This document shows, piece after piece, positions 1 to 64,000 of a stretch of DNA of 64,000 bases (the first letter of the stretch is position 1; the number at the start of each line of letters is the position of its first letter). A program made the translations under genes and the position numbers. Origin of the DNA: Crocinitomicaceae bacterium (lineage in GTDB: Bacteria; Bacteroidota; Bacteroidia; Flavobacteriales_D; Crocinitomicaceae); assembly GCA_023957475.1 (NCBI GenBank), contig JAMLHA010000008.1, positions 62,001 through 126,000 of the forward strand. The letters are read 5' to 3'. The notes beneath the pieces were generated by a model. That model was not told where the DNA came from. It saw only the letters and a program-made list of their open reading frames with translations, and made no database searches.

Positions 1-3000
1 TTGTTCTATAGCAGTTATCCAATCACCTTTTTTGTCTAATTGATAGACTATTTTGTAATACTCTTTCATGTACTTTGGTAATGTAATGACAGTTAACAAC
101 GAATCAAATTTTGTCTGATTTTGCATTGAACTATATACATTCAACAATTGTTTTTTATACGTTTCGCCTCTACATAGTTCCAAATACTTAACGAGTGTAT
201 CATTTTTTGAAACCAGTGTTGTATCATCCAAAATAGAATAAATATACACTTGTTGTGCATCCATTAATCTATCCTCATTAATTTTTATTGCCTCATAAAG
301 TTCTTGCATAGCAGAAACACCTCCTTGATACCAAGCAATATTATCTTTTAAGCCCGATGGTCTGGATGATGCTTTGAGTGTATCCCAAACCACACCTGTT
401 AACTTGCTATTTTGTATCAATACATCTTTTAAGTAGTTATTTGATGCTTTTGAATAAATGTAATTGGTTAACACGGTATCACTTAGGTAAGGAGATGCAT
501 CCATTAATTCGTTGAATGTAAACGAGCTTGTAGGTTGTGTTTCTATCAACCCAAGTAAGTATGATGACTTTCCTCCATCTACCAAATTATACAAACTATC
601 AATTTTTATAGAATTTCCAAATGGGAACGAAAACACAATCGGCGGCCATGTTGATGGATATTTTGTTAAACAAGTAAAATTATCAGCATATAAAGGCGCA
701 CTTCCCCATGTTTGCAAAGCAGGATACACAGCAATCGGTGGAGTATTGGTATAGGTAAGTGGTGCATGACCAGGGTTTGCCAAATGATAGTAATTAACTT
801 GCTGACTACCTGTTGAAAGAAAAATATCGGTAGCTAAAGGCGTGTATGAAAACTCATTTCTTGCCGTGTTACTATTTCTTGCTTCATTGATACTTGAACC
901 ACCAACTCTACCTTGTTCATAATCGATTCTACTATTTACAGCCACTGCAATATCTGCTTTTTCTATAAAAGATTTAAACGTATTGCAATTGTATCTCAAT
1001 CCTTGAGAAATGTTATTAGTACCTGGAACATAAACTTTTCCGTTGACATTTTGCGCTTGTGTACCAACATACAAGTCAACAAAGAAATTCTTATATACTT
1101 CGTTTTTATCCTCTCCTGAATTATCAATAATGATACCATAAGTTTGATCAATTGCTCCAGTCATAGATTGCAATTTGTTTTCTGCAATTTCATATCCTGT
1201 TCCATTTTTTACACTGATACCCCATGTTTGTATAGCATTGTCTTCGTGAATAAAGAAATTGTTTCTACTAATTTTTTGATTTTTGGCTGTTGCCGAAGTA
1301 ACACCATAGAGGCAATTTGTAAATTCATTTCTCAAAACGGTAAATGGTTTGTTATTACCATTTAAAACACCTACACCTGTGGTTAGATTGTTAAATTCAG
1401 AACGAATGGTATTTGCTTCTGAACAATCTTGCCCAATTGGAAGAATGGTAGAGCAAGAACTGCTTACAGCAAAATCACTATTTAATGCTAAGATACCAAT
1501 TCCCCATTTGTTTTTATTGGTATAGATAGAAGGGGTGTTTTGGTTAAATTTTGTTGCTGTAACATAAATCTTATTACACTGCACAATTCCTAAATGAACA
1601 TGTGGGGTTTTTGTTAGATCCCTTAACTGTCCATTCCATGTGTAATTACAACTACTGATTCTTGATAAATTGGTAGCAGCGACACCATAGCTTTGAAACA
1701 TGGTACCTATCCAACAGTTGTAAAAAGAACTATTTTCTGCAATAAACACACCTCCATTGAAATTACCATTGTATGACGTAGAAATAGGCACACCATTTGT
1801 TTCATTTCTTCGTGAGATTAAAACACCGATTTCAGCATGTTCAATTTTAGAATTATTATACATTCTAAAAACTCCTTGTGATGAGTTTAATACACTCCCT
1901 TGTGCAGCTGTAGTATTTCCCCAAACTTCTACACCCAACCACATAGTGTTGGTATCACACCTGTCATCCACAGTTAGTGTTGTGCCATTTAAAATTAACT
2001 TTCCTCCTTGCGAACCGCTAGTTCCATTTTCAATAACTAAACGTGCACCAGGCGCAAATTCCAATGTCATATTGTTTATTGTAAGACTTACACCAGCAGG
2101 TATGCGTAGCTCTTCTTTGATAGTTATAGAAGAACTTCCGGGAGCTATTGGACTTGAACCATTCCATGTGCCGCTAGACGCTGAATAGTTATACATATCA
2201 TAGTTCTTGTTATCAATGCAACAATATAGATTACCATTAAAAATAGAATTATAATCTTGGTTATCTATTTGATTTGGTAAATTATAAGCTAATAGATTTT
2301 GGTTGTAATTACTTGGATCGTCCGTTAGATGATTTCCATAAATTGGTATAGTTACTATAGGTGAGCTACTAAAATTAATAGATTGAGGTGTATTTGCGTT
2401 TGATAATTTATACAAACCATTAGCTGAAGCAAACATTAAATTACCATTTACATCCTTTTCAATATTTCCTTTTTGAATTGGTATAGAATTAGATACTCCT
2501 AATGATGTTACAACATCATTTACTCTATCATAATAATAAATTTGACTTGGATTCACTGCATTTGAATTGCATGAAAAATATAAGTATTGCCCATTGGGTG
2601 AAAATTCGATACCACTAATTAATGAATATACATTATTGTTATCCATTACCAAAGGAATGATTTTGGGTGGTGTATAAAATGTAGCAGTTTCAAGATCTAT
2701 GTCAAATAATTGCAATGCATGTGTGTAACCTATTCCTGAAATATATGAAGTTTTTGCTGTAGCAATTGTTGTTTTATTTGATACTGGATCATAATAAATT
2801 TCTGTTTCACCTCTATAAAATCTAGAAAAGTCTGAAATTGCAGGCAATATACTTCTTTTCCAATAGTTCAAATCACCATTATTATCCAATTTTAAAATTA
2901 TCACTCCTAGCCCCATAGAGCTTATAATATAACGCGAACCATCTGATTTTTTTTCAGTAACGGCATAAGTAGTTTGACCTCTACCATAATAATAATCTGT

Positions 3001-3606
3001 GTAAGTAGCTCCCGCCATAGGTAAATCTCCATTGGCGTAAGAACCATATCCATTAAAGACAGGTGTTTCCCACTGTTGATTTACATCAGGATTCGTGTAC
3101 CATCTCCCTCGTTTTATTACTTGTTTTGTTGAATAATCAAACAAAGCATAAAACGGAACAGAATTCATTCTATCTCCAGTATTTTCATAAGACGCTATTA
3201 AGTAAAATTTTTCACAATCTTGTGGATGAGGAACTATGATTAAATCCGAACCATTTCCTTTAGGATAGAGTTTGTAAACTGTGTCATTTATTTGTTCATA
3301 ATAAGAATCTGGATTAAACGGTCGCCATGCATATTCAATATAAGAACCATCATAATCATATATCAATCCATCGACAACAAAAAATTTTAAAGAACCATCT
3401 AAATTAGCAATTCCATTTGCTCCATATTGTGATGGAAAACCTGTGTAGTTGTCAAATGAGCTATCTGAAGGTCCTGTGGGAAGAGGAGTAACATTACCAT
3501 TTACGATATCATAAGAATTAGGAGGTAGAATCCAAGTAGAATTCTGACCATACGTATGCAATGTATAAAAAATTGCGATGACTAGAATTTGTAGTTTTAT
3601 TTTCAT
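1..3606 (-). CDS. Giant secreted protein with propeller-like and beta-helix-like regions (partial, 3' end off window)
   Basis: The minus strand is open without a stop from an ATG at 3606 to base 1 (1202 codons), so the gene continues beyond the left edge. The start is followed by a signal peptide (KIK, hydrophobic core, then HTYGQ near residue 21). Residues about 25-440 are rich in Tyr, Asp and Gly with recurring YYYD-type strands, suggesting a beta-propeller. Residues about 490-960 contain short Asn/Gly-rich repeats and phrases such as RIPAGVSLTINN and LEFAPGARLVIENG, typical of right-handed beta-helix proteins. From about 960 the sequence looks more helical. In Bacteroidota such proteins usually end in a T9SS sorting domain, but that end is not visible here. 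It diverges from the secreted gene at 3724. The specific role is unknown. Confidence 0.85.
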   Translation of the reverse strand, partial: MKIKLQILVIAIFYTLHTYGQNSTWILPPNSYDIVNGNVTPLPTGPSDSSFDNYTGFPSQYGANGIANLDGSLKFFVVDGLIYDYDGSYIEYAWRPFNPDSYYEQINDTVYKLYPKGNGSDLIIVPHPQDCEKFYLIASYENTGDRMNSVPFYALFDYSTKQVIKRGRWYTNPDVNQQWETPVFNGYGSYANGDLPMAGATYTDYYYGRGQTTYAVTEKKSDGSRYIISSMGLGVIILKLDNNGDLNYWKRSILPAISDFSRFYRGETEIYYDPVSNKTTIATAKTSYISGIGYTHALQLFDIDLETATFYTPPKIIPLVMDNNNVYSLISGIEFSPNGQYLYFSCNSNAVNPSQIYYYDRVNDVVTSLGVSNSIPIQKGNIEKDVNGNLMFASANGLYKLSNANTPQSINFSSSPIVTIPIYGNHLTDDPSNYNQNLLAYNLPNQIDNQDYNSIFNGNLYCCIDNKNYDMYNYSASSGTWNGSSPIAPGSSSITIKEELRIPAGVSLTINNMTLEFAPGARLVIENGTSGSQGGKLILNGTTLTVDDRCDTNTMWLGVEVWGNTTAAQGSVLNSSQGVFRMYNNSKIEHAEIGVLISRRNETNGVPISTSYNGNFNGGVFIAENSSFYNCWIGTMFQSYGVAATNLSRISSCNYTWNGQLRDLTKTPHVHLGIVQCNKIYVTATKFNQNTPSIYTNKNKWGIGILALNSDFAVSSSCSTILPIGQDCSEANTIRSEFNNLTTGVGVLNGNNKPFTVLRNEFTNCLYGVTSATAKNQKISRNNFFIHEDNAIQTWGISVKNGTGYEIAENKLQSMTGAIDQTYGIIIDNSGEDKNEVYKNFFVDLYVGTQAQNVNGKVYVPGTNNISQGLRYNCNTFKSFIEKADIAVAVNSRIDYEQGRVGGSSINEARNSNTARNEFSYTPLATDIFLSTGSQQVNYYHLANPGHAPLTYTNTPPIAVYPALQTWGSAPLYADNFTCLTKYPSTWPPIVFSFPFGNSIKIDSLYNLVDGGKSSYLLGLIETQPTSSFTFNELMDASPYLSDTVLTNYIYSKASNNYLKDVLIQNSKLTGVVWDTLKASSRPSGLKDNIAWYQGGVSAMQELYEAIKINEDRLMDAQQVYIYSILDDTTLVSKNDTLVKYLELCRGETYKKQLLNVYSSMQNQTKFDSLLTVITLPKYMKEYYKIVYQLDKKGDWITAIEQ

Positions 3607-3723
3607 AATATAAGCTTTTGATACTGTGAATTTCCTAAAAAAAAAAAAATACAATACAAATATTTTAACAAAAATTAACATTATTTTTTTTATTAAAAAT
3701 TGATTTTAGTGAATATTTGCAAT

Positions 3724-5715
3724 ATGAAGCCCTCTGTGTTAATATTACTTATTTTACTTGCAAATTTTAATATTAATGCTCAAATAGTACTTTATCAAGA
3801 TGTTTTTCATGGAGGTGTATCAGCAGGAGGTTTTTCTACCGGTCAGGGATCAGGTACCGGTACTTTTGATATACATATTGAACCAGGTAGTACAATTAGA
3901 AAAGCATTTTTATTTACGTATTCCCAACGTTTTCCTTCATCAGTAGAATATATAATAAACGGTAATAGCTATGAATTTGACACCACTAATCCTATAATGA
4001 ATGTTGAAGTCAATCAACCTCCTACTTGGTATATAACACCTGCAAGATTATATTGCAAAGATATAACAAACAATATAGATGCCACAGAATTATACTATAA
4101 TATAACTATTCCTCTTCAATTGGGTTTAGAAATTAATGAAGGATTTTGGTCAATGTTTTTAATTGTTTTATATGAAAATCCATTACTACCCGAAGTAAAT
4201 TGCAACATTTTAATAAATAATAAAAATCTTATTGGTAATGAACAATATGCTGTAAGCAATTTTAATCCGATAAACACTAATTTTCCAGTTGGTTTTTCTT
4301 TATACACAGATAGAACATTTTCAGGATTACAACCAAATATAAATACATATTTCAATTCAAATTATTTAGGCAAAATAGGAGGGAGTGATGGAGTTAATTG
4401 GCAGTGGCAGTTTGCTGGGGTAAAAGGTCATTTTTATTATCAGAACAATCAACTCTTCGGATTAGATGATGACACACCTGATGCTATAATGGGTGGTACT
4501 GATGGATTAGCAGATGTTTCGAGTTATATTCAAAACAACGCAACTTCTTGTAACTTTCAGTTAACTCATATTAATTATCCGAATCAACCTGTAAATGCAA
4601 CAAGTATTAACCTCGCTTACTTCCTCACCTACACCTCCCCCTGCCAACCATTCGATGTTTCTGTTGCCAAAGATACGACCATTTGTCAAGGCACAACCAT
4701 CCAGTTAAATGCTTCGGGAGGGCAAAGTTATGAATGGATTTCGCCTACCAACTCCACAACCTCCAACCCTGCACCAGGTCTTAGTTGCTCCAATTGCCCC
4801 AATCCCATTTTTACAGCAGATAGCTCCATGTTTTATACGGTAAGGATATGGAACAATGATACTTCAACAGGCTCAGCATGTTCGGTTGTTCGGCCTGTAA
4901 AAATTACTGTAAAAAAACCACCTGTATTGCCTCAATTATCAACTGTAAAGGCTCAATGTGGTGTAGCTTCGGGGAGTATTGGCATCAAAAACCCTAAAGA
5001 ATCAGGCAATTTGTATATTCTATCAGAAAATGGAGACACCTTGGTAAAACCTATTGTTGCTAATCAAAACACCAATCAAGGAGGTTTGTTTGGAGGTACT
5101 TATACCGTGTATTTTCAAGATGCGTTTGGTTGCACTAGTGGAGATACTACATTAACAATTGGCACAATCAACAATACCATAGCCAATTTTACGGCAACTC
5201 CACAAAGTGGAAGCGCTCCTTTAGAAGTTACTATTACCAACACATCGCAGAATGCACAGCAATTTCAATGGTTTGTAAACGGTGAGTTGCAGCCAAATCC
5301 TTTTACTTCTTTTGTGGCAGACACATCGGGTAGCTATCAAATTACATTGGTTGCTTGGAAAAACGACCCTTCGTGTGCAGACACCGCTCAATTAACCGTT
5401 ATTGCTTATGATAGTTTAATAGTTGGTATTCCCAATGTGTTTTCACCCAACAACGATGGTGTAAATGATAATTTTAGCATCACTGTCAACCAACCTGTGA
5501 AATGTGAATTGGTCATTGTTAACCGTTGGGGAGAAAAAGTGTATGCCTACTCGGGAAATTTAACCGTAGGAATGAACGATTTATGGTCGGCAGATGCTAC
5601 TATTACCGATGGTGTGTATTTTTATAGTGTAAGAATAGAAACGATGAATGTTTCATCTTATTCTCCCAATTTGAATCAATTGAAAAAAGAAGGGTTTGTG
5701 ACGGTGGTGAGGTAG
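3724..5715 (+). CDS. Secreted PKD-domain protein with gliding-motility-type (type B) T9SS C-terminal domain
   Basis: A 663-residue protein starting at ATG 3724, chosen over an in-frame TTG at 3700 because the signal peptide (MKPSVLILLILL, then NINAQ) begins there. The N-terminal 300 residues are an unassigned beta-rich region. A Cys-rich segment (LSCSNCPNP) follows, then a PKD-like domain (FTATPQSGSAPLEVTITN). The C-terminus has FSPNNDGVNDNF, VNRWGEKVY and DGVYFYSVR, the hallmarks of the CHU_C/gliding motility-associated C-terminal domain that targets T9SS. It is therefore probably exported across the outer membrane and surface-attached or released, perhaps as an adhesin. Base composition changes near 4610, from strongly AT-rich to about half GC locally. 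The ligand or function cannot be read from the sequence. Confidence 0.9.
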   Translation: MKPSVLILLILLANFNINAQIVLYQDVFHGGVSAGGFSTGQGSGTGTFDIHIEPGSTIRKAFLFTYSQRFPSSVEYIINGNSYEFDTTNPIMNVEVNQPPTWYITPARLYCKDITNNIDATELYYNITIPLQLGLEINEGFWSMFLIVLYENPLLPEVNCNILINNKNLIGNEQYAVSNFNPINTNFPVGFSLYTDRTFSGLQPNINTYFNSNYLGKIGGSDGVNWQWQFAGVKGHFYYQNNQLFGLDDDTPDAIMGGTDGLADVSSYIQNNATSCNFQLTHINYPNQPVNATSINLAYFLTYTSPCQPFDVSVAKDTTICQGTTIQLNASGGQSYEWISPTNSTTSNPAPGLSCSNCPNPIFTADSSMFYTVRIWNNDTSTGSACSVVRPVKITVKKPPVLPQLSTVKAQCGVASGSIGIKNPKESGNLYILSENGDTLVKPIVANQNTNQGGLFGGTYTVYFQDAFGCTSGDTTLTIGTINNTIANFTATPQSGSAPLEVTITNTSQNAQQFQWFVNGELQPNPFTSFVADTSGSYQITLVAWKNDPSCADTAQLTVIAYDSLIVGIPNVFSPNNDGVNDNFSITVNQPVKCELVIVNRWGEKVYAYSGNLTVGMNDLWSADATITDGVYFYSVRIETMNVSSYSPNLNQLKKEGFVTVVR

Positions 5716-5738
5716 GGAGATATGATTTTTATTGAATA

Positions 5739-6044
5739 TTACGATTTCTTTTTAAACCCGTTAAAATGCACATCAACGCTCCAAGCTTCTGCTTTTTGAG
5801 CAAACCAAGGTTTTATAGTTGACCAAATACGCTTAAAATCATCCGAATTGCGATAGGTTTCCAAGTTTGACTCATCTTGCCAATTACTATAAGTGAAAAC
5901 AATGAAAGGATGCTGTTTGTCTTGCAACAATTGCATACCGTTACAGCCTGGGAAATTGTTCACAATGTGTTTGATGGAATCGAAAAAAGTTAAAAAATCA
6001 TTGATTTTATTTTCTTCGAAAGTCATTTTAACGATGCGGATCAT
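5739..6044 (-). CDS. Antibiotic biosynthesis monooxygenase (ABM) family protein
   Basis: A 101-residue protein whose beginning (MIRIVKMTFEE) and central HPFIVFTYSNWQDESNLETY fit the ABM dimeric alpha+beta barrel fold (YgiN-like quinol monooxygenases and related small oxygenases). The length is typical of single-domain members. The gene ends 24 bp from the convergent secreted gene and begins one base after the SAM hydrolase gene at 6046, so the two are probably co-transcribed. The substrate is unknown, and small ABM proteins are often annotated beyond the evidence. Confidence 0.82.
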   Translation of the reverse strand: MIRIVKMTFEENKINDFLTFFDSIKHIVNNFPGCNGMQLLQDKQHPFIVFTYSNWQDESNLETYRNSDDFKRIWSTIKPWFAQKAEAWSVDVHFNGFKKKS

Positions 6045-6045
6045 A

Positions 6046-6909
6046 TTAAAAAAGTTCTACTAAGGATTCTTTTGAACCTCTGGGTTGAAATTCTACTCTA
6101 ATGATGTCATTTAAAGCTAATCCAAATAGTTTTTGAGCTCCACCAGTTGTGGCGTTTGCCCCTTTATTGATAGATATTTCTAACAAACCACTTTCATTGA
6201 ATAAAGCAAGTTTTTCTCCATGAGGAACTTGGTTGTAAGAAGTACTGATTTCATCAATTTTATAACTTTCACCTTCTCTAAATTTAATAATGAAAGGAGC
6301 GTCATTTCCAATTTGATTGAACAATGTTTTATCGATGTTGGTAATGGCATTTCCAAAGGAATCAAAATAAACAATTGAACCTTTGATGAGAAATTCTTCA
6401 ATGGTTGGAACCGGTACAAATGCTTTTTTATACTGCTGATGTGGAACTGCAAAATCTTTAATTTTTTCATTGTTAGCAAGTCTGCAAGCATAAGTTGCTA
6501 ACAATGTTTTGGAAGGAAAAGTATAACCTTTTGGTGAAGAAAGTGCTTCTTCTATTCGATAAAACCCAGAAACAGTACCATATCTTTCCAATACACCAAA
6601 AAAACCATTGTCTGTAGAAAAGAAATATTGATTATCGAGCACCATTACCGATGGAAATAAACCTTCAGAATTGCCAAAATTAAATTCAGGTTCTGCATCA
6701 ACACCAACTATATGAATGGTTCCATCTGGGAAATTTTTATGAGCCTGACCCAATACAAAAGCCGCTTCAGCAACATCGAATGGGCGTATGTAGTGAGTTA
6801 CATCAAGTAAATGAATCGGATCGTTACATTGTTGAAGAATAGCAGATTTAAGAGTTGCCACATAGTAGTCTCTTAATCCCATATCCGTTGTTAATGTAAT
6901 AAATTGCAT
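6046..6909 (-). CDS. SAM hydroxide adenosyltransferase (SAM hydrolase, DUF62 family)
   Basis: A 287-residue protein beginning MQFITLTTDMGLRDYYVATL, the signature N-terminus of the DUF62/SAM hydroxide adenosyltransferase family. These enzymes are homologous to fluorinase and chlorinase but use water to split S-adenosylmethionine into adenosine and methionine. The second domain includes YFDSFGNAITNIDKTLF, conserved in the family. The length is normal and no halogenase-type insertion is evident, so hydrolysis is the likely reaction. It is divergent from phoH at 7012. The physiological reason for SAM hydrolysis is not established. Confidence 0.9.
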   Translation of the reverse strand: MQFITLTTDMGLRDYYVATLKSAILQQCNDPIHLLDVTHYIRPFDVAEAAFVLGQAHKNFPDGTIHIVGVDAEPEFNFGNSEGLFPSVMVLDNQYFFSTDNGFFGVLERYGTVSGFYRIEEALSSPKGYTFPSKTLLATYACRLANNEKIKDFAVPHQQYKKAFVPVPTIEEFLIKGSIVYFDSFGNAITNIDKTLFNQIGNDAPFIIKFREGESYKIDEISTSYNQVPHGEKLALFNESGLLEISINKGANATTGGAQKLFGLALNDIIRVEFQPRGSKESLVELF

Positions 6910-6924
6910 TTGTTGATAAAACCT

Positions 6925-6956
6925 TTGTAATGTAACTAAATTATTTCCTAATTTTG
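6925..6956 (+). promoter_or_regulatory. Promoter for phoH (TTG-N21-TAATTTTG)
   Basis: A perfect Bacteroidota -7 box TAATTTTG (TAnnTTTG) lies at 6949-6956, with TTG at 6925-6927 as -33 element, 21 bp upstream. It precedes the phoH start by about 55 bp. Confidence 0.55.
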
Positions 6957-7011
6957 TTCAAAAATACGTTTTATCGTAAAATAAAGAACAAAAAATCATT
7001 AAATTATTAAC

Positions 7012-8007
7012 TTGCAAGAAAGAGTTATTGAAATTGAGGATATCAATCCAGTAGGTATTTTTGGTGTGAACAATGCTAAATTGAAGCACATTAAAAGCTT
7101 TTTTCCTAAATTGAAAATTGTTTCAAGAGGGAATACTTTGACACTTATTGGTGATGAGGTTGTAATGGATGAATTTGAACGTAAATTTGATTTGATCGTC
7201 CGACATTTCAAAAAACACAATTCCATTTCTGAAAATAACATTGATAATTTAATGCTAGAAGATGGCCATAAAATGTTGGCCGTTGACGATGGTTCTGAAA
7301 CATTGCTACACGGAACAGGTGGTACAAAAATAAAAGCACGAACGCTGAATCAAAAAAGATTGGTGCAAGCTGTGCAAAAGAATGACATGGTATTTGCTGT
7401 TGGACCAGCAGGAACTGGAAAAACATACACCGCTGTTGCTCTTGCTGTGAGAGCATTGAAAGCAAAAGAAGTAAAACGTATTGTTTTAACCCGACCAGCA
7501 GTAGAGGCAGGAGAGAATTTGGGCTTTTTGCCAGGAGATATGAAAGAGAAATTAGATCCTTACATGATGCCTTTGTACGATGCTTTACGTGACATGATTC
7601 CTGGAGAAAAATTGGCCGATATGCTTGAGTATGGCGTAATAGAAATTGCACCATTGGCTTTTATGAGAGGGCGAACGCTGGACAATGCCTTTGTGATTTT
7701 AGATGAAGCTCAAAATACCACTCCGATGCAGATGAAAATGTTTTTGACACGTATGGGAATGACGGCAAAGTTTATCATTACTGGAGATATGTCGCAAGTA
7801 GATTTACCAAAAAGACAACGTTCGGGGTTGGTTTATGCGATGGATGTGTTGAAAAATGTTGAAGGTTTGAAAATCATTCGCTTACAACAAAGTGATGTGA
7901 TTCGACATAGCTTGGTGAAAAAAATAATAGATGCTTTTGATAAGGCAGAAGCCGAAGAAAAGCTCCAAATGAAAGAAGAAAATAAATTAAACAAAGAAAT
8001 AAATTGA
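7012..8007 (+). CDS. phoH: PhoH family ATPase, apparent TTG start
   Basis: A 331-residue PhoH-like P-loop NTPase. Family features are [20 protein letters not shown] (Walker A, near residue 131), [20 protein letters not shown] (Walker B/DEAQ) and the conserved start [17 protein letters not shown]. An in-frame stop (TAA, 7000-7002) sits just before the N-terminal block, and no ATG exists until about residue 50, inside conserved sequence. The start is therefore TTG at 7012 or another rare codon between 7003 and 7012. PhoH proteins bind ATP and are linked to RNA metabolism, though their exact role is debated. purC follows 7 bp after the stop. Confidence 0.93.
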
Positions 8008-8014
8008 GGTAAAA

Positions 8015-8965
8015 ATGGAAAAAGCAATTGTAAAATCAGATTTTAATTTTCCGGGACAAATTAAAGTTTACAAAGGAAAAGTACGTGACGTATATACACT
8101 GGAAGATGGGATTTTAGTGATGGTAGCTTCGGATAGAATTTCAGCTTTTGACCATATTTTACCTAAGGGAATACCGCATAAAGGGCAAGTTTTAAACCAA
8201 GTTGCGACATTGTTTTTAGAAGCTACAAGAGACATTGTACCCAATTGGTTGATTGATACACCAGATCCATCTGTTGCGATTGGTTACGCTTGTGAACCTA
8301 TCCGTGTAGAAATGGTGATAAGAGGTTATTTGGCAGGACATTCAGCACGTGAGTACAAAGCGGGAAAGCGTGAGTTGTGTGGCGTGAAATTGCCAGAAGG
8401 AATGAAAGAAAACGATAAATTTCCAGAACCAATTATTACACCTGCATCAAAAGCAGATGAAGGTCATGATGAGGATATTTCTCGCGAAGACATCATTGCA
8501 AAAAACATTGTGCCAGAACACATTTATGTGCAATTGGAAAAATATACCAGAGCATTGTTTCAACGAGGAACAGAAATTGCTGCCAAACAAGGATTGATTT
8601 TAGTAGATACAAAATACGAATTTGGTATTCGAAATGGAGAAGTTCTATTGATTGATGAAATCCACACACCAGACTCTTCACGCTATTTTTATGCCGAAGG
8701 TTACGAAGAAAGACAAGCAAAAGGTGAGCCTCAAAAACAATTGTCAAAAGAATTTGTGAGAGAATGGTTGATGGCGAATAATTTTCAGGGATTGGACGGA
8801 CAAAAAATGCCAGAAATGCCCGATTCATTTGTTGAAACGGTTACAGAACGATACATTGAACTATATGAGCGTATTACAGGTAAAACATTTGTAAAAGCTG
8901 ATACAAGTAACATCGAAGAACGAATTTATAACAATGTGGTAAATTTCTTATCGAAAAGATTCTGA
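8015..8965 (+). CDS. purC: Phosphoribosylaminoimidazole-succinocarboxamide synthase
   Basis: A 316-residue SAICAR synthetase, which joins aspartate to CAIR with ATP in purine synthesis. Recognisable blocks are [20 protein letters not shown] near the N-terminus, [40 protein letters not shown] and [16 protein letters not shown]. The ATG at 8015 is preceded by GAGG about 6 bp upstream (TTGAGGTAAAAATG), one of the few Shine-Dalgarno-like sites here. It follows phoH by 7 bp and is probably read from the phoH promoter. The length is in the range of the longer, eukaryote-like PurC found in Bacteroidota. Confidence 0.96.
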
Positions 8966-8997
8966 TAATAATTTGATATTTTTATATTCAACTCAAG

Positions 8998-9036
8998 CTA
9001 TTCACCTGAAATGGATACAAAATCTCAGGTGAATAG
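8998..9036. terminator. 12-bp perfect hairpin between convergent genes
   Basis: CTATTCACCTGA (8998-9009) pairs perfectly with TCAGGTGAATAG (9025-9036) across a 15-nt loop. It lies 32 bp after purC and 43 bp after the stop of the convergent TonB receptor gene. Neither side carries a long U-tract, so it may be a weak bidirectional terminator. Confidence 0.55.
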
Positions 9037-9079
9037 TCATTTGTTGTCTTTGATTATTTTAAAAAGGAAAATATTTATC

Positions 9080-10987
9080 CTACTTCTTTTTCCAAAACTG
9101 ATATTTCACTCCAATATTAAACCATCTTCCTGGTAGTGGAGTTGCTCCAGCTTCTATGTAGGTTACATTTAACAAGTTATTAAATGTAAAGCTAATTTGA
9201 ACATCTGCAAACGTACCAGAAAGAGAGGCGTCTAATAAAATATAGCTTTTGTAAGATACACGTTCTTCAAATCGACCGGTAATTCCTATATTGAAATACT
9301 TTAAGAAGCCAATGTTGACACGACCAATTAATTGGTTTCTCAAATTATCGAATGTGTAATGTGAAAATTGTGCATTTTGACCTGTATGGCGCAAAATTTT
9401 AGGCTCCAACCATGTATAAGATAAACCTGCAATTACGCTAACATCTTTTATTGACTTTGACTTAATTAATCGATAATCTGCTGAGAATGTAAAACCATTC
9501 AAATTGATTTTTTGAAAATTTTGTGGTTGCCAAGGTGCATTTAAACTGTCTTTTACCCAGTCAATGGCATCATTTGTTAAACGGTAAAAATAACTTGTTG
9601 AAATAGTTAATTCTTTGAAATTGAACTTTATACCACCTTCCGTGTGCAATGCGTTTTCAGGTTTTAATTTGCTGTTTCCAATGTTTTGTGGTCCAACATA
9701 ATACCAATCAGTGTAGGTTGGAACACGATTTCCTGTCCCAACATTGGCAAATAACCTCCAATTTGAATGAATCTGATAACCTAAATCCAATGAGGGTAGT
9801 AATTGCCAATTAAAGAATTTGCTATAGTTTAAATAGGCACCCAGGTTGGCTGTGAAATTTTTTACACGAGTAAAGGAAAACTCTGCAAAAAGACCATAGT
9901 TATCACGTGTCCATTTACCCAAATTGTTGCTATTTATAATTTCACTTCGGTATTCAACACCTACACCTACAGTACCAATAGATGTTGCAATACTATTGTT
10001 GATAGATGCATCAATTACATTTGTAAAGTGGTTGTTTTCATAAATTTCTGGATGATCACGAACAAAAATATAATCATCGTGATTGTAACGGTAATTGACT
10101 GATGGTCGAATTGTCCAACGCTCCAATGCTTTAAAATCTCCTTTCAAACCAATTAACCCCGTTTGTATAATTTCTCTTGAATCTTTATCAAATGGAGCTG
10201 CATAAAAACCATTTGCGCCAAAATCATTGTAAATAAATCCTCCCATTACTTGAAGATGATGCTGTTGGCCAAGATTAATTTTGTTTTGATAATAAGCTTT
10301 ATTATTATTCATTGGCGTGTTGTAACGATAACCCGTACTTTGAGTTGTGCTTAACGAAAGTAAATGTTGTGATTTATCGAAGGCCAAACTTGCAGTAACG
10401 TCCATGCCTAAACCTCCATAAAGTCTGTTTTTTACAGTGTCTTTTTCAAATGAACTACCGCCATTTACAGAAACGATTATCCCAGAAGCATCAGGTTGTT
10501 TCGTTATGATGTTAATCACACCGTTTAGCGCATTAATTCCATAAGCACTAGCTGCAGCTCCTTTCATAATTTCGATGCGCTCAATCGCGTCTGGACTTAT
10601 TGGAAGATTCATCATGTTGTGCCCAGTTTGCGGATCGATGATTTTAAGTCCATTCAATAATACTAGTGTTTGGTCGAAGGATCCTCCATTGATGCTAACA
10701 TCAGCTTGTCCGCCCCATGGGCTTCTCTGACGAATATCTACACCAGGAACGTATGAAAGTATTTCATTTAGTGACTTCACAGGTAGTGTTTCAATAACTT
10801 TTGAGTCAATCACAACAATGTCTCTATTTTGCTGTGAAAAAGGCAACTGAATACGATTTCCTTGAATGATTATCTCATTTAAAGAATAATCTTTATTCGT
10901 TATAGAAATAGTGTCTTGAGAAAATGTTAAAGTTGAAAGAAGTAAGGAAAAAGTTATTGGTAATAAGGATGAATTAATTTTAAACAT
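9080..10987 (-). CDS. TonB-dependent receptor (BtuB/siderophore type)
   Basis: A 635-residue outer-membrane receptor with a signal peptide (MFKINSSLLPITFSLLLST, cleavage near FSQ). A plug domain follows at about 50-160 (LNEILSYVPGVDIRQR, GSFDQTLVLLNGLK, ERIEIMKGAAASAYGINA), then a 22-strand type barrel of alternating aromatic residues ending in WFNIGVKYQF. It lacks an N-terminal carboxypeptidase-like extension. The size resembles BtuB and small siderophore receptors, but no cobalamin riboswitch-sized leader exists in the 113 bp upstream. The substrate is unassigned. Confidence 0.92.
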   Translation of the reverse strand: MFKINSSLLPITFSLLLSTLTFSQDTISITNKDYSLNEIIIQGNRIQLPFSQQNRDIVVIDSKVIETLPVKSLNEILSYVPGVDIRQRSPWGGQADVSINGGSFDQTLVLLNGLKIIDPQTGHNMMNLPISPDAIERIEIMKGAAASAYGINALNGVINIITKQPDASGIIVSVNGGSSFEKDTVKNRLYGGLGMDVTASLAFDKSQHLLSLSTTQSTGYRYNTPMNNNKAYYQNKINLGQQHHLQVMGGFIYNDFGANGFYAAPFDKDSREIIQTGLIGLKGDFKALERWTIRPSVNYRYNHDDYIFVRDHPEIYENNHFTNVIDASINNSIATSIGTVGVGVEYRSEIINSNNLGKWTRDNYGLFAEFSFTRVKNFTANLGAYLNYSKFFNWQLLPSLDLGYQIHSNWRLFANVGTGNRVPTYTDWYYVGPQNIGNSKLKPENALHTEGGIKFNFKELTISTSYFYRLTNDAIDWVKDSLNAPWQPQNFQKINLNGFTFSADYRLIKSKSIKDVSVIAGLSYTWLEPKILRHTGQNAQFSHYTFDNLRNQLIGRVNIGFLKYFNIGITGRFEERVSYKSYILLDASLSGTFADVQISFTFNNLLNVTYIEAGATPLPGRWFNIGVKYQFWKKK

Positions 10988-11064
10988 AACAATTTTTTTG
11001 TGGGCGAATATAGACAGATTCTAATCTAAGAAACAAAGAAAATAGGAAAAAATATTGTTTTTTT

Positions 11065-11092
11065 AACATATCGATATTATAACATATTGATA
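11065..11092. repeat. Direct repeat AACATAT(C/T)GATA upstream of a TonB receptor gene
   Basis: AACATATCGATA (11065-11076) and AACATATTGATA (11081-11092) are 11/12 identical and separated by TTAT, giving a 16-bp period. They lie about 80 bp upstream of the TonB receptor start at 10987. They could be a regulator binding site, but no promoter was confidently placed nearby. Confidence 0.45.
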
Positions 11093-11100
11093 GTCAATGT

Positions 11101-12060
11101 TTAATTGCAAATTAAAGTATCATAGATAGGAGAATATCCAGCCCAAACACCTAAACAGCCACCTTTTAGATTAGTTTTCACGTTAATAGGTGATGCAAAT
11201 GGGTTTCCATTTGACATTGATTGAGCCATTTTTGAAAAAAGGAAATCGTATGTTCCTTTATCTATTTTTGAAAATTTCACAACCACAGTATCTCCATATT
11301 TAAAGAAACCACGCTCCTTTTTATCAATTTCTTTATCATCAATATTCAAAGGGTTTTCATAAGAAAAATCAAATGTTTTACCATTGAAAAACTCATCATC
11401 AAAGGCACTGTTAAAAACAGCTTTAAAATTGCTATCAATAGGTTTCCCATTGATTTGATTGATCCGTTTAACTTCCCAATTATACGCATCCCAAGTACCA
11501 CCATTATCTGTTAATCGACCATAAGAATAGCCAAAACCTGGAACTTTATTATCTTCTTTCCACCATAGACTGTCCAATGAAACAGGTGTTAATAATGCAG
11601 TAGAACCCGTATATTCTTTACCCTCATGTTGAATCCTTAATTTATAGTTTTTTCCTACTTGCCCCCAAATCGCTGAATTGAGTGAAGTATAAGCACATAC
11701 ATTGTAAAGCGATAGTTGTTCTGGTGTTATTCCAAGAAATCCTGCTACTAAATCTTCGGTTCCAGGAGGTAAATCATTGGAACATAACAACGTTAATGGA
11801 TATTCATTCGTTCCGTCACTTACAAATACACTTGCGTCTTTCACAAACCCACTTAAAAATGCATCAAGACTAGTAGGAGAGTAGATGTCTTTTGATTTTG
11901 AAAGAATAACTATTGGAGGCATTCCTGTAGTTATATTTCCATCTACAACCAATTGTTCTTTGTAGCCCGGAATATCAATTTTAACTTCCTTTGAACACGA
12001 AGTTATACTTATCATTATCAAGATAAAAAGAATAATAGTAGATACTGTTTTTTTCATCAT
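11101..12060 (-). CDS. DUF4249 family lipoprotein, partner of the upstream TonB receptor
   Basis: About 319 residues from ATG 12060 (MMKKTVS); an upstream in-frame ATG at 12081 would add seven residues and overlap the receptor gene. The lipobox is ITSC, followed by KEVKIDIPGYKEQLVVDGNI, typical of the DUF4249 family. These lipoproteins are commonly encoded directly after CarboxypepD_reg TonB receptors in Bacteroidota and are thought to act as surface-exposed partners, analogous to SusD. The gene follows the receptor stop by about 10 bp, so they form an operon. The ligand is unknown. Confidence 0.88.
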   Translation of the reverse strand: MMKKTVSTIILFILIMISITSCSKEVKIDIPGYKEQLVVDGNITTGMPPIVILSKSKDIYSPTSLDAFLSGFVKDASVFVSDGTNEYPLTLLCSNDLPPGTEDLVAGFLGITPEQLSLYNVCAYTSLNSAIWGQVGKNYKLRIQHEGKEYTGSTALLTPVSLDSLWWKEDNKVPGFGYSYGRLTDNGGTWDAYNWEVKRINQINGKPIDSNFKAVFNSAFDDEFFNGKTFDFSYENPLNIDDKEIDKKERGFFKYGDTVVVKFSKIDKGTYDFLFSKMAQSMSNGNPFASPINVKTNLKGGCLGVWAGYSPIYDTLICN

Positions 12061-12070
12061 TCTTAATTTA

Positions 12071-14470
12071 TTAAAATTCAAAATTCCATGTAATTGTTGG
12101 AATAATTGGGAATAAACTCACTTGTTTCACTTTTACTTGGAAATCTCCTTTTTCAAAACTTCCTTCGTTATCAATGTATAAAAACAATGGGTTTGAGCGA
12201 CTGTACACATTGTAAACCGAAAGCACCCAATTACTTCTAAAACGTTTTTTCTTCTGAATCATTTCTCCTGTTGCAGGATCTCTTTTTTCTTTAAATTCTT
12301 TGTCATACAACGTAACTGATAAATCCAAACGGTGGTATGGAGCCATTCTAGTTGAATTACGCTCACCATATTCAAACAACAAATCTTGATTTTGCATGTA
12401 CCACGACATAGGTAACGTCATTGTATTTCCAGATGCAAAAACAAATCCACCTCCAATGCTCCAACGTTTATTAATATCATAATTGGCTACAAGTGATAAA
12501 TCATGTCTTCTATCATACTTAGCAGGAAATACCTTTCCTTCATTGAGGTCGTTGAATTTACGATCAGTTTTAGCTAATGTGTAACCAATCCAGCCAGTAA
12601 ATTTACCTCTCGTTTTTTTGATAAAAAATTCGATGCCATAACTCCAACCCTTTCCAAAAACCAATAAATTATCGGTATTGTCATTAATGTTATCAGTTGG
12701 AAATGATCCTTCTTTAAATTCAATCAAATTATCCATTCTTTTATAATAGACTTCAACCGAAGTTTCAAGCATGTCATCTAAAAAATTTTTAAAATATCCC
12801 AATGCAGCTTGCCAACCTTTTTGTGGTTTTGCGATATCCGTTGATGGATGCCAAATATCAGTAGGCATTGAAACGGCACTTAAGGAGGCTAAATGGATGT
12901 ATTGATAATTATAAGAAAAACCAGCTTTTAATGAGCTTTTATCAGGCAATAAATAACGCATAGATAATCGAGGTTCTAGTCCGTGGTAAAATGCTACTAC
13001 TTGATTGGGCTTGTAATAAATGGTTGAATCTGGTTGAGAAATATTTCCTTTAATAATTCGAGTAAATTTACCAGTATGGGTAAACGTACTGTATCTTAAA
13101 CCAGCGTTTATTTTAAAGTTTTCTGTTATATTCCATTCATCAAGGATATATAAACCTGTTTCGTGACTGTATAAGTTTTGACTATTGCCGGTTATAAAAT
13201 CTACTGTGTCTTGTTTTGCGGAAATGCTTGATGGATTGAAAATATGATAGGTGTATTGTACTCCAAATTTAATTACGTGACGACTATTGTTAGGAAAATA
13301 AGAAAAGCCAATTTTTGTTCCAATATCATTGATACTTGTGCTGGATTTGAATTGAATCTCATCTTGTTCTGTATTGAAAGCAAACTTATAATGTGTATAA
13401 GTCGTTACCACATCCATAAACAATTTTCGACCGAATAAGTGTGTCCATTTTAACACTGCTAATCCATTTTGCCAAGGCATGTTAACGAAGAAATTATCTT
13501 TTTTATTTCCAAATTTGAATTCATCTTTTCCAAAATAACCACTAAGATAAATGTGATCTCTTTCGGATAATTGATAATTTGCTTTAAAATTCAAATCGTA
13601 GAAATAATAACTTGAGCCGTGAAAAGGAGATTTTTTTGGAATAAATGCTTTCATCAATAAATCTACATAAGTTCTTCTTCCAGAAATCATAAATGAGCCT
13701 TTGTCTTTTTTTAATGGACCATCTACTTCAAGTCGAGAGGAAATAACACCTAGACCTCCTCTAACATGGAAATCTTTCTTACTTCCTTCAATCATGTTGA
13801 CTTCTAATACCGAAGATAATCTTCCTCCAAAATTGGCAGGCATTCCGCCTTTAGTTAAATTGACACTTTTGACTGCGTCAGAATTAAATACAGAAAAGAA
13901 TCCAAATAAATGAGAAGCATTATAAACTACAGCATCATCGAGCAATACTAAATTTTGGTCAGGACCTCCACCACGAACGTAAAACCCTTGACTTCCTTCA
14001 GAAACAGAAGAAACTCCAGGTAACATTTGAATGGCCTTTATTGGGTCAACTTCACCCATAAAGGCTGGTAGCTTTTTTATTTCGGCTATTTGCAACTCCA
14101 TTTGCCCCATGTTTGCAGAGGTAACATTTTCAGATTTTTTTGCATTGACAATGACTTCTTTCATGTCAGTTGCAGGAATCATTAATTCAATGTTTATTGT
14201 TGTGTCAGCTTGAAAATTGACAATCTTTGACATGCTTTCCTTTCCTGTAGCCGTAAATTCTATCTTATGTGCTCCTTTAGGAATTGAAATGGAATAAAAT
14301 CCATATTGATTGGTAACAGCCCCAATGGATAGTTCTGGAAGAAATATTTTTGCACCAATTATTGTTTCCCCATCTTCATTGCTTTTTACTGTACCAGTAC
14401 AAATAATCTTTTCTTGTGTATAAACAAAAGATGATAAAGAGAGTAAAATAAGTAGAAATGATCGATGCAT
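12071..14470 (-). CDS. TonB-dependent receptor with carboxypeptidase-regulatory-like N-terminal domain
   Basis: A 799-residue outer-membrane receptor. After the signal peptide (MHRSFLLILLSLSSFVYTQ) comes a beta-sandwich carboxypeptidase-regulatory-like domain, residues about 22-110 (GTVKSNEDGETIIGAKIFLP). The plug follows at about 120-230 (IKAIQMLPGVSSVSEGSQGF, YVRGGGPDQNLVLLDDAVVY), then the barrel. It is transcribed ahead of the DUF4249 lipoprotein, a recurrent pairing resembling SusC/SusD. It starts 45 bp downstream of the wecA-like gene, so read-through from the polysaccharide operon is possible. The substrate cannot be inferred. Confidence 0.93.
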   Translation of the reverse strand: MHRSFLLILLSLSSFVYTQEKIICTGTVKSNEDGETIIGAKIFLPELSIGAVTNQYGFYSISIPKGAHKIEFTATGKESMSKIVNFQADTTINIELMIPATDMKEVIVNAKKSENVTSANMGQMELQIAEIKKLPAFMGEVDPIKAIQMLPGVSSVSEGSQGFYVRGGGPDQNLVLLDDAVVYNASHLFGFFSVFNSDAVKSVNLTKGGMPANFGGRLSSVLEVNMIEGSKKDFHVRGGLGVISSRLEVDGPLKKDKGSFMISGRRTYVDLLMKAFIPKKSPFHGSSYYFYDLNFKANYQLSERDHIYLSGYFGKDEFKFGNKKDNFFVNMPWQNGLAVLKWTHLFGRKLFMDVVTTYTHYKFAFNTEQDEIQFKSSTSINDIGTKIGFSYFPNNSRHVIKFGVQYTYHIFNPSSISAKQDTVDFITGNSQNLYSHETGLYILDEWNITENFKINAGLRYSTFTHTGKFTRIIKGNISQPDSTIYYKPNQVVAFYHGLEPRLSMRYLLPDKSSLKAGFSYNYQYIHLASLSAVSMPTDIWHPSTDIAKPQKGWQAALGYFKNFLDDMLETSVEVYYKRMDNLIEFKEGSFPTDNINDNTDNLLVFGKGWSYGIEFFIKKTRGKFTGWIGYTLAKTDRKFNDLNEGKVFPAKYDRRHDLSLVANYDINKRWSIGGGFVFASGNTMTLPMSWYMQNQDLLFEYGERNSTRMAPYHRLDLSVTLYDKEFKEKRDPATGEMIQKKKRFRSNWVLSVYNVYSRSNPLFLYIDNEGSFEKGDFQVKVKQVSLFPIIPTITWNFEF

Positions 14471-14514
14471 AACTTTTTAAAACGCTTTAAAAATAACACA
14501 AAATTTTGAAACAA

Positions 14515-15582
14515 CTACTTTTGAGGATGTTTCAATGTGTTTCTGTAAAGTAGTATAAAGATGGTAGCGGTGAAGAGGCCAAATACAGCAGCAATTTTCT
14601 CATATCCATTTAAAACAAGATGAATCATATAGATGGACAATAGAAAACCTATACATGCAATTAATAAAAATACGTACCAAACTTGTCTATCAGTCAACCC
14701 AGCGTAAACCAAATGATGTGTTGTATGATCTTTTCCTCCAACCATTGGTGATTGCCCCTTTTTTAGGCGGTTGATAACAACTGTTAAAGTATCAGAAAAT
14801 GCGGCGGTAAAACATACTCCAACAATAACAACAGCTATCCAATTGAAAGAAGTTGATTCGGAATGATTTACCATCCATAAACTATCAATACTTGTAAAAG
14901 CAACGTAAAGACTAATGAATTGAGAGCCAGCATCACCCATAAAAAGTTTTGATGGATTTATATTGAAAATCAGAAATGCAATTATTCCACCAATCATTGT
15001 AAAGTTTTGAAGAATAAAAATATTGGTATCAAATTTCCTTAACATGATATCTGAAGTTAAACATGCTATTACAATGAAAAGTACAACTGTTCCCGTAATA
15101 CCATCCATATTGTCCAGCATATTCAATGAATTCATTAACAGAACAACCCAAAAAATAGTAATAAAACTATCGATATAAATATTGTTGGTCAAATGTATGA
15201 TTGAGTCAGAATAAACCAATATTGCGCCACAGACAATTTGAATGAAAAGTTTCATCATTGGTCTTGTGTTGTATGCATCATCGGCCAATCCCATTAAAAA
15301 AGCTAATGAGCCCGCTGTAATCAATCCAACATACGGGCGATTTAAAAACACATTTGTATCTTTAAATACAATGGAATGCGCCAAAGCAAAAAAGATAAAG
15401 ACTGCAAAGAAGCTAATTCCACCCAATGAAGGTTTTGATTGATTACTCCATCGAATTGTAACATCGTTTTTATTTCTAATTCCTAAAGACTGAGAAAAGT
15501 TTAAGAGTAACGAATTTACAATGAATGAGGCGACAAAACCACCCAACGTGAATAATAATATTTGATAGAAAGTAAAATTCAT
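14515..15582 (-). CDS. WecA/MraY-like undecaprenyl-phosphate sugar-1-phosphate transferase
   Basis: A 355-residue polytopic protein with about ten membrane segments. Diagnostic cytoplasmic motifs of the polyprenyl-phosphate N-acetylhexosamine-1-phosphate transferase family are MGLADDAYNTRPMMKL (DD), NMLDNMDGITG (DNxDG), FMGDAGSQFISLYVA and GKDHTTHHLVYAG (HHH-like). It probably loads the first sugar-phosphate on undecaprenyl phosphate for the polymer exported by the Wza/Wzc-like proteins upstream. It is the last gene of the polysaccharide operon, 14 bp after rmlC. It is closer to WecA/TagO/WbpL than to MraY of peptidoglycan synthesis. Confidence 0.9.
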   Translation of the reverse strand: MNFTFYQILLFTLGGFVASFIVNSLLLNFSQSLGIRNKNDVTIRWSNQSKPSLGGISFFAVFIFFALAHSIVFKDTNVFLNRPYVGLITAGSLAFLMGLADDAYNTRPMMKLFIQIVCGAILVYSDSIIHLTNNIYIDSFITIFWVVLLMNSLNMLDNMDGITGTVVLFIVIACLTSDIMLRKFDTNIFILQNFTMIGGIIAFLIFNINPSKLFMGDAGSQFISLYVAFTSIDSLWMVNHSESTSFNWIAVVIVGVCFTAAFSDTLTVVINRLKKGQSPMVGGKDHTTHHLVYAGLTDRQVWYVFLLIACIGFLLSIYMIHLVLNGYEKIAAVFGLFTATIFILLYRNTLKHPQK

Positions 15583-15596
15583 AAATAAATAGTACG

Positions 15597-16142
15597 CTAA
15601 AATGGCGAATTATAGGTGTCAAAGATAATACCTTTTTTATCTTTTTCAGATATAATTGGCCCAGAAATATTCCAGTTAATTGCTAGCGTAGTATCATTCC
15701 AAACGATAGTTTGTTCAGATTCAGGTGAATAGTAATTAGTGCACTTGTATAGAAATTTTGTATTTTCTTCTAATGAAAGGAAACCATGAGCAAAACCTTC
15801 TGGTATCCAAAATACCTTGTTGTTTTCCTCCGAAAGAATTTCTCCATGCCATTGACCATAGGTTGGAGAGTCTTTACGAAGATCAACAGCAACATCAAAA
15901 ACAGCTCCACAAACAACACGAACCAATTTTCCTTGTGCATTAGGTGGTGTTTGAAAATGAAGCCCTCTTAATACATTCTTTTTAGAAACAGATTCATTGT
16001 CTTGGACAAAATCAACTTTGCGATCGATAGCTTCAATGAATTTTGCGTGATTAAAGCTCTCAAAGAAGTATCCACGACTATCTTCAAATTTTTTAGGCTG
16101 AAAAACGAACAATCCTTTTATTTGAGCTTCATAAATCTCCAT
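15597..16142 (-). CDS. rfbC: dTDP-4-dehydrorhamnose 3,5-epimerase
   Basis: A 181-residue cupin enzyme (RmlC/RfbC) of dTDP-L-rhamnose synthesis. Visible family motifs are GYFFESFNHAKF, VLRGLHFQTPP (catalytic His), VFDVAVDLRKDSPTYGQW and FWIPEGFAHGFLSL. The length matches the family. The gene overlaps the 3' end of the tyrosine-kinase gene by 14 bp, showing translational coupling. The other rhamnose genes (rmlA, rmlB, rmlD) are not in the window and must be elsewhere. Confidence 0.95.
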   Translation of the reverse strand: MEIYEAQIKGLFVFQPKKFEDSRGYFFESFNHAKFIEAIDRKVDFVQDNESVSKKNVLRGLHFQTPPNAQGKLVRVVCGAVFDVAVDLRKDSPTYGQWHGEILSEENNKVFWIPEGFAHGFLSLEENTKFLYKCTNYYSPESEQTIVWNDTTLAINWNISGPIISEKDKKGIIFDTYNSPF

Positions 16143-18558
16143 TACTTAGTGTCTTTTTTTGAAGTTTATCGATAAATTTATTTTTCTTCTTTTTCAATTT
16201 TAAATCAGATGATTTGATGTCGTCCACATAACCACCATAATCCCCATAGCCATATCCGTACCAGTACCCGTATCCGTATATACTGTGTTTTGTATAAGCA
16301 ATACCATTCAATATTACATTCAAAGATGTCAATTGCTTCATTTCAAACAATTCTTTGATACGTTGTGCAAAATTACGTTTTGAATACTGTGATTTGAATA
16401 CATAAATAGGAATATCTGCCTCAGAAAGTACTTGAATACCATCAGAAACCAATCCAATAGGAGGATTGTCGATTATTACAACATCATACGTGGTTTTTAA
16501 CTCCTCAATAATTTCTTTAAACCGCTTACTTAATAATAATTCAGAAGGGTTTGGTGGTATTGGTCCAGAGGTTATAATGTCTAGATTTGTTTCAACATTT
16601 TTGACAATTGCTTGATCAAGAGGAACCTTTCCGATGATAAGATTACTCATTCCTTTTTCATTGTCTAGGTTAAAAGCTAAGTGGATTTTAGGTTTTCTCA
16701 TGTCTAAATCCAAAATAATTGTCTTTTTACCTGTCATAGAAATAATACCAGCTAAATTGAGCGCAACAAATGTTTTTCCTTCTCCCGAAATAGATGATGA
16801 AATAGCTATTGTTTTGTAATCAGGGTGAATATAATTCAGGTTGACACGAATTTTTCTAAGAGCCTCAGACATCATTGATTTTGGTGCTTTGGTAACCATG
16901 ATTTGAGAATATTCCAATGCAAATTTTGATAGTGGAACACCACCTAAAATAGTAGCTTTTGATGGTAAAATGGTTTGTAAATCTTCTAGGAGACTAATCT
17001 CGTTGAAGCTGACGTATTTATAGAATAACACACCAATACTCATGAAAAATCCTAATAAAATGAATACTGCATAAACGGTATTTACTTTTGGTTCAACTGG
17101 ATCCGTATTCAAACTAGGCCGCTTTAATATTCTATCTTGTGAGGAAAACCCTGCATCAGAAATGGAATATTGAACTTTCTTCTCAGTCAATAATTGGAAA
17201 TATTTCTCATTTAAATCTTGAATATTTTTCAATCGGTTGTATTCCATTCTTTTCCCTGGCAAGCTCGCGTATTCACTTTCTAATTGACCAACCTTGGTAC
17301 TTAAAACCTTTCTTCTAATGTTTAATCTGCCTTCAATTGCTTCAATACTTCGAATAACTTGTTTTGATTTTTCTTGGATTTTCTTTTCAATTCGTTTGAT
17401 TTCAGAACTTTCAGGTGTCAATCTAAATAAAATTTCATCTTTTTCTTCCAATAAAGTATGCAATGATTCAATGTGTCCAGCAATTGCCGATTCATAAGAT
17501 TTGCCCATTAATTCTGGTAAAATTCTGTAAACATCCAATCTATTTGGATTGTCCATCAACTTTTTGTGAATTGCTTGAAGAGTGGAGATTTCATCTTCTA
17601 AATCAAAAAGTTCATCTTGAAATTTACTTACATCAGATTGAACATTGTCTCCTTCTTTCTCTGGATCACCAATATTTACAGCCCGTTGGAAGTTCATTAA
17701 ACTGTCTTTTGATCTTTTTAACTCGTTAGAAAGTGAATCAAGTTGTAAATCGATAAACCGTAAAATGCTTTCAGAGCTTTGTTTTTTCTGACGAGTAGAA
17801 TAATTTATAAATGTATTCGCAACAGCCAAAGTCATATCATGGCAAATTCTAGGATTGTCGCCTCTAAAATTGATTAAAACGGTTCTAGCTCGCTCATCAA
17901 GAGGAAAAATACCTAAATTTCCAATAAAACGATCAATTAAATTCTGAGAGCTATTAAAGGTGAAAAATATTTCATTTGAAGCGGCTTCATCTTTGAATTG
18001 TTCGAGCCTTTCAATTTTCACAACAATATCAAAATGGTCATTTTTAATATGTTCACCAATATTACCAGAAATGTTATACTCTTTATCTAAATAGTATTGA
18101 AGCTCAATTTTACCCGAGTTGTATTCAAGTGTAATTGGAATATCACAAAGGGAAGAATCTGCTAAGTGATAAGGAACTATATTCAGATTTCCAGATCTGT
18201 ATTTTTCTTCTGTTAATATTTTACCTTTATAAAAGATGCTAACATCTAACCCCAAAGAATGTAGTACTTGTGAAAATAGAAGCTCTGATTTTAATAATTC
18301 TATGTCCGAATAGAAAATATCTTTTTTGGAGTTAATATTTTCAATGTCAATCACATTTTTTGCATTATCCTCATTTTCTATTTGAAGTAACAATTCAGAT
18401 TCATAGATTGGTTTAGTATATCTTAAATAGAGCGTTGCAATAACAAAGCAGATGGAAATAAGCAACGGAATCCACCACCAAAACCTGCGGATAATTGTAC
18501 GAAACAATAAGGGGTCGTACGTTTTATTTATGAATATACTACTTTTATTTTCAGCCAT
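16129..18558 (-). CDS. Wzc-like polysaccharide co-polymerase and tyrosine autokinase
   Basis: An 809-residue inner-membrane protein. A Wzz-type domain with a first membrane segment near residues 30-50 (FWWWIPLLISICFVIATLYL) is followed by a long periplasmic coiled coil. A second membrane segment lies near 490-510, then a BY-kinase domain with Walker A SSISGEGKTFVALN near 590, Walker A' LDLDMRKPKIH, and Walker B VVIIDNPPIG. The tail (about 757-777) is an alternating Tyr/Gly cluster, the expected autophosphorylation site. It pairs with the Wza-like lipoprotein one base upstream and regulates polymer length and export. Confidence 0.94.
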   Translation of the reverse strand: MAENKSSIFINKTYDPLLFRTIIRRFWWWIPLLISICFVIATLYLRYTKPIYESELLLQIENEDNAKNVIDIENINSKKDIFYSDIELLKSELLFSQVLHSLGLDVSIFYKGKILTEEKYRSGNLNIVPYHLADSSLCDIPITLEYNSGKIELQYYLDKEYNISGNIGEHIKNDHFDIVVKIERLEQFKDEAASNEIFFTFNSSQNLIDRFIGNLGIFPLDERARTVLINFRGDNPRICHDMTLAVANTFINYSTRQKKQSSESILRFIDLQLDSLSNELKRSKDSLMNFQRAVNIGDPEKEGDNVQSDVSKFQDELFDLEDEISTLQAIHKKLMDNPNRLDVYRILPELMGKSYESAIAGHIESLHTLLEEKDEILFRLTPESSEIKRIEKKIQEKSKQVIRSIEAIEGRLNIRRKVLSTKVGQLESEYASLPGKRMEYNRLKNIQDLNEKYFQLLTEKKVQYSISDAGFSSQDRILKRPSLNTDPVEPKVNTVYAVFILLGFFMSIGVLFYKYVSFNEISLLEDLQTILPSKATILGGVPLSKFALEYSQIMVTKAPKSMMSEALRKIRVNLNYIHPDYKTIAISSSISGEGKTFVALNLAGIISMTGKKTIILDLDMRKPKIHLAFNLDNEKGMSNLIIGKVPLDQAIVKNVETNLDIITSGPIPPNPSELLLSKRFKEIIEELKTTYDVVIIDNPPIGLVSDGIQVLSEADIPIYVFKSQYSKRNFAQRIKELFEMKQLTSLNVILNGIAYTKHSIYGYGYWYGYGYGDYGGYVDDIKSSDLKLKKKKNKFIDKLQKKTLSNGDL

Positions 18559-18559
18559 T

Positions 18560-19339
18560 TTATTTAAGAGAACGTAAAACAGTAATTACAACAATTCCAC
18601 TAGATAATATCGTGATAACAGGAGCAACCTCCTTGATAAGTTCTTTCGTAATTTGTGGGTTTGGTTCAATGTAGATATAATCATTTGCTTGAACAATCAT
18701 ATCTGCATATTTTAATCCATCAATAGTTGAAAGGTCTATAAGATAAACAACACGTTTATCACCAACTCTGCGCATCAATTTTACTTTTTTTGCTTTCCCT
18801 CTTTCGGTGATACCTCCAGCCTGTGCAATTGCTTCGACAAGTGTTGTATTGTTATTTACCAAATTTATAACTTTTGCATCGCTTCCATTTCCTGGAAAAA
18901 CAACTACTCGCTGATTTGTAATTTGTACTTGTACAAATGGATTGTTGTATTCTTTGCTGTATAAGTCTTCAAATAAATCTTCACATTCTGTGATTGATAA
19001 GCCCTCGATTTTTACCTTTCCAATTTTAGGCAATTCAACAGAACCATCGCGACGAACTAAATATTCTATGCTTTGACCTCCTCCAACGCTTTTTTGCGAA
19101 ACATCGGCATTATTGGTCAACAAGATTTCTCCTTCATTCGTATATAATTGAAATGAAACCTTATCATCAACAGAAATTAAATAATCGGTTGTTGGATTCA
19201 TTGGTATGGAATCCCGATAGGTTTTATCACCTTTAGCTTCTTTAAACATAATGTTTGAGTTAATACCACAACTGGATAAAAACGCCACTGTAAAAAGAAG
19301 CAAGAAAAGAAGTCTTAATATATGGTTTTTAAATAACAT
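18560..19339 (-). CDS. Wza-like polysaccharide export lipoprotein
   Basis: A 259-residue lipoprotein with an N-terminal signal and lipobox FLSSC. A polysaccharide export domain follows (YLISVDDKVSFQLYTNEGEI, YLVRRDGSVELPKIGKVKIE), then an SLBB-like region (LVEAIAQAGGITERGKAKKV) and a C-terminal hydrophobic segment (VAPVITILSSGIVVITVL), perhaps inserted in a membrane. It is shorter than E. coli Wza, as usual in Bacteroidota. The gene overlaps the glycosyltransferase gene upstream by 11 bp and ends one base before the tyrosine-kinase gene, so both are in one operon. Confidence 0.93.
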   Translation of the reverse strand: MLFKNHILRLLFLLLFTVAFLSSCGINSNIMFKEAKGDKTYRDSIPMNPTTDYLISVDDKVSFQLYTNEGEILLTNNADVSQKSVGGGQSIEYLVRRDGSVELPKIGKVKIEGLSITECEDLFEDLYSKEYNNPFVQVQITNQRVVVFPGNGSDAKVINLVNNNTTLVEAIAQAGGITERGKAKKVKLMRRVGDKRVVYLIDLSTIDGLKYADMIVQANDYIYIEPNPQITKELIKEVAPVITILSSGIVVITVLRSLK

Positions 19340-20510
19340 TTTTTTCTTTCAAAAGTTTAAAGTACAATTCTTTAACGTCTTTAACTAAACGGGAATAATG
19401 AAAATTGTCTTTAACAAATTCCCATCCCGATTCTGCTAGTTGTTTGCGTAAAGAATCATCTTCAATTAATTCTGTTAATTTCTCAATATACTCACTTTTC
19501 GTGTTTGAGGTTACAATAATACCTGTTTTTTTGTTAATGACAACATCTTTTACCCCGCCAACATCGGTTGAAAGTACCGGAACATTGGCTGCTTCGGCTT
19601 CAATTAGACTTACTGGTGTTCCTTCATTTTTAGAACACAAACAGACTAAATCCATACCTGGATTAAACTCATCAATCTCTTTTATCCACGATGTAAGCTC
19701 AAATTGAATGTGGTTTGGCCAATTGTAATTGTTAATCGTTTGCTCGATAATTCCTCGTTCTGTACCGTCTCCAACAATGAAAACACGAATTGATTTAGAG
19801 GTCTTTTTCACTACTTCTTGCAGCACTTCTATGAAAAAAATGTGGTTTTTTATTGGAGCCAATCTTCCTGTTATTGCAATAGCAATTTCATCTTCTTTTA
19901 GCTTGTATTTTGACCTAGTTTTTATTCTATTACTTTCTATGTTGGTATGAAATTTTGTTAGGTCAAATCCCAATGGAACAATATGCGTTTGATTGCCTTT
20001 GCAGATTTTATATTTGTTGACAAGCTCCTCTTTTTGAAGCGGTGAAATGGCAATGATAGCATTGCTGCTTTTTGCTAAATTTCGTTCAATGGTTTTATAA
20101 ACAGAAGTTTTTAAAGGGTTAAAATAACCATCAAATACATGCCCGTGATAAGTGTGCACAATGATTGGAACTTTGGCAGACTTAGCGGCTCTTCTTCCCA
20201 ATGCACCTGCTTTGGCAGCATGGGTATGTACAATGTCGGGCTGAAACTCCTTGATTATTTCTTTGATTCGTTTATAAGCTTTGCGATCTGACTGAATATT
20301 GGGTATTCGCTGCATTTCGGGTAGCAACACTGGTTTTACTCCATATTGATCAAGAATGTGCAATGAATCTGCTTCACCTTCCTCTGGTAATCCGCCAATT
20401 AATAAGGTCTCAAACTCATCTCCTAAGAATTTTGTTAGGAACGTGGCATTATAAGTAGGTCCCCCTAAATTAAAGCGGTTTATGATTCTGAGTACTTTAA
20501 TCTTTTTCAC
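19329..20510 (-). CDS. Glycosyltransferase family 4
   Basis: A 393-residue GT-B fold enzyme. The N-terminal domain begins KVLRIINRFNLGGPTYNATF and contains PDIVHTHAAKAGALGRRAAK and VPIIVHTYHGHVFDGYF. The C-terminal nucleotide-sugar domain has AITGRLAPIKNHIFFIEVLQ, VFIVGDGTERG and the EAxxxxxP-type block SLIEAEAANVPVLSTDVGG. It probably transfers a sugar during synthesis of the capsule or exopolysaccharide. It is the first gene of the five-gene operon. Donor and acceptor are unknown. Confidence 0.92.
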   Translation of the reverse strand: MKKIKVLRIINRFNLGGPTYNATFLTKFLGDEFETLLIGGLPEEGEADSLHILDQYGVKPVLLPEMQRIPNIQSDRKAYKRIKEIIKEFQPDIVHTHAAKAGALGRRAAKSAKVPIIVHTYHGHVFDGYFNPLKTSVYKTIERNLAKSSNAIIAISPLQKEELVNKYKICKGNQTHIVPLGFDLTKFHTNIESNRIKTRSKYKLKEDEIAIAITGRLAPIKNHIFFIEVLQEVVKKTSKSIRVFIVGDGTERGIIEQTINNYNWPNHIQFELTSWIKEIDEFNPGMDLVCLCSKNEGTPVSLIEAEAANVPVLSTDVGGVKDVVINKKTGIIVTSNTKSEYIEKLTELIEDDSLRKQLAESGWEFVKDNFHYSRLVKDVKELYFKLLKEKNVI

Positions 20511-20546
20511 AATTCGATAATGGCAAAATTTTTGCAGTGTATATTA

Positions 20547-20554
20547 CAAAAATA
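20547..20554 (-). promoter_or_regulatory. -7 box (TATTTTTG) of the polysaccharide operon
   Basis: On the minus strand TATTTTTG fits TAnnTTTG exactly and lies 37 bp upstream of the glycosyltransferase start at 20510. No TTG is seen at the usual -33 spacing, so support is partial. Confidence 0.45.
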
Positions 20555-20592
20555 GTGTAGATTTATTAATTTTCTACCTAAAATTGAATAAA

Positions 20593-22053
20593 ATGAAGAA
20601 TATATTTAATAAGTTGTTGATTTTGACAGTGCTATTTTTTAGCAATGTTGTCAACTTTTATGCGCAGGAAACCGAAATACTTCAAAAATTCAAAAGTTTT
20701 TCTGGTTTCAAAGAAGCTGCAATTGGAATTTATGCAATTGATATCAATACCAATGAGGTGATTTATAACTATCAAAGTGATAAACTTTTGTCACCAGCTT
20801 CGACAACCAAATTGTTTTCAACGGCGTTTGCTTTGGAAGAATTAGGTCCTAATTATTCTCCCAAGACAGCTATTTATTACAATGGTTCAATTACAGATAG
20901 CGTTTTAAAAGGCGATCTTTGGATAATTGGAGGAGGTGATATGTCACTGGGTAGCAGGTATTTTGAGCAACAAAAAAGAGATACATTTTTATACTATTGG
21001 GCAAAGGCCGTAAAAAGCAGTGGTATTCATAAAATTGAAGGCAATGTGTATGTTGATGCATCAAAATTTGGGTACGAAGGCACGCCTGATGGTTGGTTAT
21101 GGGAAGATATTGGAAATTATTATGGTGCACATTACACAGGAGCGATGATTTATGACAATATTTTAGAATACCATTTTAAAACTTCCGCATCGGGTAATAG
21201 AACTAAATTGATTGCGACTGTTCCCCAGTTGGATGCGCTTACTTTTAAAAACAATGTAATAGCTTCATCGAGAGGTGGTGATCATTCTTACATCTATGGC
21301 TCTGCTTATTCGTATGATAGAGAGGGGAGAGGTACATTGCCTCAAAATGTAGCTGATTTTACAGTAAAGGGAAGTTTACCCGATCCAGAGTTTACGTTGG
21401 GACAAGAATTTAAACGTGTTTTAAGTGAATGCAACATTGTTGTTAGCGGAACAGCAAGTTCAACAAGAGTAACACCAATCGAGCAACCTCAATCGACATG
21501 GGTAAAAGTACTTGATTATCAAGGTAAATCAATTGCTGAAATCATTAAAGCAACAAATTTTGAAAGTATTAATGTTTTTGCCGAAGGATTGATGCGTTTG
21601 CCATTGTATGAACAGAATAAAATAGCTACAACAGGCTTGTCGAGTGAGTTTATGCAGGAATATTGGAAAAAACGTTTAAATGCAGCATTTCTTTTTCTCA
21701 ATGATGGCAGTGGTTTGTCCCGATCAAATGCGATAACGGCTAAAACAATGAGTGATTTATTGGTGTATATGAGTCATTCAAAATACAGCAAAGAATACTA
21801 TCAATCCTTGCCTGTTGCAGGGGAAAGCGGCACGTTGAAGAATGTTGCTAAAAATCAAGATGCACAGGGATTAATCCATGCAAAAAGTGGAACGATGAAA
21901 CGGGTGAAATCGTATGCGGGTTATGCGGAATCGAAATCGGGGCGACGAATTGCTTTTGCCTTTATTTTAAACAATTATTCTTGTTCCAATGCACATGCAA
22001 CGAATCAAATGGAGTTGTTAATGAATGAGTTGGTGAATTTGGAGTTAAAATAA
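20593..22053 (+). CDS. dacB: D-alanyl-D-alanine carboxypeptidase/endopeptidase (PBP4 family)
   Basis: A 486-residue class C penicillin-binding protein from ATG 20593; an in-frame TTG three codons earlier is less likely. A signal peptide ends near NFYAQ. The active-site motifs are SxxK at S70-T-T-K73 (SPASTTKLF), SxN in GSGLSRSNAIT, and KSG in IHAKSGTMK. The length suits PBP4 with its inserted domain. It removes terminal D-Ala or cuts cross-links in periplasmic peptidoglycan. The 3' end overlaps the convergent ftsY by 9 bp. Confidence 0.94.
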   Translation: MKNIFNKLLILTVLFFSNVVNFYAQETEILQKFKSFSGFKEAAIGIYAIDINTNEVIYNYQSDKLLSPASTTKLFSTAFALEELGPNYSPKTAIYYNGSITDSVLKGDLWIIGGGDMSLGSRYFEQQKRDTFLYYWAKAVKSSGIHKIEGNVYVDASKFGYEGTPDGWLWEDIGNYYGAHYTGAMIYDNILEYHFKTSASGNRTKLIATVPQLDALTFKNNVIASSRGGDHSYIYGSAYSYDREGRGTLPQNVADFTVKGSLPDPEFTLGQEFKRVLSECNIVVSGTASSTRVTPIEQPQSTWVKVLDYQGKSIAEIIKATNFESINVFAEGLMRLPLYEQNKIATTGLSSEFMQEYWKKRLNAAFLFLNDGSGLSRSNAITAKTMSDLLVYMSHSKYSKEYYQSLPVAGESGTLKNVAKNQDAQGLIHAKSGTMKRVKSYAGYAESKSGRRIAFAFILNNYSCSNAHATNQMELLMNELVNLELK

Positions 22054-22995
22054 AGAATCAACAAATTCTTTTTTGTCAAATACTTGTAAGTCTTCCATTC
22101 CTTCACCTACACCGATGTATTTTACAGGAATTTTCATTTGGTCAGATATACCAATAACGACACCACCTTTGGCTGTTCCATCCAATTTTGTGATTGCTAG
22201 TGCAGAAATATCTGTAGCCAAAGAAAACTGTTTTGCTTGTTCGTAGGCATTTTGTCCGGTAGAACCATCTAAAACCAATAAAACTTCATGAGGAGCACCT
22301 GGAATCACCTTGTTCATCACCCGTTTTATTTTAGATAATTCACTCATTAAATTCACTTTATTGTGCAATCTACCAGCAGTATCGATGAACACAATATCTG
22401 CATTTTGAGATTTAGCAGATTGAAGGGTGTCAAATGCCACAGAAGCAGGATCAGCCCCCATTCCTTGTTGAACGATAGGAACGCCAACTCGCTCCGACCA
22501 AATGATTAATTGGTCAACAGCGGCAGCTCTAAACGTATCAGCAGCGCCAAGTACTACTTTTTTACCAGCTTGTTTGAATTGGTAGGCTAATTTCCCGATT
22601 GTAGTTGTCTTTCCAACACCGTTCACACCAACAACCATGACAACGTATGGGTTTCCATCCTTTTTTTCGATATCGAAATTGGTGCCGTCGATGGATTTGT
22701 TTTCTTCCAAAAGAGCAGCAATCTCTTCTTTCAGAATTTTATTAAGCTCTTCAGCGCCTAAAACTTTATCACGTGCCACACGTTCCTCAATTCTGTCAAT
22801 GATTTTTAACGTTGTTTCAACACCAACATCCGACGTAATTAATACTTCTTCAAGGTTGTCAAGAACTTCGTCATCCACCTTTGATTTCCCTACGATAGAA
22901 CGAGCAAGTTTATTAAGAAAACTTTCTTTTGTTTTCTCTAATCCTTTGTTTAAAGTTTCCTTTTTTTCTTTTGAAAATAAACCGAAAAAAGCCAT
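22045..22995 (-). CDS. ftsY: Signal recognition particle receptor FtsY
   Basis: A 316-residue SRP GTPase with a short N-terminal A region, an NG domain, and G motifs [20 protein letters not shown] (G1), [15 protein letters not shown] (G2/IBD), [16 protein letters not shown] (DTAGR) and [11 protein letters not shown] (TKLD). It docks ribosome-SRP complexes at the inner membrane. It is the last gene of an operon-like run rpmB-rpmG-DUF4295-ftsY. A hairpin lies in the 75-bp gap before it. Its end overlaps the convergent dacB. Confidence 0.97.
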
Positions 22996-23013
22996 AATTT
23001 ATAAAATAAGAAA

Positions 23014-23042
23014 AGCTTTCACTCTAGTAAAGAATGAAAGCT
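23014..23042 (-). terminator. Hairpin between DUF4295 gene and ftsY (possible attenuator)
   Basis: AGCTTTCA and TGAAAGCT form an 8-bp stem with a 13-nt loop. On the minus strand it is followed by TTTTC then TTATTTT. It lies between the stop at 23071 and the ftsY start at 22995, so it could partly terminate transcripts from the ribosomal genes. Confidence 0.45.
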
Positions 23043-23070
23043 AATTTTTTTAGAATTTAACAATTAAGAA

Positions 23071-23223
23071 TTAGTTTTTACTAAACCACTCCTTAACTTT
23101 CTCGTTAAGAACTACTTCTTCTTTAAATGAATAAGTACCTTTTTCGTTCTTAGACATTTTAATCACTTTTGTGTGAGCTTTACCCCCTCCTTTTTGAAGT
23201 GATGCTACTACTTTCTTTGCCAT
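23071..23223 (-). CDS. DUF4295 family small protein
   Basis: A 50-residue basic protein from ATG 23223 to TAA 23071, beginning MAKKVVASLQKGGGKAHTKV and ending VKEWFSKN. This matches the DUF4295 family, a Bacteroidota-specific small protein encoded directly after rpmG. It lies 9 bp downstream of rpmG in the same operon. Its composition and position suggest a ribosome-associated or auxiliary translation protein, but its role is not established. Confidence 0.92.
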   Translation of the reverse strand: MAKKVVASLQKGGGKAHTKVIKMSKNEKGTYSFKEEVVLNEKVKEWFSKN

Positions 23224-23232
23224 AACTCAATC

Positions 23233-23418
23233 TTATTTAATTTCCTTATGAACCGTATAACGCTTCAATACAGGATTGTATTTTTTAATTTCGATTCTAT
23301 CCGGAGTATTTTTTCTATTCTTCGTTGTAATATAACGAGAAGTACCCGGCATTCCTGATTCTTTGTGCTCTGTGCACTCAAGAATAACTTGAATTCTATT
23401 TCCTTTTGCTTTTGCCAT
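23233..23418 (-). CDS. rpmG: 50S ribosomal protein L33
   Basis: A 61-residue L33 ([20 protein letters not shown]; central [20 protein letters not shown]; ending RYTVHKEIK). Only one Cys is present, so this is the zinc-free (C-) form. It sits between rpmB (51 bp upstream) and the DUF4295 gene (9 bp downstream). Confidence 0.97.
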
Positions 23419-23469
23419 TTTTCAATTGTTTTCGTCTTACCCTTTAAGCATCTTTCGGGAAGCCGGATT

Positions 23470-23706
23470 TTATTTTAAATATCCTTTTTCGCGAGCTTCT
23501 TTTACACACGCGCTAATTCCTTTTTTAGTAACCGTTCTCAACGCTGAAGTAGATATCTTCAATGTGATGTAACGATCTTCTTCTGGAAGATAAAATTTCT
23601 TAGTTACCAAGTTTGGTAAAAATCTTCTCTTTGTTTTGCGGTTTGAGTGAGAAACATTGTTTCCGACCATTACCGACTTTCCTGTAAGTTGACAAACTTT
23701 TGACAT
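23470..23706 (-). CDS. rpmB: 50S ribosomal protein L28
   Basis: A 78-residue L28 with [35 protein letters not shown] and the typical C-terminal [13 protein letters not shown]. It is the first gene of the rpmB-rpmG-DUF4295-ftsY run and has a candidate promoter directly upstream. Confidence 0.97.
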
Positions 23707-23748
23707 TTCTTAATTGTATATTAATCCTAAAAATTCTAAAATGGGGTG

Positions 23749-23779
23749 CAAATTAAGTGATTATTCTACACAAATCCAA
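23749..23779 (-). promoter_or_regulatory. Candidate promoter for rpmB (TTG-N20-TTAATTTG)
   Basis: On the minus strand TTG (23779-23777) is 20 bp from TTAATTTG (23756-23749), one mismatch from TAnnTTTG. It ends 43 bp upstream of the rpmB start. Confidence 0.4.
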
Positions 23780-23846
23780 ATTTAAAACTTTATTTTTTTA
23801 ACTTTTAACTATTTCTATGTTAATAACTCTTTTATCTACGTGGTTT

Positions 23847-25082
23847 TTAGCCAATAGAAGAAAGATTTTTTATTTTCTCTGAATGTGAAATTTTTCCTGG
23901 ATATTGCTCTAAAGCGACTTTTAAACAGGTTATCGCATTCTTTAATGATTCTTTATTCAATACATAAGCCAATCGAACTTGATCTTTTCCAACACCTTTT
24001 GTTGAATAAAAACCACTTGCTGGCGCCATCATCACTGTTTGACCTTCGTATTCAAATTCTTCAAGCAACCATTGGCAAAATTTATCTGCATCATCAACTG
24101 GTAGTTTTGCAACACAGTAAAAAGCTCCACTCGGTTTTGGACAAAATACACCTGGAATGCTATTTAACCCGTTGTAAAGAACATCTCTTCTTTCTACATA
24201 TTCTTTAATAACTTCGTCAAAATAGGATTGTGGCGTGTCTAAAGCTGCTTCTGCTCCAATTTGTTCAATGGTTGGCGGTGAAAGACGTGCTTGTGCAAAT
24301 TTCATGATACCAGCCATGAATTCTTTGTTCTTAGAAACAATCACTCCAATTCTTGCTCCACACATAGAGTAACGCTTAGAAACAGAGTCAATCATAATCG
24401 CATTGTCTTCAATTCCGTTTAAGTTCATTACCGAATGTGGTGTTGCACCGTCGTAACAAAATTCACGATAGACTTCATCTGAAAATAAGTAAATATTGTG
24501 TTTTTTAACGATTTCTGCCAATTGCTCCAACTCCTTTTTGCTATACAAATAGCCTGTAGGATTGCCTGGGTTGCAAATGACAATCGCTTTTGTTTTGGGT
24601 GTAATCTTTTTCTCAATTTCTTCTATTGGAGGCAATGCAAATCCGTCTTCAATGTGTGAAGTTACCGGAACGATTTTAACTCCTGCTAAAACTGCAAATC
24701 CATTGTAATTGGCATAAAAAGGTTCTGGAATGATGACTTCATCACCCGGATTACAAGCAGTCATAAAACCAAATGTAATGGCTTCAGAACCTCCAACGGT
24801 AACGATTAAATCTTCAACAGTTATATGAATTCCAATAGTTTGATAATAGGCAGCTAATTTATTTCTGTAGGAAGCAATTCCTGCCGAATGGCTGTATTCC
24901 AAAACGTCTATATTGGCGTTCTTCATGGCTGCAATAGCTGTTTCAGGTGTTTTGATATCAGGTTGACCAATGTTTAAGTGATAAATCTTTATCCCCTTAG
25001 CTTGTGCTTTATCTGCATAAGGAACAAGTCTTCTAATTGGAGAAGAAGGCATATCGCTAGCTTTCTGTGATATATTTGGCAT
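23847..25082 (-). CDS. PLP-dependent class I/II aminotransferase
   Basis: A 411-residue aminotransferase from ATG 25082 (MPNISQKASDMPSSPIRRLV); 37 further in-frame codons upstream run into the divergent MFS promoter and lack family sequence. Fold-type I signatures are YHLNIGQPDIKTP, VTVGGSEAITFGFMTACNPG, AIVICNPGNPTGYLYSKKEL, the aspartate in LFSDEVYREF and the PLP lysine in DSVSKRYSMCGARIG. It resembles aspartate/aromatic aminotransferases of subgroup I. The exact amino-acid substrate cannot be told. It stands alone, divergent from the exporter gene. Confidence 0.92.
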   Translation of the reverse strand: MPNISQKASDMPSSPIRRLVPYADKAQAKGIKIYHLNIGQPDIKTPETAIAAMKNANIDVLEYSHSAGIASYRNKLAAYYQTIGIHITVEDLIVTVGGSEAITFGFMTACNPGDEVIIPEPFYANYNGFAVLAGVKIVPVTSHIEDGFALPPIEEIEKKITPKTKAIVICNPGNPTGYLYSKKELEQLAEIVKKHNIYLFSDEVYREFCYDGATPHSVMNLNGIEDNAIMIDSVSKRYSMCGARIGVIVSKNKEFMAGIMKFAQARLSPPTIEQIGAEAALDTPQSYFDEVIKEYVERRDVLYNGLNSIPGVFCPKPSGAFYCVAKLPVDDADKFCQWLLEEFEYEGQTVMMAPASGFYSTKGVGKDQVRLAYVLNKESLKNAITCLKVALEQYPGKISHSEKIKNLSSIG

Positions 25083-25175
25083 TACTTGAAATTTTAGATT
25101 GCAAAGATAGGGTTTTAATTGGTAGAAATTTGAAAATAATGGTAAAATATTCTTTAAAAAAGGAGTGGTTAAAAA

Positions 25176-25205
25176 TTGCTTTTGTTTAATCATCGTTTAA
25201 CTTTG
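25176..25205 (+). promoter_or_regulatory. Promoter for MFS exporter (TTG-N19-TAACTTTG)
   Basis: TTG (25176-25178), a 19-bp spacer, and a perfect -7 box TAACTTTG (25198-25205). It predicts a transcript start near 25212, which excludes an in-frame TTG start at 25176 and supports the GTG at 25224. Confidence 0.65.
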
Positions 25206-25223
25206 TTGTTTTATTTTTTACTC

Positions 25224-26480
25224 GTGGAAAAATTAGACCCTTATGCAGCATTGCGGTTCAAAGAGTTTCGGTTGTTTATGATCGTACGTTTTGCACTCAT
25301 TTTTGCTTGGACCATGCAATTTATCATCATTGAATGGCAAGTGTATGTAATGACAAAAGATCCTTTTTCTTTGGGGTTAATTGGCTTGGCTGAAATCATT
25401 CCTGCTCTGTCGATGGCTCTTTTTGCTGGACATATTGTGGATCAAAGTGAGAAAAGAAATTTATTGATTAAATGTATTGCTGCTTTTAGTGCAATAAGTT
25501 TTGGATTGTTTGTTTTGACACTGCCATCTGTTTTATCCATGTATTCTACTACGTTTATTTTAACGTGTATCTATATCCTCATCTTTTTTGGTGGTATAAT
25601 TCGCTCTTTTTTAGGACCCAGTATTTTTTCGCTTGTTTCACTAATTGTTCCCAAACATGTTTACCCGAATGCTGCCACTTGGAGTAGCTCTGTATGGCAA
25701 ATTGGTTCGGTTGCAGGACCTGCTCTTGGAGGTGTGGCAATTCATATTTTTGGCGTACACTGGTCGCTATGTTTTGTTTTTTTCTGTGCGTTAATTGCAG
25801 TTGGTGTACTCACTCAAGTTGAAAGGAAACCTATTTTAAATCCCAAAATTGGCGAACCTATCTTTGAAAGTTTAAAAGTTGGCTTGAATTTTGTATTTAA
25901 AACTAAAGAAATTTTAGGCGCGTTGTCGTTGGACATGATTGCGGTGTTGTTTGGTGGGGCGGTTGCTTTGTTGCCTGTTTTTGCTCAAGATATTTTAGAA
26001 GTGGGCTCACAAGGATTTGGTCTTTTGCGAGCGGCTCCTGCTGTAGGTGCTTTTATCACGCTTATTGCAACAGCTTATTTACCAATTGCGCAGCGAGCGG
26101 GTAAAAAATTACTCATAGCCGTTTTTGTATTTGGGGTGAGCATCATTGCTTTTGGTTTATCAAAGGTGTTTTGGATTTCATTGCTTGCTTTATTTGTTAG
26201 TGGCGTTGCAGATGGTGTTTCTGTTGTGATACGCCAAACGATTTTGCAATTAAAAACTCCTGAAGACATGAAAGGTAGGGTGTCTTCTGTTAATTCCATG
26301 TTTGTTGGTTCTTCAAACGAATTAGGTGCATTTGAAAGTGGAGTAGCAGCTAAATTATTAGGACCTGTTGTTGCCGTTGTTTTTGGTGGAGTTATGACTT
26401 TGTTGACTGTTGGTGCAACAACTGTAGTATCGCCAACTTTCCGCAAGTTAGATTTAACAAAGGATATGGAGGAGAATTAG
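25224..26480 (+). CDS. MFS transporter, EntS-like (DHA3) exporter
   Basis: About 418 residues from GTG 25224 (EKLDPYAALRFKEFRLFMIV), with twelve predicted membrane segments. The pattern DPYAALRxxxFRxF at the N-terminus, the MFS loop AGHIVDQSEKRN, and the C-terminal DGVSVVIRQTILQLKTPEDM are typical of the MFS_3/EntS-type efflux family. It probably exports a small molecule with proton exchange; the substrate is unknown. It has its own promoter and is divergent from the aminotransferase. The 3' end is followed at once by a short lipoprotein-like frame. Confidence 0.9.
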   Translation: MEKLDPYAALRFKEFRLFMIVRFALIFAWTMQFIIIEWQVYVMTKDPFSLGLIGLAEIIPALSMALFAGHIVDQSEKRNLLIKCIAAFSAISFGLFVLTLPSVLSMYSTTFILTCIYILIFFGGIIRSFLGPSIFSLVSLIVPKHVYPNAATWSSSVWQIGSVAGPALGGVAIHIFGVHWSLCFVFFCALIAVGVLTQVERKPILNPKIGEPIFESLKVGLNFVFKTKEILGALSLDMIAVLFGGAVALLPVFAQDILEVGSQGFGLLRAAPAVGAFITLIATAYLPIAQRAGKKLLIAVFVFGVSIIAFGLSKVFWISLLALFVSGVADGVSVVIRQTILQLKTPEDMKGRVSSVNSMFVGSSNELGAFESGVAAKLLGPVVAVVFGGVMTLLTVGATTVVSPTFRKLDLTKDMEEN

Positions 26481-26485
26481 GAGGG

Positions 26486-26659
26486 GTGAGGTCTATCTTT
26501 CTTAATTGTTTAGTGTCCTTATTTTTTTTGGTTTCGTGTGGGAGTAAGAAACGATATGTAGGTAGAGCAAATTACTTGATTATAGTCCGTGATATGTTAT
26601 TTCTTTTTATTCATTACACTATTAACGAAAAACTTTCTATTTTTTACCTAAAGAGTTAA
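26486..26659 (+). pseudogene. Short lipoprotein-like reading frame, possible gene relic
   Basis: A frame from GTG 26486 to TAA 26657-26659 (57 codons) begins with a convincing lipoprotein signal: RSIFLNCLVSLFFLVSC then GSKKRYVGRANY. The GTG is preceded by GGAGGGG, a strong purine-rich stretch. After about residue 28 the sequence loses protein character (hydrophobic, AT-rich), as if the 3' part of a lipoprotein gene were lost or replaced. It starts 6 bp after the MFS stop. It could instead be a real tiny lipoprotein or chance. Confidence 0.35.
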
Positions 26660-26743
26660 TTGATATAAAATACCGCTCTGAGCATACGGTGATAAGGTAT
26701 TAGATAGTAGGAAAACATAAAACAATCTAATCAATTAGTCATT
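26660..26743. other. Intergenic stretch without recognised content
   Basis: This AT-rich piece of the 375-bp gap before the dipeptidase gene shows no gene, hairpin or clear promoter. It leads into the octamer repeats. Confidence 0.4.
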
Positions 26744-26813
26744 AAGTCAACTGTCAATAAATCATCAAATCATCAAATCATCAAATCATCAAGTCAACTG
26801 TCATCAAGTCAAC
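26744..26813. repeat. Four AAATCATC octamers flanked by a 13-bp direct repeat
   Basis: AAGTCAACTGTCA occurs exactly at 26744-26756 and 26791-26803. Between them are four tandem AAATCATC units (26759-26790). A further AAGTCAAC follows at 26806-26813. A near-consensus -7 box, TATCTTTA (26824-26831), lies just after, 25 bp before the dipeptidase start. Confidence 0.75.
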
Positions 26814-26855
26814 AAAAAACAACTATCTTTACAAAGAATAAAGAAGTATATAAGT

Positions 26856-27635
26856 ATGAAATATTTAGGAATTGCTCTATTCGGTTTAATTTTTTATCAA
26901 TGTTCATCTGATGCTCATTCATCTATCTATTCTGATGAAATGGTTCAAAATAGACTAGAGAATAATAATGATACTGTTTTGCCTCCATTGCTACCAGATA
27001 AAAGTAGTTGCGTGGACTCTGTGTTTAGAGCATTGGGTTTGGTGAATATACAAGCAATTGATTCGAGTATTCAAATGGATTTGAAGTATGCAACGACTGA
27101 TAATTTTATGCACCAACAACTTTATTTTACAATCGAACAACTGTATTTACAAAAAGATGTTGCCATTCGTTTGTCAAAAGCACAGCAAACTTTGAAGAAA
27201 ATACACCCAACGTGGAGTTTGTTGGTTTTTGATGGTGTTCGGCCGGTTGATGTGCAACAGCGAATGTGGGATGCATTGGATTCTATACCACCAGCAGAAC
27301 GAGGTAAATTTGTTTCCAACCCTAAAAACCACAGTGTGCACAACTATGGAGCAGCAATTGATTTAACAATTGTTGACGAAAATAGACAGCAACTGGATAT
27401 GGGTACTGGTTATGATGACATTCGAAAACTAGCTTATCCAAGTTTAGAAGCACAGTTTTTGGCAACTGGTGAGTTAACTCAACAGCAGGTCAATAACCGA
27501 AAATTGCTTAGGAAAGTAATGGCGCAACAAGGATTTCTGAATATTCCTTCAGAATGGTGGCATTTCAATGCATACAAACGAGATGAAGTGAAACAACGCT
27601 ACCAGGTTGTTTTGCAAGAACCAAAATGTGAATAA
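26856..27635 (+). CDS. M15 family D-alanyl-D-alanine dipeptidase (VanX-like) lipoprotein
   Basis: A 259-residue protein with a short lipoprotein signal (MKYLGIALFGLIFYQC). The zinc-peptidase motifs of family M15D are present: SxHxxGxAxD as SVHNYGAAID, and ExxH as EWWHFN. WSLLVFDGVRP matches the VanX/DdpX family. It hydrolyses D-Ala-D-Ala dipeptides; in Gram-negatives it usually serves peptidoglycan recycling or nutrition rather than vancomycin resistance, and no vanHA genes are nearby. It should face the periplasm, anchored by lipid. The gene stands alone after a repeat-rich gap. Confidence 0.9.
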   Translation: MKYLGIALFGLIFYQCSSDAHSSIYSDEMVQNRLENNNDTVLPPLLPDKSSCVDSVFRALGLVNIQAIDSSIQMDLKYATTDNFMHQQLYFTIEQLYLQKDVAIRLSKAQQTLKKIHPTWSLLVFDGVRPVDVQQRMWDALDSIPPAERGKFVSNPKNHSVHNYGAAIDLTIVDENRQQLDMGTGYDDIRKLAYPSLEAQFLATGELTQQQVNNRKLLRKVMAQQGFLNIPSEWWHFNAYKRDEVKQRYQVVLQEPKCE

Positions 27636-27689
27636 CAAAAAAGACCAATAACTTGATGGGCTTGAAAAATGATTTATAATCATTAAAAC

Positions 27690-27726
27690 TAAAGATTTCT
27701 TCACAACTTCGTTGGTACGAAATGAC
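27690..27726. repeat. Dispersed intergenic repeat, copy 1
   Basis: This 37-bp segment (TAAAGATTTCTTCACAACTT...) matches the one at 36431-36467 at 29 of 37 positions. Both copies lie beside a hairpin at the end of a minus-strand gene. Confidence 0.5.
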
Positions 27727-27740
27727 AACAATCAGGTGAA

Positions 27741-27786
27741 TAAAAAAGGACGAAAGACAGCAGCTCTGCCGTCGTCTTTCGTCCTT
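27741..27786 (-). terminator. Strong intrinsic terminator of the thiolase gene
   Basis: AAGGACGAAAGAC (27746-27758) pairs perfectly with GTCTTTCGTCCTT (27774-27786); the loop itself can pair GCAG with CTGC. On the minus strand the stem is followed by a run of U (27747-27742), placing it 80 bp after the thiolase stop. Confidence 0.85.
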
Positions 27787-27865
27787 AAATTCAATAAGCG
27801 CTGTTATTTCGATAAAACCGCATCGATTTTTGAGGAATTACTTTCAATTCAAATGTACAACGGAT

Positions 27866-29047
27866 TTATTTCAATAGCTCAATAACTCCAGCAGCTCCTT
27901 GTCCTGTACCAACACACATTGTTACAACACCATATTTTTTGTTTTGGCGACGCAATTCATTGATCATTTGTACGGTTAATTTAGCTCCAGTACAACCAAG
28001 TGGGTGACCCAAAGCAATGGCACCTCCGTTTACGTTTACAATATCTGGATTCAATCCTGTTTCACGAATTACAGCCAATGATTGAGAAGCAAAAGCTTCG
28101 TTTAGCTCAACCAAATCAATATCGTTTAAAGTTAATCCAGCTTGTTTGATAGCTCCTGGAATAGCATCTACTGGACCAATACCCATGATTCTTGGTTCAA
28201 CACCAACAACTTTGTATGAAACAAGGCGAGCAACTGGTTCTAAATTCAATTCTTTTACCATTTTGCCAGACATTACCAATACAAATGCAGCACCGTCTGA
28301 GGTTTGAGATGAATTTCCTGCGGTTACACTACCGTTCATTGCAAAAACAGGTCGCAATTTACCCAGTGCTTGAATAGTACTGGCTCTTGGACCTTCATCT
28401 GTGTCAACAACATAAGATTTAACTTGTCTTTTTTCGTTTTCATCTAAGAAAATATGTTCAACATTGATTGGAACAATTTCATCTTTAAATTTTCCAGCTT
28501 TTATCGCTGCAATGGCTTTTTCATGAGATTTTAATGAGAATAAATCCTGCTCTTCTCTCGAAACGTTGAATTGATTTGCAACAGCTTCAGCAGTTAACCC
28601 CATTCCCCAATACCAAGTTGGATGTTCTTTACCAACTTTAGGGTTTGGAACAATTCTCCAACCACCCATTTCCATAACAGACATCGATTCAACCCCACCA
28701 GCAATGATGCAATCTGCATATCCAGCTTCAATTTTTGCTTTTGCAATAGCGATGGTTTCCAATCCAGAGGAACAATACCTGTTAACAGTCATTCCTGGTA
28801 CTTTATCGGTATCCAATCCCATTAATGAGATTAATCGGCCAACATTTAATCCTTGTTCTGCTTCAGGAGTAGCATTTCCAACAATCACATCATCAACACG
28901 ATTTTTATCCAATTGTGGAACAGTACTCATTAAATGCTTAATAACATTTGCCGCTAAATCATCTGGTCTGTAAAAACGAAAACCACCTTTGTTAGCTTTG
29001 CCAACTGCTGTTCTAAATCCTGTTACAATATATGCTTCTTCTCTCAT
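27866..29047 (-). CDS. Acetyl-CoA C-acyltransferase (thiolase)
   Basis: A 393-residue thiolase, a fatty acid beta-oxidation type enzyme (3-ketoacyl-CoA thiolase, FadA-like) that splits 3-ketoacyl-CoA. The nucleophilic Cys is C92 in NRYCSSGLETIA. The later catalytic motifs are GGAIALGHPLGCTGAK (His) and CVGTGQGAAGVIE (Cys). EAYIVTGFRTAVGKANKGGF is the typical start. The usual FadB-type partner is not in the window. A biosynthetic acetoacetyl-CoA thiolase is less likely given the long GGFRFYRPDDLAA beginning. A small palindrome lies in its leader. Confidence 0.92.
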   Translation of the reverse strand: MREEAYIVTGFRTAVGKANKGGFRFYRPDDLAANVIKHLMSTVPQLDKNRVDDVIVGNATPEAEQGLNVGRLISLMGLDTDKVPGMTVNRYCSSGLETIAIAKAKIEAGYADCIIAGGVESMSVMEMGGWRIVPNPKVGKEHPTWYWGMGLTAEAVANQFNVSREEQDLFSLKSHEKAIAAIKAGKFKDEIVPINVEHIFLDENEKRQVKSYVVDTDEGPRASTIQALGKLRPVFAMNGSVTAGNSSQTSDGAAFVLVMSGKMVKELNLEPVARLVSYKVVGVEPRIMGIGPVDAIPGAIKQAGLTLNDIDLVELNEAFASQSLAVIRETGLNPDIVNVNGGAIALGHPLGCTGAKLTVQMINELRRQNKKYGVVTMCVGTGQGAAGVIELLK

Positions 29048-29076
29048 GACTTACATCTTTTTAATAATTTCTTATA

Positions 29077-29106
29077 GTTGATTCGTCAACCATGCGAGTA
29101 AAGGTA
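29077..29106 (-). promoter_or_regulatory. Thiolase leader: near-consensus -7 box and palindrome GTTGA-N4-TCAAC
   Basis: Minus-strand TACCTTTA (29106-29099) is one base off TAnnTTTG. Downstream, 30 bp before the thiolase ATG, lies a 14-bp palindrome at 29077-29090 (GTTGATTCGTCAAC), a possible repressor site. Confidence 0.35.
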
Positions 29107-29166
29107 ATCATTTTTTATCAAATTTATTATGTACGCATACTTTTTTTAAGATTTTTTTTTATTTTG

Positions 29167-29174
29167 TACCTTTG
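29167..29174 (+). promoter_or_regulatory. -7 box (TACCTTTG) for aroK
   Basis: A perfect TAnnTTTG box 24 bp before the ATG at 29199. It contains the in-frame TTG at 29172, which therefore cannot be the start codon. No TTG is seen at -33. Confidence 0.55.
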
Positions 29175-29198
29175 GAAAATTATTTGATTACATCAATT

Positions 29199-29711
29199 AT
29201 GAATATCATACTTATTGGGTATATGGGAGTCGGGAAAACGTCGCTTGGAAAGAGATTGGCCAATCGATTGGAGATGGAGTTTGTGGACACGGATCAACTT
29301 ATAGAAACTCGTGAAGGCTGTTCTATTGAGACAATTTTTGCCAATAAGGGTGAATCCTACTTTCGTAAGTTGGAACAGGAAGTGGTAAACGAATTGCGAT
29401 TGAAAGATAATTTGTTGATTTCAACTGGTGGAGGAATGCCTTGTTTCAATAATTTAATGGGTGTTTTAAATGACATGGGGCTGACCATTTATTTGAAGCG
29501 ATCAGCCAAAGAATTAGCTAATCGCTTGATAAAGTCCAAGAAAAAACGACCGTTGGTAGTCAATAAAAACTACAATGAGTTGGTGACATTCATTGATGAA
29601 ATGCTAATTAAACGAGCACCGTATTATGAAGCAGCGCAAATTGTTGCAGATAGAACCATGCAAACTGTTACTGACTTGGAACTACAAATCAACGATTTTA
29701 AGAATAAGTAA
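29199..29711 (+). CDS. aroK: Shikimate kinase
   Basis: A 170-residue P-loop kinase for shikimate 3-phosphorylation in aromatic amino acid synthesis. Walker A is GYMGVGKTS (G7-T14). The shikimate-binding aspartate is in FVDTDQLIE, the Arg in YFRKLEQEVV, and the glycine-rich STGGGMPC follows. A lid arginine lies in KKKRPLV. The start is ATG 29199: an earlier in-frame TTG lies inside the -7 box. The 3' end overlaps the convergent halogenase-like gene by 14 bp. Confidence 0.94.
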   Translation: MNIILIGYMGVGKTSLGKRLANRLEMEFVDTDQLIETREGCSIETIFANKGESYFRKLEQEVVNELRLKDNLLISTGGGMPCFNNLMGVLNDMGLTIYLKRSAKELANRLIKSKKKRPLVVNKNYNELVTFIDEMLIKRAPYYEAAQIVADRTMQTVTDLELQINDFKNK

Positions 29712-30948
29712 CTTGTTTTCCTTCGTTAATCTGTATAACTTTTGCCAAGGAAGTAACAACTTTATCGTGTTTCTTTACAAATGGATTTGAATCATCCCAA
29801 ACATATCCGGCTAAAACCGAACAAATTTGCTTCATTATTTCTTCGTTTCTTTCCTTTGCAAAGAAAATTGTTCCCAATCTACCATCGTACCAACCATCAA
29901 CATAGGTTCTGAAAACATTGATACCTTGCTTCATGTAGTTACTATAGTCAGATTCCCAGTCAACTTTTTCACCATTTAATTGTTTTGCAACCATTTCAGC
30001 GGCTTTGTAACCAGAAACAACAGCAAATAAAACACCAGAACTAAAGGTCGGATCTAAAAACTCTGTAGCATTACCACATAAAGCATATCCTTCTCCATAT
30101 AATTGTTTAACTGAAATGGAATAGCTTAAAATGTGTTTAGGTGGAAACAATAGTTCAACATTTGAGAATCTTCCTTCTAATTCAGGTAATTCATTTAAAA
30201 GGCGTTTAAATTCTTTTGCATCATCTGCTGCGCAATCTTTTATGTAGTCAACATCTGACACGATACCAACCGAGCAAGAACCATCTGCAAAAGGAATGGA
30301 CCAAAACCAAGCGGTATTGTCTCTAAATACGTGAATTAATATATTTTTTCCTGCATCTGTTGTTCGATTGATGTCTTTAATATGTGTAAAAACAGCACCT
30401 CTTGGCAATGCACTTGAAGGAGCTTCTAAGTCTTTTAAACGAGGTAAAACACGACCATAGCCACTTGCATCAAGTAAAAAGTCAGAAGTAACTGTTTGAT
30501 TTCCCATTGTAGGATGTTCAAAATGCACTGTTTGTTTCTTTTCGGTTGTTTCAACAGCTGTTACAGCTGCTTCAAAAAGCACGTCAGCACCTCTTTTTTG
30601 GGCTTCTTGTATTAAAACAGAGTCAAAATCAGCACGTTTTACTTGCCAAGTGTATTTCCAATAGTCTTTATTTACTTGGTTGTTAAATAAGAATTGACAT
30701 TTTTTTTCACCATCGTAGAAAGAAACACCATCTTTTACTTGGTATTTTTGAGTTTCCATTACATCTAATAAATCCAAGTCTTTTAAATAATCCATGATGT
30801 GTGGCAACATACTTTCACCAATTACAAATCGTGGAAAAATCATTTTTTCTAAAACCAATACACTTTTTCCTTCTTTTAGTAATTTCATTGCTGCAATGGA
30901 ACCCGCTGGACCAGCGCCAATGATAGCAACGTCATAATGTGTCTTCAT
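29698..30948 (-). CDS. Flavin-dependent halogenase-like FAD oxidoreductase (pigment locus)
   Basis: A 416-residue flavoprotein. The Rossmann motif IIGAGPAGSIAA lies near residue 9. Two signatures separating flavin halogenases from monooxygenases are present: WxWxIP at 214-219 (AWFWSIPF) and FxxPxxSxG at 297-305 (FLDPTFSSG). A lysine in VKDGVSF (K72) could be the catalytic Lys, but I cannot align it firmly. In Bacteroidota such genes occur in flexirubin and aryl-polyene loci, where they may halogenate or hydroxylate the aryl head group. It is the last gene of a three-gene operon; the CrtI-like gene ends at the next base. Halogenation is inferred, not shown. Confidence 0.8.
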   Translation of the reverse strand: MKTHYDVAIIGAGPAGSIAAMKLLKEGKSVLVLEKMIFPRFVIGESMLPHIMDYLKDLDLLDVMETQKYQVKDGVSFYDGEKKCQFLFNNQVNKDYWKYTWQVKRADFDSVLIQEAQKRGADVLFEAAVTAVETTEKKQTVHFEHPTMGNQTVTSDFLLDASGYGRVLPRLKDLEAPSSALPRGAVFTHIKDINRTTDAGKNILIHVFRDNTAWFWSIPFADGSCSVGIVSDVDYIKDCAADDAKEFKRLLNELPELEGRFSNVELLFPPKHILSYSISVKQLYGEGYALCGNATEFLDPTFSSGVLFAVVSGYKAAEMVAKQLNGEKVDWESDYSNYMKQGINVFRTYVDGWYDGRLGTIFFAKERNEEIMKQICSVLAGYVWDDSNPFVKKHDKVVTSLAKVIQINEGKQVTYS

Positions 30949-32475
30949 TTATAGTGATTTAATGGAGTTAATTATCCTATTTGAATCAACAAAGTTAAAA
31001 GAAGTTACGAAAGCTCCAATAGTTGCCCCTAAAATTCCATGAAAAATTATGTTTTGTCCAGTTAAATATAGGTTTGGAATTTTTGTTTTAGGATTGATGA
31101 TCGTTTTTATTGGATTGTTAAAATCCTTTTCTATTCCATACATTTCACCTTCTTTATTTCCGAGATAATCTCTAAATGTTAATGGTGAACTGCTATAAAC
31201 ACATTCTATTTTATCTTCCAATTCTGGAAAGCGCTCAATGATTCTGCTTACCATTTTTTGCTCAAGAAATTCTTTAAAAGCCATGTATTCATCGCCTCTA
31301 CTTTTAGGATGAACGATGGTGTTTTGTGTGCTTTTCCATCTCTCAAATTCATCCACTTTTAGATAGGTCATAGAAGAAAATGAATCGGCGAATTGGGTTG
31401 ATTTGGAAGAAGGTGGTGTGCAACTAAAAAGCAGGTGTGGCCATGACTCCATGTTGTAATCAACTGTATTCCAAGCGTCATCGGTGAAAAAATCGTAAAA
31501 ATTGTGATTACTGTACGGTATTTCGTCTTCTTTTAAAGCAATATTCACAACAAAAGACGCAATGGTGTTTTTTAATGCACCAACACGGTGAATGGTTGCT
31601 GGCATAAAGTGTTTTTCTCCGATTACTTCCATTGTTTTTGATGGATGTAAATTGGAAATGAAATTGTGTGCAGAATAAACTGTTCCATCAGCACATTTAA
31701 CGGTTGTGATTTTCCCATCGGCAGCTGTTGAAGTGCCTATCACTTCTTTTCGTTTGAATAAATCACCTTTGTAGTGCCTGATTTTCTTAACCAAGGCTTT
31801 TGTTAACTGTGAACCTCCATTTTCTATACGGTAACTACCTTTTATATAGCTATTTAAAATCAAGGCTACCACGTATAAAGGTGTTCTTGCTTTGTCATAA
31901 GCATACAACAGTCCATTTCCTAAAAAAGCGGCTTTTAAATCGTTGTTTGAGGTAATGCTATCAATAAATTCTGCGGTACTAACAGCCAAAATTTCTGGAT
32001 AGGAATAATAGGCTTTTTCTGCTTCTAATTGGATGTTATAGAGTGGAAAATAAGTGCAAGTTTCTTGAATTTTATGGATAAATTGATCAATTGCTTCTTT
32101 TTCCTCTGGAAAGTCATTTAATAGTAAATTCCTATAATTATCGTATCCTTGACCAATTTTTAAAATCTTTCCGTTGGCTAAACGAATAACATCATAAGCA
32201 TCGTCCAAACGTTTGAGTTTTAATTCATCTAATAATTCTAAGTAATTGAAGAGTTGATAGAGATTTTCTCCTTTGTCAAGTCCGCCAATATAATGTACAC
32301 CTGTATCAAAAATACGTTTGTTGCGACTAAAAGTTTGCAATGCTCCTCCCAATTGCTGATTTTTCTCCAAAACACAAACACTGTAATTGTTTTTAGCTAA
32401 GATTAAGGCACTAACGAGTCCACCAATCCCACTACCTATAATTACAAAGTCATATATTTTAGTATCAGTTTTCAT
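30949..32475 (-). CDS. CrtI/phytoene-desaturase-like NAD(P)/FAD oxidoreductase
   Basis: A 508-residue flavoprotein with dinucleotide motif DFVIIGSGIGGLVSALILAK (GSGIGG near residues 13-18) followed by CVLEKNQQLGGALQTF. The C-terminal block YLTGQNIIFHGILGATIGAF closes the FAD site. The family includes phytoene desaturases, carotenoid isomerases and retinol saturases. Here it overlaps the trifunctional gene by 11 bp and abuts the halogenase-like gene, so it probably acts on the same polyene or lipid product. No other carotenoid gene is nearby, so the name phytoene desaturase would be too specific. Confidence 0.85.
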   Translation of the reverse strand: MKTDTKIYDFVIIGSGIGGLVSALILAKNNYSVCVLEKNQQLGGALQTFSRNKRIFDTGVHYIGGLDKGENLYQLFNYLELLDELKLKRLDDAYDVIRLANGKILKIGQGYDNYRNLLLNDFPEEKEAIDQFIHKIQETCTYFPLYNIQLEAEKAYYSYPEILAVSTAEFIDSITSNNDLKAAFLGNGLLYAYDKARTPLYVVALILNSYIKGSYRIENGGSQLTKALVKKIRHYKGDLFKRKEVIGTSTAADGKITTVKCADGTVYSAHNFISNLHPSKTMEVIGEKHFMPATIHRVGALKNTIASFVVNIALKEDEIPYSNHNFYDFFTDDAWNTVDYNMESWPHLLFSCTPPSSKSTQFADSFSSMTYLKVDEFERWKSTQNTIVHPKSRGDEYMAFKEFLEQKMVSRIIERFPELEDKIECVYSSSPLTFRDYLGNKEGEMYGIEKDFNNPIKTIINPKTKIPNLYLTGQNIIFHGILGATIGAFVTSFNFVDSNRIINSIKSL

Positions 32476-35400
32476 TCTTTCTTAGTACAAAAAGTACGTT
32501 AGATGTAGTTTTTGAATGTTCTATCATTTCAAATTCAAGTCCATGTGTATTGGCAAAGTTCTTTATTGCAGCAATTTCTAAAAATTCCAAATCATTTTCT
32601 GCTTTATTAAATTTAAAGAATTTTGTTGATAATTGCTCGGTTCGTTCCGTATTTTTTATTCTACCATCTAAATCAACAACCCCATCTCTGATGAATAGAA
32701 TCCCATTCTTATTGAGTTTGTTAATACAATTTTCCAAAACGTTGAATTGCTCATCTTTTGGTAAATAATGCAATACATCATTAAGAAAAATAACATCACA
32801 AGGTTTAAAATCATAGGATTTGATATCTGCATATTCAAACTGGATGTTGTCATTTCGTTTTAATCCATTGTTAGCTGTTAATGCCTTTTCTTCGTCGTAA
32901 TCTATCCCAATAATGATTCGTTCATTATTTCTATAATGTAGGTAATAACTCAAATATCCATAGCCACATCCAACATCGTAGATGGTTTTTCGACTGCCAA
33001 TTAACTCATCGTAATAATCAAAATTCTTTCGTTCTAATTTGAATTTCACTCGTACATACCACTCCAAAACCGGGCCTTTCAATACATAACTGCGCATTAA
33101 ATAGTCATACCAATAGTTGGTTTTAGCATAGTTTAATCGGGTATCGGTTAATCCTTCACGCATGATTTGTTGCGCACGTTTGGTATAATCTTTATCACTT
33201 TCTCCTTTAATCGGGTAGATTTTATCAAGAGGTTGAACATAAAGTTCACCAGGGTTAATCATGATGTCATTCTTAGGATTGATTTCGTGTAAACCAACAA
33301 TGAGTAACGGTTGTATTGGTGTGTTGAGTGCTTTTGAAAGTACAAATGCTCCTTTGTGAAAACGGTGTAATTCTCCGTCAACACTGCGCGTTCCTTCTGG
33401 GAAAATAGCTAAGGAATACCCGTTCTCCATTTGTTTTTTTACCATTTCAATATTGGTTTCTGTTCCTTTTTCTACGAAAATATAACCAGCATATCGAATG
33501 AAAATGCCAAAAATAGGGGAGTTATATACCCAACTTTTAACCATAATTATTGTTTTTGGGCTTAGCATTAACACAGTTAGAATATCCAAAAATGAAGTGT
33601 GATTTGCTATAACAATTGAAGGTGTAGAATAATCCAATTTTTCTGGATTGAGAATCTTCTTTTTAACATGCACACCTGCGTAAAGTGTCGATTTTGCTAA
33701 CTTAGAGATGAGGTAGTTCATAAATCGTTGTTTCTTTACTTTTTTAGCAGGAAATGGAAGAACGAAAAATAGGAGAAGAATAGATAAAAACATACTTCCC
33801 AAGAAAAAGTAGGTGTATAATAAAATACTGTAGATTACCGTGAAGAAAGTAATCGGCCCACGCTTTTTCTCCGTTCTTCGTGTTACAAACCAATTGAAGA
33901 TGCCTGGTTGAACAAATAATGTAATCAACATAATGGTAGATATTCCCAAGGTGCTGATAATTGCAATTGAGTTGATGGATGGGTGTTTGGCAAAAATTAG
34001 CACTCCAGTTCCGATAATTGTTGAAAGTCCAGAAAGAACAACTGCAGATTTAAAAGATGCAATGCTGTCTTTTTTTGTTTTGTATTTCTGAATCAACCCA
34101 TCTGTGATAAAAATACTGTAATCATCACCTAATCCAAAGATAAAAGTGGTGAGAATAATGTTTACAAAGTTAAATTTGATATCAAAATAGTTGGTGATAC
34201 CCAAAATCCAAATCCAGGAGAGAAACAAGGGGAAGAAAGCGAACAATGTTAGTTCTATTCGACCATACACCACTAATAATGAAACAAAAACAAGAATAGA
34301 GGAGAAGTAAAGCAAGAAATTAAAATCGTTTTTAACAGAAGAGAGCATGCTTGAGGCAACTTCTGAAATATCCATGATATAAACATTGTCAATGGCTCTT
34401 ATTTCTGTTTTCAAATTCTCAACAGTATTCTTAGAAACGGTTATACTTGTTAAAATTGAATTGGTGCTATCATTTGTGTGAATTAGCTTTGTCATTCCCA
34501 TTTGTTCAATCAATTCTTTTCCTTGATTAGAAATGTTTTTTTTCTCTGATAGTGAATGAAAAAATGGAGTAAAAGCAGTCGTAGAAAAACCTAATTTATC
34601 AGCATTTAACTGAATTTCCGATTGGGTAGAAGGGTGTTGTTTCCAAAATTCAATCCATAGATTTTGTTTAGCTTGCCAATCATTTTCTGGAATTAAAAAC
34701 GGAGATGGGGAGATGATTTCGGATATTTCATACTGTTTTTTATTGTTTTCTAACGCAACATACAGTTGTTGAGCCGTTTGCTGTGCTTCTTCTAACGTTT
34801 TGCCATTGGAAAACAAGTACAACCGTTTTTCATATTTCGGATTTACACCCGTAAATGCATTTTCTTTTTCTTTTAATTCTTGCGGATGATAGGCCAAATT
34901 ATTCAAATCTCCGTCAAAATTAAATCCTTGTGTTTTTAGTAAACTAAAAGTAGTGATTGCAACTACTCCCAACAACATCAATCGGAATGCTAATTTTGAA
35001 ATTGGTTTTGGTTCTTTTTTGTGCTCGTTGTATTTTAGTTTGATGCTAAATGTTTTAATAAATACAGGTAATGCAGTAAGTGTGAACAAGGCAGCGCCAA
35101 GTAATGTAAACAGTGCAATTAAACCAAAATTCTTTAACACAATGGATTCTGTAAATAGTAGTGCAACAAATGCAGCAATGGTTGTAAAACTACCAATTGT
35201 TAAAGGAGTTCCGATTTCGCGTATTGTATTGAGTAAGTTGCCCGAATGTTTGTAATGGGTGTAAAAGTGGAATGAATAATCGAGGACTATTCCGAGCAAT
35301 ACACTTGCTGTAGCCAATGAAATGGCGTTGATGTTTGGGTTTATAAAACCAGTAACCCCAAGTCCAGTTAAAACGCCAAATCCTGCGGGCAATAAAAAGA

Positions 35401-36268
35401 AGATGGGAACGACTAAACTTCTATAATAACCAATTAATAAGAGGAGAATCAAAGCGGCGCCAACGATGCTCGTTACAGTAGTGTCTTTTTGAATTTGTTT
35501 AGCATTGGCAAGAGCAATTTGATAAACACCAAATACATCCAATTTGTTTTTGGCATTTTGGCGATGGATAAAATTGTGTAATTTGTTGTCAAACTGCTCC
35601 AGTTGTGCATTGTCTTTCGAATCGATTAATAAATCAGCGAAAAAGAAAACACTTTTTTTGTCTTGGCTATAAACAATACCGTTTTCTACAGTGTAGGCGC
35701 TTGAATCAGATTGAATGTTGAATTGACTCATTTTGTTGCCCAGCACATTGAGTGGATCTTTTGCAAAATAACTGCCTATAAAAACTGCATTTGTCCCGCT
35801 TAATTTATCTTTTACAACTTCTAATTTTCTGTAGATGGAATCGTTGTTCAAATGCACACCAATGTTTTGATAATCTTGATTGTTTAAGAACGCAATAGAG
35901 GCACTTTGCAAATAATCGACCATTTCCAGTTGGTCAACAAGACGATAGATTTGAAGATTGCCAATTTCTTTGTTGAATTGTTGTTCCAAATCCTTTGAAA
36001 TGGTTTCTAAATAATCAATGTTTTTATCTTCGTCATCAAATGCAGCAAATGAAAATACCAATTGTTTATTTAAGTTGTTTTCTTGTATGACTTTACTAAA
36101 TTGTTGAAATTCTTTCCCTTTTGGGAAGATTGAATAGATGTCTTTCTCGATACGCAATTTGGATATTCCAAAAAGTAGAATAGATACGATGATAACAAAC
36201 GAACTCCAAAAAAGTAGTTTGTTTTTTATCAAGAATGAAGCTATAGATTCAAAAAAGCGACCTATCAT
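32465..36268 (-). CDS. Trifunctional MMPL exporter / lysophospholipid acyltransferase / SAM methyltransferase
   Basis: A 1267-residue fusion. Residues 1-800 form an RND/MMPL-type exporter: a membrane segment near 18-38, a periplasmic domain, several segments at about 255-410, a second periplasmic domain, and more segments at 650-840. Residues about 860-1060 are a PlsC acyltransferase with HX4D (H890-TSFL-D895) and FPEGTRS (E958). Residues about 1085-1267 are a class I methyltransferase with motif I DVGCGYGY (D1098) and VIFLNDVLHYLPK. Such three-part proteins are known from flexirubin-type pigment clusters, where the product is probably assembled, methylated, acylated and moved to the outer membrane. 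No ketosynthase or ACP gene is in the window, so the rest of the pathway lies elsewhere. Confidence 0.9.
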   Translation of the reverse strand: MIGRFFESIASFLIKNKLLFWSSFVIIVSILLFGISKLRIEKDIYSIFPKGKEFQQFSKVIQENNLNKQLVFSFAAFDDEDKNIDYLETISKDLEQQFNKEIGNLQIYRLVDQLEMVDYLQSASIAFLNNQDYQNIGVHLNNDSIYRKLEVVKDKLSGTNAVFIGSYFAKDPLNVLGNKMSQFNIQSDSSAYTVENGIVYSQDKKSVFFFADLLIDSKDNAQLEQFDNKLHNFIHRQNAKNKLDVFGVYQIALANAKQIQKDTTVTSIVGAALILLLLIGYYRSLVVPIFFLLPAGFGVLTGLGVTGFINPNINAISLATASVLLGIVLDYSFHFYTHYKHSGNLLNTIREIGTPLTIGSFTTIAAFVALLFTESIVLKNFGLIALFTLLGAALFTLTALPVFIKTFSIKLKYNEHKKEPKPISKLAFRLMLLGVVAITTFSLLKTQGFNFDGDLNNLAYHPQELKEKENAFTGVNPKYEKRLYLFSNGKTLEEAQQTAQQLYVALENNKKQYEISEIISPSPFLIPENDWQAKQNLWIEFWKQHPSTQSEIQLNADKLGFSTTAFTPFFHSLSEKKNISNQGKELIEQMGMTKLIHTNDSTNSILTSITVSKNTVENLKTEIRAIDNVYIMDISEVASSMLSSVKNDFNFLLYFSSILVFVSLLVVYGRIELTLFAFFPLFLSWIWILGITNYFDIKFNFVNIILTTFIFGLGDDYSIFITDGLIQKYKTKKDSIASFKSAVVLSGLSTIIGTGVLIFAKHPSINSIAIISTLGISTIMLITLFVQPGIFNWFVTRRTEKKRGPITFFTVIYSILLYTYFFLGSMFLSILLLFFVLPFPAKKVKKQRFMNYLISKLAKSTLYAGVHVKKKILNPEKLDYSTPSIVIANHTSFLDILTVLMLSPKTIIMVKSWVYNSPIFGIFIRYAGYIFVEKGTETNIEMVKKQMENGYSLAIFPEGTRSVDGELHRFHKGAFVLSKALNTPIQPLLIVGLHEINPKNDIMINPGELYVQPLDKIYPIKGESDKDYTKRAQQIMREGLTDTRLNYAKTNYWYDYLMRSYVLKGPVLEWYVRVKFKLERKNFDYYDELIGSRKTIYDVGCGYGYLSYYLHYRNNERIIIGIDYDEEKALTANNGLKRNDNIQFEYADIKSYDFKPCDVIFLNDVLHYLPKDEQFNVLENCINKLNKNGILFIRDGVVDLDGRIKNTERTEQLSTKFFKFNKAENDLEFLEIAAIKNFANTHGLEFEMIEHSKTTSNVLFVLRKNEN

Positions 36269-36430
36269 ATTGTTTATTAGATGCGCCGAAGATAATGAAA
36301 AAGCTACGAATTTTTATCGTATGAAAATTTTAAATTTGATTATAGTAAAAATAACTTGTTGTGCATTTGTAAAATAAAAAAAACAATACATGATGATAAA
36401 TTACTTGTAATCAATAGGTTAGAATAGAAT

Positions 36431-36467
36431 TAAAGATTTATTCCCAACTTCGATGGTTAGAGATGGA
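36431..36467. repeat. Dispersed intergenic repeat, copy 2
   Basis: This copy (TAAAGATTTATTCCCAACTT...) matches 27690-27726 at 29 of 37 positions. It lies 23 bp from a hairpin, in the 258-bp gap between the trifunctional gene and the alpha-2-macroglobulin gene. The rest of that gap shows nothing else clear. Confidence 0.5.
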
Positions 36468-36489
36468 GCTGTCTTTATATACAGTTGAT

Positions 36490-36516
36490 CCGATAAAACC
36501 TAAGTGGTTTTATCGG
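36490..36516 (-). terminator. Hairpin after the alpha-2-macroglobulin gene
   Basis: CCGATAAAACC (36490-36500) pairs perfectly with GGTTTTATCGG (36506-36516), with a 5-nt loop, 10 bp beyond the stop at 36527. There is no clear U-tract on the minus side, so efficiency is uncertain. Confidence 0.6.
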
Positions 36517-36526
36517 AATCCTTTTA

Positions 36527-39500
36527 TTAATCTACGCGAACCCTCACTCCATTAGAATGTGACTTAAATTCTGGTGCATACATACATTCAATTTCAGCAA
36601 ATCCATTGGTGAAATCACCGCTGTGAAACACTTTTAAATCGTATTCAAACACATACGTTCCCTTTGGTAAATAATCAAAGAAGAAATGAGTTGCTACATC
36701 TTTGGTACTTTCATAATACCCCAATCTACCTTGCCATTTATAGCTGGAAAGCACGTTTACAGGTTCAAAACCAGCTGATCGGTAATCTTTCATGTGTACA
36801 TATTCCAAGTTACGGTCGGTTGAAAGTTCAATTCTTACGCGAACTTTATCACCTCGTTTCACCTGCACATTGTCTTTTATTGGTAAAATGACTTCTCCTG
36901 CATTTGTTTGTTTTACTAAAAACAATTGTTTGTTTAATTTTAAGTTGGTTGTTGCACTTGTCACTTTTTCCATGGACTCAAAATATTGCCAGTACATTGC
37001 TCCCCAACTAAAACCGTCATCCTTACGTGTTACGTTAACATTGCCCAATTGATTGGAAATTTCGCTACCTGTCCATGTTGCTTTGAAATAACCTGTTCCT
37101 GCTTCTGCTTGCGTGCCAAAATCTTCTGGTTTAATTTCAACCCCATTGATTTCAATTTTCACATTCTCAGGTTGTTCTGCAAATGAATTTCCTCCCAACA
37201 ATAGTGCATAAGCTGCATTGGCTGTTGCAGTTGTTGTTTTCCAATCACTTGTTTGTTTGTTGCGCAACAACCAAATTTTTGCATTGTTGATAGCTTTTTG
37301 GTCTTTTGTAATCACGGTTAATGCCTCGATGATGAGTGCTTGTGTTTCAATAGGAGCTTGGTACCAATAATAGCCACGTTCATTTTCTTTCCAATACATA
37401 CCCATTTCTTCTGTCGTGATTGAGCGTTCTACTATGGATTTTACAATGTCGTTTGCTAAATTGCTATTTCCTAATCGATATGTTGCTAAGGCAAGCATTG
37501 CCTGACTATTTAAGTCATAGTTTTGCCAATTCTTTTCGGTATTTGTACGAAAAAAATCAAATGCTTCTTGTGCTGTTTTACTCAATTTGATAGATGTAAA
37601 AAATGAGCGGGCATACAAATACTGCAAATTGGTTGGCTCAAATTGGTAGTTTTTATTCTTTTCTTGCAATTGTTTCCAATAGTTGTAATCTTCCACTATT
37701 CTGTTATCTAAATAGTTAACTGCTTTTTCAATCATTCGTTGAACATCATTGTTTTTAATGGAAGAAATACCTAATTCATTTAGATGCCCCATTCCGCTGA
37801 CAATGTATTGAGTGATGTACCGGCTTTCTTTCATTCCTGGAAACCAAGGGAAACCACCATTACTTACTTGAGCTTTTTGTAATTTTTGAAGATTTAAGGC
37901 TAATTCATTATCCATTTTATTGAAATCGAATAATAAAGCAATGCGTTTTTTGCGTTCTGTTTCATTGTTGGCGTCCAATACCCAAGGAGTTTCTTGCAAT
38001 AAAACAGCTTTTAACTCCTGATTTTTCTCCAAATTAGATAAGAATGCATCTGGACTGCTGGATTTCCATTTTTCAAACACATCTTTGATTTTAGGTGTTG
38101 AACGAACAATGTTACTTGCAATTGAATTGGCATAGAAACGTGTAAAAATTTGCTCAGAACATTCATACGGATATTCCAACATGTATGGAAGAGCTTGAAT
38201 CACATACCATGCAGGGTTTGAAGAATATTCCATTGTCACCGAATGATGCTGCAATGTTGAAGAATTGTTGTTTAATAATTTATCAAAAGTGAAAGTTTTT
38301 GAACCAATTCCATTATTTGTCATCGGCATGGATTCTGTAACCAATACTTTGTCGGTTAACACAGGTAATGCAAGTTCTTCTCCGTCTGAATGATTGTCTG
38401 ATTTTGCGGTAATTCGGATGGTTAAACTTCCAATGAAATCTGTTGGAACATTGACTTTCCAAGAAACAACAGTACTTTGTTTTGCTTCTACATTGAATTG
38501 ATTGGTAGTTGTTGCTAATTTGAATTGCGAACTAACATCTTCCATCGTCAACGCATCGAATAATTGAATTTTTGCTTCACCTTTTTGAAGTTTTTCAGTC
38601 AAATTACTGATTTTTGCCGTTAAAACGACTTCATCACTTGTTCTTACAAAGCGTGGTAAATTGGTTTGCACCATCAATTCTTTTTGCGTAACCACTTCTT
38701 TACGAACCAAAGCATATTGTAAATCCTTGGTATGCGCCAAACCGATTACTTTCCAGCTTGTTAACGATTCAGGTACGGTAAACGAAACCAAGATATCTCC
38801 GTTGTTATCCGTTTTTAAATGAGGGTAGAAAAATGCTGTTTCATTAAAATTTGTTCGCAAGGAAGGTATTTCTGTCGTGTTTTCAGTTGACAATTCTTGT
38901 TGAGCATGGTCGCTAGGAGGAGCAGCTGCGTCCATGTCAAACTCCATCGACTTCGTTTCTTCTTCTAATCCTCCAGCTCCCATTCCAGAACCTTTTCCTG
39001 TAGCTTCTTTTTTGCTTATTTTTCCATCAGAAGTTTCCGAAGCCCTGCTAGCTTTCATAGTTACTGGGGTACTATAAAAGTAGTAATACTCCCTTGAATC
39101 GTAGAAATTAAATCCAAAATAGTTAAGGTTTGGAGGCGAAACAAGAATGCTACTGGTATAATTGTAGTAATTGTAATAAGCTCTTCCATAGGCGTTTCCA
39201 AAACCAGAGTGATGGCGATTAGGAACATAGTTGTTTTGTTGAAAAGGTTGAAACATGAAAGCATGTGGAACAAATGCATCCAATGATTGATCGTACATTG
39301 CAAGGAGCATTTCAGCTGCAACTTTATCTTTTTTAGGTCCTCTGATACGCAATCGCCATTCTTCTTTTTCTCCAGGTTGTAATTTATCTCTGAACGTTTC
39401 AAAACTAACGCTCAATTCTTTATTGGAATAAGGGATTGTGAAACTAAAGCCCTTTGTGAATACTTGTCCGTAACGTACAGCAGTTAAATGAATACTAATT

Positions 39501-42500
39501 CCACCACGGTGTTTTTCCTCCACTTTAAAATGAATTGTTTTTTGCTCATTAGACAAATAGAGGTGTTGTTGCTGGATAATTTCACTATTGCAGAAGACTT
39601 CTACCAAAACTTGTTGATTGGTCAATGAACTTGCTATTGGAAGCGCAATTGTTTCTCCAGGCTCATAAACGTTTTTAAGTGCGTACGCATGTAAAACTGT
39701 GGGAATAGGAACTTGATTGGATGAAGCATCAGTTAATTGGATAAATTGAACATCTTTAACTTCATTTCCAAACTTATCTTTTGTTGTCGTTTCTATTTTA
39801 TATTCACCAGTATTCCATGATTGAGTGTTTAAGTTGATTTCTTTTGATTTTTCTGTGTCAAAGTTTAAGGTAGCAACTACTTTTTTGATTTCAAGGTCTA
39901 TTTTACTTGCTGATTGATAAGAAAAATGCGGGAATTTTGATTTAAATTCATTTTCTGCCATCAAAGGCATATCTGGTTCACTCCAACCTCTTTTTCTTGC
40001 CAGTGAAGAGATTGGTTTTAATTCAGAAATGACAATTGTTCCTTTTGCTGGAATATCAACGCCATCATTATTGGTTGTAGCAACATTGAGTTGATTGGTT
40101 TTGGATTTATCGAGCGATTCTTGAACAGAAACACGTAATTGCAATGCTTCTTCATTGATGTAAACATATTTACTTGCAGAGCGTGTTTCTCCATTGGCAT
40201 CGGTAACATCTACAGAAACGGTATAAGTGTAATTCAATCCTGTTCTATTGGAAGGGTCTTTATCTGCTTTGAAATCAATTTGAAATTTCCCTTTTTCATC
40301 TGTTGAAGCTGCTCCTTGTTTGATAATTGTTTCAGCCGAATTGTAAGGCAACATGCGGTAGTAATAAACTCGCCAATAAGGTAAATACGATTTTCTTGAA
40401 ACGACGTATTTAACAGTTGCATTGTCAACAGCATTTCCAGCATAGGCAGCTGCTGTTCCTTTAATTTGAACAGATTCGCCCAATTTGTATTCATCGGTTG
40501 ACTTGTCAAACTCTACTTTAAACGTTGGTCGTTTGTATTCTTCTACTTTGAAAGATACCGAACCATAAGTCGTTTCTAAATACATTGAACCTGTTAGGCC
40601 AGTGTTAGGAATTTTGAAGCTACCTGAATAAGAGCCATATTCATTGCTCGTTAATTCTAATTTGTTAACTTCTTGATAATTGGCGTCTTTGAAAAGAATA
40701 GTTACCTTATCATTTACAACGATTTTACTGTTTCTCTTCTGCGTTACCAAGCGAATTCCTTTAAAATAAACTGTTTGACCTGGTCGATAAATGGCACGAT
40801 CTGTAAACAAATTATCCGAATATGATTCTTTATTTTTATAGCCGTTGTAAGTATAAAGATTATTGTAAGAAGCAAGTACGTCTTTGCCATTGATTACTTC
40901 TACCAATTTTCCATAATCTGAATTAAATTGCGGGATGATAAGCCAGCCATTTGCACCAGAGGTCATTCTTTTTAATAGCTTGTTTTCATATTTTCTAATC
41001 GTGTAATTATAGGTTTGCTGATAAATATTGACTGTTTTATTTTCCATTCCAACACCGGTATTTCTATCAGAAATTTGCAACCCATGAGTATTGTTTCCCA
41101 AATCGCGGACAGAAATTGCGATATCAGTTACTTGAAATGATGAAGTCCAGTGATATTCATCATCACTGTCTAATTTATCTGGGTTGGTGGTGTATAAAAC
41201 AACATAATTTCCATATTCCAATGGCTCTAAACTGATTTCTGTAATATGTGGGTGGAAATCATCCGCTTTTGGCAAGTCAACTTTTTTACTTGAAACCAAT
41301 TTCAATTTTTGAATTTCCGCTTTTAAATCACTATAATACCGTTCTTTCTCTTTTGTCTCGTAAACGTTGACATAAACAGATGAGATATTTTTAAAATTTA
41401 GTTGAGCCAATATTGGAGAGTTGGAGCTATTGTAAGCTTCAACGGTTCCGCCCAATGTTTTTTCTTCGATACTTTTGAGTGTGTTCAAACATTGAGAGCT
41501 GCCAACTGTTTCTGGATATTTGTCGATGGTTTCTTTGCACAATTGATGAGCAGTTTTTAATAAACCATAATTTTCACTACCTCTTTCTGCTTCATTCCCC
41601 AATGTTTGATACAGTTTTGCTAATTCAGCATTTATTTCACTTGTAGCTGGATTGGATGTAAAATCTTTTTGAGTTTGTAGCAATGCGTTTTTGTACCAAT
41701 TCGTTTTATTGTCATTGGTTGTCTTTTGATAAGCAAAACGGTAACGTTCCAATCTGTTTCTCAGTTCCGCAATTGGATAATGATGTTGTTGATGAAAACG
41801 CACCAATTCTTGCATCACTTTTATATAGTGCAAATGCATGGATAACGAGTCTTCTGTATTTGTAGATATAGCTAAAAAATCAGTGTCAGAGCCAAAATAA
41901 TTGTCATAGTTGATAGTGAATTGCTCTACTGGTCGCGTGATTGATAACTCATCGTTTTCAAAAATTGTCAATGCACGATGGGCAAGGAAGTCAAATACTG
42001 TTGGGCAATAATTAACAGCTTCTTTTGATTTATTTGTTAATACATAACTAAAATCTTCAATAGATGTTTTTTGGAGCAATGCTTTGTTCTCCAATGATTC
42101 AACGTAGAGACGATAAACTTCATTTGCAAGCGTTTTTAAATCCCACGTTGCAATATCACCCAATTCAAAATCTTGTGTAGTTGTTCTATCGTAAAACGCA
42201 TAACGATTGTTTTGGTAATAATTCCAAATCATTTCACCTTTAATAGAAGTCAAAATCTGTTTCAACGGCTGTTCGCTGGATTTTTTCAAATCTTCTATTT
42301 TGTTTAAAGTAAAATTCAAAAAATCTTCTTCCAAGTATTGGCTAAACTTAAGTTGATACATCAACGCTTTGATTTGCATTGGTTGATTGTTTTCAGCAGT
42401 TGCACGCTCCATAATGGTGTTTACAACAGCCAGTGCCGATTTTGGTAAATTTTTATTATCCAAAGAGTCAACGGTTTTCCACCCTTGCTCATAGTTCGTA

Positions 42501-42643
42501 AACTCAACTGCATTTTGTTGCTGGGTTTTATTAGTTGCGTTAGACGCACCATTTGATTGTTCTACTTTTTTATCATCACATCCACCAGATAAAAGGAAGA
42601 ACGATAGAATTAGAATGCCGAACTGGAAAATAAAACGTTTCAT
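36527..42643 (-). CDS. Alpha-2-macroglobulin family lipoprotein
   Basis: A 2038-residue lipoprotein (signal ending LLSGGC). It has a long helical N-terminal part, then MG beta-sandwich domains (IYRPGQTVYFKGIRLVTQ), then an A2M domain (ETAFFYPHLKTDNNGDILVS, VPESLTSWKVIGLAHT). The thioester motif CSEQ is intact (C1495-Q1498) and is followed by the helical thioester domain. A Gly/Tyr-rich insert at about 1165-1210 may be flexible bait. Bacterial homologues trap proteases in the periplasm or at the surface and often sit beside pbpC, which is absent here. It has no operon partner. Function is inferred from family. Confidence 0.93.
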   Translation of the reverse strand: MKRFIFQFGILILSFFLLSGGCDDKKVEQSNGASNATNKTQQQNAVEFTNYEQGWKTVDSLDNKNLPKSALAVVNTIMERATAENNQPMQIKALMYQLKFSQYLEEDFLNFTLNKIEDLKKSSEQPLKQILTSIKGEMIWNYYQNNRYAFYDRTTTQDFELGDIATWDLKTLANEVYRLYVESLENKALLQKTSIEDFSYVLTNKSKEAVNYCPTVFDFLAHRALTIFENDELSITRPVEQFTINYDNYFGSDTDFLAISTNTEDSLSMHLHYIKVMQELVRFHQQHHYPIAELRNRLERYRFAYQKTTNDNKTNWYKNALLQTQKDFTSNPATSEINAELAKLYQTLGNEAERGSENYGLLKTAHQLCKETIDKYPETVGSSQCLNTLKSIEEKTLGGTVEAYNSSNSPILAQLNFKNISSVYVNVYETKEKERYYSDLKAEIQKLKLVSSKKVDLPKADDFHPHITEISLEPLEYGNYVVLYTTNPDKLDSDDEYHWTSSFQVTDIAISVRDLGNNTHGLQISDRNTGVGMENKTVNIYQQTYNYTIRKYENKLLKRMTSGANGWLIIPQFNSDYGKLVEVINGKDVLASYNNLYTYNGYKNKESYSDNLFTDRAIYRPGQTVYFKGIRLVTQKRNSKIVVNDKVTILFKDANYQEVNKLELTSNEYGSYSGSFKIPNTGLTGSMYLETTYGSVSFKVEEYKRPTFKVEFDKSTDEYKLGESVQIKGTAAAYAGNAVDNATVKYVVSRKSYLPYWRVYYYRMLPYNSAETIIKQGAASTDEKGKFQIDFKADKDPSNRTGLNYTYTVSVDVTDANGETRSASKYVYINEEALQLRVSVQESLDKSKTNQLNVATTNNDGVDIPAKGTIVISELKPISSLARKRGWSEPDMPLMAENEFKSKFPHFSYQSASKIDLEIKKVVATLNFDTEKSKEINLNTQSWNTGEYKIETTTKDKFGNEVKDVQFIQLTDASSNQVPIPTVLHAYALKNVYEPGETIALPIASSLTNQQVLVEVFCNSEIIQQQHLYLSNEQKTIHFKVEEKHRGGISIHLTAVRYGQVFTKGFSFTIPYSNKELSVSFETFRDKLQPGEKEEWRLRIRGPKKDKVAAEMLLAMYDQSLDAFVPHAFMFQPFQQNNYVPNRHHSGFGNAYGRAYYNYYNYTSSILVSPPNLNYFGFNFYDSREYYYFYSTPVTMKASRASETSDGKISKKEATGKGSGMGAGGLEEETKSMEFDMDAAAPPSDHAQQELSTENTTEIPSLRTNFNETAFFYPHLKTDNNGDILVSFTVPESLTSWKVIGLAHTKDLQYALVRKEVVTQKELMVQTNLPRFVRTSDEVVLTAKISNLTEKLQKGEAKIQLFDALTMEDVSSQFKLATTTNQFNVEAKQSTVVSWKVNVPTDFIGSLTIRITAKSDNHSDGEELALPVLTDKVLVTESMPMTNNGIGSKTFTFDKLLNNNSSTLQHHSVTMEYSSNPAWYVIQALPYMLEYPYECSEQIFTRFYANSIASNIVRSTPKIKDVFEKWKSSSPDAFLSNLEKNQELKAVLLQETPWVLDANNETERKKRIALLFDFNKMDNELALNLQKLQKAQVSNGGFPWFPGMKESRYITQYIVSGMGHLNELGISSIKNNDVQRMIEKAVNYLDNRIVEDYNYWKQLQEKNKNYQFEPTNLQYLYARSFFTSIKLSKTAQEAFDFFRTNTEKNWQNYDLNSQAMLALATYRLGNSNLANDIVKSIVERSITTEEMGMYWKENERGYYWYQAPIETQALIIEALTVITKDQKAINNAKIWLLRNKQTSDWKTTTATANAAYALLLGGNSFAEQPENVKIEINGVEIKPEDFGTQAEAGTGYFKATWTGSEISNQLGNVNVTRKDDGFSWGAMYWQYFESMEKVTSATTNLKLNKQLFLVKQTNAGEVILPIKDNVQVKRGDKVRVRIELSTDRNLEYVHMKDYRSAGFEPVNVLSSYKWQGRLGYYESTKDVATHFFFDYLPKGTYVFEYDLKVFHSGDFTNGFAEIECMYAPEFKSHSNGVRVRVD

Positions 42644-42737
42644 TTTAATTTTTTTAATAAATATATAGTTATCTGTACAAAATTGTTGCCAAATAGTTCA
42701 TTAAATTTAAAAAAAAGAAAAAAAATAGTTTGAGGTA

Positions 42738-42766
42738 TTGTTTAATTTAAAAAAATAGTATCTTTG
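42738..42766 (+). promoter_or_regulatory. Promoter for tRNA-Leu (TTG-N18-TATCTTTG)
   Basis: TTG (42738-42740), an 18-bp spacer and a perfect -7 box TATCTTTG (42759-42766), about 58 bp before the mature tRNA 5' end. Confidence 0.65.
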
Positions 42767-42824
42767 CAATCCCAAAGAAAGTTGGGGTAAGGTGGGAAGA
42801 CACGTTACCATTGAAATAACAATT

Positions 42825-42906
42825 GCGGATGTGGTGAAATTGGTAGACACGCTAGACTTAGGATCTAGTGCCGAGAGGTGTGCGGGTTCGAGTCCCTCCA
42901 TCCGCA
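42825..42906 (+). tRNA. tRNA-Leu(UAG)
   Basis: An 82-nt cloverleaf. Acceptor GCGGATG (42825-42831) pairs with CATCCGC (42899-42905), discriminator A at 42906. The anticodon arm is CTAGA-CTTAGGA-TCTAG with anticodon TAG at 42859-42861. A short variable arm follows and the T loop is GGTTCGAGTCC. The long-variable-arm class and the anticodon assign leucine. CCA is not encoded. Its own promoter lies upstream and a terminator follows. Confidence 0.96.
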
Positions 42907-42914
42907 CGAAAACT

Positions 42915-42948
42915 AAATGGTGTAAGTGCTACTTATGCCATTTTTTAT
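42915..42948 (+). terminator. Intrinsic terminator after tRNA-Leu
   Basis: AAATGGTGTAAGT (42915-42927) pairs with ACTTATGCCATTT (42931-42943), 13 bp including two G-U pairs, with a 3-nt loop followed by TTTATTT. It separates the tRNA from the trigger factor gene, which starts 19 bp later. Confidence 0.8.
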
Positions 42949-42966
42949 TTATTAAATGTAGATTAG

Positions 42967-44319
42967 ATGAAAGTTATTCGTGAAGACATTGATGCATTGA
43001 ATGCTGTATTGAAAGTAGAAATTGAAACAGCAGATTACGATGCTACAGTAAAAAAAGAATTAGAAAAGTATAGAAAGACAGCTAAGATACCTGGATTTCG
43101 ACCTGGAAATGTTCCTGCATCATTGATTAAAAAACAATATGGTAAAGGAGTATTGGCCGAAGAAATCAATAAATTGGTGAATAAAGCATTGTATGACTAT
43201 ATTCAAGAAAACAAAATCAGTATTTTAGGCAATCCAATTCCTAAAGAAGGTGTTGATGATAAAGGTGATTTTGACAATCCTTCAACGTTTGAATTTTCAT
43301 ACGAAATTGGTTTAACTCCAGTTATCGATGTTAAATTGTCTGCAAAGGACAAATTTGATTACAACAAAGTAAAAGTAGATGATGAATTAATCGGTAAACA
43401 AATCAGTGATTTGCGTCGCAGATACGGAAAATTATCATCTGCTGAAAAATCAGAAGATACCGATATGATTTTAGGTCTTTTCGTTGAGTTAAACGATGAT
43501 GAGTCGGTAAAAGAAGGCGGTGTTATGCACTCATCTACAATTTCTGTTGAATTTGTAGAGGACAAAGCAACTAAAAAAGCATTGAAAGGTTTAAGCGTTG
43601 GAGATAAAGTGGTAGTAGATCCAGCTAAAGTTTCAAGAGGAGAAAACGACATGGCAACCATGTTGGGTGTTACAGCTGATAAAGTAAACGATTTGTCTAA
43701 AAAATTCCAATTTACTGTAAATGAAATCAAACGCATTGAATTGGCAGAGCTAAACGAAGAGTTGTTTACAAAATTATTCGGACCAGGTGTTGTAACAGAC
43801 GAAAAAGGATTGAAAGAGCGTATTGCTGAAGATTTGAAAAATATGTTTGTAAATGATTCAGATCGTCTTTTAACAAAATCTGTTTACGAAGATTTGATGA
43901 AGAAAACAAAAGTTGAATTGCCAAACGAATTTTTGAAAAGATGGATTAAATTATCCAACGAAAAACCAATTTCTGATGAGCAAATTGCAGCAGAGTATGA
44001 TTCTTATACAGAAGGATTAAAATGGCAATTGATTCAAGGTGAAATCTTCAAAGCAAATGAAATTAAATTGGATCAAGAAGAAGTGGTGAATTTCACAAAA
44101 GGATTGTTGGTCAACAACTATGCACAATATGGGATTCCAGCTCCTGAAGATGATGAATTAACAAAGAGTGCAATGCAAGTTTTACAAAACAAAGAAGAAG
44201 TGAACCGTATCTACGATATGTTGGCTGAATCGAAGTTGACAAACTATTTTAAAAGCACTGTAAAATTGAACGAAAAAGAAGTTTCTTACGATGATTTCGT
44301 AGCTTTAGCAAATAGCTAA
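42967..44319 (+). CDS. tig: Trigger factor
   Basis: A 450-residue ribosome-bound chaperone. The ribosome-binding signature GFRPGNVPASLIKKQYGK lies near residues 45-62. The middle (about 150-240) occupies the position of the FKBP-like domain but is divergent (GLSVGDKVVVDPAKVSRGEN), as is common in Bacteroidota, so prolyl isomerase activity is doubtful. The C-terminal helical arm domain follows. It is a single gene with a strong terminator directly after it. Confidence 0.95.
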   Translation: MKVIREDIDALNAVLKVEIETADYDATVKKELEKYRKTAKIPGFRPGNVPASLIKKQYGKGVLAEEINKLVNKALYDYIQENKISILGNPIPKEGVDDKGDFDNPSTFEFSYEIGLTPVIDVKLSAKDKFDYNKVKVDDELIGKQISDLRRRYGKLSSAEKSEDTDMILGLFVELNDDESVKEGGVMHSSTISVEFVEDKATKKALKGLSVGDKVVVDPAKVSRGENDMATMLGVTADKVNDLSKKFQFTVNEIKRIELAELNEELFTKLFGPGVVTDEKGLKERIAEDLKNMFVNDSDRLLTKSVYEDLMKKTKVELPNEFLKRWIKLSNEKPISDEQIAAEYDSYTEGLKWQLIQGEIFKANEIKLDQEEVVNFTKGLLVNNYAQYGIPAPEDDELTKSAMQVLQNKEEVNRIYDMLAESKLTNYFKSTVKLNEKEVSYDDFVALANS

Positions 44320-44343
44320 AAGAAAATTCTTTCAGAATAATTG

Positions 44344-44376
44344 AAAAAACTCGGATCTAATCCGAGTTTTTTTTTA
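44344..44376 (+). terminator. Intrinsic terminator after tig
   Basis: AAAACTCGGAT (44346-44356) and ATCCGAGTTTT (44360-44370) form an 11-bp stem with a 3-nt loop and a run of T through 44376, 27 bp after the tig stop. Confidence 0.9.
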
Positions 44377-44406
44377 CCTTAGTATTTCTAATTGCAAGAA
44401 TTACCT

Positions 44407-45096
44407 ATGAAATTGAAATCTATTTTGTTGATTTTTTTACTATTCGGACTTACTAAATCTGTTGTCGCACAATCCGATTATTTGAAGTTTAAACCTTATA
44501 AACCTTATACTTGGATGATTGGGGTAGGTTGGAGTTTTGTGGACAATGACGGACGTTCTCATTCACATTTCCTCGATTTAAAAGGAGCTTGGTTGATGCA
44601 TCCATATCCTTCTCATATACTTGTTGATCGCTATTTAAAACATGGTTATAGTCTTGAACTCTCCGCCTCGTACAATCAAATAAATGGACGAAAAATGGTG
44701 AATGAAGCCTATCCAACAGGTATGATGTTTTCAGCTGATTTCACTTCACGTTACAGTTTTTATAAATTTTTGCAACCAACAAAATGGTTTGACCCGTATT
44801 TGGGAATAGGCGTGGGTTTTTCATCGGTTAACACTGGTTCAACAGCCAGTTATTTTACTGGAAATGGAGTTGTAGGAATGAATTTTTGGATAAAGCAATT
44901 TGGAATACGTTTGCAAGGAACCATTAAATTTGGGCTGGTATCGAGTATTTATTACAACAATACAAATTACTTGCATTATACAGCTACGTTGCTCTATAAA
45001 TTCAAACCGAAGTCAAAAAAAGACAATTCTTTTCAGCAACCAAAACACAAGTGGGCAACAAAAAAACCAGGAAAATATAAAGGTCGATCAAAATAA
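44407..45096 (+). CDS. Predicted outer-membrane barrel-like protein, paralogue 1, with basic C-terminal tail
   Basis: A 229-residue secreted protein from ATG 44407, with signal MKLKSILLIFLLFGL and cleavage near VVAQ. The mature part (SDYLKFKPYKPYTWMIGVGW) alternates aromatic and small residues in strand-like segments (DPYLGIGVGFSSV, GIRLQGTIKFGLV, TATLLYKF), fitting a small 8-strand outer-membrane barrel. After the last Phe-ending strand comes a 28-residue Lys-rich tail with KKPGKYKGRSK. The next gene is a clear paralogue. I know no family name for it, and its function is unknown. Confidence 0.82.
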   Translation: MKLKSILLIFLLFGLTKSVVAQSDYLKFKPYKPYTWMIGVGWSFVDNDGRSHSHFLDLKGAWLMHPYPSHILVDRYLKHGYSLELSASYNQINGRKMVNEAYPTGMMFSADFTSRYSFYKFLQPTKWFDPYLGIGVGFSSVNTGSTASYFTGNGVVGMNFWIKQFGIRLQGTIKFGLVSSIYYNNTNYLHYTATLLYKFKPKSKKDNSFQQPKHKWATKKPGKYKGRSK

Positions 45097-45131
45097 TAAA
45101 TTGAATTGGTTTCAATCTCGAATTTTCATTT

Positions 45132-45139
45132 TATATTTG
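45132..45139 (+). promoter_or_regulatory. -7 box (TATATTTG) for barrel-like paralogue 2
   Basis: A perfect TAnnTTTG box 16 bp before the ATG at 45156, implying a very short leader. No well-spaced TTG was found. Confidence 0.5.
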
Positions 45140-45155
45140 TGCAAAATTAGTGAAA

Positions 45156-45845
45156 ATGAAAAGGTGTATTTTAGTTGTTATTCTTTTACTATTCATTTCC
45201 CCTAAATCCTACGCACAATCTGATTACTTAAAATTTCGACCGTATCAACCCTATACATGGATGGTAGGTTTGGGTTGGAGTATTATTGATAACGATGGCG
45301 GAACATTCCAATTTTTTAATTTTATGAAAGGTTGGGATGCAGAATTTTATCCTGCGGTAATTTCTGTAGATCGTTACATTAAATACGGTATGAGTGCCGA
45401 GTTAACGTTATCATTCAACCAATTTAGAGGAAACAAAACAGTAAATGCGACGAGTAATGCAGGAATTATGTTCATGACAGATATTGCATTTAAGTACAGT
45501 GCTTACCAATTCATTTCTAAAAAAGTTAGTTGGTTGGATCCTTATATTGGTGTGGGAATGAGTTTTACATTAAATACAGCAACTGCTCCACATGCCTATC
45601 CAACGTTCAATGTGCCGTTTGGAACAAATTTCTGGATTGATAGAAATTGGGGAATTCGCTTGCAAGCAGATGCTAAGTTTGGTTTGGTTCCGAATTTCTA
45701 TTTTACCAATGGAAATTACATGCAATACATGGCTTCTGTTCTCTATCGTTTTCAAAAAATGGATAGAAACCGAAGCAACGACAAACCTCGCTATCCATGG
45801 GTTAGAAAGAAACCAGGAAAATTCAAAGACGGTAAATCAGAATAA
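45156..45845 (+). CDS. Predicted outer-membrane barrel-like protein, paralogue 2, with basic C-terminal tail
   Basis: A 229-residue paralogue of the preceding protein, from ATG 45156 (a GTG two codons upstream is possible). The signal MKRCILVVILLLFI ends near SYAQ. Shared landmarks are SDYLKF(K/R)PY(K/Q)PYTWM(I/V)G, VDRY(L/I)K, WxDPY(L/I)G(I/V)G, GIRLQ and the C-terminal KKPGK(Y/F)K. The barrel-like strands and the Lys-rich tail are both kept. It arose by tandem duplication 60 bp downstream of copy 1, and has its own -7 box. Function unknown. Confidence 0.82.
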   Translation: MKRCILVVILLLFISPKSYAQSDYLKFRPYQPYTWMVGLGWSIIDNDGGTFQFFNFMKGWDAEFYPAVISVDRYIKYGMSAELTLSFNQFRGNKTVNATSNAGIMFMTDIAFKYSAYQFISKKVSWLDPYIGVGMSFTLNTATAPHAYPTFNVPFGTNFWIDRNWGIRLQADAKFGLVPNFYFTNGNYMQYMASVLYRFQKMDRNRSNDKPRYPWVRKKPGKFKDGKSE

Positions 45846-45909
45846 AATTCATCTTTTCTTTGCATATTAATTTGAATATGTATATCTTAGCTTTATAAAT
45901 AGTGCTACT

Positions 45910-46194
45910 ATGAAGGCTTATGATCAAATTCCACAATTGGTGGAGAAGGAACTGATACCCACTTTATCTTTCAAAGATATCATCATTTCAGATAGAAACC
46001 CAGAACTGGAACATCAAATAGAACAAGCAGTTCGACTTGGTAATGCGTATCATTCCAAAGTATCTATTGTGTTTATGGATGACATTGGTTTAAAACGTGT
46101 AGAGACGACTATTTGGGCAAAGGGAGAGAAATTCATCTGCCTAAAAGGTGGTATTTGGTTACCTATTGCACGAATCATTTCAATTAACTTTTAA
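45910..46194 (+). CDS. Small conserved-looking hypothetical protein
   Basis: A 94-residue cytoplasmic protein with no signal or membrane segment. The N-terminal half is helical (NPELEHQIEQAVRLGNAYHS). The C-terminal half is beta-rich (KVSIVFMDD, RVETTIWAKGEKFICLKGG, IWLPIARIISI), like an SH3-type barrel. Codon use and the charge pattern look coding. I believe similar small proteins occur in flavobacteria but cannot name a family. It lies alone between the barrel paralogues and dsbD. Confidence 0.75.
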   Translation: MKAYDQIPQLVEKELIPTLSFKDIIISDRNPELEHQIEQAVRLGNAYHSKVSIVFMDDIGLKRVETTIWAKGEKFICLKGGIWLPIARIISINF

Positions 46195-46397
46195 TTTATA
46201 TCGAACCCCTCAGGTTTATAGATCAATAAATTCAACGGTTAGGTTTTCAATAATGCTATAAAGAAAATTCATGCCCAATTCAAGTTGATTCACTATCTTT
46301 GAAATGTACATAATTCTTAAATAATTGTGAAAATAATAATAGCAATGATTTTTGTTGTTAACTTTACATGAATTGTTTTGAATTAGAAACGAACCGT

Positions 46398-48479
46398 ATG
46401 AAACATATAATGAAACTTGTAAACTTATTTTTTATTGGAGTCCTTTTCTTTTTATCTATTGGACAATCTATTGGTCAAATGGAATTTCCAGAGGATATTG
46501 TAAAAGTAAAATTCTCCGTTGAACAAGATAAAGATGTTGCTTTTGTAATTGCAGATGTTACAGTGTTACCAAAATGGCACATCAACGCTTCAGTTTTGCC
46601 CAAAGGAAGTTTTGGTTTACCTACCAAGTTTATTCTTAATAAATCGACTGATTTTAAATTAGATGGAAAACTAATAGAACCAAAACCTATCGAAAAATAC
46701 GATGAGTTGGCAGATGAAAATTTGGCTTACCACGAAGGAAGAATTAAAATTAAACAAAAAATTAAGGTAATAGCAACTGAAGATTTTGAATTAACAGGTT
46801 CTTTTAACTATCAAACATGTAACGATGTCAAGTGCTTACCCGATTACACCTATGATTTTAAAGTAAAAATTAAAGGATATAAGGATGCAACTGTTGGTGC
46901 AACTATTGAAGAATCAATAAACAATAACACAGATGAGGTAATCACACAAGTTTCAACTAACGATACCGTTGCACCTTCAATCGAAAAAAGTTCAAAAGAA
47001 TCGTTTCAATCCAAGGATGGAGATTTATCAAAAAATAATTCCATTTGGGTAATTTTTGGTTTGTCTTTTCTAAGTGGATTATTGGCATTGATAACTCCTT
47101 GTGTTTTCCCTATGATACCAATGACAGTAAGTTATTTTACAAAATCATCAAAAACCAAAGCAAAAGGAATAAAAAATGCTTCTTTGTATGGTTTGTCAAT
47201 TGTTGGAATATACGTAGCATTGGGGGCTTTGGTAATGGTCACGGGGTCTGCTAGTAAACTGAATGAAATGTCAACCAACCCATGGTTCAATATCGCATTT
47301 TTCTTGTTGTTAGTTGTTTTTGCAATCTCATTTATGGGGGCTTTTGAAATCACGTTGCCAAATTCATGGGTGAATAAAGCAGATGCAAAAGCCGATAAAG
47401 GTGGTTTTGTAGGTATTTTCTTTATGGCCTTGGTGTTGGCCTTAGTTTCGTTTTCATGCACAGGTCCAATTGTTGGAACGTTGCTAGTGGAAGCAGCATC
47501 TCACGGTGGTATTACACCTATTGTTGGTATGTTTGCTTTTGGATTGGCTTTGGCACTTCCTTTTACCTTGTTTGCCGCATTCCCAGGTTGGTTAAATTCA
47601 ATGCCACAATCAGGAGGATGGCTCAATTCGGTAAAAGTTGTTTTGGGACTACTTGAATTGGCTTTAGCGTTTAAATTCTTATCAAATGCTGACTTGGCTT
47701 GGCAATCTCATTGGTTAGAAAGAGAGGTGTTTATCGCAATTTGGATTGCTGTATTTGGTTTCTTAACGCTTTATCTTTTTGGAATGGTATCACTTCCTCA
47801 CGATTCTAAAATTGAGAAACTTTCTGTTGGAAGAGCTACTTTTGGGATGATTACACTATCTTTTGTGATCTACTTAATTCCAGGAATGTGGGGGGCTCCT
47901 TTGAAATTAATAAGTGCTTTCCCTCCTCCAATGCATTATAGTGAGTCTCCGTTGGGTGTTGGGGCAACTTCGGTTGTTTCCAATACAACTAATTCACAGC
48001 CCGAAGGCACACATTTAGGCCCTCAAAACATTTTTGTTTTCCATGATTTAGAAAAAGCAGAAGCGTATGCAAAAAAAGTAGGAAAACCATTGTTTATTGA
48101 TTTTACAGGACATAATTGTGTTAATTGCCGCAAAATGGAACAATCTGTTTGGGGTGAACCAGGTGTGATTGAAATTTTACGTGATAAAGTAGTGATTGCT
48201 TCGTTGTATGTTGATGAACGAACAGATTTGCCAGTTGAAGAGCAAGTTGAAGTGGAATATCCCAATGGTCGTAAAGTAACATTAAAAACTGTTGGAGATA
48301 AATGGACAGCAAAACAAGTGATTGATTACAAAGTTACTTCACAGCCTTATTACGTGATGAAAAACACCGATGATACACATCTTGATATAGGTTCTGCAAG
48401 TTATCAAACGCACAGAGATCCACAAGATTTTAAAGCTTGGTTGGAAAGTGGTTTGAAATTATTTGAAAAATCAAAGTAA
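46398..48479 (+). CDS. dsbD: Thiol:disulfide interchange protein DsbD
   Basis: A 693-residue protein from ATG 46398 (MKHIMKLVNLFFIGV); an in-frame ATG ten codons earlier is possible but would weaken the signal peptide. Three parts are visible: a periplasmic N-terminal domain with a Cys pair (YQTCNDVKCLPDY); eight membrane segments with TPCVFPMIPMT and SFSCTGPIVG, the two membrane cysteines; and a C-terminal thioredoxin domain with C574-VN-C577 (GHNCVNCRKM). It passes electrons from cytoplasmic thioredoxin to periplasmic targets such as isomerases or cytochrome c maturation. It converges with the next gene, 39 bp apart. Confidence 0.95.
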   Translation: MKHIMKLVNLFFIGVLFFLSIGQSIGQMEFPEDIVKVKFSVEQDKDVAFVIADVTVLPKWHINASVLPKGSFGLPTKFILNKSTDFKLDGKLIEPKPIEKYDELADENLAYHEGRIKIKQKIKVIATEDFELTGSFNYQTCNDVKCLPDYTYDFKVKIKGYKDATVGATIEESINNNTDEVITQVSTNDTVAPSIEKSSKESFQSKDGDLSKNNSIWVIFGLSFLSGLLALITPCVFPMIPMTVSYFTKSSKTKAKGIKNASLYGLSIVGIYVALGALVMVTGSASKLNEMSTNPWFNIAFFLLLVVFAISFMGAFEITLPNSWVNKADAKADKGGFVGIFFMALVLALVSFSCTGPIVGTLLVEAASHGGITPIVGMFAFGLALALPFTLFAAFPGWLNSMPQSGGWLNSVKVVLGLLELALAFKFLSNADLAWQSHWLEREVFIAIWIAVFGFLTLYLFGMVSLPHDSKIEKLSVGRATFGMITLSFVIYLIPGMWGAPLKLISAFPPPMHYSESPLGVGATSVVSNTTNSQPEGTHLGPQNIFVFHDLEKAEAYAKKVGKPLFIDFTGHNCVNCRKMEQSVWGEPGVIEILRDKVVIASLYVDERTDLPVEEQVEVEYPNGRKVTLKTVGDKWTAKQVIDYKVTSQPYYVMKNTDDTHLDIGSASYQTHRDPQDFKAWLESGLKLFEKSK

Positions 48480-48518
48480 TTTCTTATTGTTCTTCTGAAC
48501 GTAGTGTGGATGGTGATT

Positions 48519-49739
48519 TTATTTCTGAATAAATTCAAACTCCATATCAGTAGTTGATTTGAATTGATTTGCATCAAAAAAGAGGGTTCTTGTAGGAAGT
48601 GAAATAGCAAATAAACCGCTTTTCTCTGTAACAATCATTCTGCTTGGGTTGTAAATAACTGATTCATTAAATGGATTAATTGTTGGAGTAGCACCGTTGA
48701 GAAACAAAGCAACTGTTTTATCACCAAATTCTTTACTTGTAACACGATACGTCATTGCTTCGTTTTGTGGATACACTCCCAATGTATAACCACCTTTTGA
48801 TGGAGATAATGGCAACTGATTGATCTTCTCCCATTTGTTGTCGTTCAACTGGTGTAATTCCATTGTTGCATTAGTGCTTGTAGCTGTTATAGTAGTTAAA
48901 TAAAATTGGTTGTTTTGAAAGGTAACCAAACCATTTTGAACACCATTTTCCGATTGGAGGTAATAGGCACCATTTGTTCCAAAACCCGATGTGCTGAACG
49001 TTGAGGTAGTACTGATGTTGTTTTTAATAAAAACACGATTCAATTCTTTTCCTTTTGAATTAAACTTGACAATTGTCCAACCTTTACCTTCTTTTTTTAC
49101 TGAATAATCGGCAAAACAGATTTCATCTCCTGTAAAACCAACGTATTGAAAATGATTCACTCTGCCAGCTTTTAATTCTTCATCACTCGTTGTTCCTAAA
49201 ACAACCGCATAAGGTAGTAAGTTGTGATGGGTGATAAATAAGGCTATATCTGTATGAATTTTATCGGATTTGTTGAAGTCTCTAAAATGATACACCAATG
49301 CTTTGTCTGTTACCACCACATTCTTTAATGTCAAGTTTAATGGGTCATAACCCAAATTTTTGATTGCTGAAATAATAGAAACATTGGTGTTTTTGATATT
49401 TCCAGCAGAATTTAATTGATCAAAGTAAACTTTTCCATTTTCAGGCTTTAAATCTCTCAAAAAGTAAACATATCGTGCATTTTCACTGGATATGTAGTAA
49501 TATTTATTGTTGGCTGGGATAAATTGTTGTTCCCAAATACTTTTATCGCTTTCACCAACAAGTGTTAGATATATCTGTTTACTGTTATTTGTTGGATCTT
49601 TACTTAACAACATGGCACCCATTCCTTTCCATTCAATGATGGAGTAAAAAGGTTGTACAGTCTTTAAAATAGTAAACTTTTGTGCAAATAAATTGAGCGA
49701 CAAAAGAAAAGAGATCAGTCCAAAAAATAAAATTTTCAT
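48519..49739 (-). CDS. Secreted protein of unknown function
   Basis: A 406-residue protein with a clear signal peptide (MKILFFGLISFLLSL, cleavage near LFAQ). The mature part has evenly spaced beta-strand-like phrases (YYISSENARYVYFLRDLKP, ITHHNLLPYAVVLG), which could form a propeller. It has no recognised motif, sorting domain or catalytic pattern. It is divergent from the protease gene at 49836 and convergent with dsbD. I do not recognise the family. Confidence 0.75.
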   Translation of the reverse strand: MKILFFGLISFLLSLNLFAQKFTILKTVQPFYSIIEWKGMGAMLLSKDPTNNSKQIYLTLVGESDKSIWEQQFIPANNKYYYISSENARYVYFLRDLKPENGKVYFDQLNSAGNIKNTNVSIISAIKNLGYDPLNLTLKNVVVTDKALVYHFRDFNKSDKIHTDIALFITHHNLLPYAVVLGTTSDEELKAGRVNHFQYVGFTGDEICFADYSVKKEGKGWTIVKFNSKGKELNRVFIKNNISTTSTFSTSGFGTNGAYYLQSENGVQNGLVTFQNNQFYLTTITATSTNATMELHQLNDNKWEKINQLPLSPSKGGYTLGVYPQNEAMTYRVTSKEFGDKTVALFLNGATPTINPFNESVIYNPSRMIVTEKSGLFAISLPTRTLFFDANQFKSTTDMEFEFIQK

Positions 49740-49835
49740 AGCCAGTTTATTTTAGAATAATTAAATTTAATTGTAAATTTACGAATATTATTGATAGTTT
49801 TTCGTTCTATTGACGAAGTAATTTAACACTCAACT

Positions 49836-52091
49836 ATGAAATTTATTACCGCAATAGCGTTGTTTTTTACTGTAAACACCTTGTTTTCTCAAATACAGGG
49901 AGATAAATTTACGCATACCTATTCAACTAATTCAATGGTTTTTCAGTCTGTAACTTTTCCCAAACCGAATTTGAAGCAATTGAGAGCCGAAGATGAGGAA
50001 AATGATGTAAAAGGATTGGGACCTTGGCGTTTTGGTTATAATTTCGATACGGATTTGTCATTGGACAATGCCGGAACATGGACAACGCTTTCAAATGGAG
50101 GAAAATTATGGTTGCTAAAAATTCAATGCAATGAGTCACAAACTATTAATTTAACACTTGAAAACACTTTTATACCAGAAGGAAATGAATTGTTTGTTTA
50201 CAACGAAGATAAATCGTTTATTCTTGGGAAATTTACAGAAAAACACGTGTACAAAGGACAATTGGGAACTGAATTAGTACCTGGTTCTACAGTAATAGTT
50301 GAATATTATGTTGCTCCTCAAAATATACTCAATAGCGGTCGTTTAACCATTAAAACAGTTACGTATGGCTATCGTTCTGCAGAAGAATTTCAAGAAAAAG
50401 CTTTTGGGAGTGCAGCTTTTTGTCATAAAAATGTGAATTGCCCTGAAGGATTGCCTTTTTCCAACCAAAAAAGAAGTGTTGTAATGCTGGTTTCTGGTAG
50501 CAATGGTTTTTGTACAGGAGCATTGGTCAACAATACGTCTTATGACGGGAAACCGTATGTTTTAACAGCAAATCATTGTTACAGTAATCCTGCTTCGTGG
50601 ATTTTTCGTTTTAATTGGGAATCTCCCGATTGTACTAATCCAGGAACATCACCAGCATTTACTTCTCTATCAGGAGCTGATTTGAGATCAAGACGAGCTG
50701 GTTCGGATTTTTGCTTGGTTGAAATTACCGGTGGATTGGAATCTGGCACAATTCCGTCAGCTTATAATGCTTATTTTTCGGGTTGGGATAGAACAGGTGA
50801 TAATCCGTCCAATACTTTCGGAATTCATCATCCAAAAGGAGATATTAAGAAAATTTCTTTTGATGACAATATGTCTTTCCCTGCACAAACAAAGGTTGGT
50901 GCAACAGTGAGTGATGTTGCTGGAACATGGAGAGTACAATGGGATAGAAGTACGACAACAGAAGGCGGTTCTTCTGGTTCACCCTTGTTTAATCAAAACA
51001 AACGAATTATTGGACAATTGTGGGGCGGTGGTGCACTTTGTACAAACCCAGATGGATTTGATTACTATGGTCGTTTTAGCGTGTCTTGGGACCCATCTGG
51101 AAGCAATAGTACCAATCATTTGAAAACATGGTTGGATCCTACAAATACGGGTGCACTGGTTGTGAATGGTTATGAGCCAAGCGATAATTATACATTAGAT
51201 GCTAGTTTGGTGTCACTTAAAAATGTGAATGGAACACTCTGCTCCAATTCGATTGCTCCAAAATTTACTTTGGTCAATACAGGTACAGCAAGTTTAACTT
51301 CAGCAACAATAACTTATGGTTTTGATGGAGTGGAGAGTCAAACGTACACATGGTCAGGAAATTTAGCTTTTTTGGCTGCAACAGAAATTGATTTACCCAA
51401 TCAAACGGTTGCGGGAGGTGGGCATTCATTTTCTGCTACGGTAACAACTGTAAATGGCGGTGCTGATGCTATTGCAGATAATAACAATATTATTTCTCAA
51501 TTTTATGTTGTAGAATCACCACAAACAGTAAATTTAGCTGTTACTGTAGATTGCTACGCTAGTGAAACCAGTTGGCAAATAACCAATTCAAGCAATGATA
51601 CATTGTACAAAAGTCCAATTTATTACAACACTGATGAAGGTTTACACAATTATTCACTTTGTTTAGATCCAGGTTGTTATACGTTTAAAGTGTTTGATGA
51701 ATATAATGACGGAATGAGTTATTGTGATTCTGGATTGGTTGTAATTACGGGGTCATTAAGTGAAATTTTGGCTCAAATTACCAAGCAAGAAGCAGCTACT
51801 TTTGGTGCTTCAAAATCAATCAATTTTTGTGTGGATTACAACGGAATTGAAAATTTAACTACCGATTTTGGTGTGTTTCCCAATCCTGTTCAAGGAATGT
51901 TGATGTGGAATAGCAAAGATGTGGTTGAAGTTGCATTGATAGATTTAGCAGGTCAATTAATAGTGCAAGCCAAAACTGAGCAAAACCAATCACTATCTGT
52001 TGGTGGAATAACCAATGGAGTTTATTTTGCCTCGTTTAAATTAAGCAATGGTACGGTTATTGTTAAGAAAATAGTAGTAGAGAAAAATTAG
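49836..52091 (+). CDS. Secreted trypsin-like serine endopeptidase with T9SS type A sorting domain
   Basis: A 751-residue protein with signal peptide (MKFITAIALFFTVN, cut near LFSQ). A chymotrypsin-fold domain follows, about residues 200-430, with His247 (VLTANHCYS), Asp291 (AGSDFCLVEI) and Ser380 (GGSSGSPLF), a complete triad. The many cysteines and the NANHC-like context resemble lysyl endopeptidases. A jelly-roll-like region is near 580-640 (GCYTFKVFDEYNDGMSY). The C-terminal 75 residues (FGVFPNPVQGML, GITNGVYFASF, VIVKKIVVEKN) are the type A T9SS sorting signal. It is therefore secreted outside the cell. Substrate specificity is not readable. Confidence 0.93.
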   Translation: MKFITAIALFFTVNTLFSQIQGDKFTHTYSTNSMVFQSVTFPKPNLKQLRAEDEENDVKGLGPWRFGYNFDTDLSLDNAGTWTTLSNGGKLWLLKIQCNESQTINLTLENTFIPEGNELFVYNEDKSFILGKFTEKHVYKGQLGTELVPGSTVIVEYYVAPQNILNSGRLTIKTVTYGYRSAEEFQEKAFGSAAFCHKNVNCPEGLPFSNQKRSVVMLVSGSNGFCTGALVNNTSYDGKPYVLTANHCYSNPASWIFRFNWESPDCTNPGTSPAFTSLSGADLRSRRAGSDFCLVEITGGLESGTIPSAYNAYFSGWDRTGDNPSNTFGIHHPKGDIKKISFDDNMSFPAQTKVGATVSDVAGTWRVQWDRSTTTEGGSSGSPLFNQNKRIIGQLWGGGALCTNPDGFDYYGRFSVSWDPSGSNSTNHLKTWLDPTNTGALVVNGYEPSDNYTLDASLVSLKNVNGTLCSNSIAPKFTLVNTGTASLTSATITYGFDGVESQTYTWSGNLAFLAATEIDLPNQTVAGGGHSFSATVTTVNGGADAIADNNNIISQFYVVESPQTVNLAVTVDCYASETSWQITNSSNDTLYKSPIYYNTDEGLHNYSLCLDPGCYTFKVFDEYNDGMSYCDSGLVVITGSLSEILAQITKQEAATFGASKSINFCVDYNGIENLTTDFGVFPNPVQGMLMWNSKDVVEVALIDLAGQLIVQAKTEQNQSLSVGGITNGVYFASFKLSNGTVIVKKIVVEKN

Positions 52092-52093
52092 AA

Positions 52094-52126
52094 TAAAAAA
52101 GAGGGCGTTCCATTTTGAACACCCCC
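52094..52126 (-). terminator. Terminator of the PspC/PadR operon
   Basis: GGGCGTTC (52103-52110) and GAACACCC (52117-52124) form a stem with one C-A mismatch. On the minus strand it is followed by TTTTTTA (52100-52094). It lies about 40 bp after the PspC stop at 52165. Confidence 0.65.
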
Positions 52127-52164
52127 ATAAGTAACTATTTTTTGATTTTGAACAAATAATTCAA

Positions 52165-53709
52165 TTAACGATAATGTTTGTAGCTACCATCAGGCTTTAA
52201 TTTTCCTTTTTGAATCCATCGTTCTTCATCTTCTTCTTGATTGTTTTGTTTTGTTAAATCAATGGTGTAATCATCAATTTTAACGGTTTTACCTTGAGGT
52301 ATGTAGATGACTAATTCCAAACTTTGTCTTCTGAATTTGTCTGATTTTGGATAATTTAAAAACGATGAAATGTGTAAAGAATCGCCTTTCACTTCATAAG
52401 GATAGTGAATGTTTTCTGCACGTTTTACTGCTTTATCTAGAGAAAATGCTTTTGCTTCTTTGATAATGTTTACGTGGTACAAACTATCCTTAGAAACTTT
52501 GTATTTAATTGAAATATCTGATTTGTAAATGCGATCATTACTGATGTAGATGTCCCATGTATTACTAGATTTCACCGTATAATCATTGCTTGTAGAAAGT
52601 ACATTGCTTTTTGTTGTTAAAACCAATTGTGGAGTATGAATGGTTTCAACTTCTTTTTCAATTTCTCCTTCGATGGAATAATCGCTACCAACTCTTGTGA
52701 AAACGATCATTCCTATCACAAATCCACAAATTGAAAGGAATATAAGTGATGCATTGATGTATCTTGACCATCTATTTTTTAAGTTAAACAACAAAACAAA
52801 TCCACCAATTAGAAATAACAATACAATTGGAATGGAAGTGAAGTAAAAACTCAACCATGCAAGTTGAACATCGATAGGATTATCAACTATAAGACTAGCT
52901 AGAGATGTGAATGAAAGAAAACCACTTTCAGTATTTGCTGGAATAATTTGCGGTTTTCCAAAAATGATACCAATGAATGTTATCAATAGAACTAACCCAA
53001 TAAATGAGAAAAATAAACCAAAAATAACAGCAACAGTGCGTCTTATTGAGTGATAAACCGTTCGAATTTTACCAGAATCTTTTATGTTGTTGGCAAAATG
53101 ACGAGATTTTTCAGATATGTTTTTAGCGGCACGATCAACCTCTTCCTTTACTGTATCAACGTTTATAGGCTGACCTTTCATTTTTAATCGATCAATAGAG
53201 CTGGTAGCTTTTGGAATGATAATCCAAAGCAAGATGTATAAAAAGAAACCAACCCCACCAAATAAGATTGCAAGAGCCCATACAATTCGGATGATTGTAA
53301 CATCAATAGCAAAATAGTTGGATAAACCAGAGCAAACCCCACCAATGTAGGATCTTTCAACGTCACGGTACAAGTGTTTCTCATTCGATTTTTGGTCTTG
53401 CGTATCATTTTGCTTGTGAGAGGAAGACTCCGAATAATCTGCATCTGAAGTAGCAAAATCTGATGGATCACCAAGAGTATTTAGTACTTCTTCAACATCT
53501 TTTAGCTCAATGATATTTTTTGACCCAGTAATTTTTTTGCTCAATAGTTCGGCTATACGAAGTTCGATATCTTCAACAATATCTTCAGCACCATCTTCAT
53601 TTTTTAAGATAGATTCCAAACGCTTTAAATAAGCGTCTAATTGCAAATAAGCATCCTCCTCAATTACAAAGGGAGTACCTTTTATGTGTATAGAAATAGT
53701 TTTTTTCAT
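52165..53709 (-). CDS. PspC domain envelope-stress protein
   Basis: A 514-residue membrane protein from ATG 53709 (MKKTISIHIKGTPFVIEEDA); an upstream ATG at 53745 would overlap padR. Residues 1-95 are a cytoplasmic helical region found in flavobacterial PspC proteins (LKRLESILKNEDGAEDIVED). The PspC domain at about 113-170 has YIGGVCSGLSNYFAIDVTII and FLYILLWIIIP. Several membrane segments follow (about 240-350), then a beta-rich domain of about 130 residues (VRQSLELVIYIPQGKTVKID-like). It probably senses or resists membrane stress. It follows padR by 4 bp, so expression is under that repressor. Confidence 0.92.
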   Translation of the reverse strand: MKKTISIHIKGTPFVIEEDAYLQLDAYLKRLESILKNEDGAEDIVEDIELRIAELLSKKITGSKNIIELKDVEEVLNTLGDPSDFATSDADYSESSSHKQNDTQDQKSNEKHLYRDVERSYIGGVCSGLSNYFAIDVTIIRIVWALAILFGGVGFFLYILLWIIIPKATSSIDRLKMKGQPINVDTVKEEVDRAAKNISEKSRHFANNIKDSGKIRTVYHSIRRTVAVIFGLFFSFIGLVLLITFIGIIFGKPQIIPANTESGFLSFTSLASLIVDNPIDVQLAWLSFYFTSIPIVLLFLIGGFVLLFNLKNRWSRYINASLIFLSICGFVIGMIVFTRVGSDYSIEGEIEKEVETIHTPQLVLTTKSNVLSTSNDYTVKSSNTWDIYISNDRIYKSDISIKYKVSKDSLYHVNIIKEAKAFSLDKAVKRAENIHYPYEVKGDSLHISSFLNYPKSDKFRRQSLELVIYIPQGKTVKIDDYTIDLTKQNNQEEDEERWIQKGKLKPDGSYKHYR

Positions 53710-53713
53710 AATA

Positions 53714-54040
53714 TTAATTGTTAGTGATTTTATTGACTGTTGCACTTAATTCGAGCCATGTTTCATTGAGTGCTTTTAAAAATTCATTCCCTTTTTCGGT
53801 CGTTGAAAAATATTTCCTCGGCGGACCAGATGTTGATTCTTCCCAGCGATAAGTGAGTAATTCGGCATTTTTTAGTCGTGTTAGCAAAGGGTAGAGTGTG
53901 CCTTCAACAACGATTAACTTAGCTTCTTTCAATTCTTCAAGAATTTCTGAAGGATATGCCTCTTTTCTTTTTAATATCGATAGGATGCAGTATTCCAAAA
54001 TTCCTTTCTTCATCTGCGCTTGTGTGTTTTCGATATGCAT
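53714..54040 (-). CDS. PadR family transcriptional repressor
   Basis: A 108-residue winged-helix regulator with the PadR hallmarks KGILEYCILSILKRKEAYPS, LIVVEGTLYPLLTRLKNAEL and TSGPPRKYFSTTEKGNEFL. It is encoded immediately before the PspC gene. A dyad in the promoter region upstream is a probable self-regulatory operator. The start ATG at 54040 is used; an internal ATG in QMKKGIL would shorten the protein by nine residues. Confidence 0.94.
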   Translation of the reverse strand: MHIENTQAQMKKGILEYCILSILKRKEAYPSEILEELKEAKLIVVEGTLYPLLTRLKNAELLTYRWEESTSGPPRKYFSTTEKGNEFLKALNETWLELSATVNKITNN

Positions 54041-54059
54041 TTTTCATTGTTTTATAGGA

Positions 54060-54091
54060 CAAAGATATAAAATAATTATAATACTATGCAA
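54060..54091 (-). promoter_or_regulatory. Promoter of padR-pspC (TTG-N21-TATCTTTG)
   Basis: On the minus strand TATCTTTG (54067-54060) is a perfect -7 box. TTG (54091-54089) is 21 bp upstream and lies at the centre of the PadR dyad. Confidence 0.6.
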
Positions 54092-54102
54092 TACATAGTA
54101 CT
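54080..54102. promoter_or_regulatory. Candidate PadR operator dyad
   Basis: TACTATG (54082-54088) and CATAGTA (54094-54100) are perfect inverted repeats around CAATA, and A54080/T54102 also pair. The centre coincides with the -33 TTG of the padR promoter, so binding would block RNA polymerase. PadR sites commonly carry ATGT/ACAT half-sites. Confidence 0.55.
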
Positions 54103-54282
54103 AATTTTTTTATTTTTTTGATTAATTGACATTATGACATTATGATTTTGTGACGTTATGATTGATTGAAAGGAAACTCATAAATCATGTTTTTTCAATT
54201 AGTCAATAATTCATCCCATCAAAAAAAATCTCAGGTAGTGAATATATTATTTCGAATCATTCTAAATAATAAAGATATTTCG

Positions 54283-54290
54283 TACCTTTG
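54283..54290 (+). promoter_or_regulatory. -7 box (TACCTTTG) of the sufS operon
   Basis: A perfect TAnnTTTG box, 23 bp before the sufS ATG at 54314. No TTG at -33. Confidence 0.55.
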
Positions 54291-54313
54291 CAGATAAATT
54301 AAACAATCAAACA

Positions 54314-55531
54314 ATGGGATTTAGTGTTGAGGACATAAGGAAGCAATTTCCAGCGCTTCACCAAGAAGTATTTGGAAAGCCTTTGGTATATTTTGACAAT
54401 GGCGCAACATCGCAAAAACCACAAGTGGTTATTGACGCAATAGAGCACTATTATGCAAAAGAAAACGCGAATATCCATCGTGGCGTTCACTATTTAAGTC
54501 AGAAAGCAACGGATGCTTACGAAGAAGCAAGACGAATTGTGCAACGTTTTATTCATGCCAAAAATGATTACGAAGTGTTGTTTACTAAAGGAGCAACAGA
54601 TGGTATTAATTTGGTGGCATTTAGTTTTGGTGAATTGTTAGAAGCTGGTGATGAAATTATTATCAGTGAAATGGAGCACCATTCAAATATTGTTCCTTGG
54701 CAATTGGTGTGTCAACGTAAACAAACAGTTCTTAAAGTGATTCCTATTTTGGATAATGGTGAATTGGATATGGTTGCTTTTGAGAAATTGTTGTCAAAAC
54801 GCACAAAACTTGTTGCAGTAACTCATGCGAGCAATACGTTGGGAACGATTAATCCAGTTAAAGAAATAATTCAAAAATCACATGCAGTTGGTGCTAAAGT
54901 TTTAATAGATGGAGCTCAATCAATTCAACATTTGAAAATAGATGTGCAGGATTTGGATTGTGATTTTTATGCATTTTCCAGTCACAAAGTGTTTGGACCA
55001 ACTGGAGCAGGTGTGTTATACGGAAAAGAAGCTGTTTTAAACAGCATGCCTCCTTATCAAGGTGGAGGAGATATGATTGATAAAGTAACGTTTGAAAAAA
55101 CAACTTTCAACGAACTTCCTTTTAAATTTGAAGCAGGAACACCTCATATTGTTGGTGGTATCGCAACCGGTGTTGCGTTAAAGTATTTGCAAGAATTAGA
55201 CTTCGAAAGCGTACATCAACATGAAATGGAGTTGTTGAATTATGCACAAGCTGAAATGAAACAGATTGAAGGATTGAGGATTATTGGAACAGCTAAAAAT
55301 AAAACAAGTGTCATCTCTTTTGTGGTTGATGGTTTGCATCCTTTTGATATTGGTACATTACTTGATAAACAAGGGATTGCTGTAAGAACGGGGCATCATT
55401 GTACGCAACCTTTGATGGAACGCTATGGAATTGTAGGTACAGTGCGAGCAAGTTTTGCTTTTTACAATACCAAAGAAGAAGTAGATTTGTTTTTAAAAGC
55501 GTTAAAAAGAAGCATAGAACTATTGAAATAA
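54314..55531 (+). CDS. sufS: Cysteine desulfurase SufS
   Basis: A 405-residue PLP enzyme that takes sulfur from cysteine for Fe-S clusters. Group II features are VYFDNGATSQKPQVVIDAIE, the PLP lysine near residue 225 (FSSHKVFGPTGAGVLYG) and the catalytic Cys near 363 in RTGHHCTQPLM. It is the first gene of sufS-sufE-sufT. The sufBCD scaffold genes are not in the window. Confidence 0.96.
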   Translation: MGFSVEDIRKQFPALHQEVFGKPLVYFDNGATSQKPQVVIDAIEHYYAKENANIHRGVHYLSQKATDAYEEARRIVQRFIHAKNDYEVLFTKGATDGINLVAFSFGELLEAGDEIIISEMEHHSNIVPWQLVCQRKQTVLKVIPILDNGELDMVAFEKLLSKRTKLVAVTHASNTLGTINPVKEIIQKSHAVGAKVLIDGAQSIQHLKIDVQDLDCDFYAFSSHKVFGPTGAGVLYGKEAVLNSMPPYQGGGDMIDKVTFEKTTFNELPFKFEAGTPHIVGGIATGVALKYLQELDFESVHQHEMELLNYAQAEMKQIEGLRIIGTAKNKTSVISFVVDGLHPFDIGTLLDKQGIAVRTGHHCTQPLMERYGIVGTVRASFAFYNTKEEVDLFLKALKRSIELLK

Positions 55532-55556
55532 TTATTTTTGCACTTTTCAGATTGAA

Positions 55557-55970
55557 ATGACATTAGAGGAAAAACAACAAGAAATAATCGATGAGTTCTC
55601 TATCTACACGGATTGGATGGAAAAATACGAATACATCATTGATTTAGGAAAAAGCGTAAAAACGATTAACGAAGATTTGAAAACAGATGACCGATTGATT
55701 GATGGTTGTCAGTCAAGAGTCTGGGTTGCCTCTGAATTTAAAGATGGAAAGTTGTTTTTTTCTGCCGATTCGGATGCAATTATTACAAAAGGAATCATTG
55801 CATTGTTAATTCAAGTTTTGGATGGTGAATCTCCAGAAACAATTGTAAATGCAGATTTACATTTTATAAAAGATATTGGTTTGCAAGATCATTTGTCACC
55901 TACCAGAGCAAATGGCTTGTTGAGCATGGTTAAACAATTGAAAAAATCAGCCTTATTGGCAATGAGATAA
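55557..55970 (+). CDS. sufE: SufE sulfur acceptor
   Basis: A 137-residue SufE-like protein. The persulfide-accepting Cys51 is in LIDGCQSRVWV. Other family blocks are EKYEYIIDLGKSV near the start and DLHFIKDIGLQDHLSPTRAN at the end. It receives sulfur from SufS, encoded 25 bp upstream, and passes it to the scaffold. Confidence 0.95.
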   Translation: MTLEEKQQEIIDEFSIYTDWMEKYEYIIDLGKSVKTINEDLKTDDRLIDGCQSRVWVASEFKDGKLFFSADSDAIITKGIIALLIQVLDGESPETIVNADLHFIKDIGLQDHLSPTRANGLLSMVKQLKKSALLAMR

Positions 55971-55972
55971 CT

Positions 55973-56278
55973 ATGGAAGAATTAGAAAATACAATTATTG
56001 AGGTATTAAAGACGATTTACGACCCGGAAATCCCTGTTGATATCTATGAATTAGGCTTAATCTATGAAGTAAATATTGATGACAACAAAGGAGTTGATAT
56101 TGTTATGACTTTAACCTCTCCCAATTGCCCAGTTGCAGAATCTTTACCCAAAGAAGTGGAAGACAAAGTTGGTGAAATAGATGGAGTAACTTCGTCAAAA
56201 GTTGTTGTAGTTTTTGATCCACCTTGGGACAAAGACATGATGAGTGAAGTAGCTCAATTGGAATTAGGATTGCTTTAA
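55973..56278 (+). CDS. SufT/MIP18-family (DUF59) Fe-S assembly protein
   Basis: A 101-residue DUF59 protein with YDPEIPVDIYELGLIYEV and the conserved Cys in TLTSPNCPVAESLPKEV. DUF59 proteins act in Fe-S cluster maturation, and SufT is often encoded beside suf genes. It starts 2 bp after sufE. Its stop codon abuts the stop of the convergent MFS gene with no gap. Confidence 0.93.
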   Translation: MEELENTIIEVLKTIYDPEIPVDIYELGLIYEVNIDDNKGVDIVMTLTSPNCPVAESLPKEVEDKVGEIDGVTSSKVVVVFDPPWDKDMMSEVAQLELGLL

Positions 56279-57445
56279 TCAAATTCGGGTTTTGTATTTT
56301 ATGAGGTGCCATATCAGGTAAAGAATGGCTAAAATCGTAAACAAAGACGCTAGAATAAAGGTAATCATTACAGTTGTTGCAGTATTGTTATAAACTAGAA
56401 TGGATAATCCTGCGCCCAACATAAACCCTCCTTCTAAAGCTATAAACAACGTTCCAGAACCAACTCCTCGTCGATGAGGTAGGGATAAATCTGCCATCCA
56501 AGCCATTAATGCTGGACTGGAAATTCCCGATGCAAAACCATACATTGTTGCGGCACAGAGGAAGAGTGTAACGTTGTTTGCGAAACCAGTCAATAGCATG
56601 GCTATAAGTAATAGAACCATCGCAATGATTAAAGTCTTTCTTCGGCCTATTTTATCTGATAAAGATGCAGTAAATAAACGTATTACTAGGGAACTAATGG
56701 CATAAAACCCAAAATAGAGTCCTTTATTTTCTAGTTCTAAATAAGTTGCGATATCGGGAGTGAGTACATAAACAAATCCAGAACAAGTAGCTGCAAAAAA
56801 CATAACAACAGCTGCTGGTCTAACAGAAGGTTCTAATAAATCATTTGATTTGAGACGCAAAATTTTAAGTGAAAACTTGATTTTTTGGTGTTCCGGTAAT
56901 GTTTCTACTGTAGAAGCAACCATCAAACAAGCGATGATTGCCATTAAAAAGGCAATGATGAATAAAGCATGATAGCCTAATAAATGAATGATAGGATAGG
57001 TGAGTATTTGTCCCAAACCAAAACCTACGGATACAAAAATGCCCCAAATACCCATTCCCAATCCTCTTTTATTGCTGGGTAATAAATCTGTAACCATTGC
57101 GGTAGCTCCAGTTGGGTAAAATCCAGCACTGAATCCATGTATAAATCGTAGAAAGAGAAATAAATACAAAATACTTAGAAAAGGGTAGGCTAGACAAGAT
57201 AAGGCTCCTACAATAGCACCAATGTACATTACCTTTTTTCTACCAATAGAATCGGCTAGTTTTCCAGAAATTGGTCGTGCAATAGCTGCAGCAATTGAAA
57301 AGAAAATAAAAACAAGCCCTTTTTTATCGCCAGCTTTAAGTAGTTCCATCATTGAATTTAACTCTGGTATCAATAAATTGAAACTAGACATGAAAAGGAG
57401 CATACTAATAGCAAGCATCCAAAAATCTTTTTTGTATTCACTCAT
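56279..57445 (-). CDS. MFS transporter
   Basis: A 388-residue protein with about twelve membrane segments. The MFS signature GKLADSIGRKKVMYIGAIVG lies in the loop after segment 2, with a repeat DKIGRRKTLIIAM after segment 8. It resembles drug/sugar efflux families in the MFS_1 group. The substrate is unknown. It is a single gene whose stop directly abuts that of the sufT-like gene. Confidence 0.9.
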   Translation of the reverse strand: MSEYKKDFWMLAISMLLFMSSFNLLIPELNSMMELLKAGDKKGLVFIFFSIAAAIARPISGKLADSIGRKKVMYIGAIVGALSCLAYPFLSILYLFLFLRFIHGFSAGFYPTGATAMVTDLLPSNKRGLGMGIWGIFVSVGFGLGQILTYPIIHLLGYHALFIIAFLMAIIACLMVASTVETLPEHQKIKFSLKILRLKSNDLLEPSVRPAAVVMFFAATCSGFVYVLTPDIATYLELENKGLYFGFYAISSLVIRLFTASLSDKIGRRKTLIIAMVLLLIAMLLTGFANNVTLFLCAATMYGFASGISSPALMAWMADLSLPHRRGVGSGTLFIALEGGFMLGAGLSILVYNNTATTVMITFILASLFTILAILYLIWHLIKYKTRI

Positions 57446-57582
57446 AATTGATTACAAAAGTAAGTGTTTAGTTTTTCTTTGAGATTTCAAAAAAAGATAA
57501 AAAATTAACAAGATAAAATTATCTAAGAATGCTCTAAAATTGTAAATTAGCAAAAAATTATTGGTAATAAAATTAATAATAC

Positions 57583-58530
57583 ATGGCTAAAACATTGGTT
57601 ATAGGTGCGGGAGGTCAGATTGGCACTGAATTAGTGGTGGCATTGAGAAATAAGATTGGCTCTGAAAATGTCATTGCAGCAGATGTCAAACCTACTCCAT
57701 CAGACTTATTAAGTAATGGTCCATATATTCAATTAGATGTATTGGATAGAGAACAAGTAAGACAATACATTATTAATAACGAAATTAAAGAAGTTTATTT
57801 ATTGGCAGCTTTGTTATCGGCTACAGCAGAAAAAAATCCAGATTTTGCGTGGCGATTAAACATGGAAGGATTGTTTACCATTCTTGATTTAGCCAAAGAA
57901 GGTTACTTAAAAAAGATTTTTTGGCCAAGTTCGATTGCTGTATTTGGACCAACTACACCAAAAGACAATACACCACAATATACAGTTATGGAACCTTCAA
58001 CTGTATATGGAATTTCAAAACAAGCAGGAGAAAGATGGTGTGAGTATTACCACAATAAATTTGGTGTTGATGTTAGAAGTATCCGTTACCCGGGATTGAT
58101 TTCATATACTTCATTGCCAGGAGGTGGAACAACTGATTATGCTGTTGATATTTTTTATCAAGCAAAAAAACACAAGAAATACGAATGTTTTTTAGCAGAA
58201 AACACACGTTTGCCCATGATGTTTATGGAAGATGCAATTCGTGGAACAATTGAGTTAATGGACGCACCTACTGAAACATTAACGGTTAGATCTTCGTATA
58301 ATTTTTCAGGATGTTCTTTTACTCCAACAGAAATAGCAAATGAAATTAAACAGTTAATGCCCGAATTTGAGATAACTTACAAGCCCGATTTTCGTCAAGA
58401 AATTGCCGACTCTTGGCCCGGAAGTATTGATGATACTGTTGCTAGAAAAGATTGGGGGTGGAAAGAAAAATACGGTATTAAAGAATTGGCACAGTTTATG
58501 TTAGCTAATGTTGATATAGAGAAAATTTAA
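57583..58530 (+). CDS. L-threonine 3-dehydrogenase (short-chain/epimerase type)
   Basis: A 315-residue SDR-family protein with the NAD motif GAGGQIG at 8-14 and the catalytic YxxxK, YGISK, near residue 142, after WPSSIAVFGPTTP. Threonine-dehydrogenase-specific features are YPGLISYTSLPGGGTTDYAV and FRQEIADSWPGSIDDTVARK. This form oxidises threonine to 2-amino-3-oxobutyrate, as in known flavobacterial enzymes, and differs from the zinc MDR-type Tdh. No kbl ligase gene is adjacent. It stands alone. Confidence 0.88.
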   Translation: MAKTLVIGAGGQIGTELVVALRNKIGSENVIAADVKPTPSDLLSNGPYIQLDVLDREQVRQYIINNEIKEVYLLAALLSATAEKNPDFAWRLNMEGLFTILDLAKEGYLKKIFWPSSIAVFGPTTPKDNTPQYTVMEPSTVYGISKQAGERWCEYYHNKFGVDVRSIRYPGLISYTSLPGGGTTDYAVDIFYQAKKHKKYECFLAENTRLPMMFMEDAIRGTIELMDAPTETLTVRSSYNFSGCSFTPTEIANEIKQLMPEFEITYKPDFRQEIADSWPGSIDDTVARKDWGWKEKYGIKELAQFMLANVDIEKI

Positions 58531-58657
58531 AATTTTCATCGAAAAAAATGACTGGTTTGTCTAAAAATAAAATAAAATGATGGCTGATCCAAAAAATAGT
58601 TATAAATTGCATAAAGAAAACAACTCATTTTATAATTACTATCTTAATTTAGTTATT

Positions 58658-59551
58658 ATGGAACCGCGAAAAATACTTATGACAGTGCTTACTTTTTTAT
58701 GTGTCTTTTTATTAAATGCAAATTATACTTACTCGTATAGTGAGTATAATGATCAAAAAGGAGATATCAATAAAAAAGATGATGAAGGAAGGAAACAAGG
58801 TAAATGGATTTACTTTGGAAAAGACCGTCCAAACGCCGGTTATCCTGCAGAGGGTAAAATCGAAGAAGGTGGTTATGTAAACGACCGCAAAGAGGGTGTG
58901 TGGATTAAATACTACAACGATGGTATTACCCCCAAATTAAAAGGTGAATACAAAAACAACAGACCTCAAGGAAGTTATGTGAAATTAAGCCCAAAAGGTG
59001 TTGTTATTGAAAAAGGAACCTTTACAATGGGTAAATACATGGACTCTTTGGTTCGATACCATAGTGATGGCTCTATTTTGTACCAAGGATATTACAATGA
59101 TTCAGGAAATGAGCAAGGTACAATCAAGTATTATTATCCAAATGGACAAGTTGAATTTGAATACAATTCAGATAATGGCGTGTCCAAAGGTAAAGCTACA
59201 AGATATTACGAAAATGGAGATGTAAAAGAAATCATCTATTTTGGTGAAGGAGGAGTTGTAACAAATTCTGAAAAGAAAGAAATGGTTAGCCTTGCTGTTA
59301 AAGTTGTTGAGCCTGGAGCTTCTAAAGAACAAGCACCAGTTATTAAAACACCAAATACCAAAGGAGCTAAATTCTTGCCAAATGGTTATAACAAAGTTTA
59401 CAATGCTAATCAAGAGATTTGGCAAGATGGTGACTTTAGAAATGGTAGATTGTGGGATGGTAAAGTCTATGAATACGACAAAGATGGTATTTTATTAAAA
59501 GTAAGAGTATTCAAGAGTGGTGTATATCATTCAGACGGACAATTGAATTGA
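58658..59551 (+). CDS. Secreted MORN-repeat (YwqK-like) protein
   Basis: A 297-residue protein from ATG 58658 (MEPRKILMTVLTFLCVFLL), chosen because the signal peptide begins here; an in-frame ATG at 58577 would put 27 hydrophilic residues before it. The mature part is a chain of MORN-type repeats: EGGYVNDRKEGVWIKYYNDG, LKGEYKNNRPQGSYVKLSPK, YQGYYNDSGNEQGTIKYYYP, YENGDVKEIIYFGEGG, WQDGDFRNGRLWDGKVYEYD. Such repeats occur in YwqK-type and phosphoinositide-binding proteins. The role is unknown. A terminator follows. Confidence 0.88.
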   Translation: MEPRKILMTVLTFLCVFLLNANYTYSYSEYNDQKGDINKKDDEGRKQGKWIYFGKDRPNAGYPAEGKIEEGGYVNDRKEGVWIKYYNDGITPKLKGEYKNNRPQGSYVKLSPKGVVIEKGTFTMGKYMDSLVRYHSDGSILYQGYYNDSGNEQGTIKYYYPNGQVEFEYNSDNGVSKGKATRYYENGDVKEIIYFGEGGVVTNSEKKEMVSLAVKVVEPGASKEQAPVIKTPNTKGAKFLPNGYNKVYNANQEIWQDGDFRNGRLWDGKVYEYDKDGILLKVRVFKSGVYHSDGQLN

Positions 59552-59591
59552 TAGAATATTTAAGAATTTAAGTTTAAAAATTAATAATGAA

Positions 59592-59622
59592 GGGGAAATG
59601 ACGGTGTTATTTCCCTTTTTTA
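59592..59622 (+). terminator. Intrinsic terminator after MORN gene
   Basis: GGGAAAT (59593-59599) pairs with ATTTCCC (59609-59615) with a 9-nt loop, followed by a T run to 59621, about 40 bp after the stop. Confidence 0.75.
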
Positions 59623-59700
59623 TTGTTGATTGGAAGTTATATCCTTCTCTCAATAAACAAATGCTTTAAAACAAAAAGAATCAAGTCAAAAAATTGGGAA

Positions 59701-60783
59701 TTAAATTCCTTCTTGACCTTTTAATTTTTCAGCATTTTCTGCTAATTTAAGTGCGTCAATCATTTCTTGAATATCCCCATTCATAAAAGAAGAAAGGTTA
59801 TAAATGGTTTTATTGATGCGGTGGTCGGTAATTCTTCCTTGCGGATAGTTGTAAGTCCGAATCTTAGCGGAACGGTCACCTGTAGAAACCAATGTCTTGC
59901 GTTGCTCAGCACGTTCTGTCTGGATTTTATCCAATTCCATTTGATACAAACGAGAACGCAATACAGAAATAGCCTTTTCTAAGTTTTTGTGTTGTGAACG
60001 ACCATCTTGGCATTCTACAACCATCCCTGTGGGAATGTGTGTTAAACGAATAGCTGATTCCGTTTTGTTTACGTGCTGACCTCCAGCTCCAGATGAACGA
60101 AAAGTATCTTTACGAACATCGTTCATGTTTAATTCAAAATCAACCTCTTCTGCTTCGGGTAAAATTGCTACTGTAATTGCTGAGGTGTGTACTCGACCTT
60201 GTGACTCTGTTTCAGGCACACGTTGAACGCGGTGTACGCCTGATTCAAATTTTAATGTCCCATATACTCCCGCACCGGTAATACTCAATGATACTTCTTT
60301 AAAACCTTTAACTGTTCCTTCGGAAGTGTTGATGATTTCGTAGCTAAACCCAGCTTCTTTGAAGTACATGGTGTACATACGCAAACAATCCTCCACAAAG
60401 ATACAAGCTTCATCACCTCCCGTTCCAGCACGTAATTCCATGATGGCATCTTTATCGTCTTCAGGATCTTTAGGAATTAATAAAAACTTGATATCTTCTT
60501 CCATTTGTGGTTTTTGGGCTTCTAAAGCATCAATTTCATCTTTAGCCATTTCCCGCATTTCAGGATCTGTTTCAATTTCAAGTAATTCCTTAGAAGATTG
60601 AAGGTTGCCTAATAGATTTTTATAGTTGAGATAAACAGCATCTATTTCCTCTAAATCCTTGTATTCTTTGTTTAATTTGACATAACGATCCATATCGGCA
60701 ATGATGTCTGGGTCAACAATCATTTTGCCTACTTCAACAAATCGATAATGAATTGCTTCTAATTTTTGTAATAAATCGTTCAT
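59701..60783 (-). CDS. prfA: Peptide chain release factor 1
   Basis: A 360-residue class I release factor. The GGQ peptidyl-hydrolysis motif is in SGAGGQHVNKTESAIR near residue 232. The EDCLRMYTMYF region and the C-terminal YPQGRITDHRINKTIYNLSS fit RF1/RF2 domains 2-4. The absence of a programmed frameshift and the first domain point to RF1 (UAG/UAA). It is a single gene with its own promoter. Confidence 0.96.
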   Translation of the reverse strand: MNDLLQKLEAIHYRFVEVGKMIVDPDIIADMDRYVKLNKEYKDLEEIDAVYLNYKNLLGNLQSSKELLEIETDPEMREMAKDEIDALEAQKPQMEEDIKFLLIPKDPEDDKDAIMELRAGTGGDEACIFVEDCLRMYTMYFKEAGFSYEIINTSEGTVKGFKEVSLSITGAGVYGTLKFESGVHRVQRVPETESQGRVHTSAITVAILPEAEEVDFELNMNDVRKDTFRSSGAGGQHVNKTESAIRLTHIPTGMVVECQDGRSQHKNLEKAISVLRSRLYQMELDKIQTERAEQRKTLVSTGDRSAKIRTYNYPQGRITDHRINKTIYNLSSFMNGDIQEMIDALKLAENAEKLKGQEGI

Positions 60784-60800
60784 GTCTAAAATTTGGATTG

Positions 60801-60808
60801 CAAATATA
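60801..60808 (-). promoter_or_regulatory. -7 box (TATATTTG) for prfA
   Basis: A perfect minus-strand TAnnTTTG box, 17 bp upstream of the prfA ATG. No TTG at -33. Confidence 0.5.
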
Positions 60809-60877
60809 GCGTTTTGTTAAGAAATTAAATAGAAAACTTGATGAATCTATCCGTTGACTATTAAAGGGCTATAAATT

Positions 60878-61393
60878 TCAATCTAAATAATGCTCTTTTA
60901 AAAATACTTCGTGGTGACGAATGTGTCCAACTAAAAAGCCAAATAACGCTCTTGCGCTTACTGGTTTGTTTGAAGCTGTTCCCATTCGTTTTAAATCCTC
61001 CTCTCGCAAAGATTTATAAAGAATAATTGCACTTTTGCGAACATAGATAAATTCTTCGATTAAATCTTCCATACTTCTATCGTTGAAATTTGTTGCCAAC
61101 ACATAAGCATCTTCATCAAATCCAGGAAGTGAAGCTTGTTCTCCTCGTGCAATTCTGAATGCACAATCCAATTTTACACGTTCAGTATCAGTGTTGTGAC
61201 CAATTACTTCTTTAACTGTCCATTTGTTTTCAGCGTAGTGATACAATTCTTTTTCAGTAGGTATAGAACGGACAAAATCTACATACGATTCCAATTGATT
61301 TTCCAACTCGCCCAATAAATTGTCAGTGGCAACAAGGCTTAAATAATGTCTAAAAGAAATCGGGTATTCTGTTTCTGGTATTAATTCACTCAT
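60878..61393 (-). CDS. DinB-like four-helix metalloenzyme family protein
   Basis: A 171-residue protein from ATG 61393 (MSELIPETEYPISFRHYLSL). The longer in-frame start at 61438 falls in the hup terminator. It fits the DinB/YfiT-like fold: the first helix ends in TVKEVIGHNTDTERVKLDCA with a metal-ligand His, and the last metal site is in LVGHIRHHEVFLKEHYL. Such enzymes use metal-bound thiols such as bacillithiol or act on nucleotides; the substrate is unknown. It has a perfect -7 box 20 bp upstream. Confidence 0.85.
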   Translation of the reverse strand: MSELIPETEYPISFRHYLSLVATDNLLGELENQLESYVDFVRSIPTEKELYHYAENKWTVKEVIGHNTDTERVKLDCAFRIARGEQASLPGFDEDAYVLATNFNDRSMEDLIEEFIYVRKSAIILYKSLREEDLKRMGTASNKPVSARALFGFLVGHIRHHEVFLKEHYLD

Positions 61394-61411
61394 GATTGAT
61401 AATTTTAAAAT

Positions 61412-61419
61412 CAAATGTA
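61412..61419 (-). promoter_or_regulatory. -7 box (TACATTTG) for the DinB-like gene
   Basis: A perfect TAnnTTTG box on the minus strand between the hup terminator and the ATG at 61393; it supports that start. Confidence 0.5.
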
Positions 61420-61420
61420 A

Positions 61421-61451
61421 TAAAAAAAGGCTATCCATTGGATAGCCTTTT
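61421..61451 (-). terminator. Intrinsic terminator of the HU gene
   Basis: AAAAGGCTATCC (61425-61436) pairs perfectly with GGATAGCCTTTT (61440-61451) across a 3-nt loop. On the minus strand it ends in seven U. It lies 17 bp after the hup stop. Confidence 0.9.
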
Positions 61452-61468
61452 ACAAAAATCTCAAAAGA

Positions 61469-61744
61469 TTATTTGTTTACTTTTCCTGAAAGTTCAGAAC
61501 CTGCTTTGAAACGGATTACGTTTTTAGCAGCAATCTTGATTGCTTTACCAGTTTGTGGGTTACGTCCTGTTCTTGCAGCTCTTTTAGAAACTGAGAAAGA
61601 TCCGAATCCTACTAAAGAAACTCTTTCACCTTTTTTCAAATCTGTACCAACGTTAGCTAAAAATGAATCTAACGCTTTTTTTGCAGATGCTTTAGAAATT
61701 CCTGCATCAGCAGCCATTGAATCGATAAATCTAGACTTACTCAT
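61469..61744 (-). CDS. HU family DNA-binding protein
   Basis: A 91-residue nucleoid protein with MSKSRFIDSMAADAGISKAS, LVGFGSFSVSKRAARTGRNP and TGKAIKIAAKNVIRFKAG, the conserved HU/IHF DNA-binding arm. HU bends and compacts DNA. It is monocistronic, with a perfect -7 box and a strong terminator. Confidence 0.97.
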   Translation of the reverse strand: MSKSRFIDSMAADAGISKASAKKALDSFLANVGTDLKKGERVSLVGFGSFSVSKRAARTGRNPQTGKAIKIAAKNVIRFKAGSELSGKVNK

Positions 61745-61783
61745 AGATAATAGTTTTTATGTTATTAATTATTTTAACTGTAA

Positions 61784-61791
61784 CAAATATA
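61784..61791 (-). promoter_or_regulatory. -7 box (TATATTTG) for the HU gene
   Basis: A perfect TAnnTTTG box on the minus strand, 39 bp upstream of the HU ATG at 61744. Confidence 0.5.
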
Positions 61792-61913
61792 TTCATAATC
61801 CCATACGGTGTATAGTTTTAATGAAAAAAAATGCGTTTTTGTTGATAAATGGCACTATTTGTTGATAAAGTAGGGGGTAAAGTGCCATTTTATAAGGGCT
61901 TGAACCTTTGATA

Positions 61914-61960
61914 AGTTCAGAGTTCAGAGTTATGAGTTCAGAGTTAAGTTATGAGTGATA
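61914..61960. repeat. Heptamer tandem repeat AGTTCAG/AGTTATG
   Basis: Seven imperfect tandem units: AGTTCAG, AGTTCAG, AGTTATG, AGTTCAG, AGTTA, AGTTATG, AGTGATA. It lies in the 306-bp gap between the HU gene and the alpha/beta hydrolase stop, where no gene is seen. Confidence 0.75.
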
Positions 61961-62010
61961 TGTACTCTAACGTGAATAAATGTTAACTTGTAAACCACCA
62001 CCACTTGAAT

Positions 62011-62050
62011 CAGTCATCAAATCCACGTCAATCAGTCAACCAGTCAATAA
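62011..62050. repeat. Degenerate CAGTCA repeats
   Basis: CAGTCA occurs three times (CAGTCATCAA, CAGTCAACCA, CAGTCAATAA), adjoining the hydrolase stop. The sequence resembles the GTCAAC units at 26744-26813. Confidence 0.5.
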
Positions 62051-62845
62051 TTAATTAATTTGTCTTTTCGTTTTAAGAAAATAAGCTATTTCTCGGTTGA
62101 TTTCTTCTTTTTGCTCTTCATTAGCCTTGTCATTCATGTCACCATGGTTTGTGTTGGCTAAATAAATCAACTTCATATCGTACTTTTTCTGATCCGCTAA
62201 ACTTGGAATAACACCAGGATCGGGTTCTGTATCACTAGCACGAATGGATAATACAGGGAAAGAGCCATTTTTTGGCAATGGCATTCTTAAGTTATCTAAG
62301 GTAATAACACTTTTAATGGAATCTGGATGGGCTGTGGCGTAATTAGCAGCAATATCTCCACCATTGGAATGTCCTACCAATACAATCTTTTCAAAATTAA
62401 ATTGAGGTCGCAAGGAATCCAATTCACTAATGACATATTGAATGTTTTCCATACCTCTATCCCAAAAAGGTTTACGCAATTCTTGTAAATTACCATTCAT
62501 CGGTAATTTTTCGTCTGTTTTTAATTCATGTTGAACACTGATAACGCAATATCCCTTTGAAGCTAAAAATTCATTCAAATAGGAATACGTTAAATAGCTA
62601 TCTCCTTGGTTTTTCCCATAACCATGATTGAAAATGATTACAGGTAAGTTTTCAGAAATGCTATCAGCATAACTGGTGTAAATTGCAATTGGAACCAATC
62701 TAGATCTATTAGCATCATTGAGCATAACAGTTTCCAGTTTAATGCCGTCCATTAAATCTCCTTCACTGATTCCAAAGAAATGTGTGGAACGTGAATGAGC
62801 TAATAAAGCACCAACAAACACTAATATAAATAGATAGCGTAACAA
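62051..62845 (-). CDS. Secreted alpha/beta hydrolase, apparent TTG start
   Basis: A 264-residue protein. An N-terminal signal peptide (LRYLFILVFVGALLAHS) directs export. The alpha/beta-hydrolase features are VIIFNHGYGKNQGD (oxyanion region), nucleophile elbow VLVGHSNGGDIAANYA (Ser), and the catalytic His in NTNHGDMND. It resembles dienelactone-hydrolase or PAF-acetylhydrolase-like proteins; the substrate is unknown. No ATG or GTG lies near the 5' end, while TTG 62845 begins exactly at the signal peptide, 20 bp after a -7 box. Confidence 0.88.
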   Translation of the reverse strand: MLRYLFILVFVGALLAHSRSTHFFGISEGDLMDGIKLETVMLNDANRSRLVPIAIYTSYADSISENLPVIIFNHGYGKNQGDSYLTYSYLNEFLASKGYCVISVQHELKTDEKLPMNGNLQELRKPFWDRGMENIQYVISELDSLRPQFNFEKIVLVGHSNGGDIAANYATAHPDSIKSVITLDNLRMPLPKNGSFPVLSIRASDTEPDPGVIPSLADQKKYDMKLIYLANTNHGDMNDKANEEQKEEINREIAYFLKTKRQIN

Positions 62846-62865
62846 ATTTAACTTTTTAACGAGTA

Positions 62866-62873
62866 CAAATGTA
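62866..62873 (-). promoter_or_regulatory. -7 box (TACATTTG) for the alpha/beta hydrolase
   Basis: A perfect TAnnTTTG box on the minus strand, 20 bp before TTG 62845. No TTG at -33. Confidence 0.45.
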
Positions 62874-62906
62874 TAGTTTTTTTTGATTGACTGTTTTTAT
62901 TTCGTG

Positions 62907-64000
62907 TTAACTTTTTGTAATTTCATTTGCTAACTGATCGTAATCAATTCCGTCAAAATTTCCAGATGACATCATTAGTAGTACTTTGTTGTCCCATTGT
63001 TGCTCTTTTATAAATGCTAAAACTTCTTGTGTTTTTGTTATAACTGTTACACCTCCATTAAAACCATCGTAAACCTGTTGCTCAGTTATAGGCTCCAATT
63101 TTTTGTGTTTAACCACTTCAGGATTAAAATAAACAATGGCTTTATCGGCTGCTTTCATAGCATCTTTATAATGTGGAAGAAATTCCTTTTTTAAAGACGA
63201 AAAAGTATGTAATTCCATACAAGCTATTACTATTCGGTCTTTGTATTGTTCTTTGACTGCTTTAGTTGTTGCTTTTAATTTGGAAGGAGAATGTGCAAAA
63301 TCTTTAAACAATACAAAGTTTTCTGTTTCTTTTACTTTTTGCAAGCGTTTTCCTGCTCCTGTAAATGATTGAATAGCGGTTAGAAAATCATGTGCTGATA
63401 TCCCCATTTCTTTTCCAACATGCATTGCGCCCATTAAGTTTTGGAGATTGTGTTGCCCAAATATTTGCAACGAATAGTGATGGCCTTCAAAATGGAGTAA
63501 ACTTCCTTTTTCTGTAACTTGATAATCAGGGGTAGAATATCCGATTGTTCTTATTTTATTTGCGTATTTGTTGCCCAATTTATTCACTTCATCGTCTTCT
63601 GAGTTGAAAATTAAACAATCCGAAATCATTGAACAAAAAATATCGAATTGTTCTACGTAATTTTCAAATGTTGGAAACACATTGATATGGTCCCAAGCAA
63701 TACCGCTTAAAATAGCAACATTGGGTTGATATAAATGAAATTTCGGGCGTCGATCAATGGGTGAACTCAAATATTCGTCTCCTTCCAATAGTATAAAAGG
63801 AGCATCTTCGGTAAGTTTCACCATGCAATCGTATCCTTCCAATTGCGCACCCACCATGTAGTCAACATTTAGTTTTAAAGCGTTTACAACATGTAGTATC
63901 ATTGAAGTAATAGTTGTTTTACCGTGACTACCACCAATAACAATTCTCTTTTTGTTTTTACTTTGTTCGTATAAATACTCCGGATAAGAAAATATTTTTA
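62907..64000 (-). CDS. Mur ligase family protein, Mpl-like (partial, 5' end off window)
   Basis: An open frame from stop 62907 through the window edge (364 codons visible). The ATP site IGGSHGKTTITSMI lies about 24 residues from the edge. The ligase domain has FILLEGDEYLSSPIDRRPKF, VAILSGIAWDHINVFPTFEN and the C-terminal LFKDFAHSPSKLKATTKAVK. EGDEYLSSPIDRRPK and the spacing resemble UDP-N-acetylmuramate:tripeptide ligase (Mpl, peptidoglycan recycling) rather than MurC. The start of the gene lies beyond 64000. An internal ATG at 63902 is not the start, since conserved sequence continues before it. Confidence 0.9.
   Translation of the reverse strand, partial: KIFSYPEYLYEQSKNKKRIVIGGSHGKTTITSMILHVVNALKLNVDYMVGAQLEGYDCMVKLTEDAPFILLEGDEYLSSPIDRRPKFHLYQPNVAILSGIAWDHINVFPTFENYVEQFDIFCSMISDCLIFNSEDDEVNKLGNKYANKIRTIGYSTPDYQVTEKGSLLHFEGHHYSLQIFGQHNLQNLMGAMHVGKEMGISAHDFLTAIQSFTGAGKRLQKVKETENFVLFKDFAHSPSKLKATTKAVKEQYKDRIVIACMELHTFSSLKKEFLPHYKDAMKAADKAIVYFNPEVVKHKKLEPITEQQVYDGFNGGVTVITKTQEVLAFIKEQQWDNKVLLMMSSGNFDGIDYDQLANEITKS

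Follow-up and report, generated by a model that had tools for sequence, protein, structure and literature searches.

The perfect dyad TACTATG-N5-CATAGTA found upstream of padR in the window (the whole stretch of 64,000 nucleotides that was analysed) very probably serves the PadR protein as a switch for turning down its own operon, since nearly all of the padR relatives that were checked carry this dyad at the same position. The complete reading, to which we assign a probability of about 0.86, is that the dyad is a putative operator of the adjacent PadR-s2 repressor, acting by occlusion of the -33 promoter element and thus by autorepression, with a likely input from the HAAS-PspC membrane protein encoded by the second gene of the operon.

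The dyad and the padR-pspC operon

The features of the locus are as follows.
52101-52126, minus strand: intrinsic-terminator-like stem-loop 3' of pspC, the likely operon end (4 such patterns there against 1.1 expected)
52165-53709, minus strand: pspC-like membrane protein of 514 aa with HAAS, PspC and toast-rack domains, its ATG 4 nt past the padR stop
52225-52539, minus strand: toast-rack domain PF22744, aa 391-495
53206-53379, minus strand: PspC domain PF04024, aa 111-168
53452-53634, minus strand: HAAS domain PF22564, aa 26-86, with the GxP motif G80-D-P82
53714-54040, minus strand: padR, 108 aa, PadR family, the sole PF03551 match in the genome
54060-54067, minus strand: -7 promoter element TATCTTTG, of the TAnnTTTG form that is the sigma-A -7 box in flavobacteria (PMC9723704, in part)
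54079-54103, no strand assigned: wider inverted repeat spanning the operator, with 10-nt arms, 90% complementary, and a 5-nt spacer
54082-54100, minus strand: predicted PadR operator dyad TACTATG-N5-CATAGTA, of the form TACT-N11-AGTA; perfect, and conserved upstream of orthologues
54089-54091, minus strand: TTG, the -33 promoter element and dyad centre, N21 from TATCTTTG

An earlier note on this DNA had placed the dyad over the TTG of a TTG-N21-TATCTTTG promoter driving padR-pspC, and this arrangement was confirmed: the 7-N5-7 dyad occupies 54082-54100 with its centre at 54091, and the TTG runs from 54091 to 54089. The -33 TTG is a promoter element of the phylum. Read on the minus strand, 54100 to 54082 is TACTATGTATTGCATAGTA, followed after 14 nt by TATCTTTG, downstream of which lies the padR ATG at 54040. 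A scan with sigma-70 promoter patterns returned 10 of them, against 11.2 in shuffles. The element conserved in the relatives extends one base further in both directions, GTACTATG-N5-CATAGTAC; at the flanks of the window dyad the outer G is kept and the outer C is replaced by T.

Since pspC begins only 4 nt after padR and is followed by the terminator-like stem at 52126-52101, the two genes have the appearance of a two-gene operon. The genome holds two PF04024 matches, pspC being one of them, and the PspA of the classical Psp system was not found there (PF04012 had 0 matches, in a search that was positive in 9 of 14 control genomes). The divergent neighbours encode a class-V aminotransferase (SufS-like), SufE and an iron-sulphur assembly protein. 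A separate 13-nt inverted repeat, TATTATTTCGAAT / ATTCTAAATAATA, 92% complementary and with its arms 1 nt apart, lies at 54245-54271, immediately upstream of the TACCTTTG box that belongs to the SufS-like gene. Two loci of the same genus as the window (L123 and L133) have a similar TTATTTAGAACGAATCGAAACAA at the equivalent place, and the repeat may be an iron- or cluster-responsive operator.

The earlier note had also proposed to scan the genome for further sites. In the 3,141,131 bases the dyad is the sole match with 0 or 1 mismatch, and 10 other places have 2 mismatches. These 11 sites at up to 2 mismatches compare with 23 for the reversed-pattern control, so the weaker genomic sites are not enriched and none is claimed as a target; the idea of a regulon beyond the padR-pspC operon was dropped on the same count. 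Within the window itself, 3 matches at up to 3 mismatches were found against 2.5 expected by chance, and thus only the perfect match is unusual there. The circuit appears to have essentially one target in its own genome.

Conservation of the dyad upstream of padR

The best 80 of 506 padR relatives, with identities of at least 67%, formed the first sample. A whole-locus scan found at least 11 matches to the 14 dyad positions in 77 of these 80 loci, the misses being L009 and L048, which have 9 and 85 nt of upstream sequence, and L054, which has 557 nt and a 10/14 site with a -7 box. The 74 distinct aligned sites from these best 80 of 506 loci have the consensus AGTACTWTGTATTRCATARTAC; one base accounts for 98-100% of the sites at seven of the 14 dyad positions and for 97% at an eighth, while columns -25 to -3 all stay at or below 0.54 bits. 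The best-kept positions in this sample include the outer TAC/GTA arms, which lie beyond the promoter boxes.

In the second sample, 200 genomes of the window's family, padR was detected (E<=1e-10) in 119 genomes at 124 places. A strict 21-nt pattern matched 65 of the 200 genomes, and its reversed control none of the 200. Its 66 sites comprise 64 by padR, one at a contig end (G068) and one extra in G047. The operator-plus-promoter pattern matched 80 of the 200 (one match for the control), and of its 81 sites 78 are by padR, two are contig-end cases (G068 and G050) and the last, G101:C1, is apparently a chance match. Either pattern occurs within 250 bp at 91 of the 124 padR places. The remaining 33 include two gene fragments at contig starts, which were left out (G128:C199 and G139; the other part of the G128 padR, on C161, has the site). 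Among the 31 inspected, 26 have both TAnnTTTG and 11-13/14 matches, two are truncated at a contig end (G186 and G050, the expected site of the latter being found at the end of another G050 contig) and three are without a site. In total, the site is present at 117 of 120 testable padR places. The three misses are a 42% paralogue (G020:C7), a 40% paralogue (G033:C36) and a 58% copy in G071, whose padR lacks several invariant residues (Q8, G12, L55, P73 and G83 in A2 numbering, by eye). Two same-genus genomes, G013 and G033, have the site at 12/14, and in G185, with two padR copies, there is a site for each. Only G068 was matched by either pattern among the 81 family genomes lacking a padR match; its site is near a contig end, and the first padR codons can be read before the contig stops.

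Two loci of this family sample deserve separate mention. The G071 locus (L140), which combines a padR short of otherwise invariant residues with no clear operator, is perhaps a natural decayed padR/operator pair. The extra site in G047 (L150:3001-3060, at G047:C2:331117) is a second operator copy followed by a TATATATTTG box, and precedes a gene that by eye resembles a secreted alpha/beta hydrolase; the contig-end case aside, no other strict-pattern site in the family sample lies apart from padR.

The third sample covered 296 genomes of the phylum with a padR threshold of E<=1e-15; padR was found in 70 of them, all belonging to the window's class. Upstream regions were taken for 38 of the 70 (every one, G336 excepted, that belongs neither to the commonest family, f6, nor to the window's own), in addition to two paralogues. 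We then pooled 144 regions of at least 90 nt, namely the window, 78 of the best 80 of 506 loci, 27 of 29 family orthologues and the class regions, after dropping L009, L048, L147 and L148 as too short and L128, L134, L192 and L193 as paralogues, and sought sites up to 1600 nt upstream. The search of orthologues that the earlier note had called for thus found the dyad present: 137 of the 144 regions, which are interrelated and include some redundancy (128 distinct 50-mers, with some genomes in two samples), have at least 11/14 matches, one of them (L176) by a distant chance match only, with 10/14 at the expected place. At least 11/14 matches combined with TAnnTTTG at the right distance were seen in 129 of the 144. 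Shuffles of the full-length regions (mean 1402 nt) reached 11 in 35 of 720 cases and shuffles of the last 200 nt in 21 of 1440, with the box in 0 of 720 and 0 of 1440, respectively.

The regions below 11/14 are L054 and L187 (both at 10, with a -7 box), L140, L163, L168, L178 and L188, and eight regions reach 11/14 without TAnnTTTG at the expected distance (L063, L079, L161, L169, L171, L172, L173 and L176). The operator is weak or altered in family f8 (7 regions), where L163, L168, L178 and L188 have 9-10/14 and L176 has 10/14. The PadRs of the first four of these loci read LLNRLK and not LLTRLK. A joint change of PadR and site is possible in these four; as a general link between the operator and the recognition helix (LLTRLKN to LLNRLK) it was not retained, the cases being too few and L174 having the N with a near-normal site. 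In L175, tandem dyads lie 39 bp apart upstream of padR. At 40-42% identity, the paralogues L128, L134, L192 and L193 make up a second clade of PadRs. They lack the full dyad; half-sites are present upstream, TACTATG in L128, L134 and L192 and CATAGTA in L193.

In Flavobacterium and some other relatives padR is not the first gene of its operon, and there the dyad lies some 450-1500 nt upstream of padR, ahead of DUF4870, TM2, DUF2807 or DUF4440 genes; 9 of 10 scanned proteins interposed between dyad and padR gave a domain match, and DUF2807 is a Toastrack model (PMC11237479, in part). The proposal that the dyad serves padR's operon is upheld by its conservation upstream of the orthologues and at the same time widened, as the dyad often precedes genes that come before padR and would be the operator of the operon and not of padR alone.

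The PadR and PspC proteins and the probable input

The 108-residue PadR scores 63.9 bits against PF03551 (cut-off 27) and has the length of a PadR-s2 protein, residues 1-107 aligning to PDB entry 5h20 (E 2.7e-40, with an identical VEGTLYPLLTRLKN segment) and residues 8-105 to 4esb and 4esf. We take 5h20 to be BF2549 of Bacteroides fragilis, reportedly the subject of a study by Lee, Kim and Hong in 2017, while 5dym is presumably cdPadR1. Two loci whose PadRs are close to 5h20 by eye, L181 and L182, have the operator at 13/14 and 12/14. The two signature wHTH tyrosines of the PadR-s2 type are present as Y28 and Y49 (A2 numbering, which omits the start codon and is one below that of the protein); they are invariant in 42 PadRs, are Y in five PDB chains and would be equivalent to the LftR tyrosines of PMC6457526 (in part). 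The same 42 aligned PadRs, two paralogues included, have E45-G-T-x-Y49-P-L, R54-L-K, G71 and P73-R-K-Y invariant, and E45-G-T-x-Y-P-L and R54-L-K belong to the recognition-helix region of PadR.

An operator of the same form has been described for cdPadR1, a PadR-s2 protein of Clostridium difficile R20291 that binds TACT(N11-12)AGTA in its own promoter in EMSA; cdPadR1 requires this motif, which has an AT-rich core and carries GTACTAT at the left arm, and autoregulation was proposed (PMC5050560, in part). The dyad at 54082-54100 likewise is TACT-N11-AGTA in the promoter of its own PadR-s2 regulator. The two systems differ in reach and partner: the cdPadR1 motif is reported at some 200 other genomic places and cdPadR1 itself is linked to stress and antibiotic response, whereas the window has one perfect site and a HAAS-PspC partner. 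The autorepressors LmrR, LadR and PadR, with ATGT-N8-ACAT operators (PMC3506622 and PMC4517056, each in part), resemble our case in that a PadR-family repressor acts through a dyad operator located in its own promoter or in that of a target, but the sequence is another one, as ATGT-N8-ACAT and ATGT-N10-ACAT, the canonical PadR operators, have no match in 54041-54313.

Ravi et al. 2024 propose HAAS-PadR, found with PspC/Toastrack, as a signalling pair that is an alternative to two-component systems (PMC11237479, in part). As far as that part goes, the pair and the window agree in having a membrane protein that combines HAAS, PspC and toast-rack domains encoded beside a standalone PadR, in the lack of pspA and in the GxP motif; its description of HAAS-PadR names no operator or promoter, and a putative operator is supplied here for padR-pspC. 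The HAAS domain of the window protein scores 30.7 bits (cut-off 27), and the padR gene adjoins it. We aligned 64 PspC proteins, the window's and 63 from the best 80 of 506 loci, leaving out 17 that were cut, odd in their start or near-duplicates. In this set the PspC domain was found in 64/64, toast-rack in 63 and LiaI-LiaF-TM in 59, the last not being reported for the window's own protein in the same domain scan. Pfam HAAS was detected at E<=0.001 in only 45 of the 64, and G80 and P82 of its GxP are invariant in all 64. The AlphaFold model of the window's PspC protein (mean pLDDT 84.4, pTM 0.58) places helices at 18-35, 41-59 and 69-79 before the GxP, which agrees with the three-helix HAAS described in PMC11237479 (in part). 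When this model was compared with the PDB by Foldseek, nothing matched at E<=0.001, and 155 matches were obtained at E<=10.

PadR might bind the dyad and yet respond to a small-molecule ligand lodged in the pore of its dimer, a reading that gains some plausibility from the PadR-s2 relatives LmrR and LftR, both described as ligand-responsive (PMC6457526, in part). We consider it possible but distinctly less probable than an input from HAAS-PspC, since the two-gene operon includes no efflux pump, the co-transcribed partner of padR is the HAAS-PspC protein itself, and the PspC domain and GxP are present in all 64 aligned proteins, the window's and those of 63 of the best 80 of 506 loci. Relief of repression through the HAAS-PspC membrane protein is thus the probable input, as its domain content and the published pair suggest, and an envelope-stress role may be attributed to padR-pspC on the same grounds.

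Promoter geometry, mechanism and meaning

The distance between the start of the dyad and TAnnTTTG is nearly fixed: in 142 sites with at least 10 matches it is 33 nt in 93, 31 nt in 18, 32 nt in 14 and 26-29 nt in 6; the other 11 lack the box. The earlier description of a dyad centred on the -33 TTG holds in the window, and the position holds in the relatives, whereas the TTG itself stands at the dyad centre in only 83 of 128 distinct sites. As the -33 position is kept more strictly than the TTG, it is the operator that appears to be selected and not the promoter element, and with 45 of 128 sites lacking a central TTG the occlusion at -33 may be a matter of position and not of the TTG element.

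A variant in which the dyad acts in concert with a second PadR site some 51 bp further downstream, repression coming from cooperative binding or looping across the -7 box and not from simple occlusion, is unlikely. A dyad of at least 10/14 occurs at exactly +51 in 10 of 128 distinct downstream regions (other offsets reach at most 3, and the upstream control at most 1), and the cdPadR1 promoter has two sites as well (PMC5050560, in part); however, the window has no second site, and 9 of the 10 regions are labelled Flavobacterium, so that shared descent may explain the fixed offset. The second operator was accordingly rejected as a general feature, being absent in the window, lineage-bound and confined to part of the set. 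L070, L071, L075, L032 and L057, together with five other loci, show the weaker dyad at +51; AGTACT half-sites occur near +47 to +49 in Fluviicola and similar loci, and the window shows neither. It is very improbable that the conservation merely reflects a promoter in which TTG and TATCTTTG are conserved for the sake of RNA polymerase and the symmetry arises by accident: the site does overlap the -33 position, and conservation extends to the -7 box and its spacing, but many of the best-kept bases (TAC, TG, CA, T and the outer G and C) fall outside the TTG, the TTG is missing in those 45 sites, and among the 81 genomes without a padR match the site occurs only in the contig-end case G068.

The operator reading suggests the following mechanism. 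A PadR dimer bound at 54082-54100 would cover the -33 element of the padR-pspC promoter and block RNA polymerase; with the polymerase blocked by PadR the operon would repress itself (negative autoregulation) and be held at a low level. The PspC/toast-rack part would sense membrane trouble, upon which the N-terminal HAAS would contact PadR and release or change it, and expression of the operon would rise as PadR is loosened under stress. Repression by PadR at the dyad is well supported as a prediction from sequence conservation, and the binding may be likened to that of cdPadR1. What the sequences themselves show is the site, its geometry, its conservation and the fact that it occurs together with padR; binding, occlusion and repression in the window, and signalling through HAAS, we infer.

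The predicted operator is an unusually well-conserved example of a known operator type in a known operon type, binding of cdPadR1 to TACT-N11/12-AGTA having been shown in print and the HAAS-PadR pair having been proposed there. A bolder and much more tentative view is that of a nearly single-site circuit across a class of the Bacteroidota, an alternative to two-component systems with HAAS-PspC-toast-rack as the sensor arm and PadR as the DNA arm, in which the operator is fused to the -33 position and repression is tuned. The operator is kept across families whose PadRs fell to about 57% identity, and 122 of 128 distinct operators show one or more departures from the ideal 16-position dyad, as if, within such a circuit, repression were tuned and not maximal. 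Selection against perfect dyads was considered and set aside: 6 of the 128 are perfect at 16/16 against 13.75 in column shuffles, but the variance test is unconvincing, with 0.12 of permutations as low, and the counts stand uncorrected for the relatedness of the sites.

An operator with nearly fixed promoter geometry, present in culturable flavobacteria, offers a concrete DNA target for testing PspC-PadR signalling, and the motif may be used for annotating the padR-pspC operon across the class.
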